Assembly: GCA_004565275.1 (NCBI GenBank)
Contig: SDOX01000121.1
Location: forward strand, 525,800 to 589,799
Reading direction: 5' to 3'
Length of the DNA stretch: 64,000 bases
DNA from: Nannochloropsis salina CCMP1776
Taxonomy: Eukaryota; Sar; Eustigmatophyceae; Eustigmatales; Monodopsidaceae
Below the pieces are notes generated by a model. That model was given only the letters and a program-made list of their open reading frames with translations, searched no databases and was not told where the DNA came from. The position numbers were made by a program, and so were the translations under genes. Position 1 is the first letter of the stretch, and each line of letters opens with the position of its first letter. This document shows, in pieces, positions 1 through 64,000 of the stretch.

Positions 1-220
1 GCAGTTGACAAGGCCAAGGTAGCCCTGTGTTCGCAGAGTTGTTTTTAAATCTGAATGTAGTTCTCTCAAACGACACAAGCTTCCTAACAATGATGTTAAT
101 TCTGACATAGCTGTATGTTTCTCCCTGCCAAATGTTAACAATCGTTTTGTCCATCAAAACATGTCTTTGTGCTCACGAGACAGTACTGGTGCACGTACAT
201 ATATCTGATGGTGTTTGCAG

Positions 221-412
221 AGACTCCAATGGCTTGATAAGTGCCCTGTTGCCAAGGTTTTTAGACGAGCGGTTTGCAGGAAGTATGAGCTGCCTCCAGA
301 CGTGCCAGCCGCGCCGATGCAGCTGAGCGCGACGGACAATAAGGCACATGGCGACAGCTTTAGACAGCGCCTAAAGAACCATGCCACGCCTGTGCGTGTG
401 CCGTGTGTGTGA
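221..412 (+). CDS. Possible 3' terminal exon of an unknown gene (5' part outside the window)
   Basis: An open frame follows a good acceptor (TTTGCAG ending at 220) and runs 63 codons to a TGA at 410-412. The peptide starts RLQWLDKCPVAKVFRR and is rich in basic residues. I do not recognise a family. No start codon with a convincing context lies upstream, so if real this is the last exon of a + strand gene that begins before position 1. An overlapping minus-strand ORF (154-387) is equally open, so coding status rests only on the splice-site fit. Confidence 0.3.
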   Translation, partial: RLQWLDKCPVAKVFRRAVCRKYELPPDVPAAPMQLSATDNKAHGDSFRQRLKNHATPVRVPCV

Positions 413-609
413 GGGTGCGCCTTCTCTTTTGTATCGAAATTAAATTAGAGGGTTGTGGCCAGGCCGCCATGGCCGCGAGAAAAGAGGCGACGTGACGCAC
501 ACAGTTGAAGTCGTCGACCAACTAGAGCGGAACAATGCAAAGACCTCCGAAACTTTAGAATTCCTTTCATCAGTACGTGTTCATTAACATGTTTAACAGT
601 TTCATTTAC

Positions 610-3600
610 TTATGATACATCATTTCCGAACATTTTCACGGAAAAGTGGAAGGCATTTTGGAAGAGGCGGAACCAGGGGGTGTAAACCTCCTCATGGCCC
701 GCGTTTACTTTTCCAGATGGAGACTTTGCTGAATCATGACCGGCCTGGGCCATCCATGGCATTTGCCAACGAAGCCAGGAGCGTTCTGGGTGCGGCATCA
801 TAGCCAAATGGCGCCCATCTGCAGAACAAAGGGCTGCCACTCCCCTGGGAGACCCGTTGGGGTTGAATGGGTACTGCTCTGTCCCTCCACGCTCTCCGCT
901 ACGGTCCCATGGATCGGTATAACGCACTGGTGCCAGACCTCGGTCAAGAATTTGATTCATAAGAGCTTCATCGCTAAAATGCATTTTCCCCTCGGCATGT
1001 GCACTCCAGACTCCCATTACTAGCCCTTCAAGTCCTTTCAGGAGGACAGCAGGAGAGGGACCCACCTTGACCGTCACGAAGCGACTCTCAAATCGCCCGC
1101 TATCATTCTCTCCCAGCCAAACAAGAGGTTTCTCGCAGTTGATAGGATTCGGGCGATCCTCAAGAGCAAGGTCCGGCACTATCCCGAGAGCGACGAGCAA
1201 CTGGCAGCCGTTGCAGAGCCCGAGGCTCCAAGTCTCGGGTCTTGCAAAGAAATGACGCAGCTGTGCCTCCACGCGCGGATTGCCCAAGAGCACACTTCTC
1301 CATCCCCTAGCTGAGCCCAAGGCATCCCCGTAACTGAAGCCTCCTACGAAAGCCAGCCCGTGGAAGGAGCCGAGGTCCACATGGCCCTGCAGCAGGTCGG
1401 CGACGGTCAGGTCCCACACCTGGAACCCAGCGCTCTGCAACGCGGCTGCCATCTCCCTGTCCCCGTTGCTGCCTTGCTCTCGCAGTACACCTACCCTGAG
1501 ACGCGTCCGATTCGGAGTCGGCGGGCTCGGACGCGCGGTCGTCAGAGAGGGCGGGATGGCCCACACTGGTCGGCGGAGGCTCGGTAAGACCGCCTCCTCG
1601 GCCTCGATGCACGCGGGGCTGGCTTGGAGCCTCTCGAGCTGAAGGCTCATGGCGCACCATTTGGCATGCAAAGCTTCTGTCGCTTCGCTCAAAAGAATCC
1701 GTCCGTTGGCTCCTCGGATTTCTACTTTCCTCTCAGGCGTAGAAAAGCCGATGGTGCTGTATGGAATACCCTGATCCTGCAAATCATTTTGAACGAGGGC
1801 GAGGTCCTGTCCTTTGAGCTCCAGCACCAGCCCGAGCTCTTCGCTGAAAAGACTTGCCTCCGTGAAACGCTGGGACGAGAGCAGGGGATCATGCGGATCG
1901 CCCGCTGGCAGGACCAGCCGAGCGCCGGCGTCTCCGCTGATGGCCATCTCCAGAACCGTTGTGACGAGGCCTCCGGAGCTCACGTCGTGACACGCCTGGA
2001 TCTTCCCCTCTTTTGAGAGACCTTGCACAGCCTCGAATGCTCGACGCAGCAGAGCGGGGTCTCGCATGTCCGGCGTCCTCTGGTCTCCGTCAATTCTCTT
2101 CATCTCCGCCCAGGCCGACCCCCCCAGCTCCTTCGGCCTCGGCCCGCTCCCACTCACATCCAGGAACAAGAGGACACCTTCCTGGCCGTCGCACTCACTG
2201 GGCACCTTCACATCCGGTGTCAAGACTCGGCAGACGTCGCAGCATGGCGCGTATGCCGTTACCACCACGGTCGCCGGAGAGGGCACGCGAATACCGTCCT
2301 CACAGAGCGTGGCCATCGACAGAGAGTCTTTGCCCCCGTCCAAAGCCAGTCCTAGCTCGAGCAGTACCTCCCGTAGGGCCTCCACTCCATCATAGAGCTG
2401 CCCCGCGCTGGCTCCCTCCCGCCCGGGCCACATCCAGTTCGCCTGTAGCTTGATGTCCGCCCACCCTGTCAAAGGCGCTGAGACAAGGTTCGTCAGCGCC
2501 TCACCGACGGCCATGCGCACCATGGCTGAGATTCCCTCATTGCCACCCGCGATACCGATCCCAGGGCATTCACCAAGGGCAGTTGCCACTCCGTCGACGC
2601 CCCAGAAGGACAAGGCGGTCACCCCCACGTCCCCCACTGGCAGGTGTAGGGGTCCCACGCAGGGCTGGGCGGCCACGAGCCCGGTGACGCTTCGATCCAC
2701 TTTGTTGGTGAGGAAGGCTTTGCTTCCCACAGAAACAACATTCAACACCTTGTAAAGGGTATCCCGAAGCGCTGTCTTGTCTCCCTCTCTAAATCGCCGA
2801 CCTCCAATCCCCTCCCCCGCCTCGACGTCTGCGTTCGAGCTCTGAGCCCGTGTCCTTTCCCTAGTCGCCTGGATGACGCGCTTGGGACGGTGGGATAGCA
2901 AAGGCTCCAGCGGAAGATCAACCAAGGCCTGGACAGCCTGCCCATTTCCTGATTGCTCCTCACTCTCGAAGACGCGGATGGCACCATTGCCTGTGACATG
3001 GCCAACCACCGCCATGGGGGCGGACTCGCGCCGGCAGATGCGGTTCAGAGCGGCAAGCGCCTGTGAGCCGTTCACAAGCAGGCCTTGGCTCTCTTGATAC
3101 TCGGCGCCCCACACCTCCAGTGGCGTCAGGCTACTGTCTCCTCTTTCGATGCGATCCAGGAACACGTCGGCGCCAGCCGGAGCGACCAGTTCTTTTAGCA
3201 CGTTGGCATTGCCGCCCGCACCCTGGTCGTGCACGCTCTCCAGCACCAGGGAGTTGGAGGCGTGCTGCATCTCCACGCAAGCCCGCACCACGCGCCCGAC
3301 CTTGTTCCCCATCTCCGGGTCTCCTCGCTGCACTGCCTGCAGATCCAACTCCGGGTCACCGCCCACCTTGCTCGAGGCCGCGCCTCCCCCTAGTCCCACG
3401 CGATACGCGGGCCCACCCAGCTTCACCACCGCCATACCCACACTGGGCGAGCGTTTCAAAAGTGCCTCTGCTGGGACCTTGCCCAGACCAGCCGAGAACA
3501 TAATTGGCTTCAGGAACTCTGCGCCGCGCCAGGCCGGCATTGCTCGCGCGAATCCGGCCACCAGAGGCTCTCCGTACTTGTTGGCGTAGTCCGAGGCCCC

Positions 3601-5283
3601 GTCGCTGGCACGAAGCAGGATATCAAGCGCCGGAGCCACGTGAGGCGGCCGTCGGTGCCGATTTTGCACTCGCGTGGTCCTATCCTCCGCGGACCCGGGC
3701 GACAAATCCCCCACCGCGTACCCGGCGAGGCCCGCGAGCGTGTAGCCCCCGCGCCCTGTCGCCAGGATGTCTCGGATCCTACCGCCGACGCCAGTCTGCG
3801 CTCCAGGAAAAGGTGCGATGCTGCATGGAAAATTGTGCGTCTCTGCTGTCAGGCTCAAGTGCCGCACACCCTCAACACAGGCGTATGGGGACGGGCGGTC
3901 GGGACGGGCGGGTTGAAAGTCTCGCACGCGCGGGCCCTTGATGACGGAGCTGTTGTCAGAAAAGGCAACCAAGGAGTTGTCCTTGGCCTTTCCCGTTGCA
4001 TGGGTTTGCTCTTGCAGACGCTGCCAGGGCTCTTTGACCATCTGCATCAGGCTCTTGGGCACAACCTCCCCGTTCACCACCAGCTGCCCGTCGAAGGTCC
4101 AGTGCCGGCAGTGTTCCGAGAGCGACTGCACCACGTCGAAGATCTCGATCTCGGTCGGGTCGCGCCCTATCTTAGACACGAACAAGTCCGTGAGAAAGGT
4201 CTTTTCCCAGGGCCCTAGGCCCATGCCATACTTATCGCTCACATCCTGCAGCGCCCGAGCCCCCTCAACACGCAGCGACAAGGTCCGGGTGGCGGACTCT
4301 CCCCTGGCCACGGCGGGGACCGCGTCGACCGTCGGCAGCGTCCACGTCTTCCCAGTATCCCCCCAGGCAGCTGATTGGGGCATAATGAAGAGCGTCTCCG
4401 TCATGTGGTCGTGAAGGAGCGCCTCCGCCTGCGGCAGCAGTGCCTCTGACCGGCTGCTTATTCTGTACCACCGTCCTGCTTCCAGATCCTGCAGACTCCC
4501 CTCGTTGTTCTCGAAAAAGTCGGCGAACGAGCCTCGACCTTTTAGTATTGCCCGCACATTGCTACTCCAGACGCTTTGGAAGGAAGGGCGGGGGGTGTAG
4601 GCGCGAAATTGACTGTGGTGACTTGCTGAGGTGCCGGAGACGGGCTCGTCCGAGGCTTTCTTTCCAGGTGCGGCAGCCTCACGCAGCACAGTCGAAATGC
4701 CTTCTATGACTGACTCCGTCAGATCCAGTGTCTCAGTCTTACGGTGCAACACACCAATGAGGTAGAACTCTTGAACCTGCACATCCGTGACGGCCGGATC
4801 TAACGCTTGAAGGCGTCGCAAGAGGATCGCCTCGCGCGGTCCGGATACCGGCGGGGAGACCGTCAATATGCGCCGAACGAGAACTTCCGGGGAGTCGTCT
4901 TCTACAGGAACGATGTAACTCGTGGCTTTATCGTTAATTGATGGGATGCGTCTTGATTTGGAAGTCGTCATGGCCCTCTTGGCAGAGAGATAGGAGGACG
5001 GCCCTCGCAAGGGGCCACTCCTCAAAGGCCGGATATATGTTAAAGTGCCGGTACAGCCTCGTTGCCTGAAGGCATCTGATGGCCTTAAACATACCCATAG
5101 TAGCGCAATCAGCGTCATGAGAAAGAACTTCGGCAAAAAACGCTTCCATGACAGAAAGGCACTGCATGCGTCCGTCCTCAGTCTCCCAAAAATCGGAGAG
5201 CACATTTGACGACAATCACTGCCGTCCTTGAAAAAAAATTTCTGTGCTTCTGGTCCTTGCACATGCCAATAAGACCAAGGCAT
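610..5283 (-). CDS. PFAS: Phosphoribosylformylglycinamidine (FGAM) synthase, large single-chain form, probably plastid-targeted
   Basis: It converts FGAR, glutamine and ATP to FGAM in step 4 of de novo purine synthesis. One uninterrupted exon encodes 1557 aa, somewhat longer than the roughly 1300-1400 aa usual for the single-chain enzyme because of an N-terminal extension. The order is extension (about 1-110), PurS-like and linker region, two AIR-synthase-type halves (motifs LTAETHNFP, GTGVGGRIRD-like, HDQGAGGN, GGKDSLSMA, HDVSSGGL), then a class I glutamine amidotransferase domain from about residue 1200. The amidotransferase nucleophile Cys is in GLCNGCQLL and its His/Glu pair is in MMPHPERSW. 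Possible starts are Met1, Met27 and Met56 (ATG at 5118). Starting at Met56 gives a compact signal peptide followed by SDAFRQ, like the cleavage motif of stramenopile plastid preproteins. The stop lies about 200 bp from the left-edge exon. Family identity is near certain; the start and targeting are inferred. Confidence 0.96.
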   Translation of the reverse strand: MPWSYWHVQGPEAQKFFFKDGSDCRQMCSPIFGRLRTDACSAFLSWKRFLPKFFLMTLIALLWVCLRPSDAFRQRGCTGTLTYIRPLRSGPLRGPSSYLSAKRAMTTSKSRRIPSINDKATSYIVPVEDDSPEVLVRRILTVSPPVSGPREAILLRRLQALDPAVTDVQVQEFYLIGVLHRKTETLDLTESVIEGISTVLREAAAPGKKASDEPVSGTSASHHSQFRAYTPRPSFQSVWSSNVRAILKGRGSFADFFENNEGSLQDLEAGRWYRISSRSEALLPQAEALLHDHMTETLFIMPQSAAWGDTGKTWTLPTVDAVPAVARGESATRTLSLRVEGARALQDVSDKYGMGLGPWEKTFLTDLFVSKIGRDPTEIEIFDVVQSLSEHCRHWTFDGQLVVNGEVVPKSLMQMVKEPWQRLQEQTHATGKAKDNSLVAFSDNSSVIKGPRVRDFQPARPDRPSPYACVEGVRHLSLTAETHNFPCSIAPFPGAQTGVGGRIRDILATGRGGYTLAGLAGYAVGDLSPGSAEDRTTRVQNRHRRPPHVAPALDILLRASDGASDYANKYGEPLVAGFARAMPAWRGAEFLKPIMFSAGLGKVPAEALLKRSPSVGMAVVKLGGPAYRVGLGGGAASSKVGGDPELDLQAVQRGDPEMGNKVGRVVRACVEMQHASNSLVLESVHDQGAGGNANVLKELVAPAGADVFLDRIERGDSSLTPLEVWGAEYQESQGLLVNGSQALAALNRICRRESAPMAVVGHVTGNGAIRVFESEEQSGNGQAVQALVDLPLEPLLSHRPKRVIQATRERTRAQSSNADVEAGEGIGGRRFREGDKTALRDTLYKVLNVVSVGSKAFLTNKVDRSVTGLVAAQPCVGPLHLPVGDVGVTALSFWGVDGVATALGECPGIGIAGGNEGISAMVRMAVGEALTNLVSAPLTGWADIKLQANWMWPGREGASAGQLYDGVEALREVLLELGLALDGGKDSLSMATLCEDGIRVPSPATVVVTAYAPCCDVCRVLTPDVKVPSECDGQEGVLLFLDVSGSGPRPKELGGSAWAEMKRIDGDQRTPDMRDPALLRRAFEAVQGLSKEGKIQACHDVSSGGLVTTVLEMAISGDAGARLVLPAGDPHDPLLSSQRFTEASLFSEELGLVLELKGQDLALVQNDLQDQGIPYSTIGFSTPERKVEIRGANGRILLSEATEALHAKWCAMSLQLERLQASPACIEAEEAVLPSLRRPVWAIPPSLTTARPSPPTPNRTRLRVGVLREQGSNGDREMAAALQSAGFQVWDLTVADLLQGHVDLGSFHGLAFVGGFSYGDALGSARGWRSVLLGNPRVEAQLRHFFARPETWSLGLCNGCQLLVALGIVPDLALEDRPNPINCEKPLVWLGENDSGRFESRFVTVKVGPSPAVLLKGLEGLVMGVWSAHAEGKMHFSDEALMNQILDRGLAPVRYTDPWDRSGERGGTEQYPFNPNGSPRGVAALCSADGRHLAMMPHPERSWLRWQMPWMAQAGHDSAKSPSGKVNAGHEEVYTPWFRLFQNAFHFSVKMFGNDVS

Positions 5284-5482
5284 AATGTACTGTTTACGGC
5301 AAAGAGGCGTCTTTGATTAAGAGGCGATTATGTGCGTGTACCAAGAAGGGGAAAGATTGAAAATGAGGTCAGGCAGCGACGGGGGGGGGGGGAGGTTCAA
5401 CGCAACGCAAATCAACTGTCTCAAGAAAGGCCACGCTCGTCCCCGTCTCTTCGTCGTATACTTTTCATTTGTGCTTAATGAT

Positions 5483-6857
5483 TTAGGATGACGTTTTTTT
5501 CATTTTGTAAACCTTGCTCTTCTTTTTCAACACTGATGATAGGTTCGGCAATACCCCGCTCTCCCCCTCCGAGCTACTGGCGCCGGTGGTAACAAGAGGC
5601 TTGTTTCTTCTCTGGAAAATGATATCATCGTTGTGGCGATTTAATACCTTGCATAACCACTCTGGCGCCAACAGCAACTCTCTGTGCCCCATCTTGGGCC
5701 ACACTTGCCGTAAGAAATAGTACATGTGACCTACAGCGGACGACAAGTCGTGAGTTTCCACCGATGAGTCTCATGAGAAATTAATTACGATTGCTATTTA
5801 CTCACCACTAAGAATACCCAGAGCCGCCGGAAGGGCGGCCAAAGGATTTTGTGCCTGCAGCATGTCCACGAGGGCTAGGCAGAAGGGCAGCATCCAATAC
5901 TTGATCTGTGGTGGGTGCCCTTGCGTGAGCATGGAGTTGCTTCTTTCCCTAGCATTGCCCCGCTTGCATACAAACCTTGATCGAAAGCATCCAGTTCACA
6001 TCTCGCAGGGGATCCTGGCGACCAAGACAGTGCAAGGCTGCGGTTATCAGGGCATTGCTTGTAATAGGCAGACCCATCAATGACCCCAGGACGCTCAGCA
6101 CACCGATATTGAATAAGAGGAACATCAGCTGCTGCGCGGTCCCTTGTGATTTCTCTAATGCAGTTCCTGTCGATTACGGGTCAGTGTGAGCTGCAAGATT
6201 CGAGTTCTTTCAGACGCGGGCACCTGCAGACGTACCGTACTGGTGCAGGAAGTAGAGGTTGGAGACCCAGCTCATGGACGGGGGCCCTAGAAAGGCAGCG
6301 GCCGTGAATGGTCGCCAAATCTGAGCCTTGGTAATGGTACGGGCGGGATCGAGTAGGAAGTAGGCGGGGTCTATGATGATGATGCCGAGGCCAGTGAGTA
6401 CCAGAGAGGCAGTGAGGTGCAGGCGAGTGACGAGCGGCGTTGCCTGATACCACTCCTTGACCTTCTGCTTTGTGCTCGCCTCTTTCGCGTATCTAATTTT
6501 ATTGCCCTGCGCTGCTGGAGCATTTGTCTTGACCTTGCTTTTTTTTTGGGCAGGCTGCACTCCGCCTCTTACTCGCGCCAGCCACCGAACTGGACTCGTC
6601 TGCTCTCCGATTTTTCCCAGCGGCCCAAAAGATTGATGACTATCGAACACATAACCGCATGAGGACGCATAGGATCGATTTTTAAGACGCTTTGTTGTTT
6701 CACTTCGGCACGGGGATCGTCGTTTCAAAGAAAATTTGGAGGGAGGTTGCTGAGGGGCTTCGAGCCTAGTGCTCTGTAGGCTGGTCGTCGTAAGCAATAT
6801 GAGAAGGAAAGTCCACTGCCACCGAGCTTTTCCTACCTGCGCACCCTCCTGCCACAT
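5483..6857 (-). CDS. Derlin (Der1) with signal-plus-transit-like leader; candidate symbiont-derived Der1 of the periplastid translocon
   Basis: Four exons: 6236-6857, 5976-6166, 5806-5905 and 5483-5730, all GT-AG and in phase, giving 386 aa. The Derlin core begins near residue 135 (WYQATPLVTRLHL) and keeps the family marks: QIWRPFTAAAFLG, NLYFLHQYG, a QLMFLLFN helix, and GHMYYFLRQVWP. Derlins are multi-span membrane proteins of retrotranslocation channels. Host ER Derlins start almost directly at the core. Here about 130 residues precede it: a hydrophobic signal-like stretch (WTFLLILLTTTSLQS), then a Ser/Lys/Arg-rich, acid-poor segment resembling a transit peptide. In algae with red complex plastids this arrangement marks symbiont-derived Der1 (SELMA preprotein import). 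The C-terminal tail is basic and lysine-rich (LKKKSKVYKMKK). Family call is strong; the plastid role is inference from the leader. Confidence 0.92.
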
Positions 6858-7259
6858 CTTGAAGAGCTTGAAAGGTGGTGCAGGGGAGGATGTTAAAGAT
6901 TAGGCATCAAGCCGAGTTACCAGCCCGGTGAGGTCAAGGGCCGTCGAGGAGGCCCACCATCCTGCGATATCCTCGCTAATGATCATCATCGCCACACTCC
7001 CATGCGGCCCACGGCCTGGTCGACGCGAAGGCTTGAGACGCACAGCCGGTGTCACATAAATACAGAGGGGCACGAGGCCGTGCCTTCACCAAGTGTTCGA
7101 TAATTCCCCTTTCTCGGTTATGCACCTCATATTTCCTCTTCTTTGCATCGCAGGAGAGGGCCCGCCCTCCCCCTCCAGGCGGGGCATTGAGCCTCAAGCA
7201 CAGCAAGACTCATTCTGAACTCCCGAAATCCAGCTATCCACTCTCTTCACTCTTCCGTC
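6858..7259. other. Intergenic spacer between the divergent Derlin and unknown-ORF genes
   Basis: About 400 bp with no supported gene. It must hold both promoters. A weak TATA-like stretch (CACATAAATACAG) lies near 7050. Nothing else stands out. Confidence 0.4.
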
Positions 7260-7829
7260 ATGCCTCCGGAAGAGGGGACGACGGGGATCTCTGCGGCAGG
7301 ACCATCAACTACAAGTTCTGCGGGCCCACACCAAACTGAACCGGCGCAATCGAGGAGCAGTGCCACTCTAAATGCTGTCCAAGCTTTGGTTGCGTTGAGT
7401 CTAAATGCTCCTCTGTCGGGTAGTCTTGGACACAACATGAGGACAAGCGTCCGCCAAATCGAGCAGCCAAGACCAAATCAGCGGCCCCATACACAGACCT
7501 CGCCTACACATCGCACCTTGCCTCTAAACGAAGCTGTCCCCTCCACGCGCGCACATACCCCGCCCCCTCTCACTCACTTATGCATGGCCATCATTGCTGA
7601 TAATTGCTCGGGATTGGTTTCTGTGAATGGTTTGGCCGAGGAACTCTGCATACGCATATTACGAGAGATCCTGCTCCGGGGCAGGCTAGATTACCGCTTG
7701 TGCCGTGTCTTCATCGAAAGCGGCCATGAAGAGCTTAGCAAGGCTGTCTCTAGCCTCAATCTCTTCGACGCGCTGGGATGTGGCAGGCCATCGGGAGGAG
7801 CCGGCCTTGGATCAGACTGTCGGCGTTGA
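7260..7829 (+). CDS. Hypothetical protein, 189 aa
   Basis: An ATG opens a 189-codon frame. The first 110 residues are Ser/Thr/Pro/Gln-rich and disordered-looking. The remainder is more folded: a Leu-rich segment (LAEELCIRILREILLRG, then LSKAVSSLNLFDALG) resembling the start of a leucine-rich-repeat or F-box-type helical region. I do not recognise the family. The last 15 residues are low complexity and the frame may continue by splicing, so the 3' end is uncertain. It is transcribed away from the Derlin gene. Confidence 0.45.
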   Translation: MPPEEGTTGISAAGPSTTSSAGPHQTEPAQSRSSATLNAVQALVALSLNAPLSGSLGHNMRTSVRQIEQPRPNQRPHTQTSPTHRTLPLNEAVPSTRAHTPPPLTHLCMAIIADNCSGLVSVNGLAEELCIRILREILLRGRLDYRLCRVFIESGHEELSKAVSSLNLFDALGCGRPSGGAGLGSDCRR

Positions 7830-8093
7830 AACTGTGGTCAACGTCGCGGTGTTGTGTGATGTAAATAGAGTACAAAGGCCCCAAGACGGAGGTCTTCAGC
7901 ATGCGGAGCGACAAGTGAGCAGTCTATCTCAAGCAGGAGAGAACATTTCATTTGCTTGAAGAGCTGAAACACTCGGTACTACCACATGTGCTAACGTGTA
8001 AGGTATAATCAGAAGCGAAGTAAAATAATATATCGAATTGATTTTTTTGGCTACTTTAGAATCAATGCGATACAACGTCTTGTACCGTTGCTT

Positions 8094-9087
8094 TCAGCAA
8101 CGTGAATGGTTGTCGAGCTTGGAAAGCTCTTCGGCTGGTGATACCTGTCGTGTTCGCGCCTTTTCCCCCCAGGCCTCCATCCCACCAAGCCTTCTCTCTA
8201 CTACATCTGACCGCACGTCAGGCTCACTGGCAGCTTGCACTCTGAAGTGACTGCCAAGTTCGAGCTCCAATTCCCGAAATAATGCGAGCCGATCTCCCTG
8301 AGGCGTGTGGTCCTTTAGACTTGTTAAGAAGGAAGAGTGGCTCCGATCTTGCCGGTACTCGGGCCGCCGCTCTGGCAGTGTCAAGTACTCCATATTTGAA
8401 CGCTGGAAGTCCCAGAGGAATGACGTGTGATGCAGCCACCGGTCTTTGACTATGCTCTGGGCATTACCACCAAACTTCAAGGATCCAAACACGTAGTCGT
8501 TTTCACGAAGCTCAAAGGGCTTGGTCTGGGCCGATCTTAGCCGTTCAAATACGGGCCTGTAAAGGCCCGCCGTCCATTCCATTATCGGTCTCGGATAAGG
8601 CTGATTTGGCGTGACCTCAACCTTTCAAAGTCCAAGCAATGGATGTATGAGATAAGACAATGATATGACAGAAGTTTGTTGAAAGCACATTCCATAATCA
8701 TGAATTACGCGTTTGCAACGCAATACCCACATGGTTTTATCTTAGATAACCCTAACCCTAATAGTTTTAACTTAGACTTACCGTATTCATGATAAATGTC
8801 ACAAAAAGGGAGTCTTGATCAACGATTACTGTTCCTCCTCCCGAGAAACGCCGTAGCACTGGTATTTCGTCTTGTATTACGCGGTCTAAATGTACAAGCT
8901 TTGAAGGCTTTCCGCCAATACCTAAAACGATGGTAGGTCGCCCCGTGCCCCCCGCTGGCTCTCCGTCTTTAAGGATGCACCAATTGCGTGTATCATGTCT
9001 CAACAAGGCTTCCTCAAGCCAAAGTTGGTCCTTAATACCCACTGCTTTTCTTAAGCGAAGCAGGTGAAGAGCCGGCCTGGTAGACAT
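8094..9087 (-). CDS. Lipoate-protein ligase A-family protein
   Basis: It is expected to activate lipoate (or transfer lipoyl groups) to lipoyl domains of mitochondrial or plastid 2-oxoacid dehydrogenases and the glycine cleavage system. Two exons, 8782-9087 and 8094-8621, join in phase with a 160-bp intron to give 277 aa. Family motifs are visible: RRFSGGGTVIVDQDSLFVTF in exon 1, and in exon 2 a YVFGSLKFGGNAQS segment with the Lys and GNAQ of the ligase active site, followed by HHTSFLWDF. Length matches plant-type LplA proteins, which lack the bacterial C-terminal accessory domain. The N-terminus (MSTRPALHLLRLRKAVG) is basic and Leu-rich, compatible with an organelle presequence. The intron holds two telomere-like CCCTAA units. 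An octanoyl/lipoyl transferase of the same fold remains possible. Confidence 0.85.
8745..8765. repeat. Short interstitial telomere-like motif
   Basis: Two tandem CCCTAA units (TAACCCTAACCCTAATAG) sit inside the intron of the lipoate ligase gene. Only two units are present, so chance is possible. Confidence 0.5.
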
Positions 9088-9559
9088 CTAGTCTCCGATC
9101 AAGAGACCGGCATTCGGGTTCTGCAAAGAGTCTTGAAATAGGTTGTAAAATGCATTTGATTTGAACGTCATGTAATGTCGCCTTTCTACATTTGATCTTG
9201 CCACTGTCTGGCTGCTGCTAAAGCCTTCTTCACCATCTCTGTGTGTCCGGGCTCCCCTCCTGCTTCTCTCTGTCCGACCCCGATGGGAAGGAGTACGTCA
9301 TACCCTGCTTGCCAGGCGGTGATTGTGCAGGGCCATGGACCTCTAGCATTCACCGCCTTGAGTTCGAGTTGCATTGTGTTTTTCGACCTATTTTACATCA
9401 TATAACGTCCACCCTATTCCAAATCCCGTCCTCAGCACGACGTCAGGTTGTTTCCTGTGGTTGTCAAGGCCTCCGTCCCCTCAATCAGGAGTCGCAGACC
9501 CTCGGCACTGTTACCATAGTTCTGGCCGTGAAGCCTGGACTCTACACCACAGTTGACTT
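9088..9559. other. Divergent spacer between lipoate ligase and allantoinase
   Basis: No supported gene. A minus-strand ORF (9186-9374, 62 aa, ending ALAAARQWQDQM) looks mildly protein-like but has no recognised family and no clear splice partners, so I leave it unannotated. Promoters of both flanking genes must lie here. Confidence 0.35.
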
Positions 9560-10693
9560 ATGCCTCAGCGGAATTTCAAAGGGTACGGTCAATCTTCTCC
9601 TGATCCTCAATGGCCAGGAAATGCCAAGCTGGCGGTGCAGTTTGTGATTAATTATGAAGAAGGGGGGGAGAAGTGCATCTTGGACGGAGACGGCCAGTCA
9701 GAGCACCTGCTCTCAGAAATAGTCGGGGCGGCTCCTTTGCCCGGAGTGCGGCACGTAAATATGGAATCTCTGTACGAATATGGCTCACGAGCTGGCTTTT
9801 GGCGTCTATACCGCCTTTTTACAAAAAAAAAAGTGCCCGTTACTGTGTATGCCGTAGCTCTTGCACTTGCCAAGAATCCAGAGGCCGGCAAGGCAATGAT
9901 TGATGCCGGATGGGAAGGTACGTGTATTTCTGGGAGGGAAACATGAAGGCTGACGTTGATGAAATATCCGTAATCACTTCAAAAACCATGATGGTAGTTG
10001 CCAGTCATGGATATAGGTGGATAGACTACCAGTACGTGGGCGAGACCGTTGAGAGGGAGCATATACAAAAAGCCGTGGCAATAACCACAGACGTCTGTGG
10101 GACTCGACCAGTCGGCATCTACCAAGGCAAGCCCAATGTCAACACGCGCCGTCTTATTGTGGAAGAGGGCGGCTTCCTTTACGATTCAGACTGCTACAGT
10201 GACGACCTGCCATTCTGGAATACGGATTACGGGCGGCCGCATCTCGTGATTCCGTACACACTGGACGTCAACGATATGCGTTTCGCCACGCCCCAGGGAT
10301 TTAATTGTGGAGACCAGTTTTTCACGTATCTCAAGGTAACTTTAGTTGATAGAGTCAATTATTGAAAATCCTTAGGCTCGAATCACAAGAGTGTTTAACT
10401 TTTGGAAAAGATTGATTGTCTAACGATTCTCTACGGACGTTTCTTCGTAAAAAATTCCCGATTAGGACACGTTTGACTACTTACGACAAGAGGGTCTGAA
10501 CGGAGATCCCAAAATGATGTCTGTTGGATTGCATTGCCGTATTGTGGGTCACCCCGGGCGGACCGCAGCTTTGGCACGCTTTTTAGACTACGCTAAAAGC
10601 TTCGACGATGTGTGGATTTGTCGCCGCATTGACATCGCAAATCACTGGCATGTTAATCATCCACCTTCCACGGGTATGAAGTCTAAATATTAA
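9560..10693 (+). CDS. PuuE-type allantoinase / polysaccharide-deacetylase-family hydrolase
   Basis: It is expected to hydrolyse allantoin to allantoate in purine catabolism. Three exons (9560-9917, 9998-10335, 10466-10693) splice in phase to 307 aa, the normal family length. The start is MPQRNFKGYGQSSPDPQWPG, followed by the NYEEGGE segment, the RHVNMESLYEYGSRAGFWR block, VASHGYRWIDY at the first junction, EEGGFLYDSDCYSDDLPFW, IPYTLDVNDMRFATPQGF and a C-terminal SVGLHCRIVGHPGR ending in VWICRRIDIANHW. These are hallmarks of the metal-independent NodB-fold allantoinase first described in bacteria, not of the dinuclear-metal allantoinase of plants. The introns show it is a resident nuclear gene. 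No targeting peptide is apparent. Confidence 0.93.
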
Positions 10694-11184
10694 ACATGTT
10701 GTTCTGACGTCAGATGTCTTGCGCCGCCGAATGGCTCCGGACGTTATGCATTGACTGACCATTGCTGTGAATTTTCGATTCTTTTTGTGCTTTTGGTATT
10801 TTTTTTTTGGGGCACCAAGAATTTCAACGGGTACAACAACAACAAATTAAACTTTCCTTTCCTCCGTCGACAAAACGGAAAACGAATTCGAGTCCGACTT
10901 TGCATGGGTAGAGTCCAGATTGTAAGGGCCTTAGCGCTGGTCTATCGCGCCTTATAATGTAATTCAAGCCAATAACTACATTTGTTGCTCTCAAGTCAAG
11001 TTGAGCTGGTCCTCCCGACGGCTCTCAGAGGTGGCAGCAGTCTCGGTAGCGGAAAGACATCCGCTCGGGACAGCCCTCCCGGACTAACCTCCTCCCCCTT
11101 CTTCGAGCAAGGGATATTTCATACTTATCAAAGCACAGCACCCATCACAGGAAAACCAGTATATTTTAAAAATTATATCAGGAC
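10694..11184. other. Spacer between allantoinase and METTL18
   Basis: About 490 bp, AT-richer than the flanking genes, with a poly-T run near 10800. No ORF or RNA gene is supported. The two genes point the same way, so this holds one 3' UTR and one promoter. Confidence 0.4.
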
Positions 11185-12048
11185 ATGTCATTTACATTCG
11201 GCTTCGACTTACCTTCGAACCCAGTAACGACATCAAACACTGTGGCCCAACTCGGAGCGTCTCCGTCCTCTCATACGACCTGGGGACATGCCACTTCAAC
11301 ACCACGCGTAATCCACCTCGATGAGTTGACCGCAGCTCCTGCATTTTGCTCGATAAGTGTACTTACTCGCACATATGACGATCCTAATGGACATTATCGT
11401 GTGGTTAAAAATGTGGAGGGGGTGATTGCCGACTTGCCAGAGGGAAGTGATCTCGTACCTGGCGTGTATGAGGGAGGCTTGAAGATCTGGGAGTCCAGCA
11501 AGGATTTAGTCTGTTACCTCCAGAACCAAAGAATAATTCGACCTCTTTATCGTGTGCTGGAGCTGGGATGCGGCCACGGGCTTCCAGGTATTCACGCTTT
11601 ACAACAAGGGGCTGATAGTGTGGTTTTCTCCGATTTGAATGAGGAGGTCCTCCGGGAGGTTACACGACCTAACATATTTCTGAATGTAGCTAATAGAGCG
11701 CTATCCTCTGCAAGGATTAGCTTGATCTGTGGTGACTGGGAGGCATTGCCCCAAGTTCTTGGTGTAGACAAGCCGGTAGACTTTAACGTCATTGTTAGCG
11801 CAGAGACTTTTTACACGCCTGCTGTTACAAACAAACTTTTGCGTTGCATTCATCGCTACTTAGCCAAAACACCGGAGGCATTGGCATTGGTGGCTGGTAA
11901 GCGGTACTACTTTGGCACAGGCGGATCTGTGGCCAATTTTATGTCGCAAGCCAGTGCTCTTGGCATGCGGAGTCGTGTGGTGGCCTCGTCTGAAGACGGG
12001 AGAAGCAACATCCGAGATATCGTGGAGATAAGATGGAAGGACTTGTAA
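11185..12048 (+). CDS. METTL18: METTL18/HPM1-type protein-histidine N-methyltransferase
   Basis: Family members methylate a histidine of ribosomal protein L3 (uL3) using SAM. A single exon of 287 aa starts at an ATG. The diagnostic block DLVPGVYEGGLKIWESSKDL is at about 92-112, then SAM motif I VLELGCGHGLPGI, the acidic motif II VVFSDLNEEVLREVTRPN, a GDWEAL loop and VIVSAETFYTP (motif IV region). The C-terminal half matches the KRYYFGTGGSV...F block of the family. Length is normal for HPM1. A minority possibility is another class I methyltransferase, but the YEGG..IWE signature is specific. Confidence 0.92.
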   Translation: MSFTFGFDLPSNPVTTSNTVAQLGASPSSHTTWGHATSTPRVIHLDELTAAPAFCSISVLTRTYDDPNGHYRVVKNVEGVIADLPEGSDLVPGVYEGGLKIWESSKDLVCYLQNQRIIRPLYRVLELGCGHGLPGIHALQQGADSVVFSDLNEEVLREVTRPNIFLNVANRALSSARISLICGDWEALPQVLGVDKPVDFNVIVSAETFYTPAVTNKLLRCIHRYLAKTPEALALVAGKRYYFGTGGSVANFMSQASALGMRSRVVASSEDGRSNIRDIVEIRWKDL

Positions 12049-12164
12049 GGGGGGGAAAAAAATAATCATTGTAGCACATGCCCTTCCTACTATTTGCCCA
12101 CACAAGGGCGGCACTGGGCATCTTTATCGTTCATGTTATTTGTCAAATTTTACTTTGACGATCC

Positions 12165-13760
12165 TCACAGAACCAAGGCCCACAGCAGAAAGGCGGCGGC
12201 GGCGATCTGACCTTTGCGTTCTAAAATCGGTTCGTAGTAGTCGGAAAAATCATCGACTTTGTCGACCAGCGGGCGGAGGCGCTGCTTCCAGCGTTTGGCC
12301 CGTAGCTTGACCAGGTATTGATCGTACGCAAGCCGCTCGATTGGACTAGAGAGGCTCTCGTACGCCTCCTGCACCAGATGGAACGCCTCTTGTGCACCAA
12401 GGTGACTAGTTTTGTCCGGATGAATAAGAAGAACCAACCTCCGAAAGCTGTCCTTCACGGCCTGCGCCTGCGCGCGTCGAGAGATACCTAGTACCACGTA
12501 CCAATTCGGTTCTTCTTTCTCCCCTTCCTGCAGGATACGCTGAATTTCTTTGCTTGTACGGTCTTTTGCTAGTACATTCTTCATCCCTGCACTTCCAGCT
12601 CCCTCTCCGTTCTCCCAGTCCTCATCGCCACCCTCTACCTCCAACAGGGCAGCGCCAACGGGACCACCATGGCCACCGTAGAGGAGGGCGTCTGTCTCCA
12701 GAACCAGTTTGGCAGCCAGATGAGCGCGCGCGGTGCCATTCTCTTCTCCAGTACGATCGACTGTACCCCCTTGGTGCTGTGAATTCATCTCCTCGAAGGA
12801 CGCTTTGCCGCGCACGCTACCGAACGCGGCGCTCATCATCTCGGCTTGAGCTTCGTCACTGGTGGGGGGCACGCGGCCTCGCTGCGCATGGAAGGAGGAG
12901 AATCGAGACGTCGTGCCTCTATTACTTGTCCCTTGGCCAAGCCCGAGCAAGTGCCCGCGCGGCCTTTGCGAGGTGCGTCCCGCCAGGGCGGACACTCCAT
13001 CACGGTGCCCGCTCCCGCCATCAATGCCTGGGTCAGCCGCGGAGCTGACGCTACGGCTTCTCGCCATCGGCTCCGCCCACTGTTGTTCCGTAGATGCCTC
13101 GAAGAGATTGTTATCGCGTGCTTGTCTTCGAGTCCGTACTTTCTCCTCTGCTTCTTGCCGCACGGCCTCCCGCTCTGCTGCATGTGCTCGTGCCTCGTCG
13201 AACGCCGCTTCCTCGGCTAGGCGCCGTTCTTCCTCAGCCTGGGCTTCAATTAATCCCCTTATCTCTGCCATGGAGTCCTCTTCTGCAGCATTATACATAA
13301 CGCTGCCGATTTTCTCCTCCTCCTCCTCCTCGTCCTCGCTTCTTATGATCCCCTCAATATCTCGCTGCTCGTACCCCAAGACGCCATCCCCAGTGGCTTT
13401 CTCGAGCCCACTTGACAATTCATTGACAAATTTATTTGATCCTTTGTCATTGTCAGACGTCGAATTCTGATAGTCTCCCTGCCGCATAAGGCTGATCTCA
13501 CCCCCAGTATAGTGCTCGGGCCTCACATCTATTCGAGCACCATGCTCAGAGTTTTTCCGACTATCCCGCGAGTATGGTGGCCCTGCATCATATGTGTATG
13601 TGGTAGTATCTACATTTTCAGATGCTGGTGTTGATTGGGGAGCTGCCTCTCCGGTGTTTGCTAAACTAATTGCAAATTGGGATAATATACATGCAAGGCA
13701 GACGACAGCCCAGCCTCGCCGCGAGTGTCTTATTCTTAAGTCGCCATCGATTGCACCCAT
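12165..13760 (-). CDS. Secretory-pathway J-domain (DnaJ-like) protein
   Basis: A single exon encodes 531 aa from an ATG at 13760; the frame is open 11 codons further upstream but only from a GTG. Residues 15-35 form a signal peptide or anchor (GWAVVCLACILSQFAISLA). A long charged, disordered region with an acidic run (EDEEEEEEK) and an E/R/A-rich coiled coil (residues about 165-215) follows. The J domain is near residues 415-480: NWYVVLGISRRAQAQAVKDS, then LIHPDK with the HPD tripeptide that activates Hsp70, and AYESLSSPIERLAYDQY. The last residues are hydrophobic (AAAAFLLWALVL), suggesting a membrane-anchored tail. An ER Hsp70 co-chaperone role is inferred. The partner is not identifiable. 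Confidence 0.85.
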   Translation of the reverse strand: MGAIDGDLRIRHSRRGWAVVCLACILSQFAISLANTGEAAPQSTPASENVDTTTYTYDAGPPYSRDSRKNSEHGARIDVRPEHYTGGEISLMRQGDYQNSTSDNDKGSNKFVNELSSGLEKATGDGVLGYEQRDIEGIIRSEDEEEEEEKIGSVMYNAAEEDSMAEIRGLIEAQAEEERRLAEEAAFDEARAHAAEREAVRQEAEEKVRTRRQARDNNLFEASTEQQWAEPMARSRSVSSAADPGIDGGSGHRDGVSALAGRTSQRPRGHLLGLGQGTSNRGTTSRFSSFHAQRGRVPPTSDEAQAEMMSAAFGSVRGKASFEEMNSQHQGGTVDRTGEENGTARAHLAAKLVLETDALLYGGHGGPVGAALLEVEGGDEDWENGEGAGSAGMKNVLAKDRTSKEIQRILQEGEKEEPNWYVVLGISRRAQAQAVKDSFRRLVLLIHPDKTSHLGAQEAFHLVQEAYESLSSPIERLAYDQYLVKLRAKRWKQRLRPLVDKVDDFSDYYEPILERKGQIAAAAFLLWALVL

Positions 13761-13921
13761 CAAAAACGTTTCTTGAGTACCGGAAATGGCCACTTTTTAA
13801 AACGCTACCAGAGGTAGTCTTAGAGCCTGTTGCGTCGTGTTAGGAAGGCACGTTATAAGGTTCTTGCCCAGATGAAGATGAGTGTCCCTATCACCAGCGG
13901 CTCGGCTCCAGCGCCCTCCCA

Positions 13922-13945
13922 GCTTTCGCGCCAAAACTATTCAGC
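13922..13945 (+). promoter_or_regulatory. E2F-like direct repeat, copy 1
   Basis: The sequence GCTTTCGCGCCAAAACTATT followed by CAGC is identical to copy 2 at 14124. TTTCGCGC matches the E2F/DP consensus TTTSSCGC. Function is inferred. Confidence 0.5.
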
Positions 13946-14123
13946 TAAGTTAGCTGAGCAAATCAATCAATCAATGGTGAGATTTCATTCATGGATGACG
14001 CTTCATCCAGATGGGATGACCGGAAAAAATATGCGGGCCTCCGATTTGTGATCGGAAATTGCTTCTTTGAAGCTCGAAAATGCGCTTTTGCCTAGGGCTA
14101 GTAGCTCATGTAACCCCTTCCTT

Positions 14124-14147
14124 GCTTTCGCGCCAAAACTATTCAGC
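14124..14147 (+). promoter_or_regulatory. E2F-like direct repeat, copy 2
   Basis: A perfect second copy of the 24-bp element, 202 bp after the first. The match extends well past the E2F core, which suggests duplication of a larger promoter element and not just a recurrent octamer. Confidence 0.5.
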
Positions 14148-14939
14148 CCCCCTGTCCTCCACTTTGCTCACCGCAATTTGCCATTTCAGGAAGAGCACCG
14201 CGTGGCCAACGTTGCTTTCTCACAAGTGCGTACTTGCAACTTAGTGAATTCGTTTGGATGCGTGAGGCAATCGAAGCAAACATAGTTCAATCTTGTCCAT
14301 GGATGCAGAGGTAAGAGAAGGCATAAGATGGAGAGAGTGACGTGCGTGCTTCTTCCTTTCGCGCACCCTGACAAGCCTCTCTCCTGCTACAGCGCACGTG
14401 TACCGCTTTATTGTCTGGACATGAAACAGGTTAAGTTCTTAACAGATCACGTATAGCTCACTCTTGCTTGGGCTATCATCTTTGGGTCGCAACGCCAGAC
14501 TTGATTTTTAAATTTAAGCGCCCGAGACGGTGGCGTTTCCTGAATCGTTGCAAGTTCGACTTTTTTTCCCATTTAGGTGATTCGTTTGCCTATGCGCAAA
14601 ATACACACACATGTTAATACACTGATCATTTAAAGGGCAGAGATAGATTGTAGCGCTAAGATATTTCGAGCTACGTCGGCTGTCCTTTAGCTGCCGGAAG
14701 CCGAGTCGCATAATTTAGTCGCTCGCCTACTGACAATGCTCCTTTTTTCCTCGATGTGTTATGTGTTTTTCGTAGGCACTTTCCTCGCAAGGCTTTCGTG
14801 AAATCGCTTAATCGATAAGTATTCGGCCGGGCAGTTTTCGAGCTCGGTAGACGAACCGTGCAAGTGTCCTAGGAGATGCCGTAAACATCGGGGAACTCTT
14901 ATCGTGTCCGTGTCGTGTGTTAGTGGGGGAAAAACGGGT

Positions 14940-16322
14940 ATGTCTTCGTCCAAGCTTTTTCCTGGTGAGGGAAAGGCGGTAGGCAGAGGTGACACAGCGA
15001 GCGAGCCCTTAACAAGGCGAGATTCAAGCGCGGGGGGCTCTGGAAGTCGCGACCACACGCCCGTTGTCGCCCGTTACGCCATCCTGTCGGCTCGGACAGA
15101 CTCTCTTGGCGACATGGGTGGACGAGCTGAAGGCGCGCCCGAGATCACGATCCAGCATGCGAGGGTAGTGGAGGGCCGGGGCGTCACGTCCTCGGTGCCT
15201 GCGAGCGTTTCGGCGGTGCAGGAGAGTTTGACGACCGGGGAGGCGAGGACCTCGACGCCGGCGCGTTTGTCACGCGTGCTGACACCGCATAAAGGCCAAA
15301 GCCGGCCCCACTCTCAGGGCCTTGCAGGGAGAAGTGCAGCCACTGCCTTGGGCGATCGTGATGCCCGAGGGGAACAGGAAGAGATCGCGGTCCTGCTTCA
15401 ACGACGAATTGAGCGGCGTTCGCGTAGAAAGCTACGTAGGTGGGCTAATGACCGTCTCTTCGACGTGAACGCCGTGCTGGGCCCACATGGGGATGAAAAA
15501 GAGGCGGTGGCCGAGGGCGAGTACGGACCGCTGTGGGAGGAAAGGCTTCCGTCCAAGTTCTCGGCGCTGATGGCACAGGAGGATACTGAGGCTCGTGATC
15601 GGTATCTGGCAGGCTATGGGACACGAACGTGTGGGTGGGGTGGAGGAAGGAATAGGGGAAGCCTCCGTCATATGAGTCGGGGACAAGCGTCCGCGTTGAG
15701 GGAGGCGGAGACTCGCTTTCTTCGACTGGAGAAGCGGCTGCGAGGGATTTTGACGCAGCTGGTGGGTTCTAATGCGCACATGGCAAGCTTTTTAGAAGAC
15801 ATTGAGGGTCTTCTCACTTCTATGTTGTCAAGAAAATCCTTGTTGTGTGAGGGCGACGGAAGCGCGGGTGGGAAGGAAGAGAATGGCACTTCGGAGGGAG
15901 GAGGGAGCTCTCGGTGCTGTGAGGCCTTGACTCGGTCACTCGCCTTGCCCTTGTACATGAGGCAGGGGGAACAGGCCGCTCTGGTGCTGCCTTTGAAGGA
16001 CTCGGCCTTCCTCCGCTTGCTGGTGCACGGCTGTTGCCTATACTACGGCTTGCGCTCACACAGCGAAGACCTCCCACAAGTCTGGGGCCCTGACGCGGAG
16101 AGGGTACGTGCCGTGGTAGTTGTCAAGCCAGCGGACGTGGCAACCGCTGCCTGGTCCCCGTCGTGGATCGGTCTGTGTGCCTTCATCAAACAGAGTCGCC
16201 TGCAGCAGCACCTGCAATGTAAGCACCGTGGCAGCGGGCGATGCCTGAAACAGACCACACAGGAGGATGGCCCCATCACGCAAGTTTCGACGACGTCACT
16301 CGTGAAGACGGCAATAAGTTAG
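14940..16322 (+). CDS. R3H-domain protein with R3H-associated N-terminal domain
   Basis: A single exon; the first ATG (14940) gives 460 aa, while the open frame extends to a GTG at 14904. Residues 1-150 are Ser/Gly/Arg-rich and disordered. A segment rich in Arg (RRSRRKLRRWANDRLFD, about 160-176) matches the R3H-associated N-terminal domain, continuing through LPSKFSALMAQED and the helical RFLRLEKRLRGILTQLV. The C-terminal part carries an R3H-like core, LKDSAFLRLLVHGCCLYYGL, expected to bind single-stranded nucleic acid. The architecture resembles animal R3HDM4-type proteins of unknown function. The promoter side carries the E2F-like sites. The domain call is moderately strong; the biological role is unknown. 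Confidence 0.75.
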   Translation: MSSSKLFPGEGKAVGRGDTASEPLTRRDSSAGGSGSRDHTPVVARYAILSARTDSLGDMGGRAEGAPEITIQHARVVEGRGVTSSVPASVSAVQESLTTGEARTSTPARLSRVLTPHKGQSRPHSQGLAGRSAATALGDRDARGEQEEIAVLLQRRIERRSRRKLRRWANDRLFDVNAVLGPHGDEKEAVAEGEYGPLWEERLPSKFSALMAQEDTEARDRYLAGYGTRTCGWGGGRNRGSLRHMSRGQASALREAETRFLRLEKRLRGILTQLVGSNAHMASFLEDIEGLLTSMLSRKSLLCEGDGSAGGKEENGTSEGGGSSRCCEALTRSLALPLYMRQGEQAALVLPLKDSAFLRLLVHGCCLYYGLRSHSEDLPQVWGPDAERVRAVVVVKPADVATAAWSPSWIGLCAFIKQSRLQQHLQCKHRGSGRCLKQTTQEDGPITQVSTTSLVKTAIS

Positions 16323-16833
16323 CGACAGGTGTCTTTGAAAACTCGCTTTTTCTCAATTTGGTAGAGTTTCACCGATCTCAACGCTTGCAAACATCTGGTA
16401 ATTGTAGGCGGACATGAACCTCATGGGATGGAAGGACGTGATGAAAGAGCAAAATGTCGAACAGCAAGTATTGTATCAGCTGAGAGTATGCCAAGGGCGG
16501 GTTGAATGTACAGGAAAGTGAAAAGGGCCTCATGCTCAAGCGCAGAGCGGGTGAGATATGCAGATGGAAAGTAGTCAAAGAAAAAAGAAACCGATGTGAA
16601 GAAATAGTGCTCAATCTTATGGTCAAATGTATACTCTCCTACTTTTAAAACCCTCGCTTCATCTGCCTCCTCGATCTATCAAGCCAGCTGACCAGTCGAA
16701 AGCAAGTCCAGCTCACGAATTTGACGTCGTTCGGTACCCCTTGTGATCTGAGCAACTCTCTGTCGGAGTAGAGATATGCTGACGCATTGTCATGCTGACG
16801 TGAGAAGCCAAGGCTTGAGGGCGAAAGGAGGAC
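16323..16833. other. Spacer between R3H gene and lipase gene
   Basis: About 510 bp with no supported gene or motif. Short ORFs on the minus strand look like noise. Confidence 0.4.
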
Positions 16834-18714
16834 ATGGGAGGAGGCGTGAGACGAGGTCGCCGTCGTCAAGTTCTTCGAAATGGCAGAGGGGGTTATTCCT
16901 GGGGAGGTGTGCGCTTCTCTCTCATTTGTTGCCGTCGAACCTCTTCTTGCCTCATTTGCCTATACGATCGATTCTTAAAAGTACACCTCAGACCAAATCT
17001 AAGCTTTCTGGTGCGAGCGGTCATTGTTTTGGCCAGTAGAAGTCTCGACAGGATGATGAAACGGCTTTTGAAGAAGCAGCCTAGCAGAGACGAAGAGACG
17101 AACGAGCGCGTCCCCGGGGCCGCGGCCGGAGGCGCAACGAAGACAGAGCGAAAACAGGAATACATCAGGTTCGCAGACATGCAAGAACGCCTTGAAGATC
17201 TGAAAGAGCAGTGGAACGATGTGATCACACCTCGTCTAGAGACGTTTGAGGCCATACGAGACGAGATCGGTACGCTGGAGATCCCACCACCGCTACACTA
17301 CCCCCCTGAGCCGCCGTACACGGTAGACTGCTTTGATTTTACAGCGGATTCGGACGAATCGGAAGGGGGTACATCCATTCAGACGCCCCTACCAACGCAG
17401 GATGCCGCCGGGCGCTTGCCCTTACAGCAGTCGGATTCTGAATCCCAGCCCGTGCGGCCTCGAACGCGCCACTTAGAATACGCGCCAGGCACGCTGCCCA
17501 CTTCTTTTAGTTTTGCGTGTGGTGGCTGGCTGCAATTTTACATGTTTGGTGTTGCAAAGTGTCTGAAAGACCATGCCCTTCACACAGAGGCGAGGTTTTC
17601 GGGATGCTCGGCTGGCGCTTTGACAGCGCTGGGCCTGTGTGTGGAGCCTAGCTCTTTCGACAAGGCGGTGGAGTACTGCAAGGCAGTCTGTATCCCTCGC
17701 TGCAGGGGCACTCTGTTGGGCCCATTTTTGTTGCATAAGTACGTGCGGGGCTGTCTGGATTACAGCGGTTGTTTGGAAGAGCACTGGCAGCGGGCGAACG
17801 GGAGGCTGTCTGTAGCGGTCACGGGCCTCCCCGATTTTCGAGCCATCCGCATAAATGATTTCAGGTCAAAGGAGGAACTGATCTCTGCGCTTATGGCTTC
17901 CGCAGCCGCGTTTCCGCTCTCCCCGCCCGTCCGGCGGCGCAACAAATGGCTCATCGACGGGGGCCTGTCGGACTTCCAGCCCGTCCTCGAGTCCCACACC
18001 GTCACGGTCAACCCCTTTTATTTCTCGCAAGCCGACATTCGGCCATCACGATACGTCCCAGCTTGGTGGTCCCTGCTGCCGCCGTCGCACTCAGGTACGG
18101 TGGATTGGCTGTACGACCTTGGTTTCTGCGACACCCTGCGATGGATGCGCTCTGTGAACCTGGAAAGCAAGTGCGCCGCCCGCTGCCGCAAGGACCCCTC
18201 CGACCCACTTTCGTGCAGGCACCGGCCTACACGCGAGAAGCATCCCTTCGATCAGTCGAATAAGTCCTCTTTTGGCAGGTTTTTCGGGTACGGGCGGTGG
18301 CCCATCCTCTTCGACCTGATGACCATGCTGCTTGTCCAGACCGTCTGGCGCACCACTGCCTACGTGCTCATTTACACCGAGATCTCGCTCAAGTTTGTGT
18401 ACGTGGGCATCTGTGCCCTCGCCATGGAGGCATTCGCCATGCGGTGGGCGCTTCTTACGGGCGGGGTCCTCCTCGCGCCCTCCTTGGCTCATATGCTAGC
18501 TGCCTTGGCGGCCATCATCTCCATCAAACTCAGCCTTGATGGGTCTGCGGGACGGAGGCAGTGGCATGTAGCCCTGGAGCTTGCTGCATCCCTGCTCAGT
18601 GTCAGTCTTTTTCTCCGCTCTTTGCCGATCCTAGGCAACCGCATCCACCTTCGCAAGCATCACAAGCTATATCGTCAGTCTCTTATGTATCGCATCATGG
18701 TTCATATAATCTAG
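16834..18714 (+). CDS. Patatin-like (PNPLA/ATGL-type) acyl hydrolase
   Basis: It is expected to release fatty acids from neutral lipid or phospholipid. A single exon encodes up to 626 aa. An internal Met74 (ATG at 17053, MMKRLLKKQ) is an equally good start, since the first 73 residues are basic and unlike the family. The patatin domain spans about 220-400. It has the oxyanion region FACGGWLQFYMFGVAKCL, the nucleophile elbow GCSAGALTAL (GxSxG), a FRSKEELISALMASAA helix and the DGG motif of the Ser-Asp dyad (WLIDGGLSDF). TVNPFYFSQADIRP matches the ATGL block after the catalytic Asp. C-terminal hydrophobic helices (about 490-600) suggest membrane attachment. Substrate is not deducible. In an oil-forming alga a lipid-droplet lipase is plausible but unproven. 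Confidence 0.85.
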   Translation: MGGGVRRGRRRQVLRNGRGGYSWGGVRFSLICCRRTSSCLICLYDRFLKVHLRPNLSFLVRAVIVLASRSLDRMMKRLLKKQPSRDEETNERVPGAAAGGATKTERKQEYIRFADMQERLEDLKEQWNDVITPRLETFEAIRDEIGTLEIPPPLHYPPEPPYTVDCFDFTADSDESEGGTSIQTPLPTQDAAGRLPLQQSDSESQPVRPRTRHLEYAPGTLPTSFSFACGGWLQFYMFGVAKCLKDHALHTEARFSGCSAGALTALGLCVEPSSFDKAVEYCKAVCIPRCRGTLLGPFLLHKYVRGCLDYSGCLEEHWQRANGRLSVAVTGLPDFRAIRINDFRSKEELISALMASAAAFPLSPPVRRRNKWLIDGGLSDFQPVLESHTVTVNPFYFSQADIRPSRYVPAWWSLLPPSHSGTVDWLYDLGFCDTLRWMRSVNLESKCAARCRKDPSDPLSCRHRPTREKHPFDQSNKSSFGRFFGYGRWPILFDLMTMLLVQTVWRTTAYVLIYTEISLKFVYVGICALAMEAFAMRWALLTGGVLLAPSLAHMLAALAAIISIKLSLDGSAGRRQWHVALELAASLLSVSLFLRSLPILGNRIHLRKHHKLYRQSLMYRIMVHII

Positions 18715-19109
18715 AGGACAGAAGAAAGGGGGTAGACTAGGAGTTTTGCCCATTTTATTTTCTTACGAGACGCGCGTGGGTGTTATTCTATTTTTTTTAC
18801 AAATTTCAAGGAAAGAGCGCACAATGGTTGAGCCAATGTTTGTGAGGGGGCATCCTATGATCTGAAAAGCGGACTAAAAAAAGACGAAATTGGCAGCCTC
18901 ATGTTTATTTCGTATAGCAAGCAGCACTTCTATTTGTTTCCTCGAAATATTTTTCTTTGCTTAATCCTCAACATTTTTCTTGCTTGTCTGCAAGGGCTCA
19001 CGAGCACAAGACGTAGAAGTCACCTATCTGCGCTATTACGGGATCGGATATCTTTGATCAGTAACTTTGGCTAAGACAACGGTTTCCAATCAGCGTGCTC
19101 AAGCTTACT
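18715..19109. other. Convergent spacer between lipase and POLD3-like gene
   Basis: About 400 bp of 3' flanks from both sides. AT-rich; nothing else seen. Confidence 0.4.
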
Positions 19110-20840
19110 TCATGACTTTTTATTGAAAAATGAGAGCATGCTCTTTTGCTTCGTGGCCGTCGCAGGCGCCTTGGTCTCTTTCTTCTTCGTCGTCCCGGTC
19201 CGATCGCCTTCCTCCGTCTTTCGTTTCTGCCTAGCGGCGGCGGTTACCTCAGGACTCATCGAGGGCATAGTCTTGCCGGCTGAGGCCGGTGCCGGCGGAG
19301 GCTTGGCCGGCTCGTCGACCTCCTGATCCTCCCAGACGTTTTCTGTAACGAAGTATCCCTTCTCGTCCATGAAACTCTTTTGCACCAGCACCCTCTTGGT
19401 GCGCTTGTCATCTTGAGGCGCGTCTTTGCTTGGCGACCGCTGCACAAAGGTATCCATAGCCCCGCTGACGGGTTCAATGTGCACGGCCTCAGGAATTTCC
19501 TCCTCATCCCTCTCCCCGCCTTTCTTGCCCGATTGATCCTTGCGCCTTTCCCCTTTGACTCCTCGTTTTCGAGCTTCGCCAGGTATCCGGCCTCTTTTCT
19601 TCAAGCCTTTGCTTTTCTTGCCAGTAGCAATGGTTTCTCCTCCCTCCTCCTCTTCCGTGTCCTCTGAAAGGGCGCCATCCTCGCCTGCGTCCTCCTTCGG
19701 AATATGTTTACCCTTTTTCCGCTGTCGCTCGTCTGCCTGTCTTTCTACAAGCTCCCGGGCTGCTTTACGCTCTTCATCCCGCCATCTATCACTTGCAGTC
19801 TTTTCTCCGGGCAAAAATTCCTCCTCTCCCGCGGAGCTCTCCCCGCTATCTGAGTGCTCCCTCTCCTCGGCGATTTTCCTCTTCGGCTTGGAACCCTTCA
19901 GGCTAAGTGTATTCCCGGGACCCGGGTTGACCTTTGCGTCTCTACTTTTGATAGGTGAGAGAGACGTCGACAATCTAGAATTCGATGAGCCACTGACAGC
20001 GCCCTCCGCTCTCTCCTCCGAGCCCGCCATGCTCTCAGCACTCTTCGTGGCCGATGCGCCTTTGTCTTTCGTCTTCCCCGGCGCCGCTTTCCCTTGCAGC
20101 ACTTGTGGCCCCGATTGATCCTTGTCCGCTCCGATAAATGATCTGATTTTCGCTGTTGGGTCCCTTTCAAAAAAGTTTTGTGCACTTATGGCCTGCCCTT
20201 TGCCCTTGACAGAGCCCGTGGACGAGTGGTTGGCGCCCTTCATGTCCTTCCCCGTGCTTGCCATTACCGAGGGTTTCGACGCATTTGCATTGCTAAGTGA
20301 CCGCCGGCTGTAGGCACCAGCCGTTGATAAAAATATCTCTGAGGATGAAATACCACTCAATTTGTTGTAACGAAAGCTTTCCCCGGCATCCGAGGCCGCA
20401 TCGAGCAGCTCGGTCGCCATTGCTAGGTCCTCCATCCATAATTTAGCGCCTCCTTGACCCAGACCAGATTCATTTCTCTTCTCGCTCTCCTTCTTCGACA
20501 AATTCGGCTTAGCGTGTAGGCTGAAAATTTGAACCCCTTCCAGACGGGTGAAGAAATGGTCCTTCTCCGCCTTAACCCGGCACTCCGGAAGCAGCAGCAC
20601 ACCTCTTCCTGCGCTCGACTGCGATCGACTCTCAACACGCTGCTCTCCAGTCAGCAGGAATGTTGCTAGAACTTCGCTCTTATGTCGGCGGTAAAAAGCG
20701 GCAAGCAGGCGTCGGGCGGACGACGTGGGCACATTTAGGACTTGGGCGAGGTAGCGGGAGGTGATCACTTTGCGCTCGTCCAAAATCCAGGCGCTTAAGT
20801 CTTCCTCGTGATGCTGCAGGTTCACAAGAGCGCCGGTCAT
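19110..20840 (-). CDS. POLD3-like third subunit of DNA polymerase delta, with C-terminal PCNA-binding motif
   Basis: The frame is open from 21032 (640 aa), but Met65 (ATG at 20840, MTGALVNLQHHEEDLS) puts the conserved domain at the start as in the family, giving 576 aa. The N-terminal winged-helix-like region reads LDERKVITSRYLAQVLNV then ARRLLAAFYRRHK, like the POLD3/Cdc27 domain that contacts the B subunit. The middle is long, charged and disordered with Lys/Glu blocks. The extreme C-terminus, KQKSMLSFFNKKS, is a textbook PIP box (Q-x-x-M-x-x-F-F) for binding PCNA, which in Cdc27/POLD3 is also at the very end. The combination of the two termini supports the call despite weak middle conservation. 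Confidence 0.78.
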   Translation of the reverse strand: MTGALVNLQHHEEDLSAWILDERKVITSRYLAQVLNVPTSSARRLLAAFYRRHKSEVLATFLLTGEQRVESRSQSSAGRGVLLLPECRVKAEKDHFFTRLEGVQIFSLHAKPNLSKKESEKRNESGLGQGGAKLWMEDLAMATELLDAASDAGESFRYNKLSGISSSEIFLSTAGAYSRRSLSNANASKPSVMASTGKDMKGANHSSTGSVKGKGQAISAQNFFERDPTAKIRSFIGADKDQSGPQVLQGKAAPGKTKDKGASATKSAESMAGSEERAEGAVSGSSNSRLSTSLSPIKSRDAKVNPGPGNTLSLKGSKPKRKIAEEREHSDSGESSAGEEEFLPGEKTASDRWRDEERKAARELVERQADERQRKKGKHIPKEDAGEDGALSEDTEEEEGGETIATGKKSKGLKKRGRIPGEARKRGVKGERRKDQSGKKGGERDEEEIPEAVHIEPVSGAMDTFVQRSPSKDAPQDDKRTKRVLVQKSFMDEKGYFVTENVWEDQEVDEPAKPPPAPASAGKTMPSMSPEVTAAARQKRKTEEGDRTGTTKKKETKAPATATKQKSMLSFFNKKS

Positions 20841-22756
20841 AATTCTCAAAGCTGTTGAAAGTAAAGATGCAGGGGATAGGGCGTGGATGTCAGGCTTTAA
20901 TGCCAGTAAGTGCGCGGCGCTTTCACTCGCGATGCCTTGGAGGGAAATGATGGGGGGCAGTTTGGGCGAAGAGCGAGGGGAGCGCGAGAGCAATGGGCCA
21001 AGGGCCACAGTGATCGGGAAAAACACGGTCATAATTTAACTGATGGGGAGAATTAGAAAACACGATCCGCTACAAACTCTAGACCGATACATACAGGAAA
21101 TCTTTTAATCTTTCACGTCTGCTATGGAACTCACGGAGCGCGGGAAAAATTCAACTCTGTCACTCAGAGTAAGGAACGTACTCGAAGCAACCTCCTCTAT
21201 AATTTATTCCTTCTTATTGCAGGAGCAGGAGAAGTGTTTGTGCAAGGAGTGGGTGGAAATTGCGCATTTCCACGTTCTCCTATTTTGGGATTGCTTCAGC
21301 TCGCATAAGAAACAAAAACCTTTTAACAGAAATTGTGAATGTCTTGTAGATCGTGTTTCAGGAACCATGTCAAACCTCTTCTCACGAGGAAAATGATAGA
21401 GCACCTATTTTTCCACCATGCTGCGATTGCGAGGTTTCAATGTCCCGCAGTGGTAATGTTATAAAGTAATTACGTGCTACATGCACGCGATCGGGACGTC
21501 CTGTCCCTTTTCCATAAATTATCGACGAGGAGACGATTTATTTTGAAAACCAAAAGATGCTATGAAAGAGAAGAGCACATGTGCGAGCGCGCAGTCATCC
21601 CTTCATGCGGTTGCACGCATATTCATTCTTTCTGCGATCGGAAGAGATCAGTACATTAGAGATGAGTACATTGCAGGGAGTAAAATTGCAATCTCTTAAG
21701 TAATCTTCCTACACGTATGTGTGATTAAATTTTTTTTTAAAAAAAATATACATAACGCCCATCACAGGAATCGTAGGAGAGGAAAATTTGCCTGTTTGTC
21801 AGTTGACGGGGTGATTATTTATTCGTATCGCCCCATTTTCATGTGAATATTTTCCACAGTGATATTGTCGGCTTTAGAATTGGGCGGTGAAAGAGGGGTC
21901 GAAAGTAAGACAGATTGATGCTATCTAGATCTGCAGAGAAACCTCGAGCATTTCTTTGCCTCGTATACTTGCGGAGCGTATCTGCACATATGGAGTGGTA
22001 TTTTATCGGTGACATTAAAAAAAAGTGGAAAGTCGAAAAACAGGGGGTTAGGGTCGAGAAAATCTCTTTTCCTGTACCTCGACTACCGTGAGGAATTCTT
22101 GGAGGCTGTGTCTCATAGGAAGCAACATTACAGCGTACAAGAGACTGTGTATATCTTGAAACATGGACAAAAACTTACACATAAAAATGCGGTTCTAAAC
22201 TTTGCGCTCTTCCAAAGTCGGCGTGCGGAGAAAGAAGTAATCTGAAATTGTGCTCTTTTTACCGGTCCTCGCCAACCTCATACTTGATTTGCGATGCTTT
22301 TAGCATCTCATTGGTCACTCCAAAGATGGATTTTGTATAGAAGTCACCAGCTGCGACCATGACCCATTCATATTAAAAAGGCAGCCGCCCTGTCGGTGTC
22401 GGAGGGCACCGCTGGAGTGGTCGAGGGGTCGGTGCAAGCCTAGGGCGAGGTATCGCCACTGGTGTATCCGGACACGAAAGACTCGAATAACGAAACCGCC
22501 ATAACACTCTTTGGTTGGTGATGAATGCAATCGGTGCTTATAGTCCTGCCCTGTCTTCTTATTGAATGTTTTCGGCTCACGGGTGCTTTAGCTGCAAAAC
22601 TAACTCTGACATGTTAACTAAGAGGGGAGGTAAACTACGATGACAAGAAGGCGTTCTTTGCAAGGCGACACAACTATCCCGCTATTACCATGGTTTTTAA
22701 TGACGTGTTTAATACGGTATATAATCCTACAGGTTGCTGGCCTGAGAAGCCAGGGG
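20841..22756. other. 1.9-kb region without a supported gene
   Basis: It includes the optional 5' extension of the POLD3-like frame (20841-21032). The rest is AT-richer than the surroundings and holds only short unconvincing ORFs. A poly-T/poly-A palindrome is at about 21728-21748. A minus-strand ORF at 22315-22530 has no recognised family. No RNA gene is identified. The METTL5 promoter is at the right end. Confidence 0.4.
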
Positions 22757-23437
22757 ATGAAATTGCGGCATCTTGAATCGTTCCTGTCGCAGGTGGACGG
22801 TTTTGAGGCGCCCAAATGGGGCCTTGAGCAATACTTGACCCCGCCGCATTTGGCTGCGAGAGTATTGCACTGCGTAGCATCTTACGACGACTTGGAAGGA
22901 TGTGCAGTTGCTGACTTGGGCTGTGGAACTGGTATGTTGCTTGCGGGGGCGGCACTTATGGATTGTGATGAAGCTTTGAGCGTAGGCGTGGACGCTGACC
23001 CGGACGCCTTGAGCACCGCGCGGGGCAATCTAGACAAATTGGAGCTCAATTTTTCATTGCTTCAAGCGGACATTGTGGTAAATAATGGTTTACCTTTTCG
23101 CCGTGTCATCAGCGAAGGCAGCAATTTTGATACGGTGATCATGAATCCACCCTTTGGAACAAAAAATCAAGGGGTAGACATGTTGTTTGTAAGGCGTGCT
23201 CTGGCCTTTGCACCCATAGTGTACTCTTTGCATAAAACCTCTACTCGGGACTTTTTGATGGGCTGTGGTGCAGCAGGTTGTGGAAAGCATGTGCAGGCAG
23301 AGGTCATCGCAAACATGCAGTTCGAAATCCCGGCCACCTACTCGTTCCACAAGCAGAAGTCTGTAAACATAGATGTCGACCTCTTTAGGTTTTCGCGCCG
23401 GAATAGTGAAGACATGGAAGAGGCGATTACTGGATGA
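22757..23437 (+). CDS. METTL5: METTL5-type 18S rRNA adenine-N6 methyltransferase
   Basis: With TRMT112, METTL5 installs m6A near the decoding site of 18S rRNA. The frame is open from 22640, but Met at 22757 (MKLRHLESFLSQVDGFEAPK) is the family start and gives 226 aa, close to human METTL5. The marks are in order: LEQYLTPPHLAARVL, SAM motif I VADLGCGTGML, an acidic loop VGVDADPDAL, the catalytic NPPF in VIMNPPFGTKNQGVDM, VYSLHKTSTRDF, and the C-terminal YSFHKQKSVNIDVDLFRF block. The sequence between the annotated Met and 22640 contains an AG acceptor (CCTACAG at about 22733), so a 5' UTR intron is possible. Confidence 0.94.
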   Translation: MKLRHLESFLSQVDGFEAPKWGLEQYLTPPHLAARVLHCVASYDDLEGCAVADLGCGTGMLLAGAALMDCDEALSVGVDADPDALSTARGNLDKLELNFSLLQADIVVNNGLPFRRVISEGSNFDTVIMNPPFGTKNQGVDMLFVRRALAFAPIVYSLHKTSTRDFLMGCGAAGCGKHVQAEVIANMQFEIPATYSFHKQKSVNIDVDLFRFSRRNSEDMEEAITG

Positions 23438-24054
23438 AGATGTGAAGTATCGAGCGATGCGGAGAAAGGTGAGTAAAATTGCGGAGCGCGTAACCATGTA
23501 TTCCCGTGAAGCCGTTCACAGAAGTGTGTCATTTGCTTAGTACTTACATTGCACCCTTTAATCAGCTGTCCGCCACTGCTAACTTTCTGTCCTTTGGGAC
23601 GTGGAGGGGTGACTTTCAGGGCGTTCATGCTTTCATGCTGGTGCCAGAGAAACTGTGCAAACATTAGCGTCTAGTGGGTCAACGCAACGATCATCTCCGA
23701 CGCCCCAGTCCTTGGGGCCGGAACCTTTCGATCTGCGCGTCACCATTCCATCAGAAGCCAGTCATTGCTCAAACACCTGATTGTCAGAAAGTCGTCGGGC
23801 TGCTGCTCACGTCGTGGACCACTTTCTATGATTCTCTTTCCTAAATACGTTCCCCCTGCCTTTTCTTCGCCTTTCGCAGGATGGAATGGAGTCTTTTACT
23901 ATAAGACCTGCGGCATAGAAGGCATTCATCCGCTTTATCTTTTAAGAACTGAGAAGATTGTGCATAACGAAAGATCGTCCCCCTGTAATAAGTGTCGTGC
24001 AAAAGAAAGTACCACGTCCTGGTCGTGCAACTAAGTAAGACAATTATCTTTGAT
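23438..24054. other. Convergent spacer between METTL5 and NOP14
   Basis: About 600 bp. A donor-like GAGAAAG/GTGAGT at about 23466 on the + strand and GTGCAAT/GTAAGT at about 23546 on the minus strand hint at UTR introns or an antisense transcript. No coding gene is supported. Confidence 0.35.
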
Positions 24055-27000
24055 TTACTTTCTTTTTCCAAGCAACATCTGCTTCAGTCCAGAGCCCCCC
24101 CCCCGCAGAGTCTCTCCCTTGGCCTGTTTAACCTGTTTATTGAAGTCCGCTGCTGACGCCTCCAGCCACGCCGTGTTGTCCTTGACTACCTGTCTCCGCA
24201 CCGTCTCTCTCTCTCTCTCCAGGCGCACTTTCTCTGCGTCCAGGAATGCCGCGTCCCTCCTCAGTTCCCGCATCACACCTTTCTTCTCACGCTTCACCTG
24301 CCGAGTGAGCTGCTTAATACGCGCGGCCTCCCGCTCCAGGCCCTCGTCCCTCCGCACTACGAAGTTGTCTATTATGCGCGGGGCTAGCGAGGGGATGGCC
24401 TCCACGTTTTTAATTCGCCAGATCAGGGGGGCCCTCGACCCCCGGGCTGCCGCCACCGCTCCTTCCAATCGCTGCGCGGTCTCTCGCACCACAGATGCTA
24501 GCAGACACTTGGCGGGGGCCTCCTTATCCTTCGGCACAGCGGCTTCCACAGCCGCGAGGCATTCCACCAAAGGCTTGAAGAGCTCGACTGCGGCAGTACT
24601 TCTGCTCAGGGGGCCCTCACAGACACGCTTAACCAGGTGGCAAGTCATGGAGAGGCACTGAACCGCTAATAACGGGGGGGCCACCTCCTGCTCTCCTCGG
24701 CCAGACTCGGTTCCGTCTAGGTCCTGCTCCTCATTCCCCCTCCGCCGCCCCCAACCACCCAGCACAGCAGGTCCTGCGGGGGTCTCGACGTCTTCTTGCA
24801 GTGCGGCCACCGTCTGTTTGTGGAGCATCTCCGCAAGAGAGGGGCCCAGGGTCGGTAGACAAAGCGCTGAGCTCTCGCCGGCAAGGGCCGCCAGGAGCGA
24901 CTGGAGGAAGGCGAAGAACTCCGGCATCAGACGCCCCGCCTCCTCCGTGTACTGCAGCGCCAGAGCCGCCACGAACAGCCCCCGCTCCACGTCGCACGGC
25001 CTGAGCAGGGGACACTGCGTCAGAGCCTGGCCCATGTAGAGCAAGGCTGGTGTGACCACTGGGTGCCGGAAGTCGGTGGCGCAGAAGACGCGAGGCAGGA
25101 GGCGTAGGAGCAGGAGAGCCCCGGGGGAGGGCCAGGGGCTGCGTGCCCTCTCGCCCAGCTCGTGGTCGCGCAGGCCCTTCCCCAGCCTCGCCTGCAACCC
25201 CGTAAGCATGCGGCCCCAGAGCCCAGCGGCGGCGCTTGGCATCTCCTCGGCCATCAGCGTCAGCGCCTCCGCGATGGCGTTTACCTCCACCTCCCCGGCG
25301 GCCGTCAGAGCGTCTCCCAGGCAGGCCAAGCGCCGCATTAGCACATCGTAGAAGGCGTGCACCCGCGCCCGGTTCCCGCCCGATCGGATCGCGTGGTATC
25401 GGCGGATGCGGGTGATCATCTCGGCCACGTCTTGGGGCCCGCGCGCGTGCTCCCTCACGAGGAGCGAAAAATCCTCCAGGCTCGAAGGGCACTCCAGCAC
25501 GTACGGCATGCGCGGATTCACCCCCTTGCCTTCCTCCTCTGCCTCCGCCACCGCCTTGGCCACGGCCACCCTCAAGCGTGCGTTTTTGTTCACAGGTCGG
25601 ACGTTTCCAACTGGAGGCGCCCCGCTCTCTTTGCCCTTCTGCCTCTCGGTCTCTCCCAACCTTTTTCCAGGTCCCGCCTCCCTTCGCCGTGCCTCAACGT
25701 CTTTCAACGCCGAGCCGCTCCCCGCACGCTCTTCCCCCTCACTACTATCGCTCTTCTCCTCGTGTGACTCGTCCTCACAAGATGACCGGGCAGACGTAGC
25801 TTCTTCGTCGCTCCAGCTGTCGGTGTCCCAGCCGGTTCCCAACCCCTTGAGGTCCTCCTCCCCCTCCTCCTTTTCCTCCTCCTCGCTCTCACCGCCCTCC
25901 CCCAACCTCGCCTCTGCGTCCTCACCACTGCTCCCTCCATTTTCCACTTCGCTGTCCACCTCTGCGTCCACTTCCCCCCGCATGCGCGCCCGGCGCGCGG
26001 CCTCCAGCCTCTCCAGCTTCTCCCTTTCCTCCCGGGCCTCCTCTTCCGGCGTCTTCGTGCGGTCCCTCGCCTTGGCTGCGAAGCTCTCGCCCCGTATGGC
26101 TGTTACCAGCTCGTCGTAGTCTTGGTCGTCTGCAAGGAGGAGCCCGGAGGCGGCCAAATCTCCTCCGCGCGACGTCTTCGCCTGCTCCTCCCTCTTGCTC
26201 TTGAACTTGTCCCTGAACTCCAGGTCACCCACCAGGTCCTTGAAGCTCTCGTCCAGCTGAGACAGCACCGACTCTTGAGCGTCCTTCAACTTCGCTTTTG
26301 CCGCCTTGTGCATCTTGGATTTGGCTATGATCTCCTCCATGAGCTCCGCCCGAGACTTTTTCGCCGCGGAGGGGCCGTAGTGACCTTCGTCTCCCGGCAG
26401 GGGCCGCTTGCGGTCTCCAATTCTCGTCCCACCGAAGTGCAGCTCCTTCACAATTTCTTTGTTCAATCCGCGCTTTTCGTCCTCATCGTCACTCGATGCC
26501 ACTCCGTCTTTATCTTGATAGTCGTCCTCTGCGGTCAATGCCTTTCCCTTGTGCGTTAGCGTCAGGCCCCCATAGTTGTCATCCTCATTTTCCTCTTCTT
26601 GCTCGAGATTAAAACGTCCAGCTCCCGACCGTCGGGCTCGTTTTTGACGCTCTTTCTGGAATCGTAGAAGCATCTTCTCTTCCAAAGACAAAGTCGGGTC
26701 ATCCTCTCCAAAGCGGCGGTCCTTGAAGACATTGTCCTTCTTCGAGGCACGGTACTCCACAAGGAGAGTCTTTTTTCGACGCTCCACAGCCATTTGCCGC
26801 GCTTTGCCAACATTTCGTACTTGACCTTTTGCGCGTTTGTTTAAGACTGTGAACTTTGCTTTGCGGTTTCCCACAGCATCGAACGGGTTTCCACTAGCAG
26901 TAGGGGACCTGGTGGTGGACCTACTTCCTGGGCCGAGAGGACCTAATCCTCTGAACTTGCCTCCTCCAGCCCATTTTCTCATCTTGCGGTCCCCATGGTC

Positions 27001-27057
27001 GGCCCCTGATTGTCTACCCAATGTTGACTCTGAGTAATTCTTTTTAGTCGCTCCCAT
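24055..27057 (-). CDS. NOP14: NOP14 nucleolar protein (SSU processome, 18S rRNA maturation)
   Basis: NOP14 is a component of the small-subunit processome with NOC4/EMG1, needed for 18S rRNA processing and 40S export. A single 1000-aa exon starts at ATG 27057. The N-terminus has the family pattern NPFDAVGNRKAKFTVLNKR then KARQMAVERRKKTLLVEY, a KDRRFGEDDPTLSLEEKMLLRFQKE block, and LTHKGKALT after an acidic patch. A central acidic stretch (E/D/S-rich, residues about 375-450) is typical. The C-terminal third is helical, closing with a Lys-rich segment (VRLERERETVRRQVVKDNTAWL...) and GLKQMLLGKRK. Length is normal for NOP14. It is divergent from the kinase gene across 356 bp. Confidence 0.93.
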   Translation of the reverse strand: MGATKKNYSESTLGRQSGADHGDRKMRKWAGGGKFRGLGPLGPGSRSTTRSPTASGNPFDAVGNRKAKFTVLNKRAKGQVRNVGKARQMAVERRKKTLLVEYRASKKDNVFKDRRFGEDDPTLSLEEKMLLRFQKERQKRARRSGAGRFNLEQEEENEDDNYGGLTLTHKGKALTAEDDYQDKDGVASSDDEDEKRGLNKEIVKELHFGGTRIGDRKRPLPGDEGHYGPSAAKKSRAELMEEIIAKSKMHKAAKAKLKDAQESVLSQLDESFKDLVGDLEFRDKFKSKREEQAKTSRGGDLAASGLLLADDQDYDELVTAIRGESFAAKARDRTKTPEEEAREEREKLERLEAARRARMRGEVDAEVDSEVENGGSSGEDAEARLGEGGESEEEEKEEGEEDLKGLGTGWDTDSWSDEEATSARSSCEDESHEEKSDSSEGEERAGSGSALKDVEARRREAGPGKRLGETERQKGKESGAPPVGNVRPVNKNARLRVAVAKAVAEAEEEGKGVNPRMPYVLECPSSLEDFSLLVREHARGPQDVAEMITRIRRYHAIRSGGNRARVHAFYDVLMRRLACLGDALTAAGEVEVNAIAEALTLMAEEMPSAAAGLWGRMLTGLQARLGKGLRDHELGERARSPWPSPGALLLLRLLPRVFCATDFRHPVVTPALLYMGQALTQCPLLRPCDVERGLFVAALALQYTEEAGRLMPEFFAFLQSLLAALAGESSALCLPTLGPSLAEMLHKQTVAALQEDVETPAGPAVLGGWGRRRGNEEQDLDGTESGRGEQEVAPPLLAVQCLSMTCHLVKRVCEGPLSRSTAAVELFKPLVECLAAVEAAVPKDKEAPAKCLLASVVRETAQRLEGAVAAARGSRAPLIWRIKNVEAIPSLAPRIIDNFVVRRDEGLEREAARIKQLTRQVKREKKGVMRELRRDAAFLDAEKVRLERERETVRRQVVKDNTAWLEASAADFNKQVKQAKGETLRGGGSGLKQMLLGKRK

Positions 27058-27413
27058 TTCTTTCTATATAACCTGGGAGGGGTTTGAAAGTCATGATGCA
27101 GTGGAAGGTAAGCACAAGCAGTCGATACTTTGCTCACCAGAGATATCGTTGAAGCACGCTTTTGAAGCATGGAGACTCCCACTTATCAAACATCAACACT
27201 AGTCGTGGCCCGAAGTCGATAGATTGGACGCTTTTCTAAAGGCGAATGCACGCTCCCTGGCTGAAGATACTTGCTCGGGGGCATCGCTTGTTCTCTGCCC
27301 GCTCCTCCCGGCTTTCTGCAGGGACAGTTCGATGAGGCGGCGACGTGTCTGTCGGTGAGCTTCACATTTCGTCTTACGGAACCTATACACACATTCTTCA
27401 GGGTCAGACCTCC
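27058..27413. promoter_or_regulatory. Divergent NOP14 / YAK1-type kinase intergenic region
   Basis: It is 356 bp between the two ATGs and must contain both promoters. No specific motif is recognised with confidence. Confidence 0.35.
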
Positions 27414-30400
27414 ATGGCAGCACCTCCACGCGGAGATGACGGTGAGCCAGCTGAGCGTGGTGACACCATGGTTGATGCTGGAGGAAGCGCTGCGACTGTC
27501 ACGAGAGGTGAAGGCGGGGCAACTGAGACCTGCAGTACGACTCAAGAAGTAAGTCACAAAAAGAGCCTTCTTCGGTAAGCATCTAAATGGTGTGCACGCC
27601 CAATGTTGTTCATCGCAGTAATTCATTCTGGCTCAGAATGACCCCTTTGCGACGGGAACGACAGAACCTCCAGACTGGTAGCAAAGAGAGTTTGTGCACT
27701 TTACTGGAGTTGAGCTGACAGGCAGAGCCTCAGCTTGATGGGAATGGTGGATAATTTTTTGTTATATTGTGTTCAAAATTTTACATTATTTCCCCGAGAG
27801 TGTATCTATGGCTCTGGCTGTAACCTCTTGATGATGCTCTGTTTGTCAGATATTTGATGCTTTCACCTCAAGATTTCCGCAGTCCGCGATCTCTTCTTTC
27901 ATGTTCTTATTCCTTAATATCAAGATGCTTGCAGATGAACTGCTGCATGTTTGCTAAAGAGGGCTGTATCCAGGAGTCAGGTCGCGAGTAGGCAGGGTTG
28001 TGTCCTGTCCCTTGCCGCATCCCTCACACGCTCTTTACGTTCCGTAGGGAAATTCCGCATCACCATCTGGGCCCAACGCCACCGTGCTGAGTGTGATACC
28101 TACACCGGTGCTGCTTTCTGTGGCTTTCTCTCCTTTCAAGCGCCAGGCGCCCGGTCTGCCGGTAGATGGGGGCTCCTCGCCGGTACTTCACTCCCTTCCG
28201 TCCCCAAAATCGGCGGTCAAGGACCGGCTGACCCGGGAGCTCCTCACGACCTACCAAGCCTGCAACCCTTCGCACCACTTTAAATTTAAGGTGCCGCGGC
28301 GAATGCTCACCCACCCCAAGAAGCCCGTGCTGAATGACGGACTGGACAACGCGGAGGCCAACCTTATCTGTTCCGTGGGTGACATACTCTGCGACGCCCG
28401 GCGCGGCAGTCGCTTCGCGATACTAGATTTGCTGGGCCAAGGCACTTTCGGACAGGTTTTCAAGTGTCAAGAAGAGCCCCCAGACCGGGGAGGGGGGGGT
28501 GGACCGGTCTGGCGCAGGCCGACGGTGGCGATCAAGGTCGTGAAGAACAAGCCGGCGTATCTGCGGCAGGCCCAGTCCGAGGTGGGAGTGTTGCGACTGC
28601 TGAACGACAAGCACGATCCTGAAGATAACAAGCACCTGGTCCGACTCCTGGACTCGTTCACGGACAAGGGGCATCTGTGCCTCGTCTTTGAGCTCCTGGA
28701 CATGAATCTGTACGAGCTGTTGAAACAAAATCAGTTCCGCGGCCTCCCACTCTCCCTCATCAGGCACTTCGCCTCCCAGATCCTCGAGGCCTTGGGCGTC
28801 ATGGAGGAGGCGGGTATCATCCACTGCGACCTCAAGCCTGAGAATATTCTGCTCGCGACCACAACATCGCACCGCCCCCCAAAGCTGACGGTCGAAGACT
28901 CACCCACGCCTTCCCGCGCGCGCAGCAGCAACAGCGCCAAAGAACACAGCAGTGTCAAGGTCATCGACTTCGGCTCAGCCTGCTTGGAGGGTCGCACCAT
29001 GTATACCTATATTCAGTCCCGTTTCTATCGCTCCCCGGAGATCCTGCTCGGATTGCCCTACGACGCGGCCATCGACATGTGGAGTTTGGGCTGCATCTGC
29101 GCCGAAATGTTTCTGGGACTGCCGATCTTTCCCGGCGTCTCGGAGCACAATCAAATTTCGCGAGTTGTGGAAATGCTTGGCATGCCTCCCGAATTCATGC
29201 TTGACTGCGGGCAGAACACTTCCAAGTACTTCACTCGGCGACGAAGGGCGGACGGGGGGACGGGCAAGGCCGCGCAGGGGGGGCTTCAGGGGCAGCTTGA
29301 CGCCTTCCGCGGAGCTCTTCCTGGGCGAGGGGGGACGATGGCTCTAGCCAAGGTGGGTGAGGAAGAGGTGGCGATGGACTCGACGATGGCCGTGCACGGA
29401 TCTCTCGGCGCGGGCCTGGGTGGCAATCATAAAAGCAACCTGCCTCTTGATCACACAGCAACTCTCCCCGCCCCGCAACCGCTGCAACAACACCAGAAGG
29501 GGCTGCCTTCCATTACTCTTCCCTTCCCGTCAACCGGATCTACGGTTGTGAGAAGAAAATTTGCGCTTAAAACCGCAGAAGAGTACGCGAGCGACACGCG
29601 TACGCCAGTGATAAACTCCAAGAAGTATTTCAAGCACAAGCATCTCCCTGACATCGTGCGCTCCTATCCGTTCGGCCGGCGCCTGGGACCGGAAGACAGC
29701 TTCCGAGAGGAGCAAGAGCGTCGCCTACTCCTGGATCTGGTGCTGGGTTTGTTGGATTTGAACCCCTGGAAGCGCTGGACAGCCAAGCAAGCGGCCAGGC
29801 ATCCCTTCCTACGGGCGGAGCAAGATCGCGACAGGACAGGCGCAGGTCTGCCCTACGAACCTCCCGATAGGCAGGCCGTCCAGACGCGGCGTTTGCATGC
29901 CATGCTCCTGTCGCATCAGCAACGCATCGACTCTCGCAAAATGGGAGGGAACGTGGCGGAGAAGGGCCTTTGCGTGGCTGGTAAAAGCTCGCGAGGCCCT
30001 CCCAAGGCATATTTGTCTGCCGCAGCCAGCAGTGCGGGTCTCCCGCCGCCCTACATCCAGCCGATTCCTTCAGAGCCCCTGACAGTTCCTCAACCACATT
30101 CTCCCGTCGTCTTATCCGCCCGCACGCCTGTCGGTCACGCTGAGGAGGGTGAAGGTGTGTCCATATTCCGTCACGCGGGGAATGTCACGGGCGGCAATGC
30201 GGGCGTCAGTGTGGATGAGAATTTGGTGCGCTCGGCGCCTGCCTTGAATCGATTGCGGGTCATGAATCGGCGGGCATCTGTGGGTAGCGCTGTCGCAGCG
30301 GGAGGGCTACCGTCCACACCCCAGACTGCACCTGGCCTCGCCACGTCTGTAGGGGGCAGCAGCATGGCGGGCGACGGCCCCAGTGGCTCGGGCGTGTCCG

Positions 30401-31734
30401 GTCCAGAGCACCATCCTTCGCGGTGGAGTCACGGGGGCATCCCCCCTGCAGGACTGGGAACGAGCGGGGGTGAGGGGCACTTTCTCGCCAAGGGCGCAGA
30501 ATCTTATACATTTGAGAGTGGCGAGCGCCTGGGAGCGACTGATTTCGGCTACGCACTACAACGCCCTCAAATGATGATGCAATTTTCGCCTCAACAACAG
30601 TCTGCTATGTTTGGAAGCAGTCTTTCCAGCAGCGGGGGCTTCAACATGCGCTCCCCGATGGCCCCTCCTCCGGCCAATAGTTACGGGAACAGGTCTCAGG
30701 CTTACCTTCCGGAAGAGCTAGATTTGCCCCCACCACCATCTATGCAGCAGATGCTCCATCATCATCAACAACAACAGCAGCATCAGCAGCACTACGCGCT
30801 CCAGCACCAGCATACTCAGCACGGGGCTGCCCTGTCGCCCTCCATGGGCCAGCAGGCCCCACCCGGCATAGAGGGCGAGTTCGCGGAGTGGGACCCCTTC
30901 TTTGCTGAACCCTTGGAGGACGAGACACAAGCTCAGCTCCAACAGCAATGCCATGATGGGAGTGGCGCTCGGCCACGCGCTGCCACCTACGGAGGGAGCT
31001 CTCCCCGTCTGCCGCCCATTGGCCATACTGGAACTCACCATCACCAATCGCAGACGGAGCAGTCGCATCAACAGCAGTACGCTCACTCCCATCACGGGTA
31101 CGGGCAGCCGTCCTCTCCTCAATACCACATCATCAACCATGCGTCTCATAGCACGCCACCACAGCGTGTCGGACATTTCTCTTTTCTCCGAAACGGCGGG
31201 CCCCCTCGACATCATCGCGGTGCACATGGCGGCAGCGGCGGTACAGGCGGTGGCAACTATGCAACCTCTCCGAGCAGCACAAGCAGCAGTAGTCGACCGC
31301 GTTCGTATTCATGGCAAGCTCAGGAAGGGTGTGGCGCTGCTGGCAGCTGTAAAGGTGGTATCGGTGGGGGGGGCGGGGGAGGAAAAGGTTTGCCGGTAGT
31401 TTCGGGCGGCAGAGAACCGGCCGTCTCGGGTGTATCCGGAACTGGCCCTTCTCCTGGTAGCAGCAGTTTCTTTCAGCAACTCCCCCGCAATGGAAGTGTC
31501 GGTGGCTCTCACGCTTACCTGGCGCCAGGAGGCGGCTGGACGGTGCGGCGCTGTTCTGTTGGCGCGACGGGACAGGCCTCCGAGGCCTTCGGCGTCAGTC
31601 CTCAGCCGCAGGGCGCTTCAGGTGGGGCTCTGTCGGCCAATGTCGGCGGGTCCAGCAGGAAGCCACCACCGTCCCCCCGCGGTGCCTTGCGCGCGAGCCC
31701 GTCTTTGCCGTCGTCGGGGGAGAAACCCCGGTAA
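27414..31734 (+). CDS. YAK1/DYRK-family dual-specificity protein kinase with long Q/H/G-rich tail
   Basis: Two exons are proposed: 27414-27548 (45 codons, donor GTAAGT) and 28048-31734 (acceptor CCGTAG), in phase, for 1273 aa. Exon 2 has no ATG near its beginning, which supports an upstream exon. The kinase domain starts near residue 155: LGQGTFGQVFKCQ (Gly loop), VAIKVVKN (Lys), HCDLKPENIL (catalytic loop), VIDFGSACLEG (DFG) and YTYIQSRFYRSPEILLG, with the DYRK-class activation-loop tyrosine. A roughly 110-residue insert lies between KYFTRRRR and KTAEEYASDTRTP. The domain closes with PWKRWTAKQAARHPFL, most like YAK1. The final 650 residues are low complexity (Ser/Gly/Pro and His/Gln runs). 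YAK1 kinases restrain growth under nutrient stress; that role here is inference. Confidence 0.9.
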
Positions 31735-31901
31735 GTTGGAATATGACGAGAGGACTTCCACGGCAAACAAAAGAGAATCGAAATTTATAGCATGGGAGCT
31801 GTACTCCTTCGCCCTCATTTTACTCAGAAACCTAGAAAGTTCTCTCTTTGACGATCAATCGATTTGCTCTTTCAAAACATCTTGCTTTCATTTATGAAGT
31901 G

Positions 31902-32357
31902 TTAATCTTCGTCTTTCATTTCTGACTTTGATACCTTGAAGTCTTTCGGTAGCCTGCTTACGACGTAGCCATACGATGCCCTCTTCTTACCTTCCGTCCA
32001 CACGGCTACAGATCGTATGTACTTTTTTTCCCGCAAATGCCGTAAAATTTTTGTCTTCAAATAGGTCAGAGTAAGTCGCTCCTTAAGATGTGACTCGGCG
32101 GGCAAGGAGTCTTGCAGGCCTTTGTAGATATCACGGTTGTGCAGGGGTTTGCCTTCTGCCTCGTTCAAAAGCGAAAGTGTGGCATGCCGCAACGTGGGCT
32201 GAGGCGTGGCCGTATCAGGGCGTTGAGAGTTGTGTGGAGCCGCAGAGAATAGTCGGCAAGCATACAAGACAGTATCTAAGCGCCTTCTTGGAACTGACAG
32301 GGTCCCCGCTCTCGTAGTTTGTTGCAGCGCGATCGTGTTTATTGTCCGCCAGGTCAT
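31902..32357 (-). CDS. Hypothetical small protein, possibly mitochondrial, 151 aa
   Basis: The frame is open to 32564, but ATG 32357 gives a protein with a presequence-like start (MTWRTINTIALQQTTRAGTL, then RRRLDTVLYACRLFSAAP: basic and hydroxylated, no acidic residues). The mature part (about residues 60-150) looks folded: LHNRDIYKGLQDSL, LKERLTLTYLKTKILRHLRE, KKYIRSVAVW and YGYVVSRLPKDF, a helix-helix-strand pattern suggestive of a winged helix. I do not recognise the family. It is convergent with the kinase gene, whose stop is 167 bp away, and divergent from the next gene. Confidence 0.6.
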   Translation of the reverse strand: MTWRTINTIALQQTTRAGTLSVPRRRLDTVLYACRLFSAAPHNSQRPDTATPQPTLRHATLSLLNEAEGKPLHNRDIYKGLQDSLPAESHLKERLTLTYLKTKILRHLREKKYIRSVAVWTEGKKRASYGYVVSRLPKDFKVSKSEMKDED

Positions 32358-33165
32358 ACCACGAGCATAATATAACGAGGCACCATACATTAAGAAGTCG
32401 ATTACAATCTGTTGAAATGGGATGAACGTCGGCCGGTCAGTTGAAACAGTGAACCAGCACACACCAATTTCCCGTCCGATCCTTTTGAGTCGGCCTGTAT
32501 TCGTATTCTTGGTAAGCCTAGCACCACAGCTTCTGTCCCGCTTCGCAAACCTTTCCACAAGCAAAGACGCTCTCTTCCCGCCTCCGTCACCCTGAGGCTG
32601 TGAGGACAGGTGGGCAGCAGGCTAGTTGCCGTAGGCTACCAAGTCGAGACATGCATGTCGACAGAAGGTGTCACAATTAGAAACTCGCATGCTACTTATC
32701 AATGCTAAACCACTCTTAATTCCTGACGTTTCCGTCGTGGGAAAGTTGTCTTAGTTTTGCGATACAATTCCCCGTCGATGACAACAAGCGTGTTGGGTTC
32801 TGCGCCCGTGCTGCCTGCTCGCAATTCCGAGCAACGCCAGCGTGCGTTCACACAAACCTCACGTCCTGTTTCCCAAGAGCCCTCTGGAACGCGCATTTAC
32901 CTTCTTTATGTCTCCTCTTCTGTCATACACATCTATTTCTGGAAGACACAGCAGGACCACTTGCGAATCAAATGCGGCTGGCGCGACAATCTCTTGCTTG
33001 ATGCCCGTGAAGTATTGCTCTCCACAGCAAACCCGTCCAAGGCCAGTCGCAAAACTCTGGTCAGGCCTTGGCCGTTTGCTCTGCCTCTTCCTTTTTATGT
33101 TGACAACATGTTTGAGTCGAGGCAGGCAAAGTGCTCGAGCGTGTCGCGTCGTCGGTCTTCTCACC
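32358..33165. other. Divergent spacer with possible 5' extension of the EEP hydrolase
   Basis: About 800 bp. The frame of the downstream EEP gene stays open to 32842 with an ATG at 33001 that would add a hydrophobic signal-like segment (LLCLFLFMLTTCLS). Otherwise no gene is supported. Confidence 0.35.
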
Positions 33166-34697
33166 ATGTCCACGTCTACCTCCTCGTCTTCCTTTGCTCC
33201 GCCCAAGAAGCTCCGAATGGTTACGTATAACATCCTGACGCCAAGCTATTCGACGCCAAAGAGTTTACCGGTGTGTATTTTTCAATTTCTTTTCTTCTTA
33301 TCTTTACTTTGCCGTTTCGCGCTATGGCTAGAAATCAACGTCGGGGGAAGACCGGAATGCTGAATAAAGGTTGCCGTCGACCCCCCTCTGTGACTCTCAA
33401 TCTTGCTCCGTATACCGATCTCTTTTCAGGCTCACCCATCCATCTATCTAAATGAACAAGAGCGACTGGAAAAGATCCTGAAGAAGCTCGAACCAGAAAC
33501 TGCGCAAGGAGCAGTCATCGCGCTCCAAGAGGTGTCGAGGGCCTGGGCGGGCCATTTACATGTTTTTTTTTCGCGGGCTGGATACCACTTTGTGCACTCA
33601 GAGTACGGGCGGCCTTCGAGTGGTTTCATGGGCGTGGGATTGGCCTGGCCGCAAAGCACCCTGGAGGCAGTCAACATTGAAATATCTCGCCTTGCCGACG
33701 CCAAGCCCTGGCCTGCCGCACCGTCGCCCGGCCCCCTCTCCTCCTTCTCCCACCGGCTCTTTCGCCGGTTTCGAAAGATTTGGGGATTGCAGGCGGGTCG
33801 TGAGGAGGACGTGTTGGCCTCAGCGCGGGATCGGTCCAACGTGGTCATCGTTGCCAACCTCCGAAGCAAGCAAGCGTCGCCGCAGGACATGGACTTCTTC
33901 GTTGCGTGCTACCACATGCCATGCGAGTTTCGGCGACCATCAATCATGACAGTGCACGCCGCACTGCTGGTGCAGCGGATGCAGGCTCTGGCAGGGTCGA
34001 AACCCCACATCGTGGCGGTAAGTTCCATCGGCAGAGGAATATGGAGTGATAGGTCATGATCACCTGCCCCGACCCGCAGGGCCTCTGTTTCTCACGTCGC
34101 ATGTGAATGCTACAGGGTGACTTCAATTTCCAGCCTTCCTGGCCGCAGTATCAAATTATTACAGAGGGTGATATTGAAGCCGCCCATCCTCACTATCCCC
34201 CACTGCCTCCGAGTGACCCCTGGGTTCCGCATGTCGACCGACCTCTTCGCTCTGCCTTGAGGGTAAAGTGGGGCAAGGAGCCGGACTTTACCTGCTATTC
34301 TTATGCGGACAAGGTAGGGCGTGGAGATTGCGTGACGCCCCGGGAGCCTTGAGGGGCGGTGGCAATAAAATACCAAAAGCTCATTTTTTCTGGCACACAG
34401 GAGTCTGGCGAGCGGTTTTGCGCCCCGTTGGATTACATATTTGTTTCGCCGGAATGGAAGGTCGAGGACGCAATCAAGCTTCAGTCCAAGGACGAGGCGT
34501 TGAAGATGCCCTGCCCCTTTCCCAACCAGGTAAGTAAACAGAAGCAATTGTATCAACAGCAACAGACATTAAGAGCAGATCTTAAAATGAATCGCGAATT
34601 TATGAAAAGGAATAATGACACATTTCTCGTTGAATATCTCATACAGGACGAGCCGTCCGATCACGTGTTGCTATGGGCCGACTTGAGTCTCCCGTAG
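33166..34697 (+). CDS. Endonuclease/exonuclease/phosphatase-fold hydrolase (CCR4/nocturnin/2'-phosphodiesterase-like)
   Basis: Five exons (33166-33270, 33430-34017, 34116-34313, 34401-34529, 34647-34697), all phase 0 with GT-AG ends, give 356 aa. EEP catalytic landmarks are in order: LRMVTYNILTPSY near the start, IALQEVS (metal-binding Glu), GDFNFQPSWPQY (Asp/Asn) at the start of exon 3, PLDYIFVSPEW in exon 4 and the terminal SDHVLLWADL (His) encoded by a 17-codon last exon. Such enzymes cleave RNA tails, 2'-5' linkages or phosphoesters. The substrate is not deducible. An alternative upstream ATG at 33001 would add a hydrophobic leader. The one-to-one match of exon ends with conserved blocks makes the gene model reliable. 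Confidence 0.88.
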
Positions 34698-35402
34698 CAC
34701 AACCCTGTGAAATTGTGTCTGGCATTGAAGGAAGAAAACAGTAAATTTGAATGAAAAGCAAAGTTAGACCTAGTGTCAAGCCGCATAATGTCGATTTTCA
34801 CAAGTGGCGTTCTTCGCTCCTTTCTTTCGAGATACAAAGATCTTCATTATCCATCCGTAAAGTTCACAGCCCTTGCCAACAACTTAAAGGTATTACTGCC
34901 TCGAGATTCCACGACATGACACAAAGAAACTATTCTTCTATGCTTGTAGGGCAGATATTTGACGACCCGCGGTCCGAATGGGCCTTTTCGGCGCGATCGA
35001 TTTGTCAGGTCTTGGCAACGTCTGCGGCAGGAAATACAGCTCATTTATCTCGAAAGTGTAGATAGGAGGCCACGGATTCAATGCTACAGGCCAAGCACCC
35101 ATTTTGGAACTTCCCTTGAGCCATTTCGACATGCCCCACGAAGATCAACATCAACTCGCTCCTGCTGCGAGAGTGTTCAGCGACAAAGGCCACTTTAGGT
35201 GAAAGCGCCCAGTTTCAAGCCATCCTTTCACAGCGTTGATAGGCATTATATTGAAATCTGTTGTTAAAAGGTCGTTGCCGGAAAGCAGAAAGGCAAAAGT
35301 AAATCTTTATAGTCGGATATTGTTATTTCTTCTATCAGCACCCGATAAAGTATCTTTGATATATGATCCTAATCATTCTACAGGGTGCACAAGTGTGGTA
35401 AG
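34698..35402. other. Spacer before the RMT2-PRMT7 gene
   Basis: About 700 bp, AT-rich. The RMT2 frame is open a few codons upstream of ATG 35403 and is preceded by an acceptor-like CTACAG at about 35382, so a 5' UTR intron or earlier exon is possible. Nothing else seen. Confidence 0.35.
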
Positions 35403-38400
35403 ATGGACCAAGATGCACGGAGTAATTCTCTTGAAGAAGATAGAAATGCACAATTAATGCTTTTAGCATGCGCTGGGGGGAAAGTGAAGGATGTGGAAGC
35501 TCTGCTTGCTGCTGGCTTTCCACCGCACTATCAGGAGGAGAAGGAAGGAACATCACTGCTGATGCACGCTGCCAAGGGCGCACATCTTGAAGTAGTGCAG
35601 GTGTTGCTTGCAGCTGGTGCACCATGGATGGCCGTAGATCGTCATAGCAAATGCGCAGGGGAGTACGCGATCGCCTGTGACATTGGGGATGCCAATCGCA
35701 AGCAAAGCGTTATCGACTCCATCCTCAATCACGCCGTCATGGCTGAGATGTTGCTGGGCACCGTGGAAGATCAGACTGCAAAGGCAAACGTTCTCGAACA
35801 GCAGAGAGAATCTCATGATTATTTGGGAGGTACCGTGCGCTATGAGAGAGGTCGCCTAGTCGACCAGGTCGACGAAGGTGTTATGATGGAATGGGAGGCG
35901 CCGCTAATGGAGGCGCACGCCAGTTTTCTTTGCGGGGATGATGGTAATCGCGATATTTTGAACGTGGGATTTGGACTTGGCATCATTGATCGGGCAATTC
36001 AGCGGCGAAAATGTCGGTCTCACACAATCATAGAGGCTCACCCTATGGTCTTGGAGAAGATGAAGACAGATGGTTGGTACCGGAAAGCAGGAGTAACGAT
36101 TGAAAGTGGACGATGGCAAAATGTGCTGCCGCGGCTCGTAGCTCAAGGAAAAAAGTTTGACGGTATATTTTTCGATACGTACGCCGAACATTACCGAGAT
36201 ATGCAGGGTTTCCATGCTTGGCTTCCAAAAGTTATGCGGCCTGGTGGCATCTACTCCTTTTTCAACGGTTAGCTGCTCGCATTCAAATTTTGTGCTTATT
36301 CATTTCGAATCAAGTGACCGCAAAACCTGCGCTTCTCCTTATAAATTTTGGCTGCGTGATTTAAAACTTCCTGAATTCACTTTTTCTTTTGGCTCTGTGC
36401 ACCCTTTTCACAGGCCTTTGCCCGGACAACCTTTTTTTTCATGCGGTTGCCTGTCAACTTGTCAAATTAGAGCTGGAAGCTTTGAAATTTTCTGTCGACT
36501 TCGTAAATGTCGAAATCGAAGGGGGGGCATCAGACGACAATTCATGGAAAGGGCTACGCCGACGGTATTGGCATGGCCGCGATGAGTACTTTCTGCCAGG
36601 TAAATGCTTGTTTCACTCTTATTTATTACATTCAGCCTTTTCCAGTTTTTGGGGGCCTCACCAAAATCGTTTTTCCTTTTTTTAATTCCCGGCATGCACA
36701 AGTGGCAGTTTTTGAAGTCGAAGATGAAAGAGCAGAAGGATCTCGTGATACGCTCGTGCATCCTGTTGACAGTATTCATGGGATTGATGGACTCGACAGT
36801 GGGAAAGCAGATGATACATTGATTGGTGAAGTCACTAGGGAGGACGGGACGAAAGAAGAGGTTTTACTCCATGCTTCTTTAGATCCGGAGGCAGGTGGAA
36901 TTACATGGCGACCCTACAAAGACATGGAAGGGCGCAATGATTCATTGTGTTTATTGAATCTTCGATGTTGGTTTCCTCCAATGCTGCACGATTTTCATCG
37001 ATACAATATCTTCAAACGTGCGATTTGGAAATCCATTGAAATAATCAAAGAGCGGGTTGATGAAGACAATGTGGAAATGAAGGAAAAGGGTGAAAAAGAC
37101 ATCAGAGTCCTAGATATCGGGACCGGTACTGGCTTATTGAGTCTGGAGGCTGTACGAGCTGGAGCGACTCAAGTGACAGCGTGTGATGGCTTCACAGCTC
37201 TAGCAAAAGTAGCTGAAGAAGTAGTTCGTTCTGCTGGCTTGGAGAAGAACATTTGTGTCGTCCATAAAATGAGCTCAGCGCTGGACGAAGAACAAATTGG
37301 AAGCATTGATCTTATTGTTGCTGAGATCCTGGATTCCACACTTTTAGGAGAGGGCTACTTAAGCACTCTTCGCGATCTTTATACCCGTGGCTTGGTCGAC
37401 GCAACCACACATGTTGTTCCACGTCGCGCTCGGGTGTGGGCGCAGTTGGTAGAATGTCCCGAGCTTCAGAGTCATTTTAAAATCCCATCAGCTGATGTGA
37501 CATGCATGGGGGACGGGAGACCCAAACCACTCCATCTTTCTTTACCTTATAAAGATGACGAGGCCAATAACTGGGCTGAAGACAAGACGCTTTCATCGAC
37601 AAAATTGTCGATACTTTCTCGAAAAAAGAGGGAGATTCTCGGAGAGAAAAGTGGAGGGCCAATAACCAGCAAGGCATTGTCAGCCCCTTTCATATTATTG
37701 GAAATTGATTTCGCCGCTGCGGCAGCGGAATCAAAAAGCTCAGTTGACTCGTCAAATGGGCCGATCATTGTGGGTCCAAACCTATCAGTCCCGATTTTGA
37801 GCGCAGGCAGTGTCCAAGGCGCATTAATGTGGTGGGAACTTATTTGTTCCGATGGTATTGAGACATACTCGAGCGCGCCTCGCGATATAGATATCGATCC
37901 TTTATGGCAAGATCACTGGAAGCCGTGCATCTGGCCTGTAACCCTGCCGTTTGATATTAATCCTTTGCAAGAAGTAAGCGTGCAGGGTGCTCATCATGAT
38001 CGGAGCATCTGGATAGAGATAGGATCCACTCCACATGAATCTCTCAAAAGATTGCGTGAAGGCCCTCATCCATGTCTTTGCGGACTCCATACCTTTTTGC
38101 CTACTGAACGGGTAATAGAATTAAATGATGCTCGCCGAGGGGAAGCATATAGTGAGTGTTTGCGGACCATAATTGATGCGAAAGATCTCGAGATCAAAAC
38201 AATCCTGGACATTTGTGATGGAGGAATGACACTCTTCAACATGATTCAAGGATGGAGAACTGCCAGCAAGTCAGCTCGATTGCACCATTTGAATTTGGTT
38301 AGCCTTGAAGAAGATGTTTGGCATGGTGCTGTGCTGGAAAAAAGCAGTTTGTTGCTCAAATCAGAATATCGGAATGCTTTACATGCCATTCATGAGATGC

Positions 38401-39182
38401 CGCAAATAAATATATGGCATGGTGCAGGGAGGGGCGAGAATTGGGACTCGGCCTGCTGGGGAGATGTTCAAGTCCTTTGTGGCGATGGATATTATTCGAA
38501 TATTGGAGTCAATCGTCCCATATGGAGTTGGCTAAATTTTTGGATCCTGCGAACGGCTTTAGCACCGATTCTTGCCCGTAATGTTGTGATTTTGCCGTTC
38601 CAAGTGCGACTCATGGCTTCGGTTATTGAATGCCCTTCACTCTTCCGGGTGTATGGAGGAGGAAATCCCATCGACGAGGAAAAGTTGGGTGGTTGGGATC
38701 ATACTGCATTTCGTCGTGCAATGAGTGAAGCAGCTTCCCGCGCAGTTTTCAACGAAGATAAAGATCTAGCGGTGTCTCTGGCAGATTATCCACACCGATT
38801 TCTGACACCACCAGCACTTCTTATGCGCATGGATCTGCATCACGCAATTGATTGGACAGCCTCTCAAGCACACGACGGAGCTTACCGCAGGAATGTGATA
38901 CATGTCCCATTTTGTAGGGCCGGTAATGCACATGCTCTAGCCCTATGGATCGATGTCGACCTCACCTACGGAGCTGCTGTAGGAAGTGAGCCCTCGTTAT
39001 CGTTATCTGGATGCTTACACCGTTATAGTAGACAATCGTTGAGGTGGATGAGTGGAGAACGTGTTGTTGAGGAGCGTACAGGGGAAAGGAATAAGTGTGT
39101 GAAAATTAAGGCAACGTTGGATGTTGTTAGTACACCAGGAATATGGACGGATTGTCAAATCACTGAAGTTGATGGAGACTAG
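35403..39182 (+). CDS. Fusion protein: ankyrin-RMT2 arginine methyltransferase joined to PRMT7-type methyltransferase
   Basis: Three exons (35403-36267, 36414-36599, 36703-39182), GT-AG and in phase, encode 1176 aa. Residues about 15-110 are ankyrin-like (ACAGGKVKDVEALLAAGF; AAKGAHLEVVQVLLAAGAP). Residues about 140-350 are RMT2: MEWEAPLMEAHA, motif I ILNVGFGLGIID, IIEAHPMVLEKMKTDGW, FDGIFFDTYAEHY, RPGGIYSFFNGLCPDN and the family C-terminus YWHGRDEYFLP, where exon 3 joins. Exon 3 continues with PRMT7: an N-terminal DPEAGGITW strand, VLDIGTGTGLLSLEA (about 488), the double-E loop AEILDSTLLGEG (about 557), VPRRARVWAQLVE and the second catalytically reduced methyltransferase half (from about 850). 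RMT2 makes delta-N-methylarginine on ribosomal protein uL11-type substrates in yeast; PRMT7 makes monomethylarginine. Exon 3 has no Met before the conserved PRMT7 start, supporting one polypeptide. The gene is less GC-rich than its neighbours. Confidence 0.88.
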
Positions 39183-39967
39183 AAATCCAATGTACGCAAA
39201 ACAGTATCATCGTAAAGTTGGCCCTAATGGTTTGTTGTGTGTCTATGTTCTCCACTAACTTCAAGTCATATTGAAATCTGAAAAGTGGGTCAACACGTTC
39301 ATTCGTTGCTTTGTTGAGTTGTTCTCATGCATGCATATTATTGTATTCCCAGCTCTCTCTCTGGACTTTGAGGAAGAAGCCACGCTCCGCTTGCGTAGCT
39401 CTGCTATTGCGCTGACTTGGTTAGTTGGCTGATAGACGAATGTACAAAATACGGTGGACAAGCCGCTCTGAATATATGAAGGAATCGGTAAAACCACGAA
39501 AAAACACAAACATAGAAACAACCCGAAATTTGGGGGACGCCAACGACTTCTATGACCTAGCGCCTCAGCTTGCACGCCATGTTGCCATGCGGCTGACAGG
39601 CATGTCAAGACCGTATTTTATACCGTTGGCTAATAAGATATGATCGGGATTGTAGTTTGAGGGCTCGTTTGCATTTGGCTTCAATTTATCAAGCGAGGCG
39701 TACGGACGTATGGGCCAAACCACTTTTCTTCTCGTTCACCTAACATGAAAAAATGTTGTATAAATACATGAATCGCACGAAGTAAAACTTTTGTTCAAGA
39801 TTTAAAGAGCTTCATCAGAGTGTGGTGTTAACTCCTACATTATCTCTTGTCGTAATTTAATAGCCGAGGAATGTGCGAAACAAGAAAGGTGTGAAATAAC
39901 CCTGGGACCTCCTCTATATACACACCCTTTTATAGAGGTCGAGATTCCCAGGAATTGTGACGTCAGT
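39183..39967. other. Spacer between the fusion gene and tRNA-Ala(CGC)
   Basis: About 785 bp, AT-rich, without a supported ORF. A 7-bp inverted repeat (CCTCTAT...ATAGAGG, about 39911-39938) sits 30 bp before the tRNA. Confidence 0.4.
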
Positions 39968-40042
39968 GGGGAATTGGCTCAGTTATGGTAGAGCGCGTCC
40001 TTCGCAAGGACGAGGCCCGGGGTTCGATTCCCCGATTCTCCA
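39968..40042 (+). tRNA. tRNA-Ala (anticodon CGC)
   Basis: It folds as a full cloverleaf. Acceptor stem GGGGAAT pairs with ATTCTCC (one G-U). The anticodon stem CGTCC/GGACG encloses loop TTCGCAA with anticodon CGC, reading GCG. The T stem CGGGG/CCCCG encloses TTCGATT. The discriminator base is A (40042) and no CCA is encoded. No intron. Confidence 0.93.
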
Positions 40043-40217
40043 CACCTTTTGTGCTTACATACGAAAATCTTTCAAAAGAAAGACTACCAATTTTTTTTCT
40101 TTGATGCCCTCCTCAACAATTACGGGCACATTTGGCGAATTCCCAGCAAAAAGACATTACATGACAGGCATGTCGTCGTTACGCAATGTGGAAAAAATAT
40201 GGTAGCGTGGAACGCCG

Positions 40218-40290
40218 TGGAGAATGTCGGTATCGATCCGACTGCCTTCCGCACGCTAAGCGGATGCTCTACCATCTGAGCTAATTCCCC
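40218..40290 (-). tRNA. tRNA-Ala (anticodon AGC)
   Basis: Acceptor GGGGAAT/ATTCTCC is identical to the CGC isoacceptor. The anticodon stem TCCGC/GCGGA encloses TTAGCGT with anticodon AGC, read as IGC for GCU/GCC/GCA. The T arm GTCGG/CCGAC encloses the ATCGATA loop, which departs from the usual TTC start. The discriminator is A. It is convergent with the other tRNA-Ala, 175 bp apart. Confidence 0.92.
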
Positions 40291-40470
40291 AGTCGCACAC
40301 TCTGATACAGCGTACTTGCAGAATATATTCTCAAACATTAGCAAGCGAATTTCGCCTTGTCTCATCGTACACTCTACGTATCACCATGAGAAAAGCCGTA
40401 AATAGCTACAGATCGTACCCCTCAATTTAATTCGTGGGAAGATTTGTTAAATACAGCAGGACGAGCATTG

Positions 40471-41240
40471 ATGGCCAAGCGGCAAAACAAAAGAGTCGCA
40501 AAAGCTGTTTTGCTTGCCGGCGAAGAGGACGTGGAGCACCGTGTGACACTTGTTGGAAGAGCAGTAGACAATGAGTATCGTGTGATTGAGCCACTACTTA
40601 CATTGAAAAGTAACCCTGAAACTGGGCGTTTCAAGTCCCACACTCGGAGAAGGAATTATTGCTTTAGCTTGTCACGAGCTTCTATATCCTCCCTAGAATC
40701 TCTTCGTGGCATTCACCTCCACAAAACTTGACGGAAAGTAGGCAGGCTCCTGGGGGATAGAGGAGCTGATCGCGGCGATTCCGGCTGTGGACCGGGAGCT
40801 TGGCTTGTTGTGGACCCGGAGGCGAGCGTCCCCCCCGCATGAGCTTCTCGTCCGTCGTGCTTATGCCAGTCAACTTAAAGTACGAGAGGTGGAGCAGTCT
40901 AAGGTGCACACATCTGCATGACCTACCTATACGCATTGTACGCCCATGTGCTCGAGTGGATGCTAGATCGCGCAGGATGGGGATGGTGTACCCCAACTTC
41001 CGCCGTCGTGTCCACCATCCGCGAGGAGCGAGTAAGGCCCCTGCCAACCGTCTTGGGTGGCTGGAGGAAAAACTAATGTAAGGGATGCCTTGGGTGTGCG
41101 ATGGCTTCCCCGCATGGCAACATTGCACATGGAAACAGACTCATATCGTATCTTCACAGGATTTAAGCAGCAGATCGTGGTTCTATGATGAGTCATGCGG
41201 TACACTGGTCGTGGAAGCATCACTACGGCACAGAAGCTAA
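40471..41240 (+). CDS. Tentative three-exon small gene, about 125 aa, unknown function
   Basis: Exons 40471-40609, 40746-40903 and 41160-41240 join with GT-AG ends (donor GTAACC, acceptor GGCAG; donor GTGCAC, acceptor TTCACAG) in consistent phases (1, then 0) to an open frame ending in TAA. The start is MAKRQNKRVAKAVLLAGEED, followed by a central amphipathic part (IEELIAAIPAVDRELGLLW, then RRAYASQLKVREVEQSK) and the end DLSSRSWFYDES plus 14 residues. No family is recognised. The donors are not strong and each exon is short, so this is a proposal only. The rest of 40291-41960 holds the eL32 promoter and nothing else I can support. Confidence 0.33.
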
Positions 41241-41960
41241 GCTTTTCGTGGTTTGAGCGTTTCGCATATCAAGGGACTATGGACTGCGAAGAAATTGCGG
41301 CACATTCTTTTCTGCTCATGTGTACATTTCATTACTGTGTCAATTGTGTCCTTGTTTATCCTGTTTCTCTCTTTGTAGGATGCTCTCTCCAAGCGGTGTC
41401 GCTCTACGGCCCCTACATCCGACAGCATGGCGCTTATCAGCATGTCGTTGTTTTCATTGTGGGCGCAGACGAGTTCGAATCGTGCAGGCTGGCAGAAAAA
41501 ACAGAGTTACCTGTCTACGTCGTGCGTCCCTTGTCATAGACACCCATGCTTTGATATACGAAAAATAGCCCTTCCGGACGGGAGGAGAGAAGCGTCCGGC
41601 TCTACTCGTTGATGTCTATTTTTATTGACGGAAGGGCAGGAACATAGCACGGATAACGCCTAGACGCTTCGATTCCTCTATGGCACTGTTATGGGCGCGA
41701 CAAGCGTGTGCACGTTTTTTGCTGCGATTGGCGATATGTTGCTCTTGTTGTCGTTGCGAAAAGTGACCGCATTGTCAAGTGATACTGCCACCGTGATCTT
41801 CTTGATGGTCGCGTCGCCCACTATGTGGGCACTGTTCACATTTCTTGTGGCGCCGCGCTTGCCACGAGCTACCGTTGCTTCTTTTAGGGATATTCTCACT
41901 CTCACCACTCTTGGTTTTCATCATGACGCACAGGGCGCAAACCTTTCTCCCTTGTCAGCC
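41241..41960 (+). other. Upstream region of eL32, probable 5' UTR
   Basis: No separate gene is supported. The eL32 frame is open back to 41691 but that stretch is unlike the protein family. An acceptor-like CTTGTCAG directly before the ATG (ending at 41958) suggests a 5' UTR intron, common in ribosomal-protein genes. Confidence 0.4.
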
Positions 41961-42374
41961 ATGGCCAAAGTCACGCCCCTCGTCAAGCCCAAGAGCATCG
42001 TCAAGAAGCGGACCAAGAAGTTCGGGCGCTTCCAAGCCGACCGCTTTATGCGCATCGCACGCACATCGTGGCGCAAGCCTAAGGGTATCGATGGCCGGGC
42101 CCGCCGTCGGTTTAAGGGCTCCACGCTCATGCCCAACATCGGCTACGGCTCGGACGCCAAGACGAGAAACCTCCTCCCCAACGGCTTCTACAAGTTTGTT
42201 GTGAATAATCCGAAGGAGGTCGAGCTTTTGCTATTGCACAACCGAAAATACTCCGCCGAGATCGCACACAACGTAAGCAGCCGCAAGCGCAAGGCCATCG
42301 TAGAGAAGGCGGAGCAGCTTGGTGTCAAAGTAACGAATGCCGCTGCAAAACTTCGTGCTGAAGAAGACGCATGA
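41961..42374 (+). CDS. RPL32: 60S ribosomal protein eL32 (L32e)
   Basis: A structural protein of the large ribosomal subunit. The coding region is one exon of 137 aa starting at ATG 41961 ([21 protein letters not shown]). The conserved eL32 run is present: [22 protein letters not shown], then [23 protein letters not shown] with [54 protein letters not shown] and NAAAKLR. Length is normal. Upstream in-frame codons are ignored because they do not fit the family. Confidence 0.97.
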
Positions 42375-43052
42375 GAAGCCATGGGATATGTCTGGGGGAT
42401 TATTAGAAGAGAGAACTTGTTCTCTTGAATGTGGTATCACACTATCAGGGAAGAGGCCCTTCTACTTAAACGTGACGGAAAGAATGGCGAAAGAACAAAA
42501 TAGGCATGCTAACCGAAGAAATTGCGACTTCAGTGTTGCATTGGGCCTCGTCGGGAGGTAAACTTGCTGCGTATCTCTCCATTCTTTCTGTGTTGCTTTG
42601 CTTTGAAGAATGTTTGAAATCTCCATGTCCTTCTCGACCTGTACATCTCTCTATGAGAGCATTTCATGCGGCATTTCAAGCTTGACAGCGTAACTCATTA
42701 AGTGAGAGAGGCGATGTGAGGCTCGTGCTTGCAGCGTGAATTCCCATTCATTGTGACGACAATAAAGTGCCCGGCCTTACGATACAATTCAACGAGCTTC
42801 GAGTAGAATAAGTGTTTTTATCACCCCCTTGAGTTCCCTTCAGCCACGTGGGGATGGGGGGTATCGTGAGACGTGAAGCGGGACGGAAGCAGCGAGACGC
42901 TTTTCCTTTCTCTAGCTGCTTCAAGCGCCAGAAACCTGGTGGCACGTAGCAGTTGCCGCACAAAGCACTGTGCGCGCTAATTTGTCTCCCATTTCTCACT
43001 TTTTCCTTGACCATACACTTAACCTTCTTTACGCTCAGAAAACAGCGCTAAC
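42375..43052. other. Spacer between eL32 and APC13
   Basis: About 680 bp. A minus-strand ORF at 42748-43014 has no recognised family and is probably noise. No repeats or RNA genes seen. Confidence 0.35.
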
Positions 43053-43319
43053 ATGTCTGACAGCTCATTCGCAGCCGTCTCCCGATATCGAGGGTTCTTG
43101 GACGTGATCGACGAGGAGTGGACGGCCGACTCCCTGTCAGACGACGAGTTAGACGTACCCGCACTCAGTGAATTCTTCTTGGAGGACGATGAGGACGAAG
43201 ATACGATAAACGGTGGTGACAGTGCCGCGGGGAGGAAGGGCTTTGTGGGCACGGGCAGGCGGCCCAATCAGGAAGAGAGGTGGGAAGACCTTGGCTTGGA
43301 CCGTCTCCTGCCCGAGTGA
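43053..43319 (+). CDS. APC13: Anaphase-promoting complex subunit 13 (APC13/SWM1)
   Basis: A small stabilising subunit of the APC/C ubiquitin ligase that binds along the TPR arm. A single exon encodes 88 aa, near the 74 aa of human APC13. The family core RGFLDVIDEEWTADSLSDDELDVPALSE corresponds to the human ILDLIDDAWREDKLP...IPLNELPE pattern; after an acidic linker the C-terminus ERWEDLGLDRLL matches KWTDLALQYL. Its stop lies 227 bp from the stop of APC1, which is convergent. The short length limits certainty, but both conserved ends fit. Confidence 0.85.
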   Translation: MSDSSFAAVSRYRGFLDVIDEEWTADSLSDDELDVPALSEFFLEDDEDEDTINGGDSAAGRKGFVGTGRRPNQEERWEDLGLDRLLPE

Positions 43320-43546
43320 GGTCATCCCGAGAGTGTACAAAGAAGATGAATCGATGATTACATGAAGCATCGAGACGGTTTCGAGACTCTTCTAAAGAAA
43401 ATTCGATTGTACCAATGCAGAGCGGGACATATGTGTAGCACAGGTCTAGCCCTGAAGAGGGAAAATTACTATGTTCTGTGTTCTTTTGGTCATAATCTGT
43501 TACGATGATAAGTCTCCAGTTCCTGAGACCTCCGATTCGTCATCTT

Positions 43547-46500
43547 TCACCATTCCTGCCCGTCGCGCCATCGAGCGGCGCTTCCCAGGCCCCGCAACAA
43601 GTCGCTGAGCGCCGCGTGCGGAGCCCTGGCCCTCAAGGCGGGGAGCTCCCGCATCGCCGCCCTCCTTTGCTGCTCCCATCCTTGCCCGACAGGGCCTGTC
43701 CGAGGAAACTCGACGGCGGGTGGGTGCGAAGCAGCGGCGCAAGGAAGGTCGTAATAGATGGCATACGCCCCGCAAAAAGGCTTCGAGCCCACCGACGACG
43801 AATCCACCCCCGCGCGGCTCTCAATGGACGAAGCGTGGCCCCTCACACCCCTTTCTGCTATTACTTCCTCTCCCAGGCCGAGGGAGAAAAAGAGCGCATC
43901 CATCCTCACCCTCAAGGACTGCACCAAGTCCGCCTGTAAGAGCCAGTCCTCCGCGCCGCCCTCCTCCTCCCTCCCCCCAGTCCGCGAGCACACCGGGTCA
44001 TCGTCCCTCCTTTCCCGCTCTTCACGACCCTGCTTTCCTCGTAACCGCCCTCGCAAGCGAGCTTCGGGAGAAAAGTACCGAAGAACGAGGCGCAGATTGC
44101 AGGTCTGAGTGGAAAAGGGAAGGGATGGGAAGGAAAGCGGACGGGCGGGAAGACAATGAGAGGAGGGAGTGGGAGACACGTGCCTGTGTGGGGAGGGAGA
44201 GGAGAATTCCAGGGGCTTGTGTCTGGAGGGGCACGTACGGTGCAGGCGGCGGCCACGGGTTCCATTGTTGGGAGGACCTGGAGGACGTGGAGGAGGGAGA
44301 AGTGGAGGACGAGTAGGTCCGGCTTCTCCCGCGTCAGGCACTCGTAGAGCACGCCCGCGCAGAGCCGACTCTCGCGCTGTAGGAGGGAGGGCCGGGGAGG
44401 GAAGGGGAATGAGAAGGAGGGGTCGAAGGCGAAGGAAGGGGGCAGCCCGGGGCAGGAGGAGGAGGAGGGCTGACCTGGCTTCCCATGCCCTTCCTCCCCA
44501 CCGCGCTGTCTCCGGTGCAGAAATGACGAGCGAAGGCCAAGAGAAAGGGGTCCTCCGTGAAGGCCGCGATCAGCTCGGAGGGGGAGGAGGAGGGGGAGGC
44601 GTCGCCGTCGGTGTGGCGGCTCCTGTGGTCGGCGCCGAAGGGCCGGACGAGAAGAGAGCGCAGGGCCTGAGGGTCCTGCGCGTAGGAGAGGTGACCTGAG
44701 GGCGGGGCGGGAAGGAGGGGAGGGGAGAGAAAAGGGACGGAGGGGAGACAGGGGGAGAGATATAGGAAGAGAAAGAAAGAGAAGGAGAAAGGGAGGGAGG
44801 AAGAGGAGTGGGTGCTTGTGCCGGGCAGAGCATTCAACGCAGGCGCCCTCCTCCCTCCAACCACTCCGCACCCCTCCCCCCCGCCCTCGCCCCCAGTCCC
44901 AGGCCCCACCCACCCGGCTTCCGCTTGACGCGGATCTGTCGCCGGGGCCCCTCGAACATGCGCGGGCCGCCCCGCCTCCTGGTCCGGCGCCGGTTCTCCC
45001 TCCCGCCCTCTTCCCCGCCCTCCTCGGCCCCCACGCTGAAGCTGAGGGGGTAGTAGCGAGGCGAGCGGGTGACCACCTCCGAGAGCAGGTCCAGCTCGGG
45101 AAGCAGACAAGGCGCCACCCGCCGCTCCAGTCGCCCGTCCCGGAACTTGACCTCCAGAGGCAGGAAGACGCTCTCCCCTGTCTCCGCGTCTCGGGCCTCC
45201 ACGCCTCGGTGCCCCACCGCCAGCACGTACAGGTGACGTATGGCCTGCGGAGGGGGCAGCGTCAGGAATTGGCGCTAGGAAACCACCCTACTCCCGGCCT
45301 CGCCTTATCCCCTCGCGAGCCGCAGAGGGACGGAAACTCGGGACCCCACCCCCCTCACCTGGAGCGAGTACTGGTTGTCGCTGGTATGGGCGGGCAGGCG
45401 CGGGTAGAGAGCGGCCACCAGGGCGGCGACGGCGGAGTCGGAGCGACAGAGGCCGGCGCGGCCCCCGCCCAGGAAAAGGAAACCGATGGCCATGTGCAGC
45501 GCCATGTGGTGGCCGTAGGAGACCTGGGGCGGGGGCGGGGAGGCGTCCGGATGAGGACCTCGCCGGGGAAAGAGATGGTAAAGAGGGCCCTCGCCCGCCC
45601 GTCGCCCCACCTACCTCTGGGTCCGCCCTCCACCTGAGCGCCCGCAGCAGCTTGAAGGAGGCCAGGTCACCCGAGCCCGCCATGACCAGGCCCAGGGCCA
45701 CGGCCGCCGTCCCCAGGCACATCTCTAGGACGGGCCTCTCCGGCCGCTGGGCGCGGGCCACCGGGTCTCGCCCTCCCTCTCGCCCTCCCTTCCCGCCCGG
45801 GTAAGTCTCTCTCATGCGGCGGAAGTGGAGGAGGACGCCGCGCACGCTCTGAGCCGCCCCTTTGTCGGCCGTGGAGGCAAAACGGAGCCCCAGGGCCAGA
45901 CAGGCCCCGGCCAGGATGAAGGCGTGGCCCTGCCGGATGCTCTGCCGGTCCACCGCCTCCCCGCCCTCTCCCCCCCCCCCGGCTCCCTCTTTCCCCAGCC
46001 TCGCGAAGGCCGTGGCCAGGAAGGCGGGCACCTGCTCCTCGATCCAGGCGGGCGTCGCCTCCACGCTGTCCCAGAGCACGAGCGCGCGTGCGAGGACGCG
46101 GAGGAGGAGCATGTCGGGCCGGACGTAGTCGAGCAGGAAGTGGGTCTCGGGCAGGGCGAGCCTCTAGGGTAGGAGGGGCGCTGGTGAGAGGGGGGCAGTG
46201 GCACGGGGGGAAAGGAGGGACGCAGACACGGGATGCGGGGGGGGAGGAGAGGAAGGAGAGAGGGGAAAGAGGGGAGGGGAAGGAGAGGAAAAGGAAAGAG
46301 AGGCGGGGACGCACCGCCGCCACGCCCGCGTTGTTGCTCCTTAGGAACATGAGCCCCAAGGCTAGCGTGGCCCCGGGCGCCGTCACGTCTGTGTTCACGC
46401 GGGCGCCTTCCTGGATGCGCGAGCACCTGCTGCTGTCGAAGCCATGCCCGCACCGGTAGTCGCCGTTCCCCTTCTCGCCCGCCCCTCTCCTCTCCCCATA

Positions 46501-49500
46501 CCGGCCCCCTCCTCCTCTATCCCCACTGCTCCCCCCGAACACGGCGCCAAGATCGTCCTCCTCCTCTTCGTTTCCGACCTCTCTCGCGCCCTCGCGCCCA
46601 CCCACCATGTACCTATGCAGGCGCTCTTCGATCTTTAGGTCCGCCAGCCCCTCACCCCCTGTCCCCCCCCCCTCCCGCCCTCCCGCCTCCCCTCCCTCCG
46701 GTCCTCTCTCTTTCTCCCCTTGCCGAGCAGGACCATACCTAGAGCCAAGCCCGCGGCCAGTACGTACGCCTCCCGGTCCTGTGGTAGGGCGTGAGAAGCA
46801 GCGTGAGATATAGCGCAGCAGTGGAAGGGGGTGAGGCCGGGGGAGACATGGAGGGAGGAGGAAGCGGGGCGCCAACGGGCGGCGGCGAGGCTCGAGGAGG
46901 AAGGTAATATGAGGACAGGCGTATACCTGGATCCTGTCGGAAACGGGCCGCTTCCCGAGTTCCCGCAGGAGGAACTCGGTCATGAGCCGGTGGCCGGTGC
47001 CCTGGTAGAGGAGGCCCACGCCCACCACGGCGGCGGTCTGGGCGGCCGGCGAGACCTCCACCTCGGCCAGAGACAGGAGGGAGGGGATGTGGAGGCAGAG
47101 CATCTTGGAGACCTGGGGGGGTGGAAGGTGAGGCCTACGTACATGCACCCGCGCAGAGGGGGGGGGTCAAAGAGGTCTCACCGTGGCGTCCGCCGTGCCT
47201 CGCTTGCTGGCCGCCATGCCCAGGAAGACGCCGACCGTGGTCGGGTCGTGGCCCTGCGTCAGGTAGTCGTAGAGGTCCGTCACGGCCAGGGAGGACAGGT
47301 GCCCCTGGGGGAGGAACGGGCGCCGGGTGCGCGTTAGACAGCGTCGAGCACGTCCCTCCACCATTTCCCCCTCCCCCTCCCACTCCCTCCCTCCCTCCCT
47401 CCCTCCCTCCCTCCCCCTCACCTGCAGCCCCAGCGCCAGGAGGAAGCCTCCATGGGCGTGGCTGGGCGTCCGCGGACGGTTGTAAATGATCCATGTCCTG
47501 CTCACCCCTCCGCCCCGCCCTCCCTCCCGCCCTCCCTCCCGGCCCCAGGCCGGCGCAAGTCGGAGCCCCGCGGCCACGCCGTTGTGGAACTCGGGCCACA
47601 GGGTTAGGTCGGGCGTGTAGGCGGAGGTGTCGAGGTGGAGCGTGGCCAGGGAGGGGGGGAGGGTGGCGGCCAGGCAGAGGCGGGGCAGGGGGAGGGGCTC
47701 GGCCAGGAGCGGGTGGAAGGAGGCGAGGGTGAGCATCCCGCGGGCGATGGGGGTGGAGAGGGACCGGCGGCAGAGGAGAAGGAGTCGCGCCTGCTGGCGT
47801 TGCGCGTAGTCGTGGTCGGAGAGCTCGGCGGGCCGGTCCACCTGGAGGGGAAGGGGGGGGTGAGGACGGGCGAAGGAGGAGAAGGGCCGCGGCCGGCCAC
47901 CAGTCTCTATAAGCGGTCTTCCCTCCCTCCCTCCCTCCCTCCTTATCTTAATGTAGATAGGCCACCAGTCTCTATAAGCGGTCTTCCCTCCCTCCCTCCC
48001 TCCCTCCCTCCTTACCTTCAAGTAGATGGGCCGGCTCGAGCACAGAAGGCGACAGACCTCCCGCACCCGGTGGTCGCGCCCAAAGCGGAGCCTCGCGCCC
48101 TCCTCCACCAGCCGCAGCCCCTCCCTGTCCGCCATCGACGCCTCCTCCTCCTCCTCCTCCTCCTCCTTCTCCCGCCCCCCCCCCCTTTCCTTGCCCCTTT
48201 TCCCTCCCCCCACCCCTCTTTGCGCCTCCCCCCCTGCCGCCGCCGCCGCCGCCGCCGCTGCTGCCGCTGAGCGTGGGTAGGCCAAGGAGGGCGAAAGGAA
48301 GGGGCCGGCAGCGGGCAGGGGTTGCTCCTGCAGAGCCGCCAGGTCCTCCCTCCCGATCAGCGTGTAGGCGGCCATCGCCTTCTCCCCCAGGCCTCCCCCG
48401 CCCCCGCCCTGGAGGCTGGGCTCCGCCGTGTGCCTGCGTGCCTGGTGCACGGCCTCGTGGAAGGGGAGGGCTATGCCCGTGGGGAGGAGCCCCAGGTCCT
48501 CCCGCCCCAGTCCCTCCTCCGCCATGGCCTCCACCGCCGTCCAAGCAGCCCGCCTGCCCTCCCCCGCGCCCTCTCCGACCCCGCTCACCCCGCGACACAT
48601 CGCTTCCAGGACGCGGACGACTTGGCGGAGGCGGGGACAGGCGCCGGCCCGAACGAGGGAGCGGGCGAATGGCGTGTGGAGGGGGCAGGGGGGAAGGGCG
48701 AGAGCGGTCGGGGACAAAGAGGGAAGGAAGTAGAGGGCGGAGACCCAGTCCGCGATGGGCCGGGGGGGGGGAGGGCGCGGGCGAGGGCGGGAGGGAGGAG
48801 CAGCGGATGCGGAGAGAGGAAGGGGTCCGGTTCCTGGGCGGCCTGCGGGCCAAGGTAGCGGGCGTAGTAATGGCAGGGAGGCGGGCTGGGCGCAGGCGCG
48901 AGAGAGGGCGAGGAGGAGGCGCGCCAGGGGTGGGAGGTGGGGTCCTTGGAGGGTGTTGAGGCTCAGGTCCTGGAAGACGAGGTGGAGGGTCTCCAGGAAA
49001 GAGGGGGAGGGCGGGGAGGAGGGCGGGAGGGGGGTGTGGGACGAGGGCCGGGGAGGTGGAGGAGGGGGAGTGCGGGGGGGGGAGGGAGGGAAGAAGGGGG
49101 GCAGCGCCTTGAGGGCTGCGGCGTGAGAGTGGCGGTAGTTGGCATGGAAAGGGGAGGCGAGCAATTCGGAGAAGGCGCCGGTCGGGACCGGTCCCCCTTT
49201 CGCCCTCCCCTCCGCCCTCCTTCCCGCCCTCCCCCCCGCCCTCCCTCAGATGCCGCAGCAGTTGCTCCACAACCAGACAGAAAGCCGCCCAACCGGGCCG
49301 CGCGGCCACGGCCGTCTCCTGGCACCGGCTAAGGCGCAGCCCTCCCTCCCGCCCTCCCTCCCGGTCACCACCCGTCAAGCAGTCGAGGGCGTAGGCGACG
49401 TCCGCGCGCAGGGGCAGGGCGAGGGCGGGAGAGAGGGCGGGGGTGAGGGCGACCAGCACGGAGCCCGTGAGTGCGTCCTCCCCTACCTCCTCTAGCCCCA

Positions 49501-51655
49501 GCCTGACCCGGCGTCGGCTCCCGTCCGCGTGGACGAGGGTCAGGCGCTCGCCCACTGCGTGCTCAAGGCCCACGGCCTCGCCTCCGGCCCCCGACACGCC
49601 CGCGAATTCCACGAGGGGCGTCAGAGGGGAGGGAGGGTCCGTGGCGGGGGGGGAGGAGCGGGGGGCTGGCGAGGAGGGTGAGGGAGTGGTCGGGGGCGAG
49701 GAGGAGGAGGAGGGAGAGCGGGGGGCAGGAGAGGGAGACAACCTCGGCGGCGAGGCAGGGCAGGAGGGAGGGGGGGAGAAGGAGAGGGAGAGGAGCGGGG
49801 GGTGGGGGGGAGGGAGAGGTGGACGTGCGTGAGGAGGAGAGAGGGGAATGGAGGGGACGAGGTGCCCGGGAGGGGAGGGAGGAGGAAGGCGAGGAGGAAG
49901 GAGGAGGCGGTGAAGGGGGAGATACGAGGGTCCGTCGGCTGGTCTTCTCCACGGGCGCCGGGGGGGGAGGAGGGGGGAGAGGGATGGAGGGAAGAGGAAG
50001 CAGAAGGGAAGAAAAAGAGGCGCGAGGCGGGACTGGGGTGGGAGGGGAAGGGTTGAGTGGGGGAAAGGGGGCGCAGAAGCAGCTCAGGCCTGAGGGAGGG
50101 GAGAAGGGGTGGGGGAGGGAGGGGGGAGGGAGGCGAGGAGTGAGAGGGGCGTTGTGCAGCATGCGTGCAGCGGAGGCCAGAGAGGACCGACCGGATAGGG
50201 TGCTCGTGCTCGTGCTCCTGGTCCTCGCCCTCCCTCCCTCCCTCCATGCCCCCGCCCCGCGTGGGGAGCATGGAGGTTCCCGCCCCTGAGGTTGCCTCCT
50301 CCGCCAGACCCAGCGCCGACGCCAGGAGTTCGTCCCTGGTGGGGAGGGGGGGGGAAGGGGGGGGGGTGAGCATGGAGGGAGGGCGGGCGGGAGGTGAGGC
50401 GCTTGGGACAGTCCCGATGCCCCGTTTCTCACCGACTCTGACGCCTCCACGCCTCCTGAGCGCGCGGCCCCGACTCCTCCAGTCCCAGCGACCTCCTGCC
50501 CCCCCCGGCCCCGCTCCTCCTCCGCAGTCTGCGCCCACGCCCCGGGCGCTCTCCCTCTTGGCCGTCCGCGCGCAGGGAGTAGCCAGACTCGACCATGGAC
50601 ACGGGCGACGCCTCCTCTGTCCCCGCCCGACTTCTCTCTGGACCGCACTCTCCTCCCCTCCCTCCCTCCTCTCCCTCGCCCTCCCTCTCCTCCTCCTCCT
50701 CCTCCTCCTCGGTCGCGGCGAGACAGGCAACCCAGACACTGTGCTGTCCGGTTCCACCATTATACGTGACAACAAGCGTGGCGGTACCCCTGCCCTCCCC
50801 CCCTTTCTCCCTTTCCCCCCTTCTCGTCTTCGCTGCCGCTACCTGCGGGGACGGGATCTCGATTTCCTCCGTGAAAATCACACCTTCCTGCACATCGCAC
50901 AACAGAACCGGCGCCGGCTCCCGCGCCCCCCTTCCAGAGACCCCCTCCTCCCCCTCCATCCCCCCCTCCGTCGCCCCCGCCCCTCTCTCCAGCGCCATCG
51001 CTACGGGTCGCACTTCCTCGAGAGGGTGCCGGAGCGAAAAGAGGGCGGGCGCGGCCTCCACGGGCGGGAGCAGCGTGGTCGTCCTAGACTCCTCCTCCCG
51101 CGCTTTCTCTCTCCATCCTCCCGTCCTCTCCTTCCCCAGCACCATTCGAGCCCTCCCAAGACCCTCCTCCCCCTCCTCTCTAACTACCCTAGCCTCCCCC
51201 TCCTCCTCTTCCCGTCGCCCCTCTCCGTGGAGGCCCTCTGCCTCCCACTCCGCCGCTTGCCGCTGTATGAGCAGCCCATCTTTGCCGAGCGCAAAGACGG
51301 CCTGGGCCTGGCAGGGCAGAGGGACCTCATATATGTCGCCGTCGGGAGGATAGACCACAAGCAACTCGGGGTCTCGAAGCACGCACATGCACCGCGCCCT
51401 GCCCCCATCCAACGAAAAGTAGGCCCAGAGGGCCTGGAGGACGGGACTAGTCTGTTTCCATTGTTTGTAGACGCTGGGACCCCCGAGGGGCCGCCATATC
51501 ACGCGGAGGTGGTCAGGTGATAGGTATAGCTCCTCCTCGTCGGGGGGAGGGGAGGCGGTGGGGGAGGAGGAAGGGCCGGGCGAGGACGGCGATATCTCCC
51601 AGTGAGTGGACGGCGGCACGTACGGCTCCAGGTACGTGCGTAGCTTGGGAGGCAT
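43547..51655 (-). CDS. APC1: Anaphase-promoting complex subunit 1 (APC1), about 16 exons
   Basis: The largest scaffold subunit of the APC/C. The 5' exon (50433-51655) has the APC1 WD40-region pattern VYKQWKQTSPVLQALWAYFS and YEVPLPCQAQAVFALGKDGLL. A Pro-rich stretch (about 49.65-50.34 kb) is unresolved. Next come ERLTLVHADGS, SLNTLQGPHL, LLPTGIALPFHEAVHQAR and a large exon ending at 48016. The 3' half is resolved: 47422-47841, 47182-47304, 46927-47112, 46724-46778, 46315-46658, 45615-46163, 45359-45523, 44914-45244, 44475-44695, 44239-44376 and 43547-43933, all in consistent phase. It contains the PC-repeat toroid (ELSDHDY; WPEFHNGVAAGLRLAP; AAVVGVGLLYQGTGHR; AAGLALGMVLLG; GATLALGLMFL; AGACLALGLRFA; GHHMALHMAIGFLFLGGG) and the C-terminus AYAIYYDLP. 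An upstream exon before ATG 51655 is possible because CACAG precedes it. Confidence 0.9.
47388..47416 (+). repeat. (CCCT)n microsatellite in an APC1 intron
   Basis: It lies just after the donor at 47421 and reads (GGGA)n on the APC1 coding strand. Confidence 0.8.
47895..48028 (-). repeat. Tandem duplication of an APC1 exon-intron border
   Basis: Two head-to-tail copies, 47895-47959 and 47960-48028. Each reads on the coding strand as the exon end CCATCTACTTGAAG (or CTATCTACATTAAG), a donor-like hexamer, (GGGA)n, then GAAGACCGCTTATAGAGACT. The upstream copy has the working donor GTAAGG; the other has ATAAGG, so it lies inside the intron with its donor lost. Confidence 0.85.
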
Positions 51656-52112
51656 CTGTGGGGGGAGGATTGCGGGGAGGTAGACAAGGGGATGAGGCCA
51701 ATGCGCGCATAGCCTGAAGCATTATATGTGAGGGTGAAGGAGTGGGCGAGTCCCGGCGATGCTTTTCCGCAGGGCCGCTGCGACCACAATATGATCGCGC
51801 TGGACACACCCCGCTCGTGAGCAGTCCTGGATTCGAACGCGTTTTTCGTTCAAATGAAAAAAAGTCCTCCCCCATGCATGTTCGAACCTGGATGCGTGCA
51901 TTTCGCTTTGTTGCTTGAGTGGGAGTGCCCTCACCCAGCATTCTAACCTCCTCCCCTTCTCCCGGGGAACCGTTCAAGCCCACAACGACACTGTCGTCTC
52001 AACAAATCTCAAGACTGGCTTGGTCTTGATGTCCAGAAAATCCACCTTATTACCATTTGGTATCGTGCTTCTTATCGCTTGACGCTTGCTGGCTTTCTCC
52101 TCGGCGCCCAAG
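51656..52112. promoter_or_regulatory. Divergent APC1 / RBBP9-like intergenic region
   Basis: About 450 bp. Two GTTCGAA-containing stretches resemble tRNA T-loops but give no cloverleaf. If APC1 has an earlier exon it would be here. No other motif is identified. Confidence 0.35.
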
Positions 52113-52712
52113 ATGCCATCATCCGCACGACGGCTGGTCATTGTCCCCGGGAACGGGGGAGGGGAGGTGACTCGCGCCAACTGGTATGGCTGGGCACAGC
52201 GGGCTCTAGCAGACCTGCCTGGGATAGAGAAGGTCCAACTGGAGAACATGCCAGACCCCTATACTGCGCGCGAGAGCGTCTGGCTGCCATTCATGAAAGA
52301 TCGCTTGAAATGCGACGCGTCCACGGTTGTCATTGGCCACTCGAGTGGTGCGGAGGCCGTCATGCGCTTTGCAGAGTCCCATCGTGTGGCCGGTTTGGTC
52401 TTAGTCTCTGCCTGCGTGACAGACTTGGGCGACGCCAACGAGCGAGCTAGTGGGTACTACAATCGACCCTGGCGATGGACGGAAATAAAGGCCAATGCGG
52501 GGTTCGTTCTCCAGTTTGGGAGCGCCGATGACCCCTTCATACCGTGGGAAGAGCAGCAAGCTGTGCACGAGGGGGTAGGAAGTACGCTCTTCGCCTACGA
52601 GAGCGAGGGGCATTTCATGACTCCGACGTTCCCGCGGCTCAGGGAGGCCTTACGCGCCCAACTTCTGGCTGACGGAACTGCGAGCCCGGCCCATGTAGGA
52701 ACCAGCGCTTAA
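52113..52712 (+). CDS. RBBP9/YdeN-family serine hydrolase
   Basis: An alpha/beta-hydrolase of the small RBBP9 type. A single exon of 199 aa starts at ATG 52113 (MPSSARRLVIVPGNGGGEV). The family pattern is clear: VPGNGGG...NWYGW near the start, LENMPDPYTARESVWLPFM, the nucleophile elbow VVIGHSSGAEAVMRFAE (GHSSG), LVSACVTDLGDANE, YYNRPWRW, FGSADDPFIPWEEQ with the catalytic Asp, and the catalytic His in SEGHFMTPTFP. Length equals human RBBP9 and its plant relatives. Substrate is unknown. It is transcribed away from APC1 and convergent with HSP101. Confidence 0.93.
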   Translation: MPSSARRLVIVPGNGGGEVTRANWYGWAQRALADLPGIEKVQLENMPDPYTARESVWLPFMKDRLKCDASTVVIGHSSGAEAVMRFAESHRVAGLVLVSACVTDLGDANERASGYYNRPWRWTEIKANAGFVLQFGSADDPFIPWEEQQAVHEGVGSTLFAYESEGHFMTPTFPRLREALRAQLLADGTASPAHVGTSA

Positions 52713-53219
52713 GAAAGAGATCTACTCGAAGGGTTTCGATCCATGCCGGTTCCACGTGTCAACCTATGATTGACGCGTCCTGTGATGTTCAACCGACGGG
52801 ACATGAAAGAAACTACCATGGAAAAGAAATCTGAAGGCGTCTAGCGGTCACGTTAAGACATTTTCTTTACGTCAAAATCGAATTAGAAAGGGCCACTCCT
52901 TCTCAAATTTACTGCACTCTTATCGTCTGCGCCTCTCTTCGCGATAATTCCGACTCCAAATACCCGCCCAGTCAGCTCACCGCCCTCGACCCCGGGCCCC
53001 CCTTCCTTCCACCCAACTACAATCTAAGACCTTATTCTGCTTCTTTAGCGATCGGTCATGTCCTTAATTCTAATTCCGCCTTGCGAGTCTTTCCTCAAAA
53101 GCCTTTCGCGTCTCTGTCATCGGCCTCGCCCCTTCTTGCGGCTTCCCGCCTCCTCCTTCTTGCATGCCTCTTCGCAACCCCACCGGGCCCACGCTCCCTC
53201 CTCCCCGCCCTCGCCCGCG
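52713..53219. other. Convergent spacer between RBBP9-like and HSP101 genes
   Basis: About 500 bp of 3' flanks. No supported gene. The right part is pyrimidine-rich on the + strand. Confidence 0.4.
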
Positions 53220-56200
53220 TTACTTGCCTCGACCCGGGCTGGGACGGAACAAGGGAGGTGCCGCCTGATTCTCGTCCACCTCCATCGAGGCACCGACCGC
53301 CGCACGCGGAACCACCTTAAAGAGGAGCTCCGAATCCGCCCAGCCCTCGTCCTCGCCCTTCTCGGCGTCGATCGTGAGCGTCTGGTCCCGGTCCAGTGAG
53401 CCTCCGATCAGGAGGCGAGAGACCTGGGTGGTGATGGTCTTCTCCAAGTATCGCCTGATGGGCCGGGCGCCGTACTGCAAAGAAAGGGGAGGGGGAGCAT
53501 TGAGGAAAGGGTCCCCAGGGTCCACGCCCTTAGAGCCCATCCGATCCCTGCGAGCAACGCGCATGCCAGGCACGGACCCAGATCTGCGCCTCGACAAGTC
53601 CGGCCCAGCCTCCCGTACCAAGCCTGACCTTCACCCCAGGCGAGGCGTTCTCCCCAAACTCACGCTCCAGCACCCCATGCCCGAGCCACTCACCTCGGGC
53701 ACGTAGGCCTTGGCCAGGACGTGGTCCAGCCCGTGCTCTGTGAGCTGGATTTCGATGTTCCGGTCCTTCAGCCGGTTCGAGATGGCCAACATTTGCAGCT
53801 GCATGATGGAGCGGAGCTGGTCGCGCGTCAAGGGGCTGAAGATGGTGATATCATCCAACCTGGGAGCCAAGGAGGAAACGGAGGGGCGCGCGTGAGAGAC
53901 GACAGAGGCGGGCACGGCCTGTCCGGGGCCTGGACTAAGACGCACCGATTCAGGAATTCCGGCCGGAAGTGACGACGCACGACGGCCATGACCTGGTCCC
54001 GGACCTCTTGGGATATCGCCCCGCCCCACTCCTTCTTGCTCTTCTTGTTGCTGCGGCCGCCGTTGTGGCTGCCCTCGTCGTCGCTCAGGAGACCTGTCGG
54101 GGGACGTGGTGGAGTCCCGTGAGGAAAACCGGGGGCCGGAGAGGGGCAGCGAGGATGGGCCGAGGGTCTCACCCGATGAGCTGTCCAGCGCCGCCTTCTG
54201 CAGATACTCGGCGCCCAGGTTGCTGGTGAGGATGATGATGGTGTTCTTGAAGTTCACCACCCGTCCTTGCGAGTCTGCGGGGGGGCGGATCGGGGGAATG
54301 GAGAGGGGAGTAAGCAGGGACCACACTGCCATCATGCCAGACACGGCCACGTCTAGGCGGCACTCCGATCGGATCTCTTGCCCCCTTAACGCGAAAATTC
54401 GACCCCGGATCCCACCACCATGGACAGCGCCCGCTGGCCCTCCCACTCACCCGTCAAGCGCCCGTCGTCCAGGACCTGAAGGAGCACGTTGAAAACGCTC
54501 TGTGCGGGGCCAGGGGAAGTGAGCCGCAGGCCCTGGCGGTGGGGGAACTGAGGTACGACAGGGGCGGGCAAGGCGGGCACTCACCACGTGAGCCTTCTCC
54601 ACCTCGTCGAAGAGAACCACGCAGTACGGCTTGCGGCGGACGGCCTCCGTCAGCTGCCCACCCTCGTCGTGGCCTGTGGAGGAGATATGTGTGTACTGGA
54701 TGCTTAACAACTGTATTTCCACCATCGCGCAGCTTCTCTTCGCGTTCCCTGTCCAGATCCGGAAGCACAGCCAGGAACGATCCCCCCGCACTCACCAATA
54801 TAACCAGGAGGAGCTCCGATAAGTCGCGCGACTGGGTTCGGAGAGCGACGATCGAGTCAGGAGAGAGAGATAGGTTTACAAATAGAAATATGGTGAGACG
54901 GGTCCCAAGGGGCACCTGGACCGCTGCCCCTCCTCCCCCTCCCGCCCAGAGACCCGGCCATCGGCCTCCCTCCCTACCACTGTGCTGCTCCCCGTATTCG
55001 CTCATGTCGATGCGCACCTACAGAGCCCAAAGGGTCCCAGGGGAGGGGAGAGAGAGACCGGGCAGAGGCGGGGACTGGTCAGCGTCCTTGTCGTCCTTGT
55101 CGCCCCTGGGGCCCGCCCACTCACCATGTGCTTCTCGTCGTCGAACAGCTCCTGCGCCAGGGCTTTGGCCAGCTCGCTCTTCCCCACACCCGTGGGCCCT
55201 GTGAGTGCCAGCCACGCGTGAGCGCTTGTTCACTCGCATCGGCACCGAGCACAACAACCAGCCAATGGCCCCCTTTCCCCCCTCGTCCCCCTACACAGGC
55301 TCACCGCCCTTTTACGGCACGCTCCGACGCACCTAAGAAGAGGAAGCTGCCCGTCGGCTGCTCCGGTCTGGAGAGACCTGCACGCGATCGAAGGACTGCC
55401 TGCGCTACTGCCTCCACCGCCTCCTCCTGCCCGACGACGCGCTTGTGCAGCACGCTTGCCAGGGCGAGGAGCTTCTGTCGCTCTGAGGTAAAAGAAGAGG
55501 GGTAAGAGTCACCACGAGCAAAATAAAGGGATTTCAGCGCAAACTGGCTGGGGCGAAAGGGGCCAAGACGGAGGAGAGAGGAGCACGCGAGGGGAGGCGG
55601 GGGGGAAGGGAGGGAAGGAGGGAGGGAGGAAGGGAGGAGCGCGTACCTGAGGCTGTCAGCTTGTTGACTGGGATGCCGGTCCAGCGGCTCACTACCTCGG
55701 CGATGCTCTGCTCATTCACCATCTCCCGCACCATATCTTAGCAAAGGAAGGGGAGGGGGAGGGAGTGAGCGCCTCCAGACCCCGCGCGCCTTGTCCTTCA
55801 GACCCCCCCGGCCCTCCCTCCTCGACATCCCACCTGATTGGCTGGCGTCCCCCCGCTTGGCCTCAATCTCGGCCGAGACTTGAGCCAGGCGCTGTTCTAT
55901 CTCGGGCAACGCGTGGTACTTGAGGTCAGCCACCTGCCGCGACCGCGAAAGAGAACGGACGGGTGAGAAATGAAAAAGCGGGACAACTGGGAGGGGAGGG
56001 AGGGGATAGTGGAAGGGAGTACCTTGCCCATGTCGCGGTCGCGCATCGCCACGGAGATCTTCCGTTGGAGCTCCAGGACCTGAAGAGGGGGGGGGAGGGG
56101 GGGAAAGGTCAGTAGGAGCGGCGGCAGGCGGATGGAGGGAGAGCGGCCGAGAGGGCGTGGAGTACCTCCTACCTTGTTCTGAAGCCGGTGCTGCTCGTTC

Positions 56201-59158
56201 ACTTGGGACTTCTCGGCTTGGTAGCGGAGCTGGAGGGGCTGCAGCTCGTCCTTGATACAGGCCATCTCCTTCTCCACCTGCCAGGTGGGCGAAGAGGGGA
56301 CGGTGTGTGATTCATCCAGGGAGGGAGGGGCGGGGGAACGGGCAGGCGCTGACGTACCTCGGTCAGGCGGGCCTTGGACTGCGCGTCCTCCTCGCGCTGC
56401 AGAGCCGTCGCCTCCACCTCCAGCTGCAGCAATGCCCTCTCAAGCTGGTCGATTCGCTGTTCAGGAGGCAGAGAGCGGGTTCGAGGAAGAGAGGACGCGC
56501 GTGGGCGGAATGCGGACTCCAGAAGCGGCACACGGCTCGAGGGGCCGCCTCCCTCCCATCAATCCCTCCCCCCTACCTCCGGCCGGGAGTCGAGCTGGAC
56601 GCGGATCATGGAGCAGGCCTCGTCGACCAGGTCGATGGCCTTGTCGGGGAGGAACCGGTTCTGGAGGGGGGGAAAGGGGGGTCAAAGCCTTGGGTGCGGG
56701 ACTTGAATGGGGTGCCTAGACGCAAGGCAAGGCCGCGAGGTACCCAGACAGGAGGGCAGGCGAAGGGAAGGAAAGGGGAGGGTCAAGCGCTTACCTGAAT
56801 GTAGCGGTCTGCGAGTTTCGCGGCGAGGACAAGAGCGGCGTCCGTGATGCGAATGCCGTGGTGGCTCTCGTACCGCTCTTTGAGGCCGCGAAGGATGGAG
56901 ATGGTGGCCGGGACCGACGGCTCCCCGACCAGGACGGGCTGGAAGCGGCGCTCGAAGGCAGGGTCTTTCTCCACGTGCTGCCTGGGGATGGGCAGAGGGA
57001 AGGGGCAAAGAAAGGTGAGTGTAAGCCCCAGGTCGCGCCTCCACAAGCCTCCACAAGCTCCCATCTCACCACCCCCGCCCCCCTTTACCGGTACTCCTTC
57101 AAGGTGGTGGCGCCGATGCACCGAAGTTCGCCTCGGGCCAGCATAGGCTTGAGCAGATTCGCTGCGTCCATCGCGCCGTCGCCACGGCCGGCGCCCAGGA
57201 CGAGGTGGATCTCGTCTAGGGGTAGGGGAGGAAGGGAGGGAGGGAGGGAGGGAGGGAGAGAAGGAGGGAGTCTTCATGAGCAAGTCATGGGGCGATGGTG
57301 ACGACTGTCGGATGGGACCTACCGATGAAGAGCACAATGTTCCCGTGGGCATCCTTGACCTGGAAGGGAGGCAAAGCGTGAGTCGAGGTGGTCGCCGGAG
57401 AGGGGAAGGGAGGGAGGGGAAAGGAAGGGAGGAAGGGAGGAAGGAAGGGAGGAAAGGATGGGGCACCCACCTCCTTGAGCACACTCTTTAGACGGTCTTC
57501 GAATTCGCCACGGTACGAGGCTCCCGCGATCAGGGCCCCCATGTCCAGGGCGATGACACTGTCGGGGGGGGGGGTGTCATCACACGGAGACCCGCGCCAC
57601 TCCTGCCCTCCCCCGTCCTCCCTCGGCCTCGCCCCCGCCCTTACCGCCGGCTCTTGAGAGACTCAGGCACGTCGCCGGCCACTATCCTCTGCGCCAGCCC
57701 CTCCACGATGGCAGTCTTGCCCACGCCCGGCTCGCCGATGAGCACCGGGTTGTTCTTCGTGCGACGAGACAGCACCTGGAGGGCGAAGACAGGAAGAAAG
57801 GGGGGGAGAGAGGAAGGGAAAGAGGAGCAAGCAAGGAAGAAAGAGCGCAGGATCAGGACAAGGCCTTGAGTGCGATAAGCCCTTCAAGCGCCCAGTAAAC
57901 CCCGGTTCAAGCCCTCAACCTCAATACACACACACCCTTCCCCGCCCTCCTCTTTCCCTCCCTCCTTCCCCCTTCCACCTGAATGACTCGCCGGATCTCC
58001 TCGTCGCGCCCGATCACGGGGTCGAGCTTGCTCTCCTCCGCGTCTGCCACTAGGTCGTGCCCGTACTTTTTGAGCGCCTCGTAGTTCTGCTCCGCCTGGG
58101 GGAGGGAGGGAGGGCGGGAGGGAGGGAAGGAGGGCCGGACGGAGCAAGGGAGATCAGGAGGGTCGGCGCGTCGCTCCGGGTATAAGAGGGCTCTTACCTT
58201 GGCCGAGTCCACCTTCTTGCCAGCGCGGAGCTTCTCCACCGCCTGTTTCACCTGGCGTGAAGGAGGAGCCCAGGAAGAAAGGATGCGGTGAGACTGTGAC
58301 GCCCTGATGATCCCGCCCTTGACCATGACAGTGAGCTTTTTGCCGGCCTCTCACTCCTCCCTCCTTCCCTTCTTCCCTTTTCCTTCCCTCCCTCGCTCCC
58401 TCCCTCCCTCCTTATCTCCCCCTCACCTTGTCCGGGGCCAGCCCCGCTTGCCTGCAAGCGGAGGCGACGCTGGCGATGTCCATCAAGTGTAAGACGATCG
58501 CGTCCGCCGCCAGAAAGGCGTCTCCCTTCTTCTTCGCCTGCTGCGCGGCCGTGACCAGAACGCCCTCCATGGCAGAGTCGAAGTGGATGGAGGTCGGGGG
58601 GGGGTCTTGGCGGGGGCACCGGTTCAGGGCCTGGACAAGGGACTCGCGAAGGGCCTCCACGTTCTCGAGGCCTGTAGCGAGGAGAGACAGCACAGTAGGC
58701 GTGCGAGATCGCCGTGACGCGCGGGTATCGTCGCCGTGGAAGGGTTTGGGAACTCCAAATTCCTCACGGATATCCACCCGGCAACATACCAGGGCGTTTG
58801 TGAGGTCCCCAGCCCTTGTAATCCCGTCCATCCCTTCCCTACTTACCCGCTGAACGTACGATGCCTGTCCCCATGCTATCGTCGTCAGCCACAAGCGCGC
58901 TCATCACGTGCAAGGGTGTCACCTGCCGAGCAGAGGCGACAAAGGGTGGTAACGTGCTAGGCGTGAGAAAGTCCTTATATATCGGCAAACTCAAGACATC
59001 TTGTGTATGCTGGAAGAAATTCTTCTTGTTTTGCCAGTAGAAAGCCCTGTCGTGCATCGGTGGATGCTTACCTGCGTGTTTTTCATCTCAATCGCCAAGT
59101 CTTTCGCTTGGCTAAGGATTTCTTGTGTTTTCTCCGTCGGAGTGATGCTGAGCGACAT
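53220..59158 (-). CDS. HSP101: HSP101/HSP104/ClpB disaggregase, cytosolic type, about 26 exons
   Basis: An AAA+ hexamer that dissolves protein aggregates with Hsp70 and small HSPs. Exons were traced in phase from ATG 59158: 59072-59158, 58847-58922, 58427-58671, 58198-58251, 57979-58095, 57645-57775, 57471-57558, 57323-57359, 57089-57215, 56795-56981, 56577-56660, 56358-56456, 56173-56277, 56023-56079, 55834-55933, 55647-55736, 55333-55482, 55125-55198, then about eight more to 53220. The N-domain begins [20 protein letters not shown] without a leader, so it is cytosolic. NBD1 has Walker A GEPGVGKT and Walker B VLFIDEIHL. The middle-domain coiled coil is in exons at 56.0-56.5 kb. NBD2 has [36 protein letters not shown] and sensor-region [12 protein letters not shown]. 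The tail [11 protein letters not shown]... is atypical. A shared heat-shock promoter lies upstream. Confidence 0.94.
57229..57259 (+). repeat. (GGGA)n microsatellite in an HSP101 intron
   Basis: On the coding strand this is the polypyrimidine tract before the acceptor at 57216. Confidence 0.8.
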
Positions 59159-59485
59159 GATTGCGAATCCTTGATACCCTTCGCAGTAGATGCAATCTGT
59201 CTTCTCGTAGTCTAACCCAGAAACTATTGATAGCGCTAGGGAGGGAGGATGCGTGGGTGAGACGAACGCGGGGAGAAGTCATCTCAGAAGAACTCAAGGA
59301 ACTAAGAACAAATGAAGGCGAGCGCACTGCATGACAAGGTCGGGTTGAGCAAACCCGCATAGCATGGCACCCGTAAACACACAGGCATCAATCACAATGG
59401 TCTTCGCAAAGTGCCATCATCCCTCACTAATCTCACGCTCCTGCGGCTGTGTTGAGGGGTCGCGGCCCCCGACGGGGATCGGAGC

Positions 59486-59493
59486 TTCTAGAA
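59486..59493. promoter_or_regulatory. Heat-shock element, two units
   Basis: TTCtaGAA, a perfect tail-to-tail HSF dyad; the third unit is degenerate (TTGA). Confidence 0.55.
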
Positions 59494-59543
59494 GTTGAAG
59501 TTGAGGATCGGCCGTTTCGGTGGGGAGGTTAAAGCGTTTCCGC

Positions 59544-59556
59544 TTCTGGAATTTTC
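59544..59556. promoter_or_regulatory. Heat-shock element, three perfect units
   Basis: TTCtgGAAttTTC matches the nTTCnnGAAnnTTCn trimer consensus for HSF exactly, 385 bp upstream of the HSP101 ATG and 560 bp from the small HSP ATG. Confidence 0.7.
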
Positions 59557-60117
59557 AGGCGCGTACATATGGTGTTCTCTTTTGCATGTCTCATTTGTTC
59601 TGTGCATATATTTCGTCTGGATGTGCAGGGAGCTTTTTTTAATACGAACAATGTGGCAACGCTTTAAGTGTGTTGACCGCTTCGCCCTACGCACGAATGT
59701 TAACATTTTCCTTCTGTTGTGTCTGCGCATGCTATGTTCAACTTTCGCATGTTGGTATGTCTCATTCTCCTAAGGCTTCTTTCTCCATAATGTTTCTGCC
59801 TAGATTAACTGCTATCCTCTGCATCATATACATATCGGGCGCGTTACTGTTAGCTTGTGTGTGACTTGGAAGCCGGACACTTGTAAATGTTCCCGCGCGT
59901 GCCAAACGAGTGTTCGCTACGTGTGTCATTTTTATGAGCTTACGAGATCAATGAGATGCATGTTCGTGAGAGGCTTAGACGTCTCTTTTTTTTTTCATCC
60001 AGACATTCCATCATCACGGTCACATTTTCTTCTTATCTAAAAACATCGCTTCCATACTATCTTCAATGATACACAGCAAAAAGCAAGCTTTCGCTACCAA
60101 ACATACTTTCAAGCAAC

Positions 60118-61034
60118 ATGGCACTTTCTCGCTACTGGCGTGACGACCCCCTCGGCTCCAACCTCATCGAGCGTGACCCTTTTGCCGACTTCTTCAGCAC
60201 TGGAGGTAAGCCACTGATCGATATAATACACGGCGTGACGCGGAGAGGAATCCGAGGACGTGTTCTTCACTTCAGAAGGAAGCTCGAAGGGTATACTTAT
60301 ACACATTGGCCAAGATTTATCGATGCATTTCCTCTTATGTTTAATGTCATGTACGTAAAAACCACACATTTGTATCCCTCAACAGGCGGTTGGCTCACAC
60401 CCAGTGTCGGTGGAGCTCTCAACACGGGAACCAGCCGCGGCCAGCCCGTTGTCCCCTCCTTGAACTTGGACGTGAAGGAGAAGAACAATGAGTTCCAGGT
60501 AGCCGTCGACGCGCCAGGCATGAAAAAGGAAGGTGCGTTTGCAGTGTCGGGCCCCACCGAGGGGTTTGACGACGATTAAACTTTGCCTTTCCCACCGTGT
60601 GCAATCTGGTCTCACGCTCCCCCCATCCCTCATTTCTACCTGACGCAGACTTTGACGTGACCTTCGACAACAATGTGCTACGCGTGGCCTGTGAGCGCAA
60701 GGAGGAGAAGGAGGAAGAGGACGCACGTTGGCACATTTCGGAGCGACGCTGGGGATCCTCCTCCCGCTCAGTGCGCCTGCCCCGCACAGCGAACGGGGAC
60801 GGCATCACGGCGGAGTACGACTCCGGCGTTCTGAAGGTAGGCAGGGGGCGACAGGGCGGGTTGAAAAGGCTCGTGAAGAGATTGGCTGGTGCTGACCCGA
60901 TCGAGAAGCCGCCTGTCGAGACTCTCTTCTCTTTGTCAGATTCTCAAGCGCTCTTTCTTTCCTGGTACCATTTCCAGATCCACGTCCCCAAGACGCAGGA
61001 GAGTGAGACGCGCAAGACTATTCGTGTTTCTTAA
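60118..61034 (+). CDS. Small heat-shock protein (HSP20/alpha-crystallin family)
   Basis: A holdase chaperone that keeps unfolded proteins soluble for HSP70/HSP101. Four exons (60118-60205, 60386-60532, 60649-60836, 60978-61034) join in phase to 159 aa. The N-terminus is MALSRYWRDDPLGSNLIERDPFADFF. The alpha-crystallin domain begins VPSLNLDVKEKNNEFQVAVD then APGMKKEDFDVTFDNNVLRV, passes through an acidic KEEKEEED loop and ERRWGSSSRSVRLP, and ends with DSGVLKIHVPK, the conserved beta-strand before the C-terminal extension. RKTIRVS at the end includes the I-x-V anchor used for oligomer assembly. No targeting peptide, so cytosolic class. It is divergent from HSP101, with which it probably shares heat-shock control. 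Confidence 0.93.
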
Positions 61035-61503
61035 ACGGAAGGAAACGTTAGATGCGTCGCTCCGGCAATTTGGTGTGCTTCATGCCTCGATATCAGATTA
61101 AGTGAAGATTAGACATTTGGAGAATGAGAATTGCACGTTACACTAGTTGTCGTATCCGATCCGCGAATTTGAAGACTTTCTAGAAGATTCGAATGTGATG
61201 TGATTTTGTCAAGGACGTGTGAGTTCACAGGAGGGCCTGGGATGTCGGAGACCCCGGGGATGACAGGAGATCAACGTTCAAAAAAGCATCAGACGGCAAT
61301 ACCGCCTGCGCGTGTGACAATCAGTTAAGAGGCATAGACACACTGAAATACAATGCAAGACATCCATGGAGGGCCCACGTTGACAACATCGCGTATTTTG
61401 TTCTTTTGTGTTTCAAGTTGTCTCTCCGTTCATCACAGTCCATGTTCACTCTATACAAGCCTTCGCATCGACCTTCTGATCGTCTGGCCACCTCTCCGCG
61501 CCC
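61035..61503. other. Convergent spacer after the small HSP, with a heat-shock-element-like trimer
   Basis: About 470 bp with no gene supported. TTCtaGAAgaTTC at 61178-61190 is a perfect three-unit HSE, but it lies downstream of both flanking stop codons and may be fortuitous. Confidence 0.4.
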
Positions 61504-64000
61504 CTATCCTTTCAAGAGGTACTGGGCAGTCAGGAAGCCGTGGTCGGAGAGGTCGAACTCCTCAGGCCAGCGACCTTCCTCCATCTCCCGGGGCTCGATG
61601 AAAGCGTCCACGACCTGTGGGGGAGGGCAAGGTGTATGAGTCAAATCGCGCCCTTCGGCGTCCCGGGGGAGGAAAGAGGTGTCGCAGGCAGAGGGAGGGC
61701 CCACCTTCATAGTCCTGACGTTGTCCAAGGGCGTGCTCTTCCCGAAGAAGAGGTAGTCATCGTCCCGGCGGGGGTAGGGAGCAAATGGAGATGCCCCAGC
61801 CTCCAAGGTGGGGGATTCCTCGTCCTTGCGAGGGAGGTAAGGGACGAAGTTCCCGTCCTCCTTCTGGTAGAGATCCAGCTCCCAGAAGCGGTCCACAAAC
61901 TGGAGGGGGAGAGGGAGGGAGGGAGGGAGGAAGGGAGGGAGGGAGGGAGGGAAGCGACAAGCACGAGTCAGATAACCCGCGAGGGGCAGGAAGGGCCTGA
62001 GCCACCAGGTGAGTAAGAATGCCATGGGCCATGCAGGGAGGAAGGCACGGGCGCAAGAGGAGGGCGAGGCTTTCCTCCCTGTCCCACAGCAATACCTCCT
62101 TCGAGGGCGACCATTCAACGGCAGTGCCAGAGGAGGGGGGAGGGAAGGGAGGGAGGGAGGACGAAGGCGTAAGGGGAGTCGCGACGGGCGGTAGGAGCGT
62201 CCCCCTAGGCTCTTACGGCGTGCTCACAGCCGGCCCGCCTCCCTCTCCACATTCCCACCCGCCCTCCCTCTATACCTCCTTGAAATCGATCATCTGATTC
62301 GAGTCCTTGTCCGTGGTCGAGAAGAGAAACTCGATCTCTTCGTCTGGGGGAGGGAGGGGAAGGAACGGGGTCGGAGGGCGGGAGGGACAGATGGAGGGAG
62401 GGGGGAGGAATCGGTGAGACGGAGGAGCAGGCGCCTTACCGGTGAGCGCAGGCCGTCCCTCCCCAGTGAAGCCCAGGCTCTGTAAGGTTTTTTTGAACTC
62501 GGCGGGGTCGATGAACTTGTTGTCGTCCGAGTCAAAGACCTGGCGGCAGGGTAGAGGCGTGGGGAATGAAAGAGGAGGGAGAAGGGTGAAGCCCAGCGCC
62601 CATAGCCAAGACGCTGCCGCCGGGCACACTTCCAGGGTCGCGGCGCCCTGACCTCTCTTCGTTCCCCGCCCTCCCTCTCCCCCTCCCTCCCTCCCTCCCT
62701 CCCTCCCTCCCTCCCCCTACCTTGAAGGCCGCCCTGACTGCGGAGGGGAGCTCCCTCTGGATCTCGCTGAAGACGAGCTTGCGCCAGTCGGCCGCCAGGG
62801 GCAGGGATTGGTTCTGGGGCTGGAGGTGGAAAATGTAGTCCACACCCAAGTATTCCTTGCGGTGGGAGAAGTGGGAGATCCACTTCTGGACCTAAGGGGC
62901 AGGGAGGGAGAAAGGGAGGGAGGGAAGGAGAGAGGGAGAGACGGGTGGGTGAGAATGGGGCGTTCGTGGTTGTGAACTTGACAGTAGCAAAAGGAGTAAG
63001 AAAAACAGCAAAAAGGGAGGGAGGAGGGAAAGAGGGAGGGAAAGAGGGAGGGAAAGAGGGAGGGAAAGAGGGAGGGAAAGAGGGAGGAAAAGAGGGAGGA
63101 GAAGAGGGAGGAGAAGAGGGAGGAGAAGAGGGAGGAGAAGACGGAGGGAAAGAGGGAGGAAAAGAGGGAGGAAAAAGGGGAGGGAGAGAGGGAGGGAGAG
63201 AGGGAGGGGACCTTGTGCGGGGCCCGCGGGCGGTTGTAGGCCTCAAAGGCGGAGACGAAGCCCTTGTGACGGAGGTATTCGAAGACCTGCCCCTTGGGCG
63301 AGCCGTTTAAGTCCCCCGTGAAGATGATGGGGAGGGGGCCGAGATCCTCGTCTGAGGGGACCGGGAGGAGAGGAGGGAGGGAGGGAGGGAGGGAGGGAGG
63401 GAGGGGGGGAGGGAGGGAGGGAGGGAGGGCGATGAGCAGGGGAAAAACCGCGGACGGCGACAGAGCCCTGGCGCCTACCGTGCTTGTACTTGTCGATGAA
63501 GCCCAGGATCTTCTGCACCTCCCGGAGGCGGATGCGGCTTGAGTAGGCGTTGTGGGGGAAGAGGAGGTGCGTATTCACCACCAGCAGGTCGCACTGTTCC
63601 TGCTCCCCGCCCTCCCCTGCTTCCTCGTCCCTTACCCGCACCCGACAGAGGAGGCCCACCCGGTCACCGCAGTCCAAGAAGAAGATGGGTCGGTAGTCCA
63701 CCAGCTCCACGCGCGGGGAGACAAAGCAGGCGACGCCGTCTCCCCTCGCGTTCGTCCGCTCCACCTCCACCAGCTTGTACCCTTTCTCCTCGCAGAGACG
63801 AGAGGCGTACAGCCGCCGATAGGCAGAGCCCTGCATCCAAAACTCCTGCACGCAGAGCACGTCCGGTAGGAGTCTCTCGTCCTCCCCGTCCCTGCTGCCC
63901 AACAGCCTGTCTATGACGCGGCTGTGTCGGCGGAGGTATTGCTCTTCAAAGGCACTCTCACGGGTGCCGTTACTGTCGACGCGTTTAAAAATGGGGGCAA
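61504..64000 (-). CDS. EF-hand calcium-binding endonuclease/exonuclease/phosphatase-family protein, 5' end outside the window
   Basis: It has the plant At1g02270/At5g54130-type architecture: an EEP hydrolase domain followed by EF-hand(s) and a C-terminal domain. Exons run from the right edge (about 63479-64000, starting PIFKRVDSNGTRES and LCVQEFWMQGSAYRRLY with the metal-binding Glu). Then come about 63212-63354 (IIFTGDLNGSPKGQVFEYL), about 62721-62893 (GVDYIFHLQPQ), about 62439-62540 (an EF-hand, DSDDNKFIDPAEFKKTL) and about 62277-62346 (second EF-hand, TDKDSNQMIDFKE). A probable mini-exon near 62.1 kb precedes 61705-61899 (FVDRFWELDLYQKEDGNFVP) and 61504-61614, which ends in ...TAQYLLKG. 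The catalytic SDH near the C-terminus of other EEPs is replaced by HFSHRKEYLGVDYIFHL context before the EF-hands. Introns carry large (GGGA)n tracts. Substrate unknown. Confidence 0.85.
61905..61951 (+). repeat. (GGGA)n microsatellite
   Basis: An intronic tract next to the acceptor at 61900 of the EEP/EF-hand gene, with one AAGG interruption. Confidence 0.8.
62682..62717 (+). repeat. (CCCT)n microsatellite
   Basis: An intronic tract immediately after the donor GTAGGGGG of the EEP/EF-hand gene on the coding strand. Confidence 0.8.
63014..63210 (+). repeat. 12-bp purine minisatellite in an intron
   Basis: About 16 units of GGGAGGGAAAGA and its variant GGGAGGAGAAGA lie in tandem in the intron after the exon ending at about 63212. 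The units are sorted in blocks (A-rich, then GGAGAAGA, then A-rich again), as expected from slippage or unequal exchange. Confidence 0.9.
63373..63429 (+). repeat. (GGGA)n microsatellite
   Basis: An almost pure GGGA tract in an intron of the EEP/EF-hand gene. On the coding strand it forms the pyrimidine tract near an acceptor. Confidence 0.85.

Follow-up and report, generated by a model that had tools for sequence, protein, structure and literature searches.

The locus at positions 35403 to 39182 of a forward-strand window from a Nannochloropsis salina contig raises the question of whether two families of protein arginine methyltransferases, RMT2 and PRMT7, are encoded here by one gene. RMT2 and PRMT7 are normally separate proteins, and RMT2, which carries ankyrin repeats, is normally free-standing. 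This window comprises 64,000 nucleotides and corresponds to C14:525800-589799 of a 26.5 Mb assembly in 103 contigs (G+C of 0.556 over 200 kb of the assembly). We consider it likely that the locus is one nuclear three-exon gene coding for a fusion, in which ankyrin repeats and an RMT2-type enzyme (type IV, delta-N) are followed by an acidic linker, about 50 residues long, and a complete PRMT7-type enzyme (type III, omega-monomethyl).

Exon structure and domain order

Exon 1 (35403-36267, + strand as are all features of the gene) starts at ATG 35403, the first Met in its open stretch, and encodes the ankyrin repeats and the N-terminal part of a GAMT/RMT2-type methyltransferase. It is followed by intron 1 (36268-36413; 146 nt, GT-AG), whose retention would introduce in-frame stops, and by exon 2 (36414-36599), which encodes the remainder of the RMT2-type methyltransferase and ends ...RYWHGRDEYFLP plus one base. 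Intron 2 (36600-36702; 103 nt, GT-AG), with the donor CAG/GTAAAT and a T-rich tract 5' of its acceptor, leads into exon 3 (36703-39182), which carries the acidic linker and the PRMT7 part through to the stop. Joined, the three exons form a single frame of 1176 aa with 0 internal stops and a predicted product of about 131 kDa, in agreement with the original prediction of three GT-AG exons in one phase-consistent frame. The domain order is ankyrin repeats, GAMT/RMT2-type methyltransferase, acidic linker and PRMT7. In its size, G+C and short introns, the assembly is similar to the genome of Nannochloropsis oceanica, described as 28.7 Mb with 53.8% G+C, 1.7 introns per gene and a mean intron of 230 bp (PMC3499364).

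Donor 1 (ACG/GTTAGC) is weak and donor 2 is strong: the former scores above 91.4% of the 3263 GTs in the window with a generic matrix and above 63.6% with a trained matrix, the latter above 99.5% and 99.8%, respectively. The pyrimidine fraction 5' of the acceptor is 0.64 for 36702 and 0.60 for 36708, compared with 0.44 (sd 0.15) for all AGs in the window. Acceptor 36702 scores low under both sets of trained matrices (-0.4 and -7.7) and 36645 scores well (6.9 and 8.9); these matrices, trained on 264 kb with 85 candidate introns (4 under stricter limits), are noisy and were given little weight. Use of 36645 instead of 36702 would add 19 residues. With donor 36600, the frame is kept by all four AGs found within 36640-36720 (36645, 36702, 36708 and 36717), so the fusion is independent of which of them serves as the acceptor. 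AG 36635 breaks the frame with this donor, but the intron would then be 36 nt.

In the first half of the predicted protein, Pfam ankyrin stretches lie within aa 21-92 (Ank_5, 1.8e-06, 28.6 bits against a cut-off of 27), and exon 1 contains the methyltransferase motifs VMMEWEAP, ILNVGFGLG and FFDTYAEH. At an E-value of 0.01, all four PDB matches to this methyltransferase are GAMT (best 2.2e-11), its nearest solved relative. VMMEWE and FFDTY correspond to the acids with which GAMT holds the guanidine group, which we take to be Glu45 and Asp134. The ankyrin repeats, the GAMT-like methyltransferase and the conserved VMMEWE and FDTY acids are also what this half has in common with RMT2 (yeast Rmt2, type IV), whereas the chain here continues into PRMT7. 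The solved GAMT chains differ further: they are 198-236 aa long without ankyrin repeats, act on a small-molecule substrate and show no PRMT fusion. No match to a family model named RMT2 was obtained in Pfam for the whole half or in NCBIfam for exon 1, and the label RMT2-type is a provisional one that follows from the domain architecture known for the family.

According to the original prediction, YFLP at the end of exon 2 is the exact C-terminus of the RMT2 family, which is probably wrong. GAMT chains end ...RYYAFPQMITPLVTKG; in a local alignment, YFLP of the window falls on YAFP of GAMT and leaves 10 GAMT residues past the end of exon 2, while matching ITP instead, by eye, leaves 5. If GAMT chains do run about 5-10 residues past YFLP, the first residues of exon 3 may belong to the RMT2 domain, whose fold would then be completed by joining the PRMT7 exon; this argues for the fusion. 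Similarity to GAMT is low around the junction, and GKCLF, encoded by a retained intron 2, could fill the place of the GAMT C-terminus as well. An end-to-end alignment, in which the GAMT end falls 25 residues past, was set aside because the forced ends explain it. AlphaFold models made without an alignment were meaningless (mean pLDDT of 39.6 and 31.2).

The PRMT7 part (36861-39182) begins with the N-terminal strand VLLHASLDPEAGGITW (36861-36908). Alignment to 4c4a places three further stretches that we take to be motif I (VLDIGTGTGLLS, 37107-37142), the double-E loop (EILDSTLLGE, within 37317-37361) and the DHW loop (WQDHW, within 37905-37928). A second methyltransferase module follows in tandem before the stop (query 362-760 on 4c4a 268-626, 4.8e-09), completing the likeness to PRMT7. 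As for solved structures, the top matches are 4c4a (4.7e-30), 3wst (2.1e-22) and 4m36 (8.8e-16), the PRMT7 enzymes of mouse (4c4a/6ogn), worm (3wst/3x0d) and trypanosome (4m36). These are followed by the unnamed putative enzyme 5eku (1.4e-15), PRMT9 (1.8e-10) and, more weakly, PRMT6, 8, 3 and 1. The difference from PRMT7 lies at the N-terminus. The start of 4c4a, MKVFCGRANPTTGSLEW, aligns with VLLHASLDPEAGGITW, where Met is absent and a coding linker precedes instead; 4c4a starts with its Met at the strand and the worm chain has 8 residues ahead of it, whereas here 403 residues of RMT2 and linker come first. Judged by these motifs, both catalytic halves look intact.

Coding signal across the junction

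The linker (36703-36860) comprises 53 residues (VAVFEVEDE...EE), is acidic and contains no Met. Its coding potential was measured with a codon-position model that learned from exon 1 and the core of PRMT7 and saw neither 36703-36878 nor exon 2 nor intron 2; this gene-trained model has its composition in common with the stretches tested. The held-out 36703-36878 is coding in frame 0, the frame of PRMT7: it scores 23.6 bits, whereas the nulls average 2.2 (sd 5.6) and 0 of 1000 reach that score. The chance that a given frame of the same composition stays open across the linker is 3.6% (5000 simulations). With the same model, exon 2 scores 6.6 bits in the RMT2 frame, the top of the six frames, and none of the six gives intron 2 a positive score (-5.7 in frame 0), a periodicity that marks it as non-coding. 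When the change points were left free, RMT2 coding ended at about 36586 and PRMT7 coding began at about 36690-36691, both near the proposed splice sites (donor 36600, acceptor 36703). Against the fusion, the coding score by itself puts the out-of-frame pair 36586/36703 (34.7) one bit over the in-frame pair 36600/36703 (33.7).

Also against it, a genome-trained model built from 63 long ORFs finds the linker unremarkable (-2.8 per 100 nt in frame 0 and -1.9 in frame 1), and the frames are told apart solely by the model trained on the AT-rich gene itself. The genome-trained model probably gives no contrast because the gene is AT-rich: the third-position G+C is 0.49 in exon 1 and 0.40 in the PRMT7 part, compared with a 5th percentile of 0.51 for the 63 long ORFs of the same contig, which are not confirmed genes.

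Retention of intron 2 would carry the RMT2 frame through 28 more residues to a stop at 36683-36685, ending RMT2 early with its domain nearly complete. If intron 2 were alternatively spliced or contained an alternative polyadenylation site, RMT2 alone could in this way be made next to the fusion, a situation compatible with the fusion itself, and alternative splicing is among the phenomena reported for Nannochloropsis oceanica (PMC12702839). The strong donor would nevertheless favor constitutive use of the intron, and we regard the production of both forms as unlikely, though by no means far-fetched.

The same 28-residue extension also fits two separate or overlapping genes, with RMT2 ending in the retained intron and a PRMT7 transcript starting in RMT2 exon 2 or in an unspliced intron 2 and using ATG 36507, 36573 or 36582. 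The PRMT7 frame is open on its 5' side, unspliced, through intron 2 to these three ATGs, so that frame 0 runs uninterrupted from ATG 36507 to 39182. The original prediction had found no Met in the PRMT7 exon between the acceptor and DPEAGGITW, which the translation of exon 3 bears out, and had concluded that PRMT7 has no obvious start of its own; this conclusion stands for exon 3 ahead of the strand but had left the upstream unspliced ATGs unmentioned. The coding signal speaks against two genes: 36507-36599 scores 8.3 bits in the RMT2 frame but only 2.5 bits in frame 0, intron 2 is at -5.7 in frame 0, and the PRMT7 signal begins only around 36690. Two genes would also have scant space for a 3' UTR, a promoter and a 5' UTR. 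We consider this arrangement improbable.

Still less probable is a PRMT7 that begins at Met 36924 (PYKDMEGRND), without the N-terminal strand and with the linker as a 5' UTR. No in-frame ATG of exon 3 comes before this codon, and the methyltransferase core lies 3' of it, but the N-terminal strand of the family sits upstream of it and the linker shows a codon periodicity that none of the 1000 nulls attained. An assembly artefact joining two genes is barely credible, with no supporting sign found in the assembly sequence at the locus, a position well inside a 620,624-base contig, a low G+C common to the coding parts (0.465-0.506) and a frame that agrees across a short intron.

Taken together, the single frame, the domain matches and the coding linker make one polypeptide with both enzyme families and the ankyrin repeats the best reading of the locus, as had been proposed. 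In such a gene, intron 2 would be spliced.

Copies, relatives and neighbors

For either half, the assembly gave a single full-strength match: one full-length PRMT7 and one RMT2 exon pair. Four other PRMT7 matches in the genome are weak (1.4e-11 to 1.4e-4) and, by reading of their frames, appear to be PRMT9-, PRMT4-, PRMT1- and PRMT3-like (L002 at C15:641346, L003, L004 and L005). A separate PRMT5 gene is present at C14:426172 (2.4e-67), and one weak RMT2 match is found elsewhere (C86, E-value of 0.006). Relatives of the two halves were also sought in viral contigs, with 1 and 0 pattern matches and none confirmed, and relatives of the RMT2 methyltransferase in a collection of non-eukaryotic genome contigs, with 12 pattern matches and none confirmed.

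Among stramenopiles, two diatoms and one brown alga (organism names partly by our own reading) have PRMT7 entries in a published list, with no row for RMT2 in that part of it (PMC3145265). One description has RMT2 occurring in fungi and plants (PMC3365026), and another gives type IV as fungus-specific (PMC10414604). Fused amino-acid biosynthesis genes appear among the titles of supplementary items for Nannochloropsis oceanica (PMC3499364). Our literature search, which misses most subscription journals, found no description of an RMT2-PRMT7 fusion; this is weak evidence and agrees with the earlier suggestion that the fusion is undescribed.

Just 3' of the gene lie two convergent tRNA-Ala genes (CGC and AGC; 39968-40043, +, and 40217-40290, -), 173 bases apart. 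The window also contains genes for the ribosomal protein L32e (41691-42371, +; 5e-45) and for Nop14 (24058-27057, -; 7.6e-174), both ribosome-related, and their proximity is possibly due to chance. Open frames at 33394-34697 and 63243-63998 read like endonuclease/exonuclease/phosphatase-type enzymes; no Pfam match at 0.001 was obtained for 33397-34056. Elsewhere in the assembly, contig C103 carries a plastid-type rpl11-rpl1-rpl12 cluster (L029, names by our own reading), and the assembly thus appears to include the plastid.

Predicted products and substrates

Yeast Rmt2 is reported to methylate Arg67 of Rpl12, forming delta-N-methylarginine (PMC3365026, PMC3020972). TbPRMT7 is described as a type III enzyme producing omega-monomethylarginine only (PMC3154905), and PRMT7 is classed as type II in PMC3365026. 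Both active sites of the fusion would be functional, each with the product usual for its family. For the RMT2 half this product is not certain, since a Penicillium relative of RMT2 (34.83% identical) is reported to form omega-mono- and asymmetric dimethylarginine in vitro (PMC10414604).

At the least, the fusion would fix the co-expression and co-localization of the two activities, with PRMT7 carried along, and the ankyrin repeats would act as a docking arm. A cytosolic-looking uL11 encoded in the same genome (L030) keeps the context IQNRQ, which we take to be the Rpl12 Arg67 site. The RMT2 half may therefore well methylate uL11 (Rpl12), which would be its likely substrate; the conserved context bears on the RMT2 half only.

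A bolder reading, along the lines of the coupling suggested in the original prediction, is joint action on ribosomal clients: one polypeptide would make both delta-N- and omega-N-monomethylarginine, and the ankyrin arm would bring shared clients, perhaps ribosomal ones, to both active sites, where they would receive type III and type IV marks together. Because the fungal RMT2 relative is reported to make omega products, we regard this joint reading as rather doubtful.

Little is known about what type IV (delta) arginine methylation does physiologically, and the substrates of PRMT7 are debated. The finding would extend RMT2-type enzymes beyond the fungi and plants named in PMC10414604 and PMC3365026, to a genome that has a plastid-type contig. 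If the fusion is true, a single promoter would govern two different arginine marks, with both enzymes in a single protein, and the removal of this one gene would erase both activities. The presence of type IV and type III enzymes in one natural fusion would be a hint that both act in one process.
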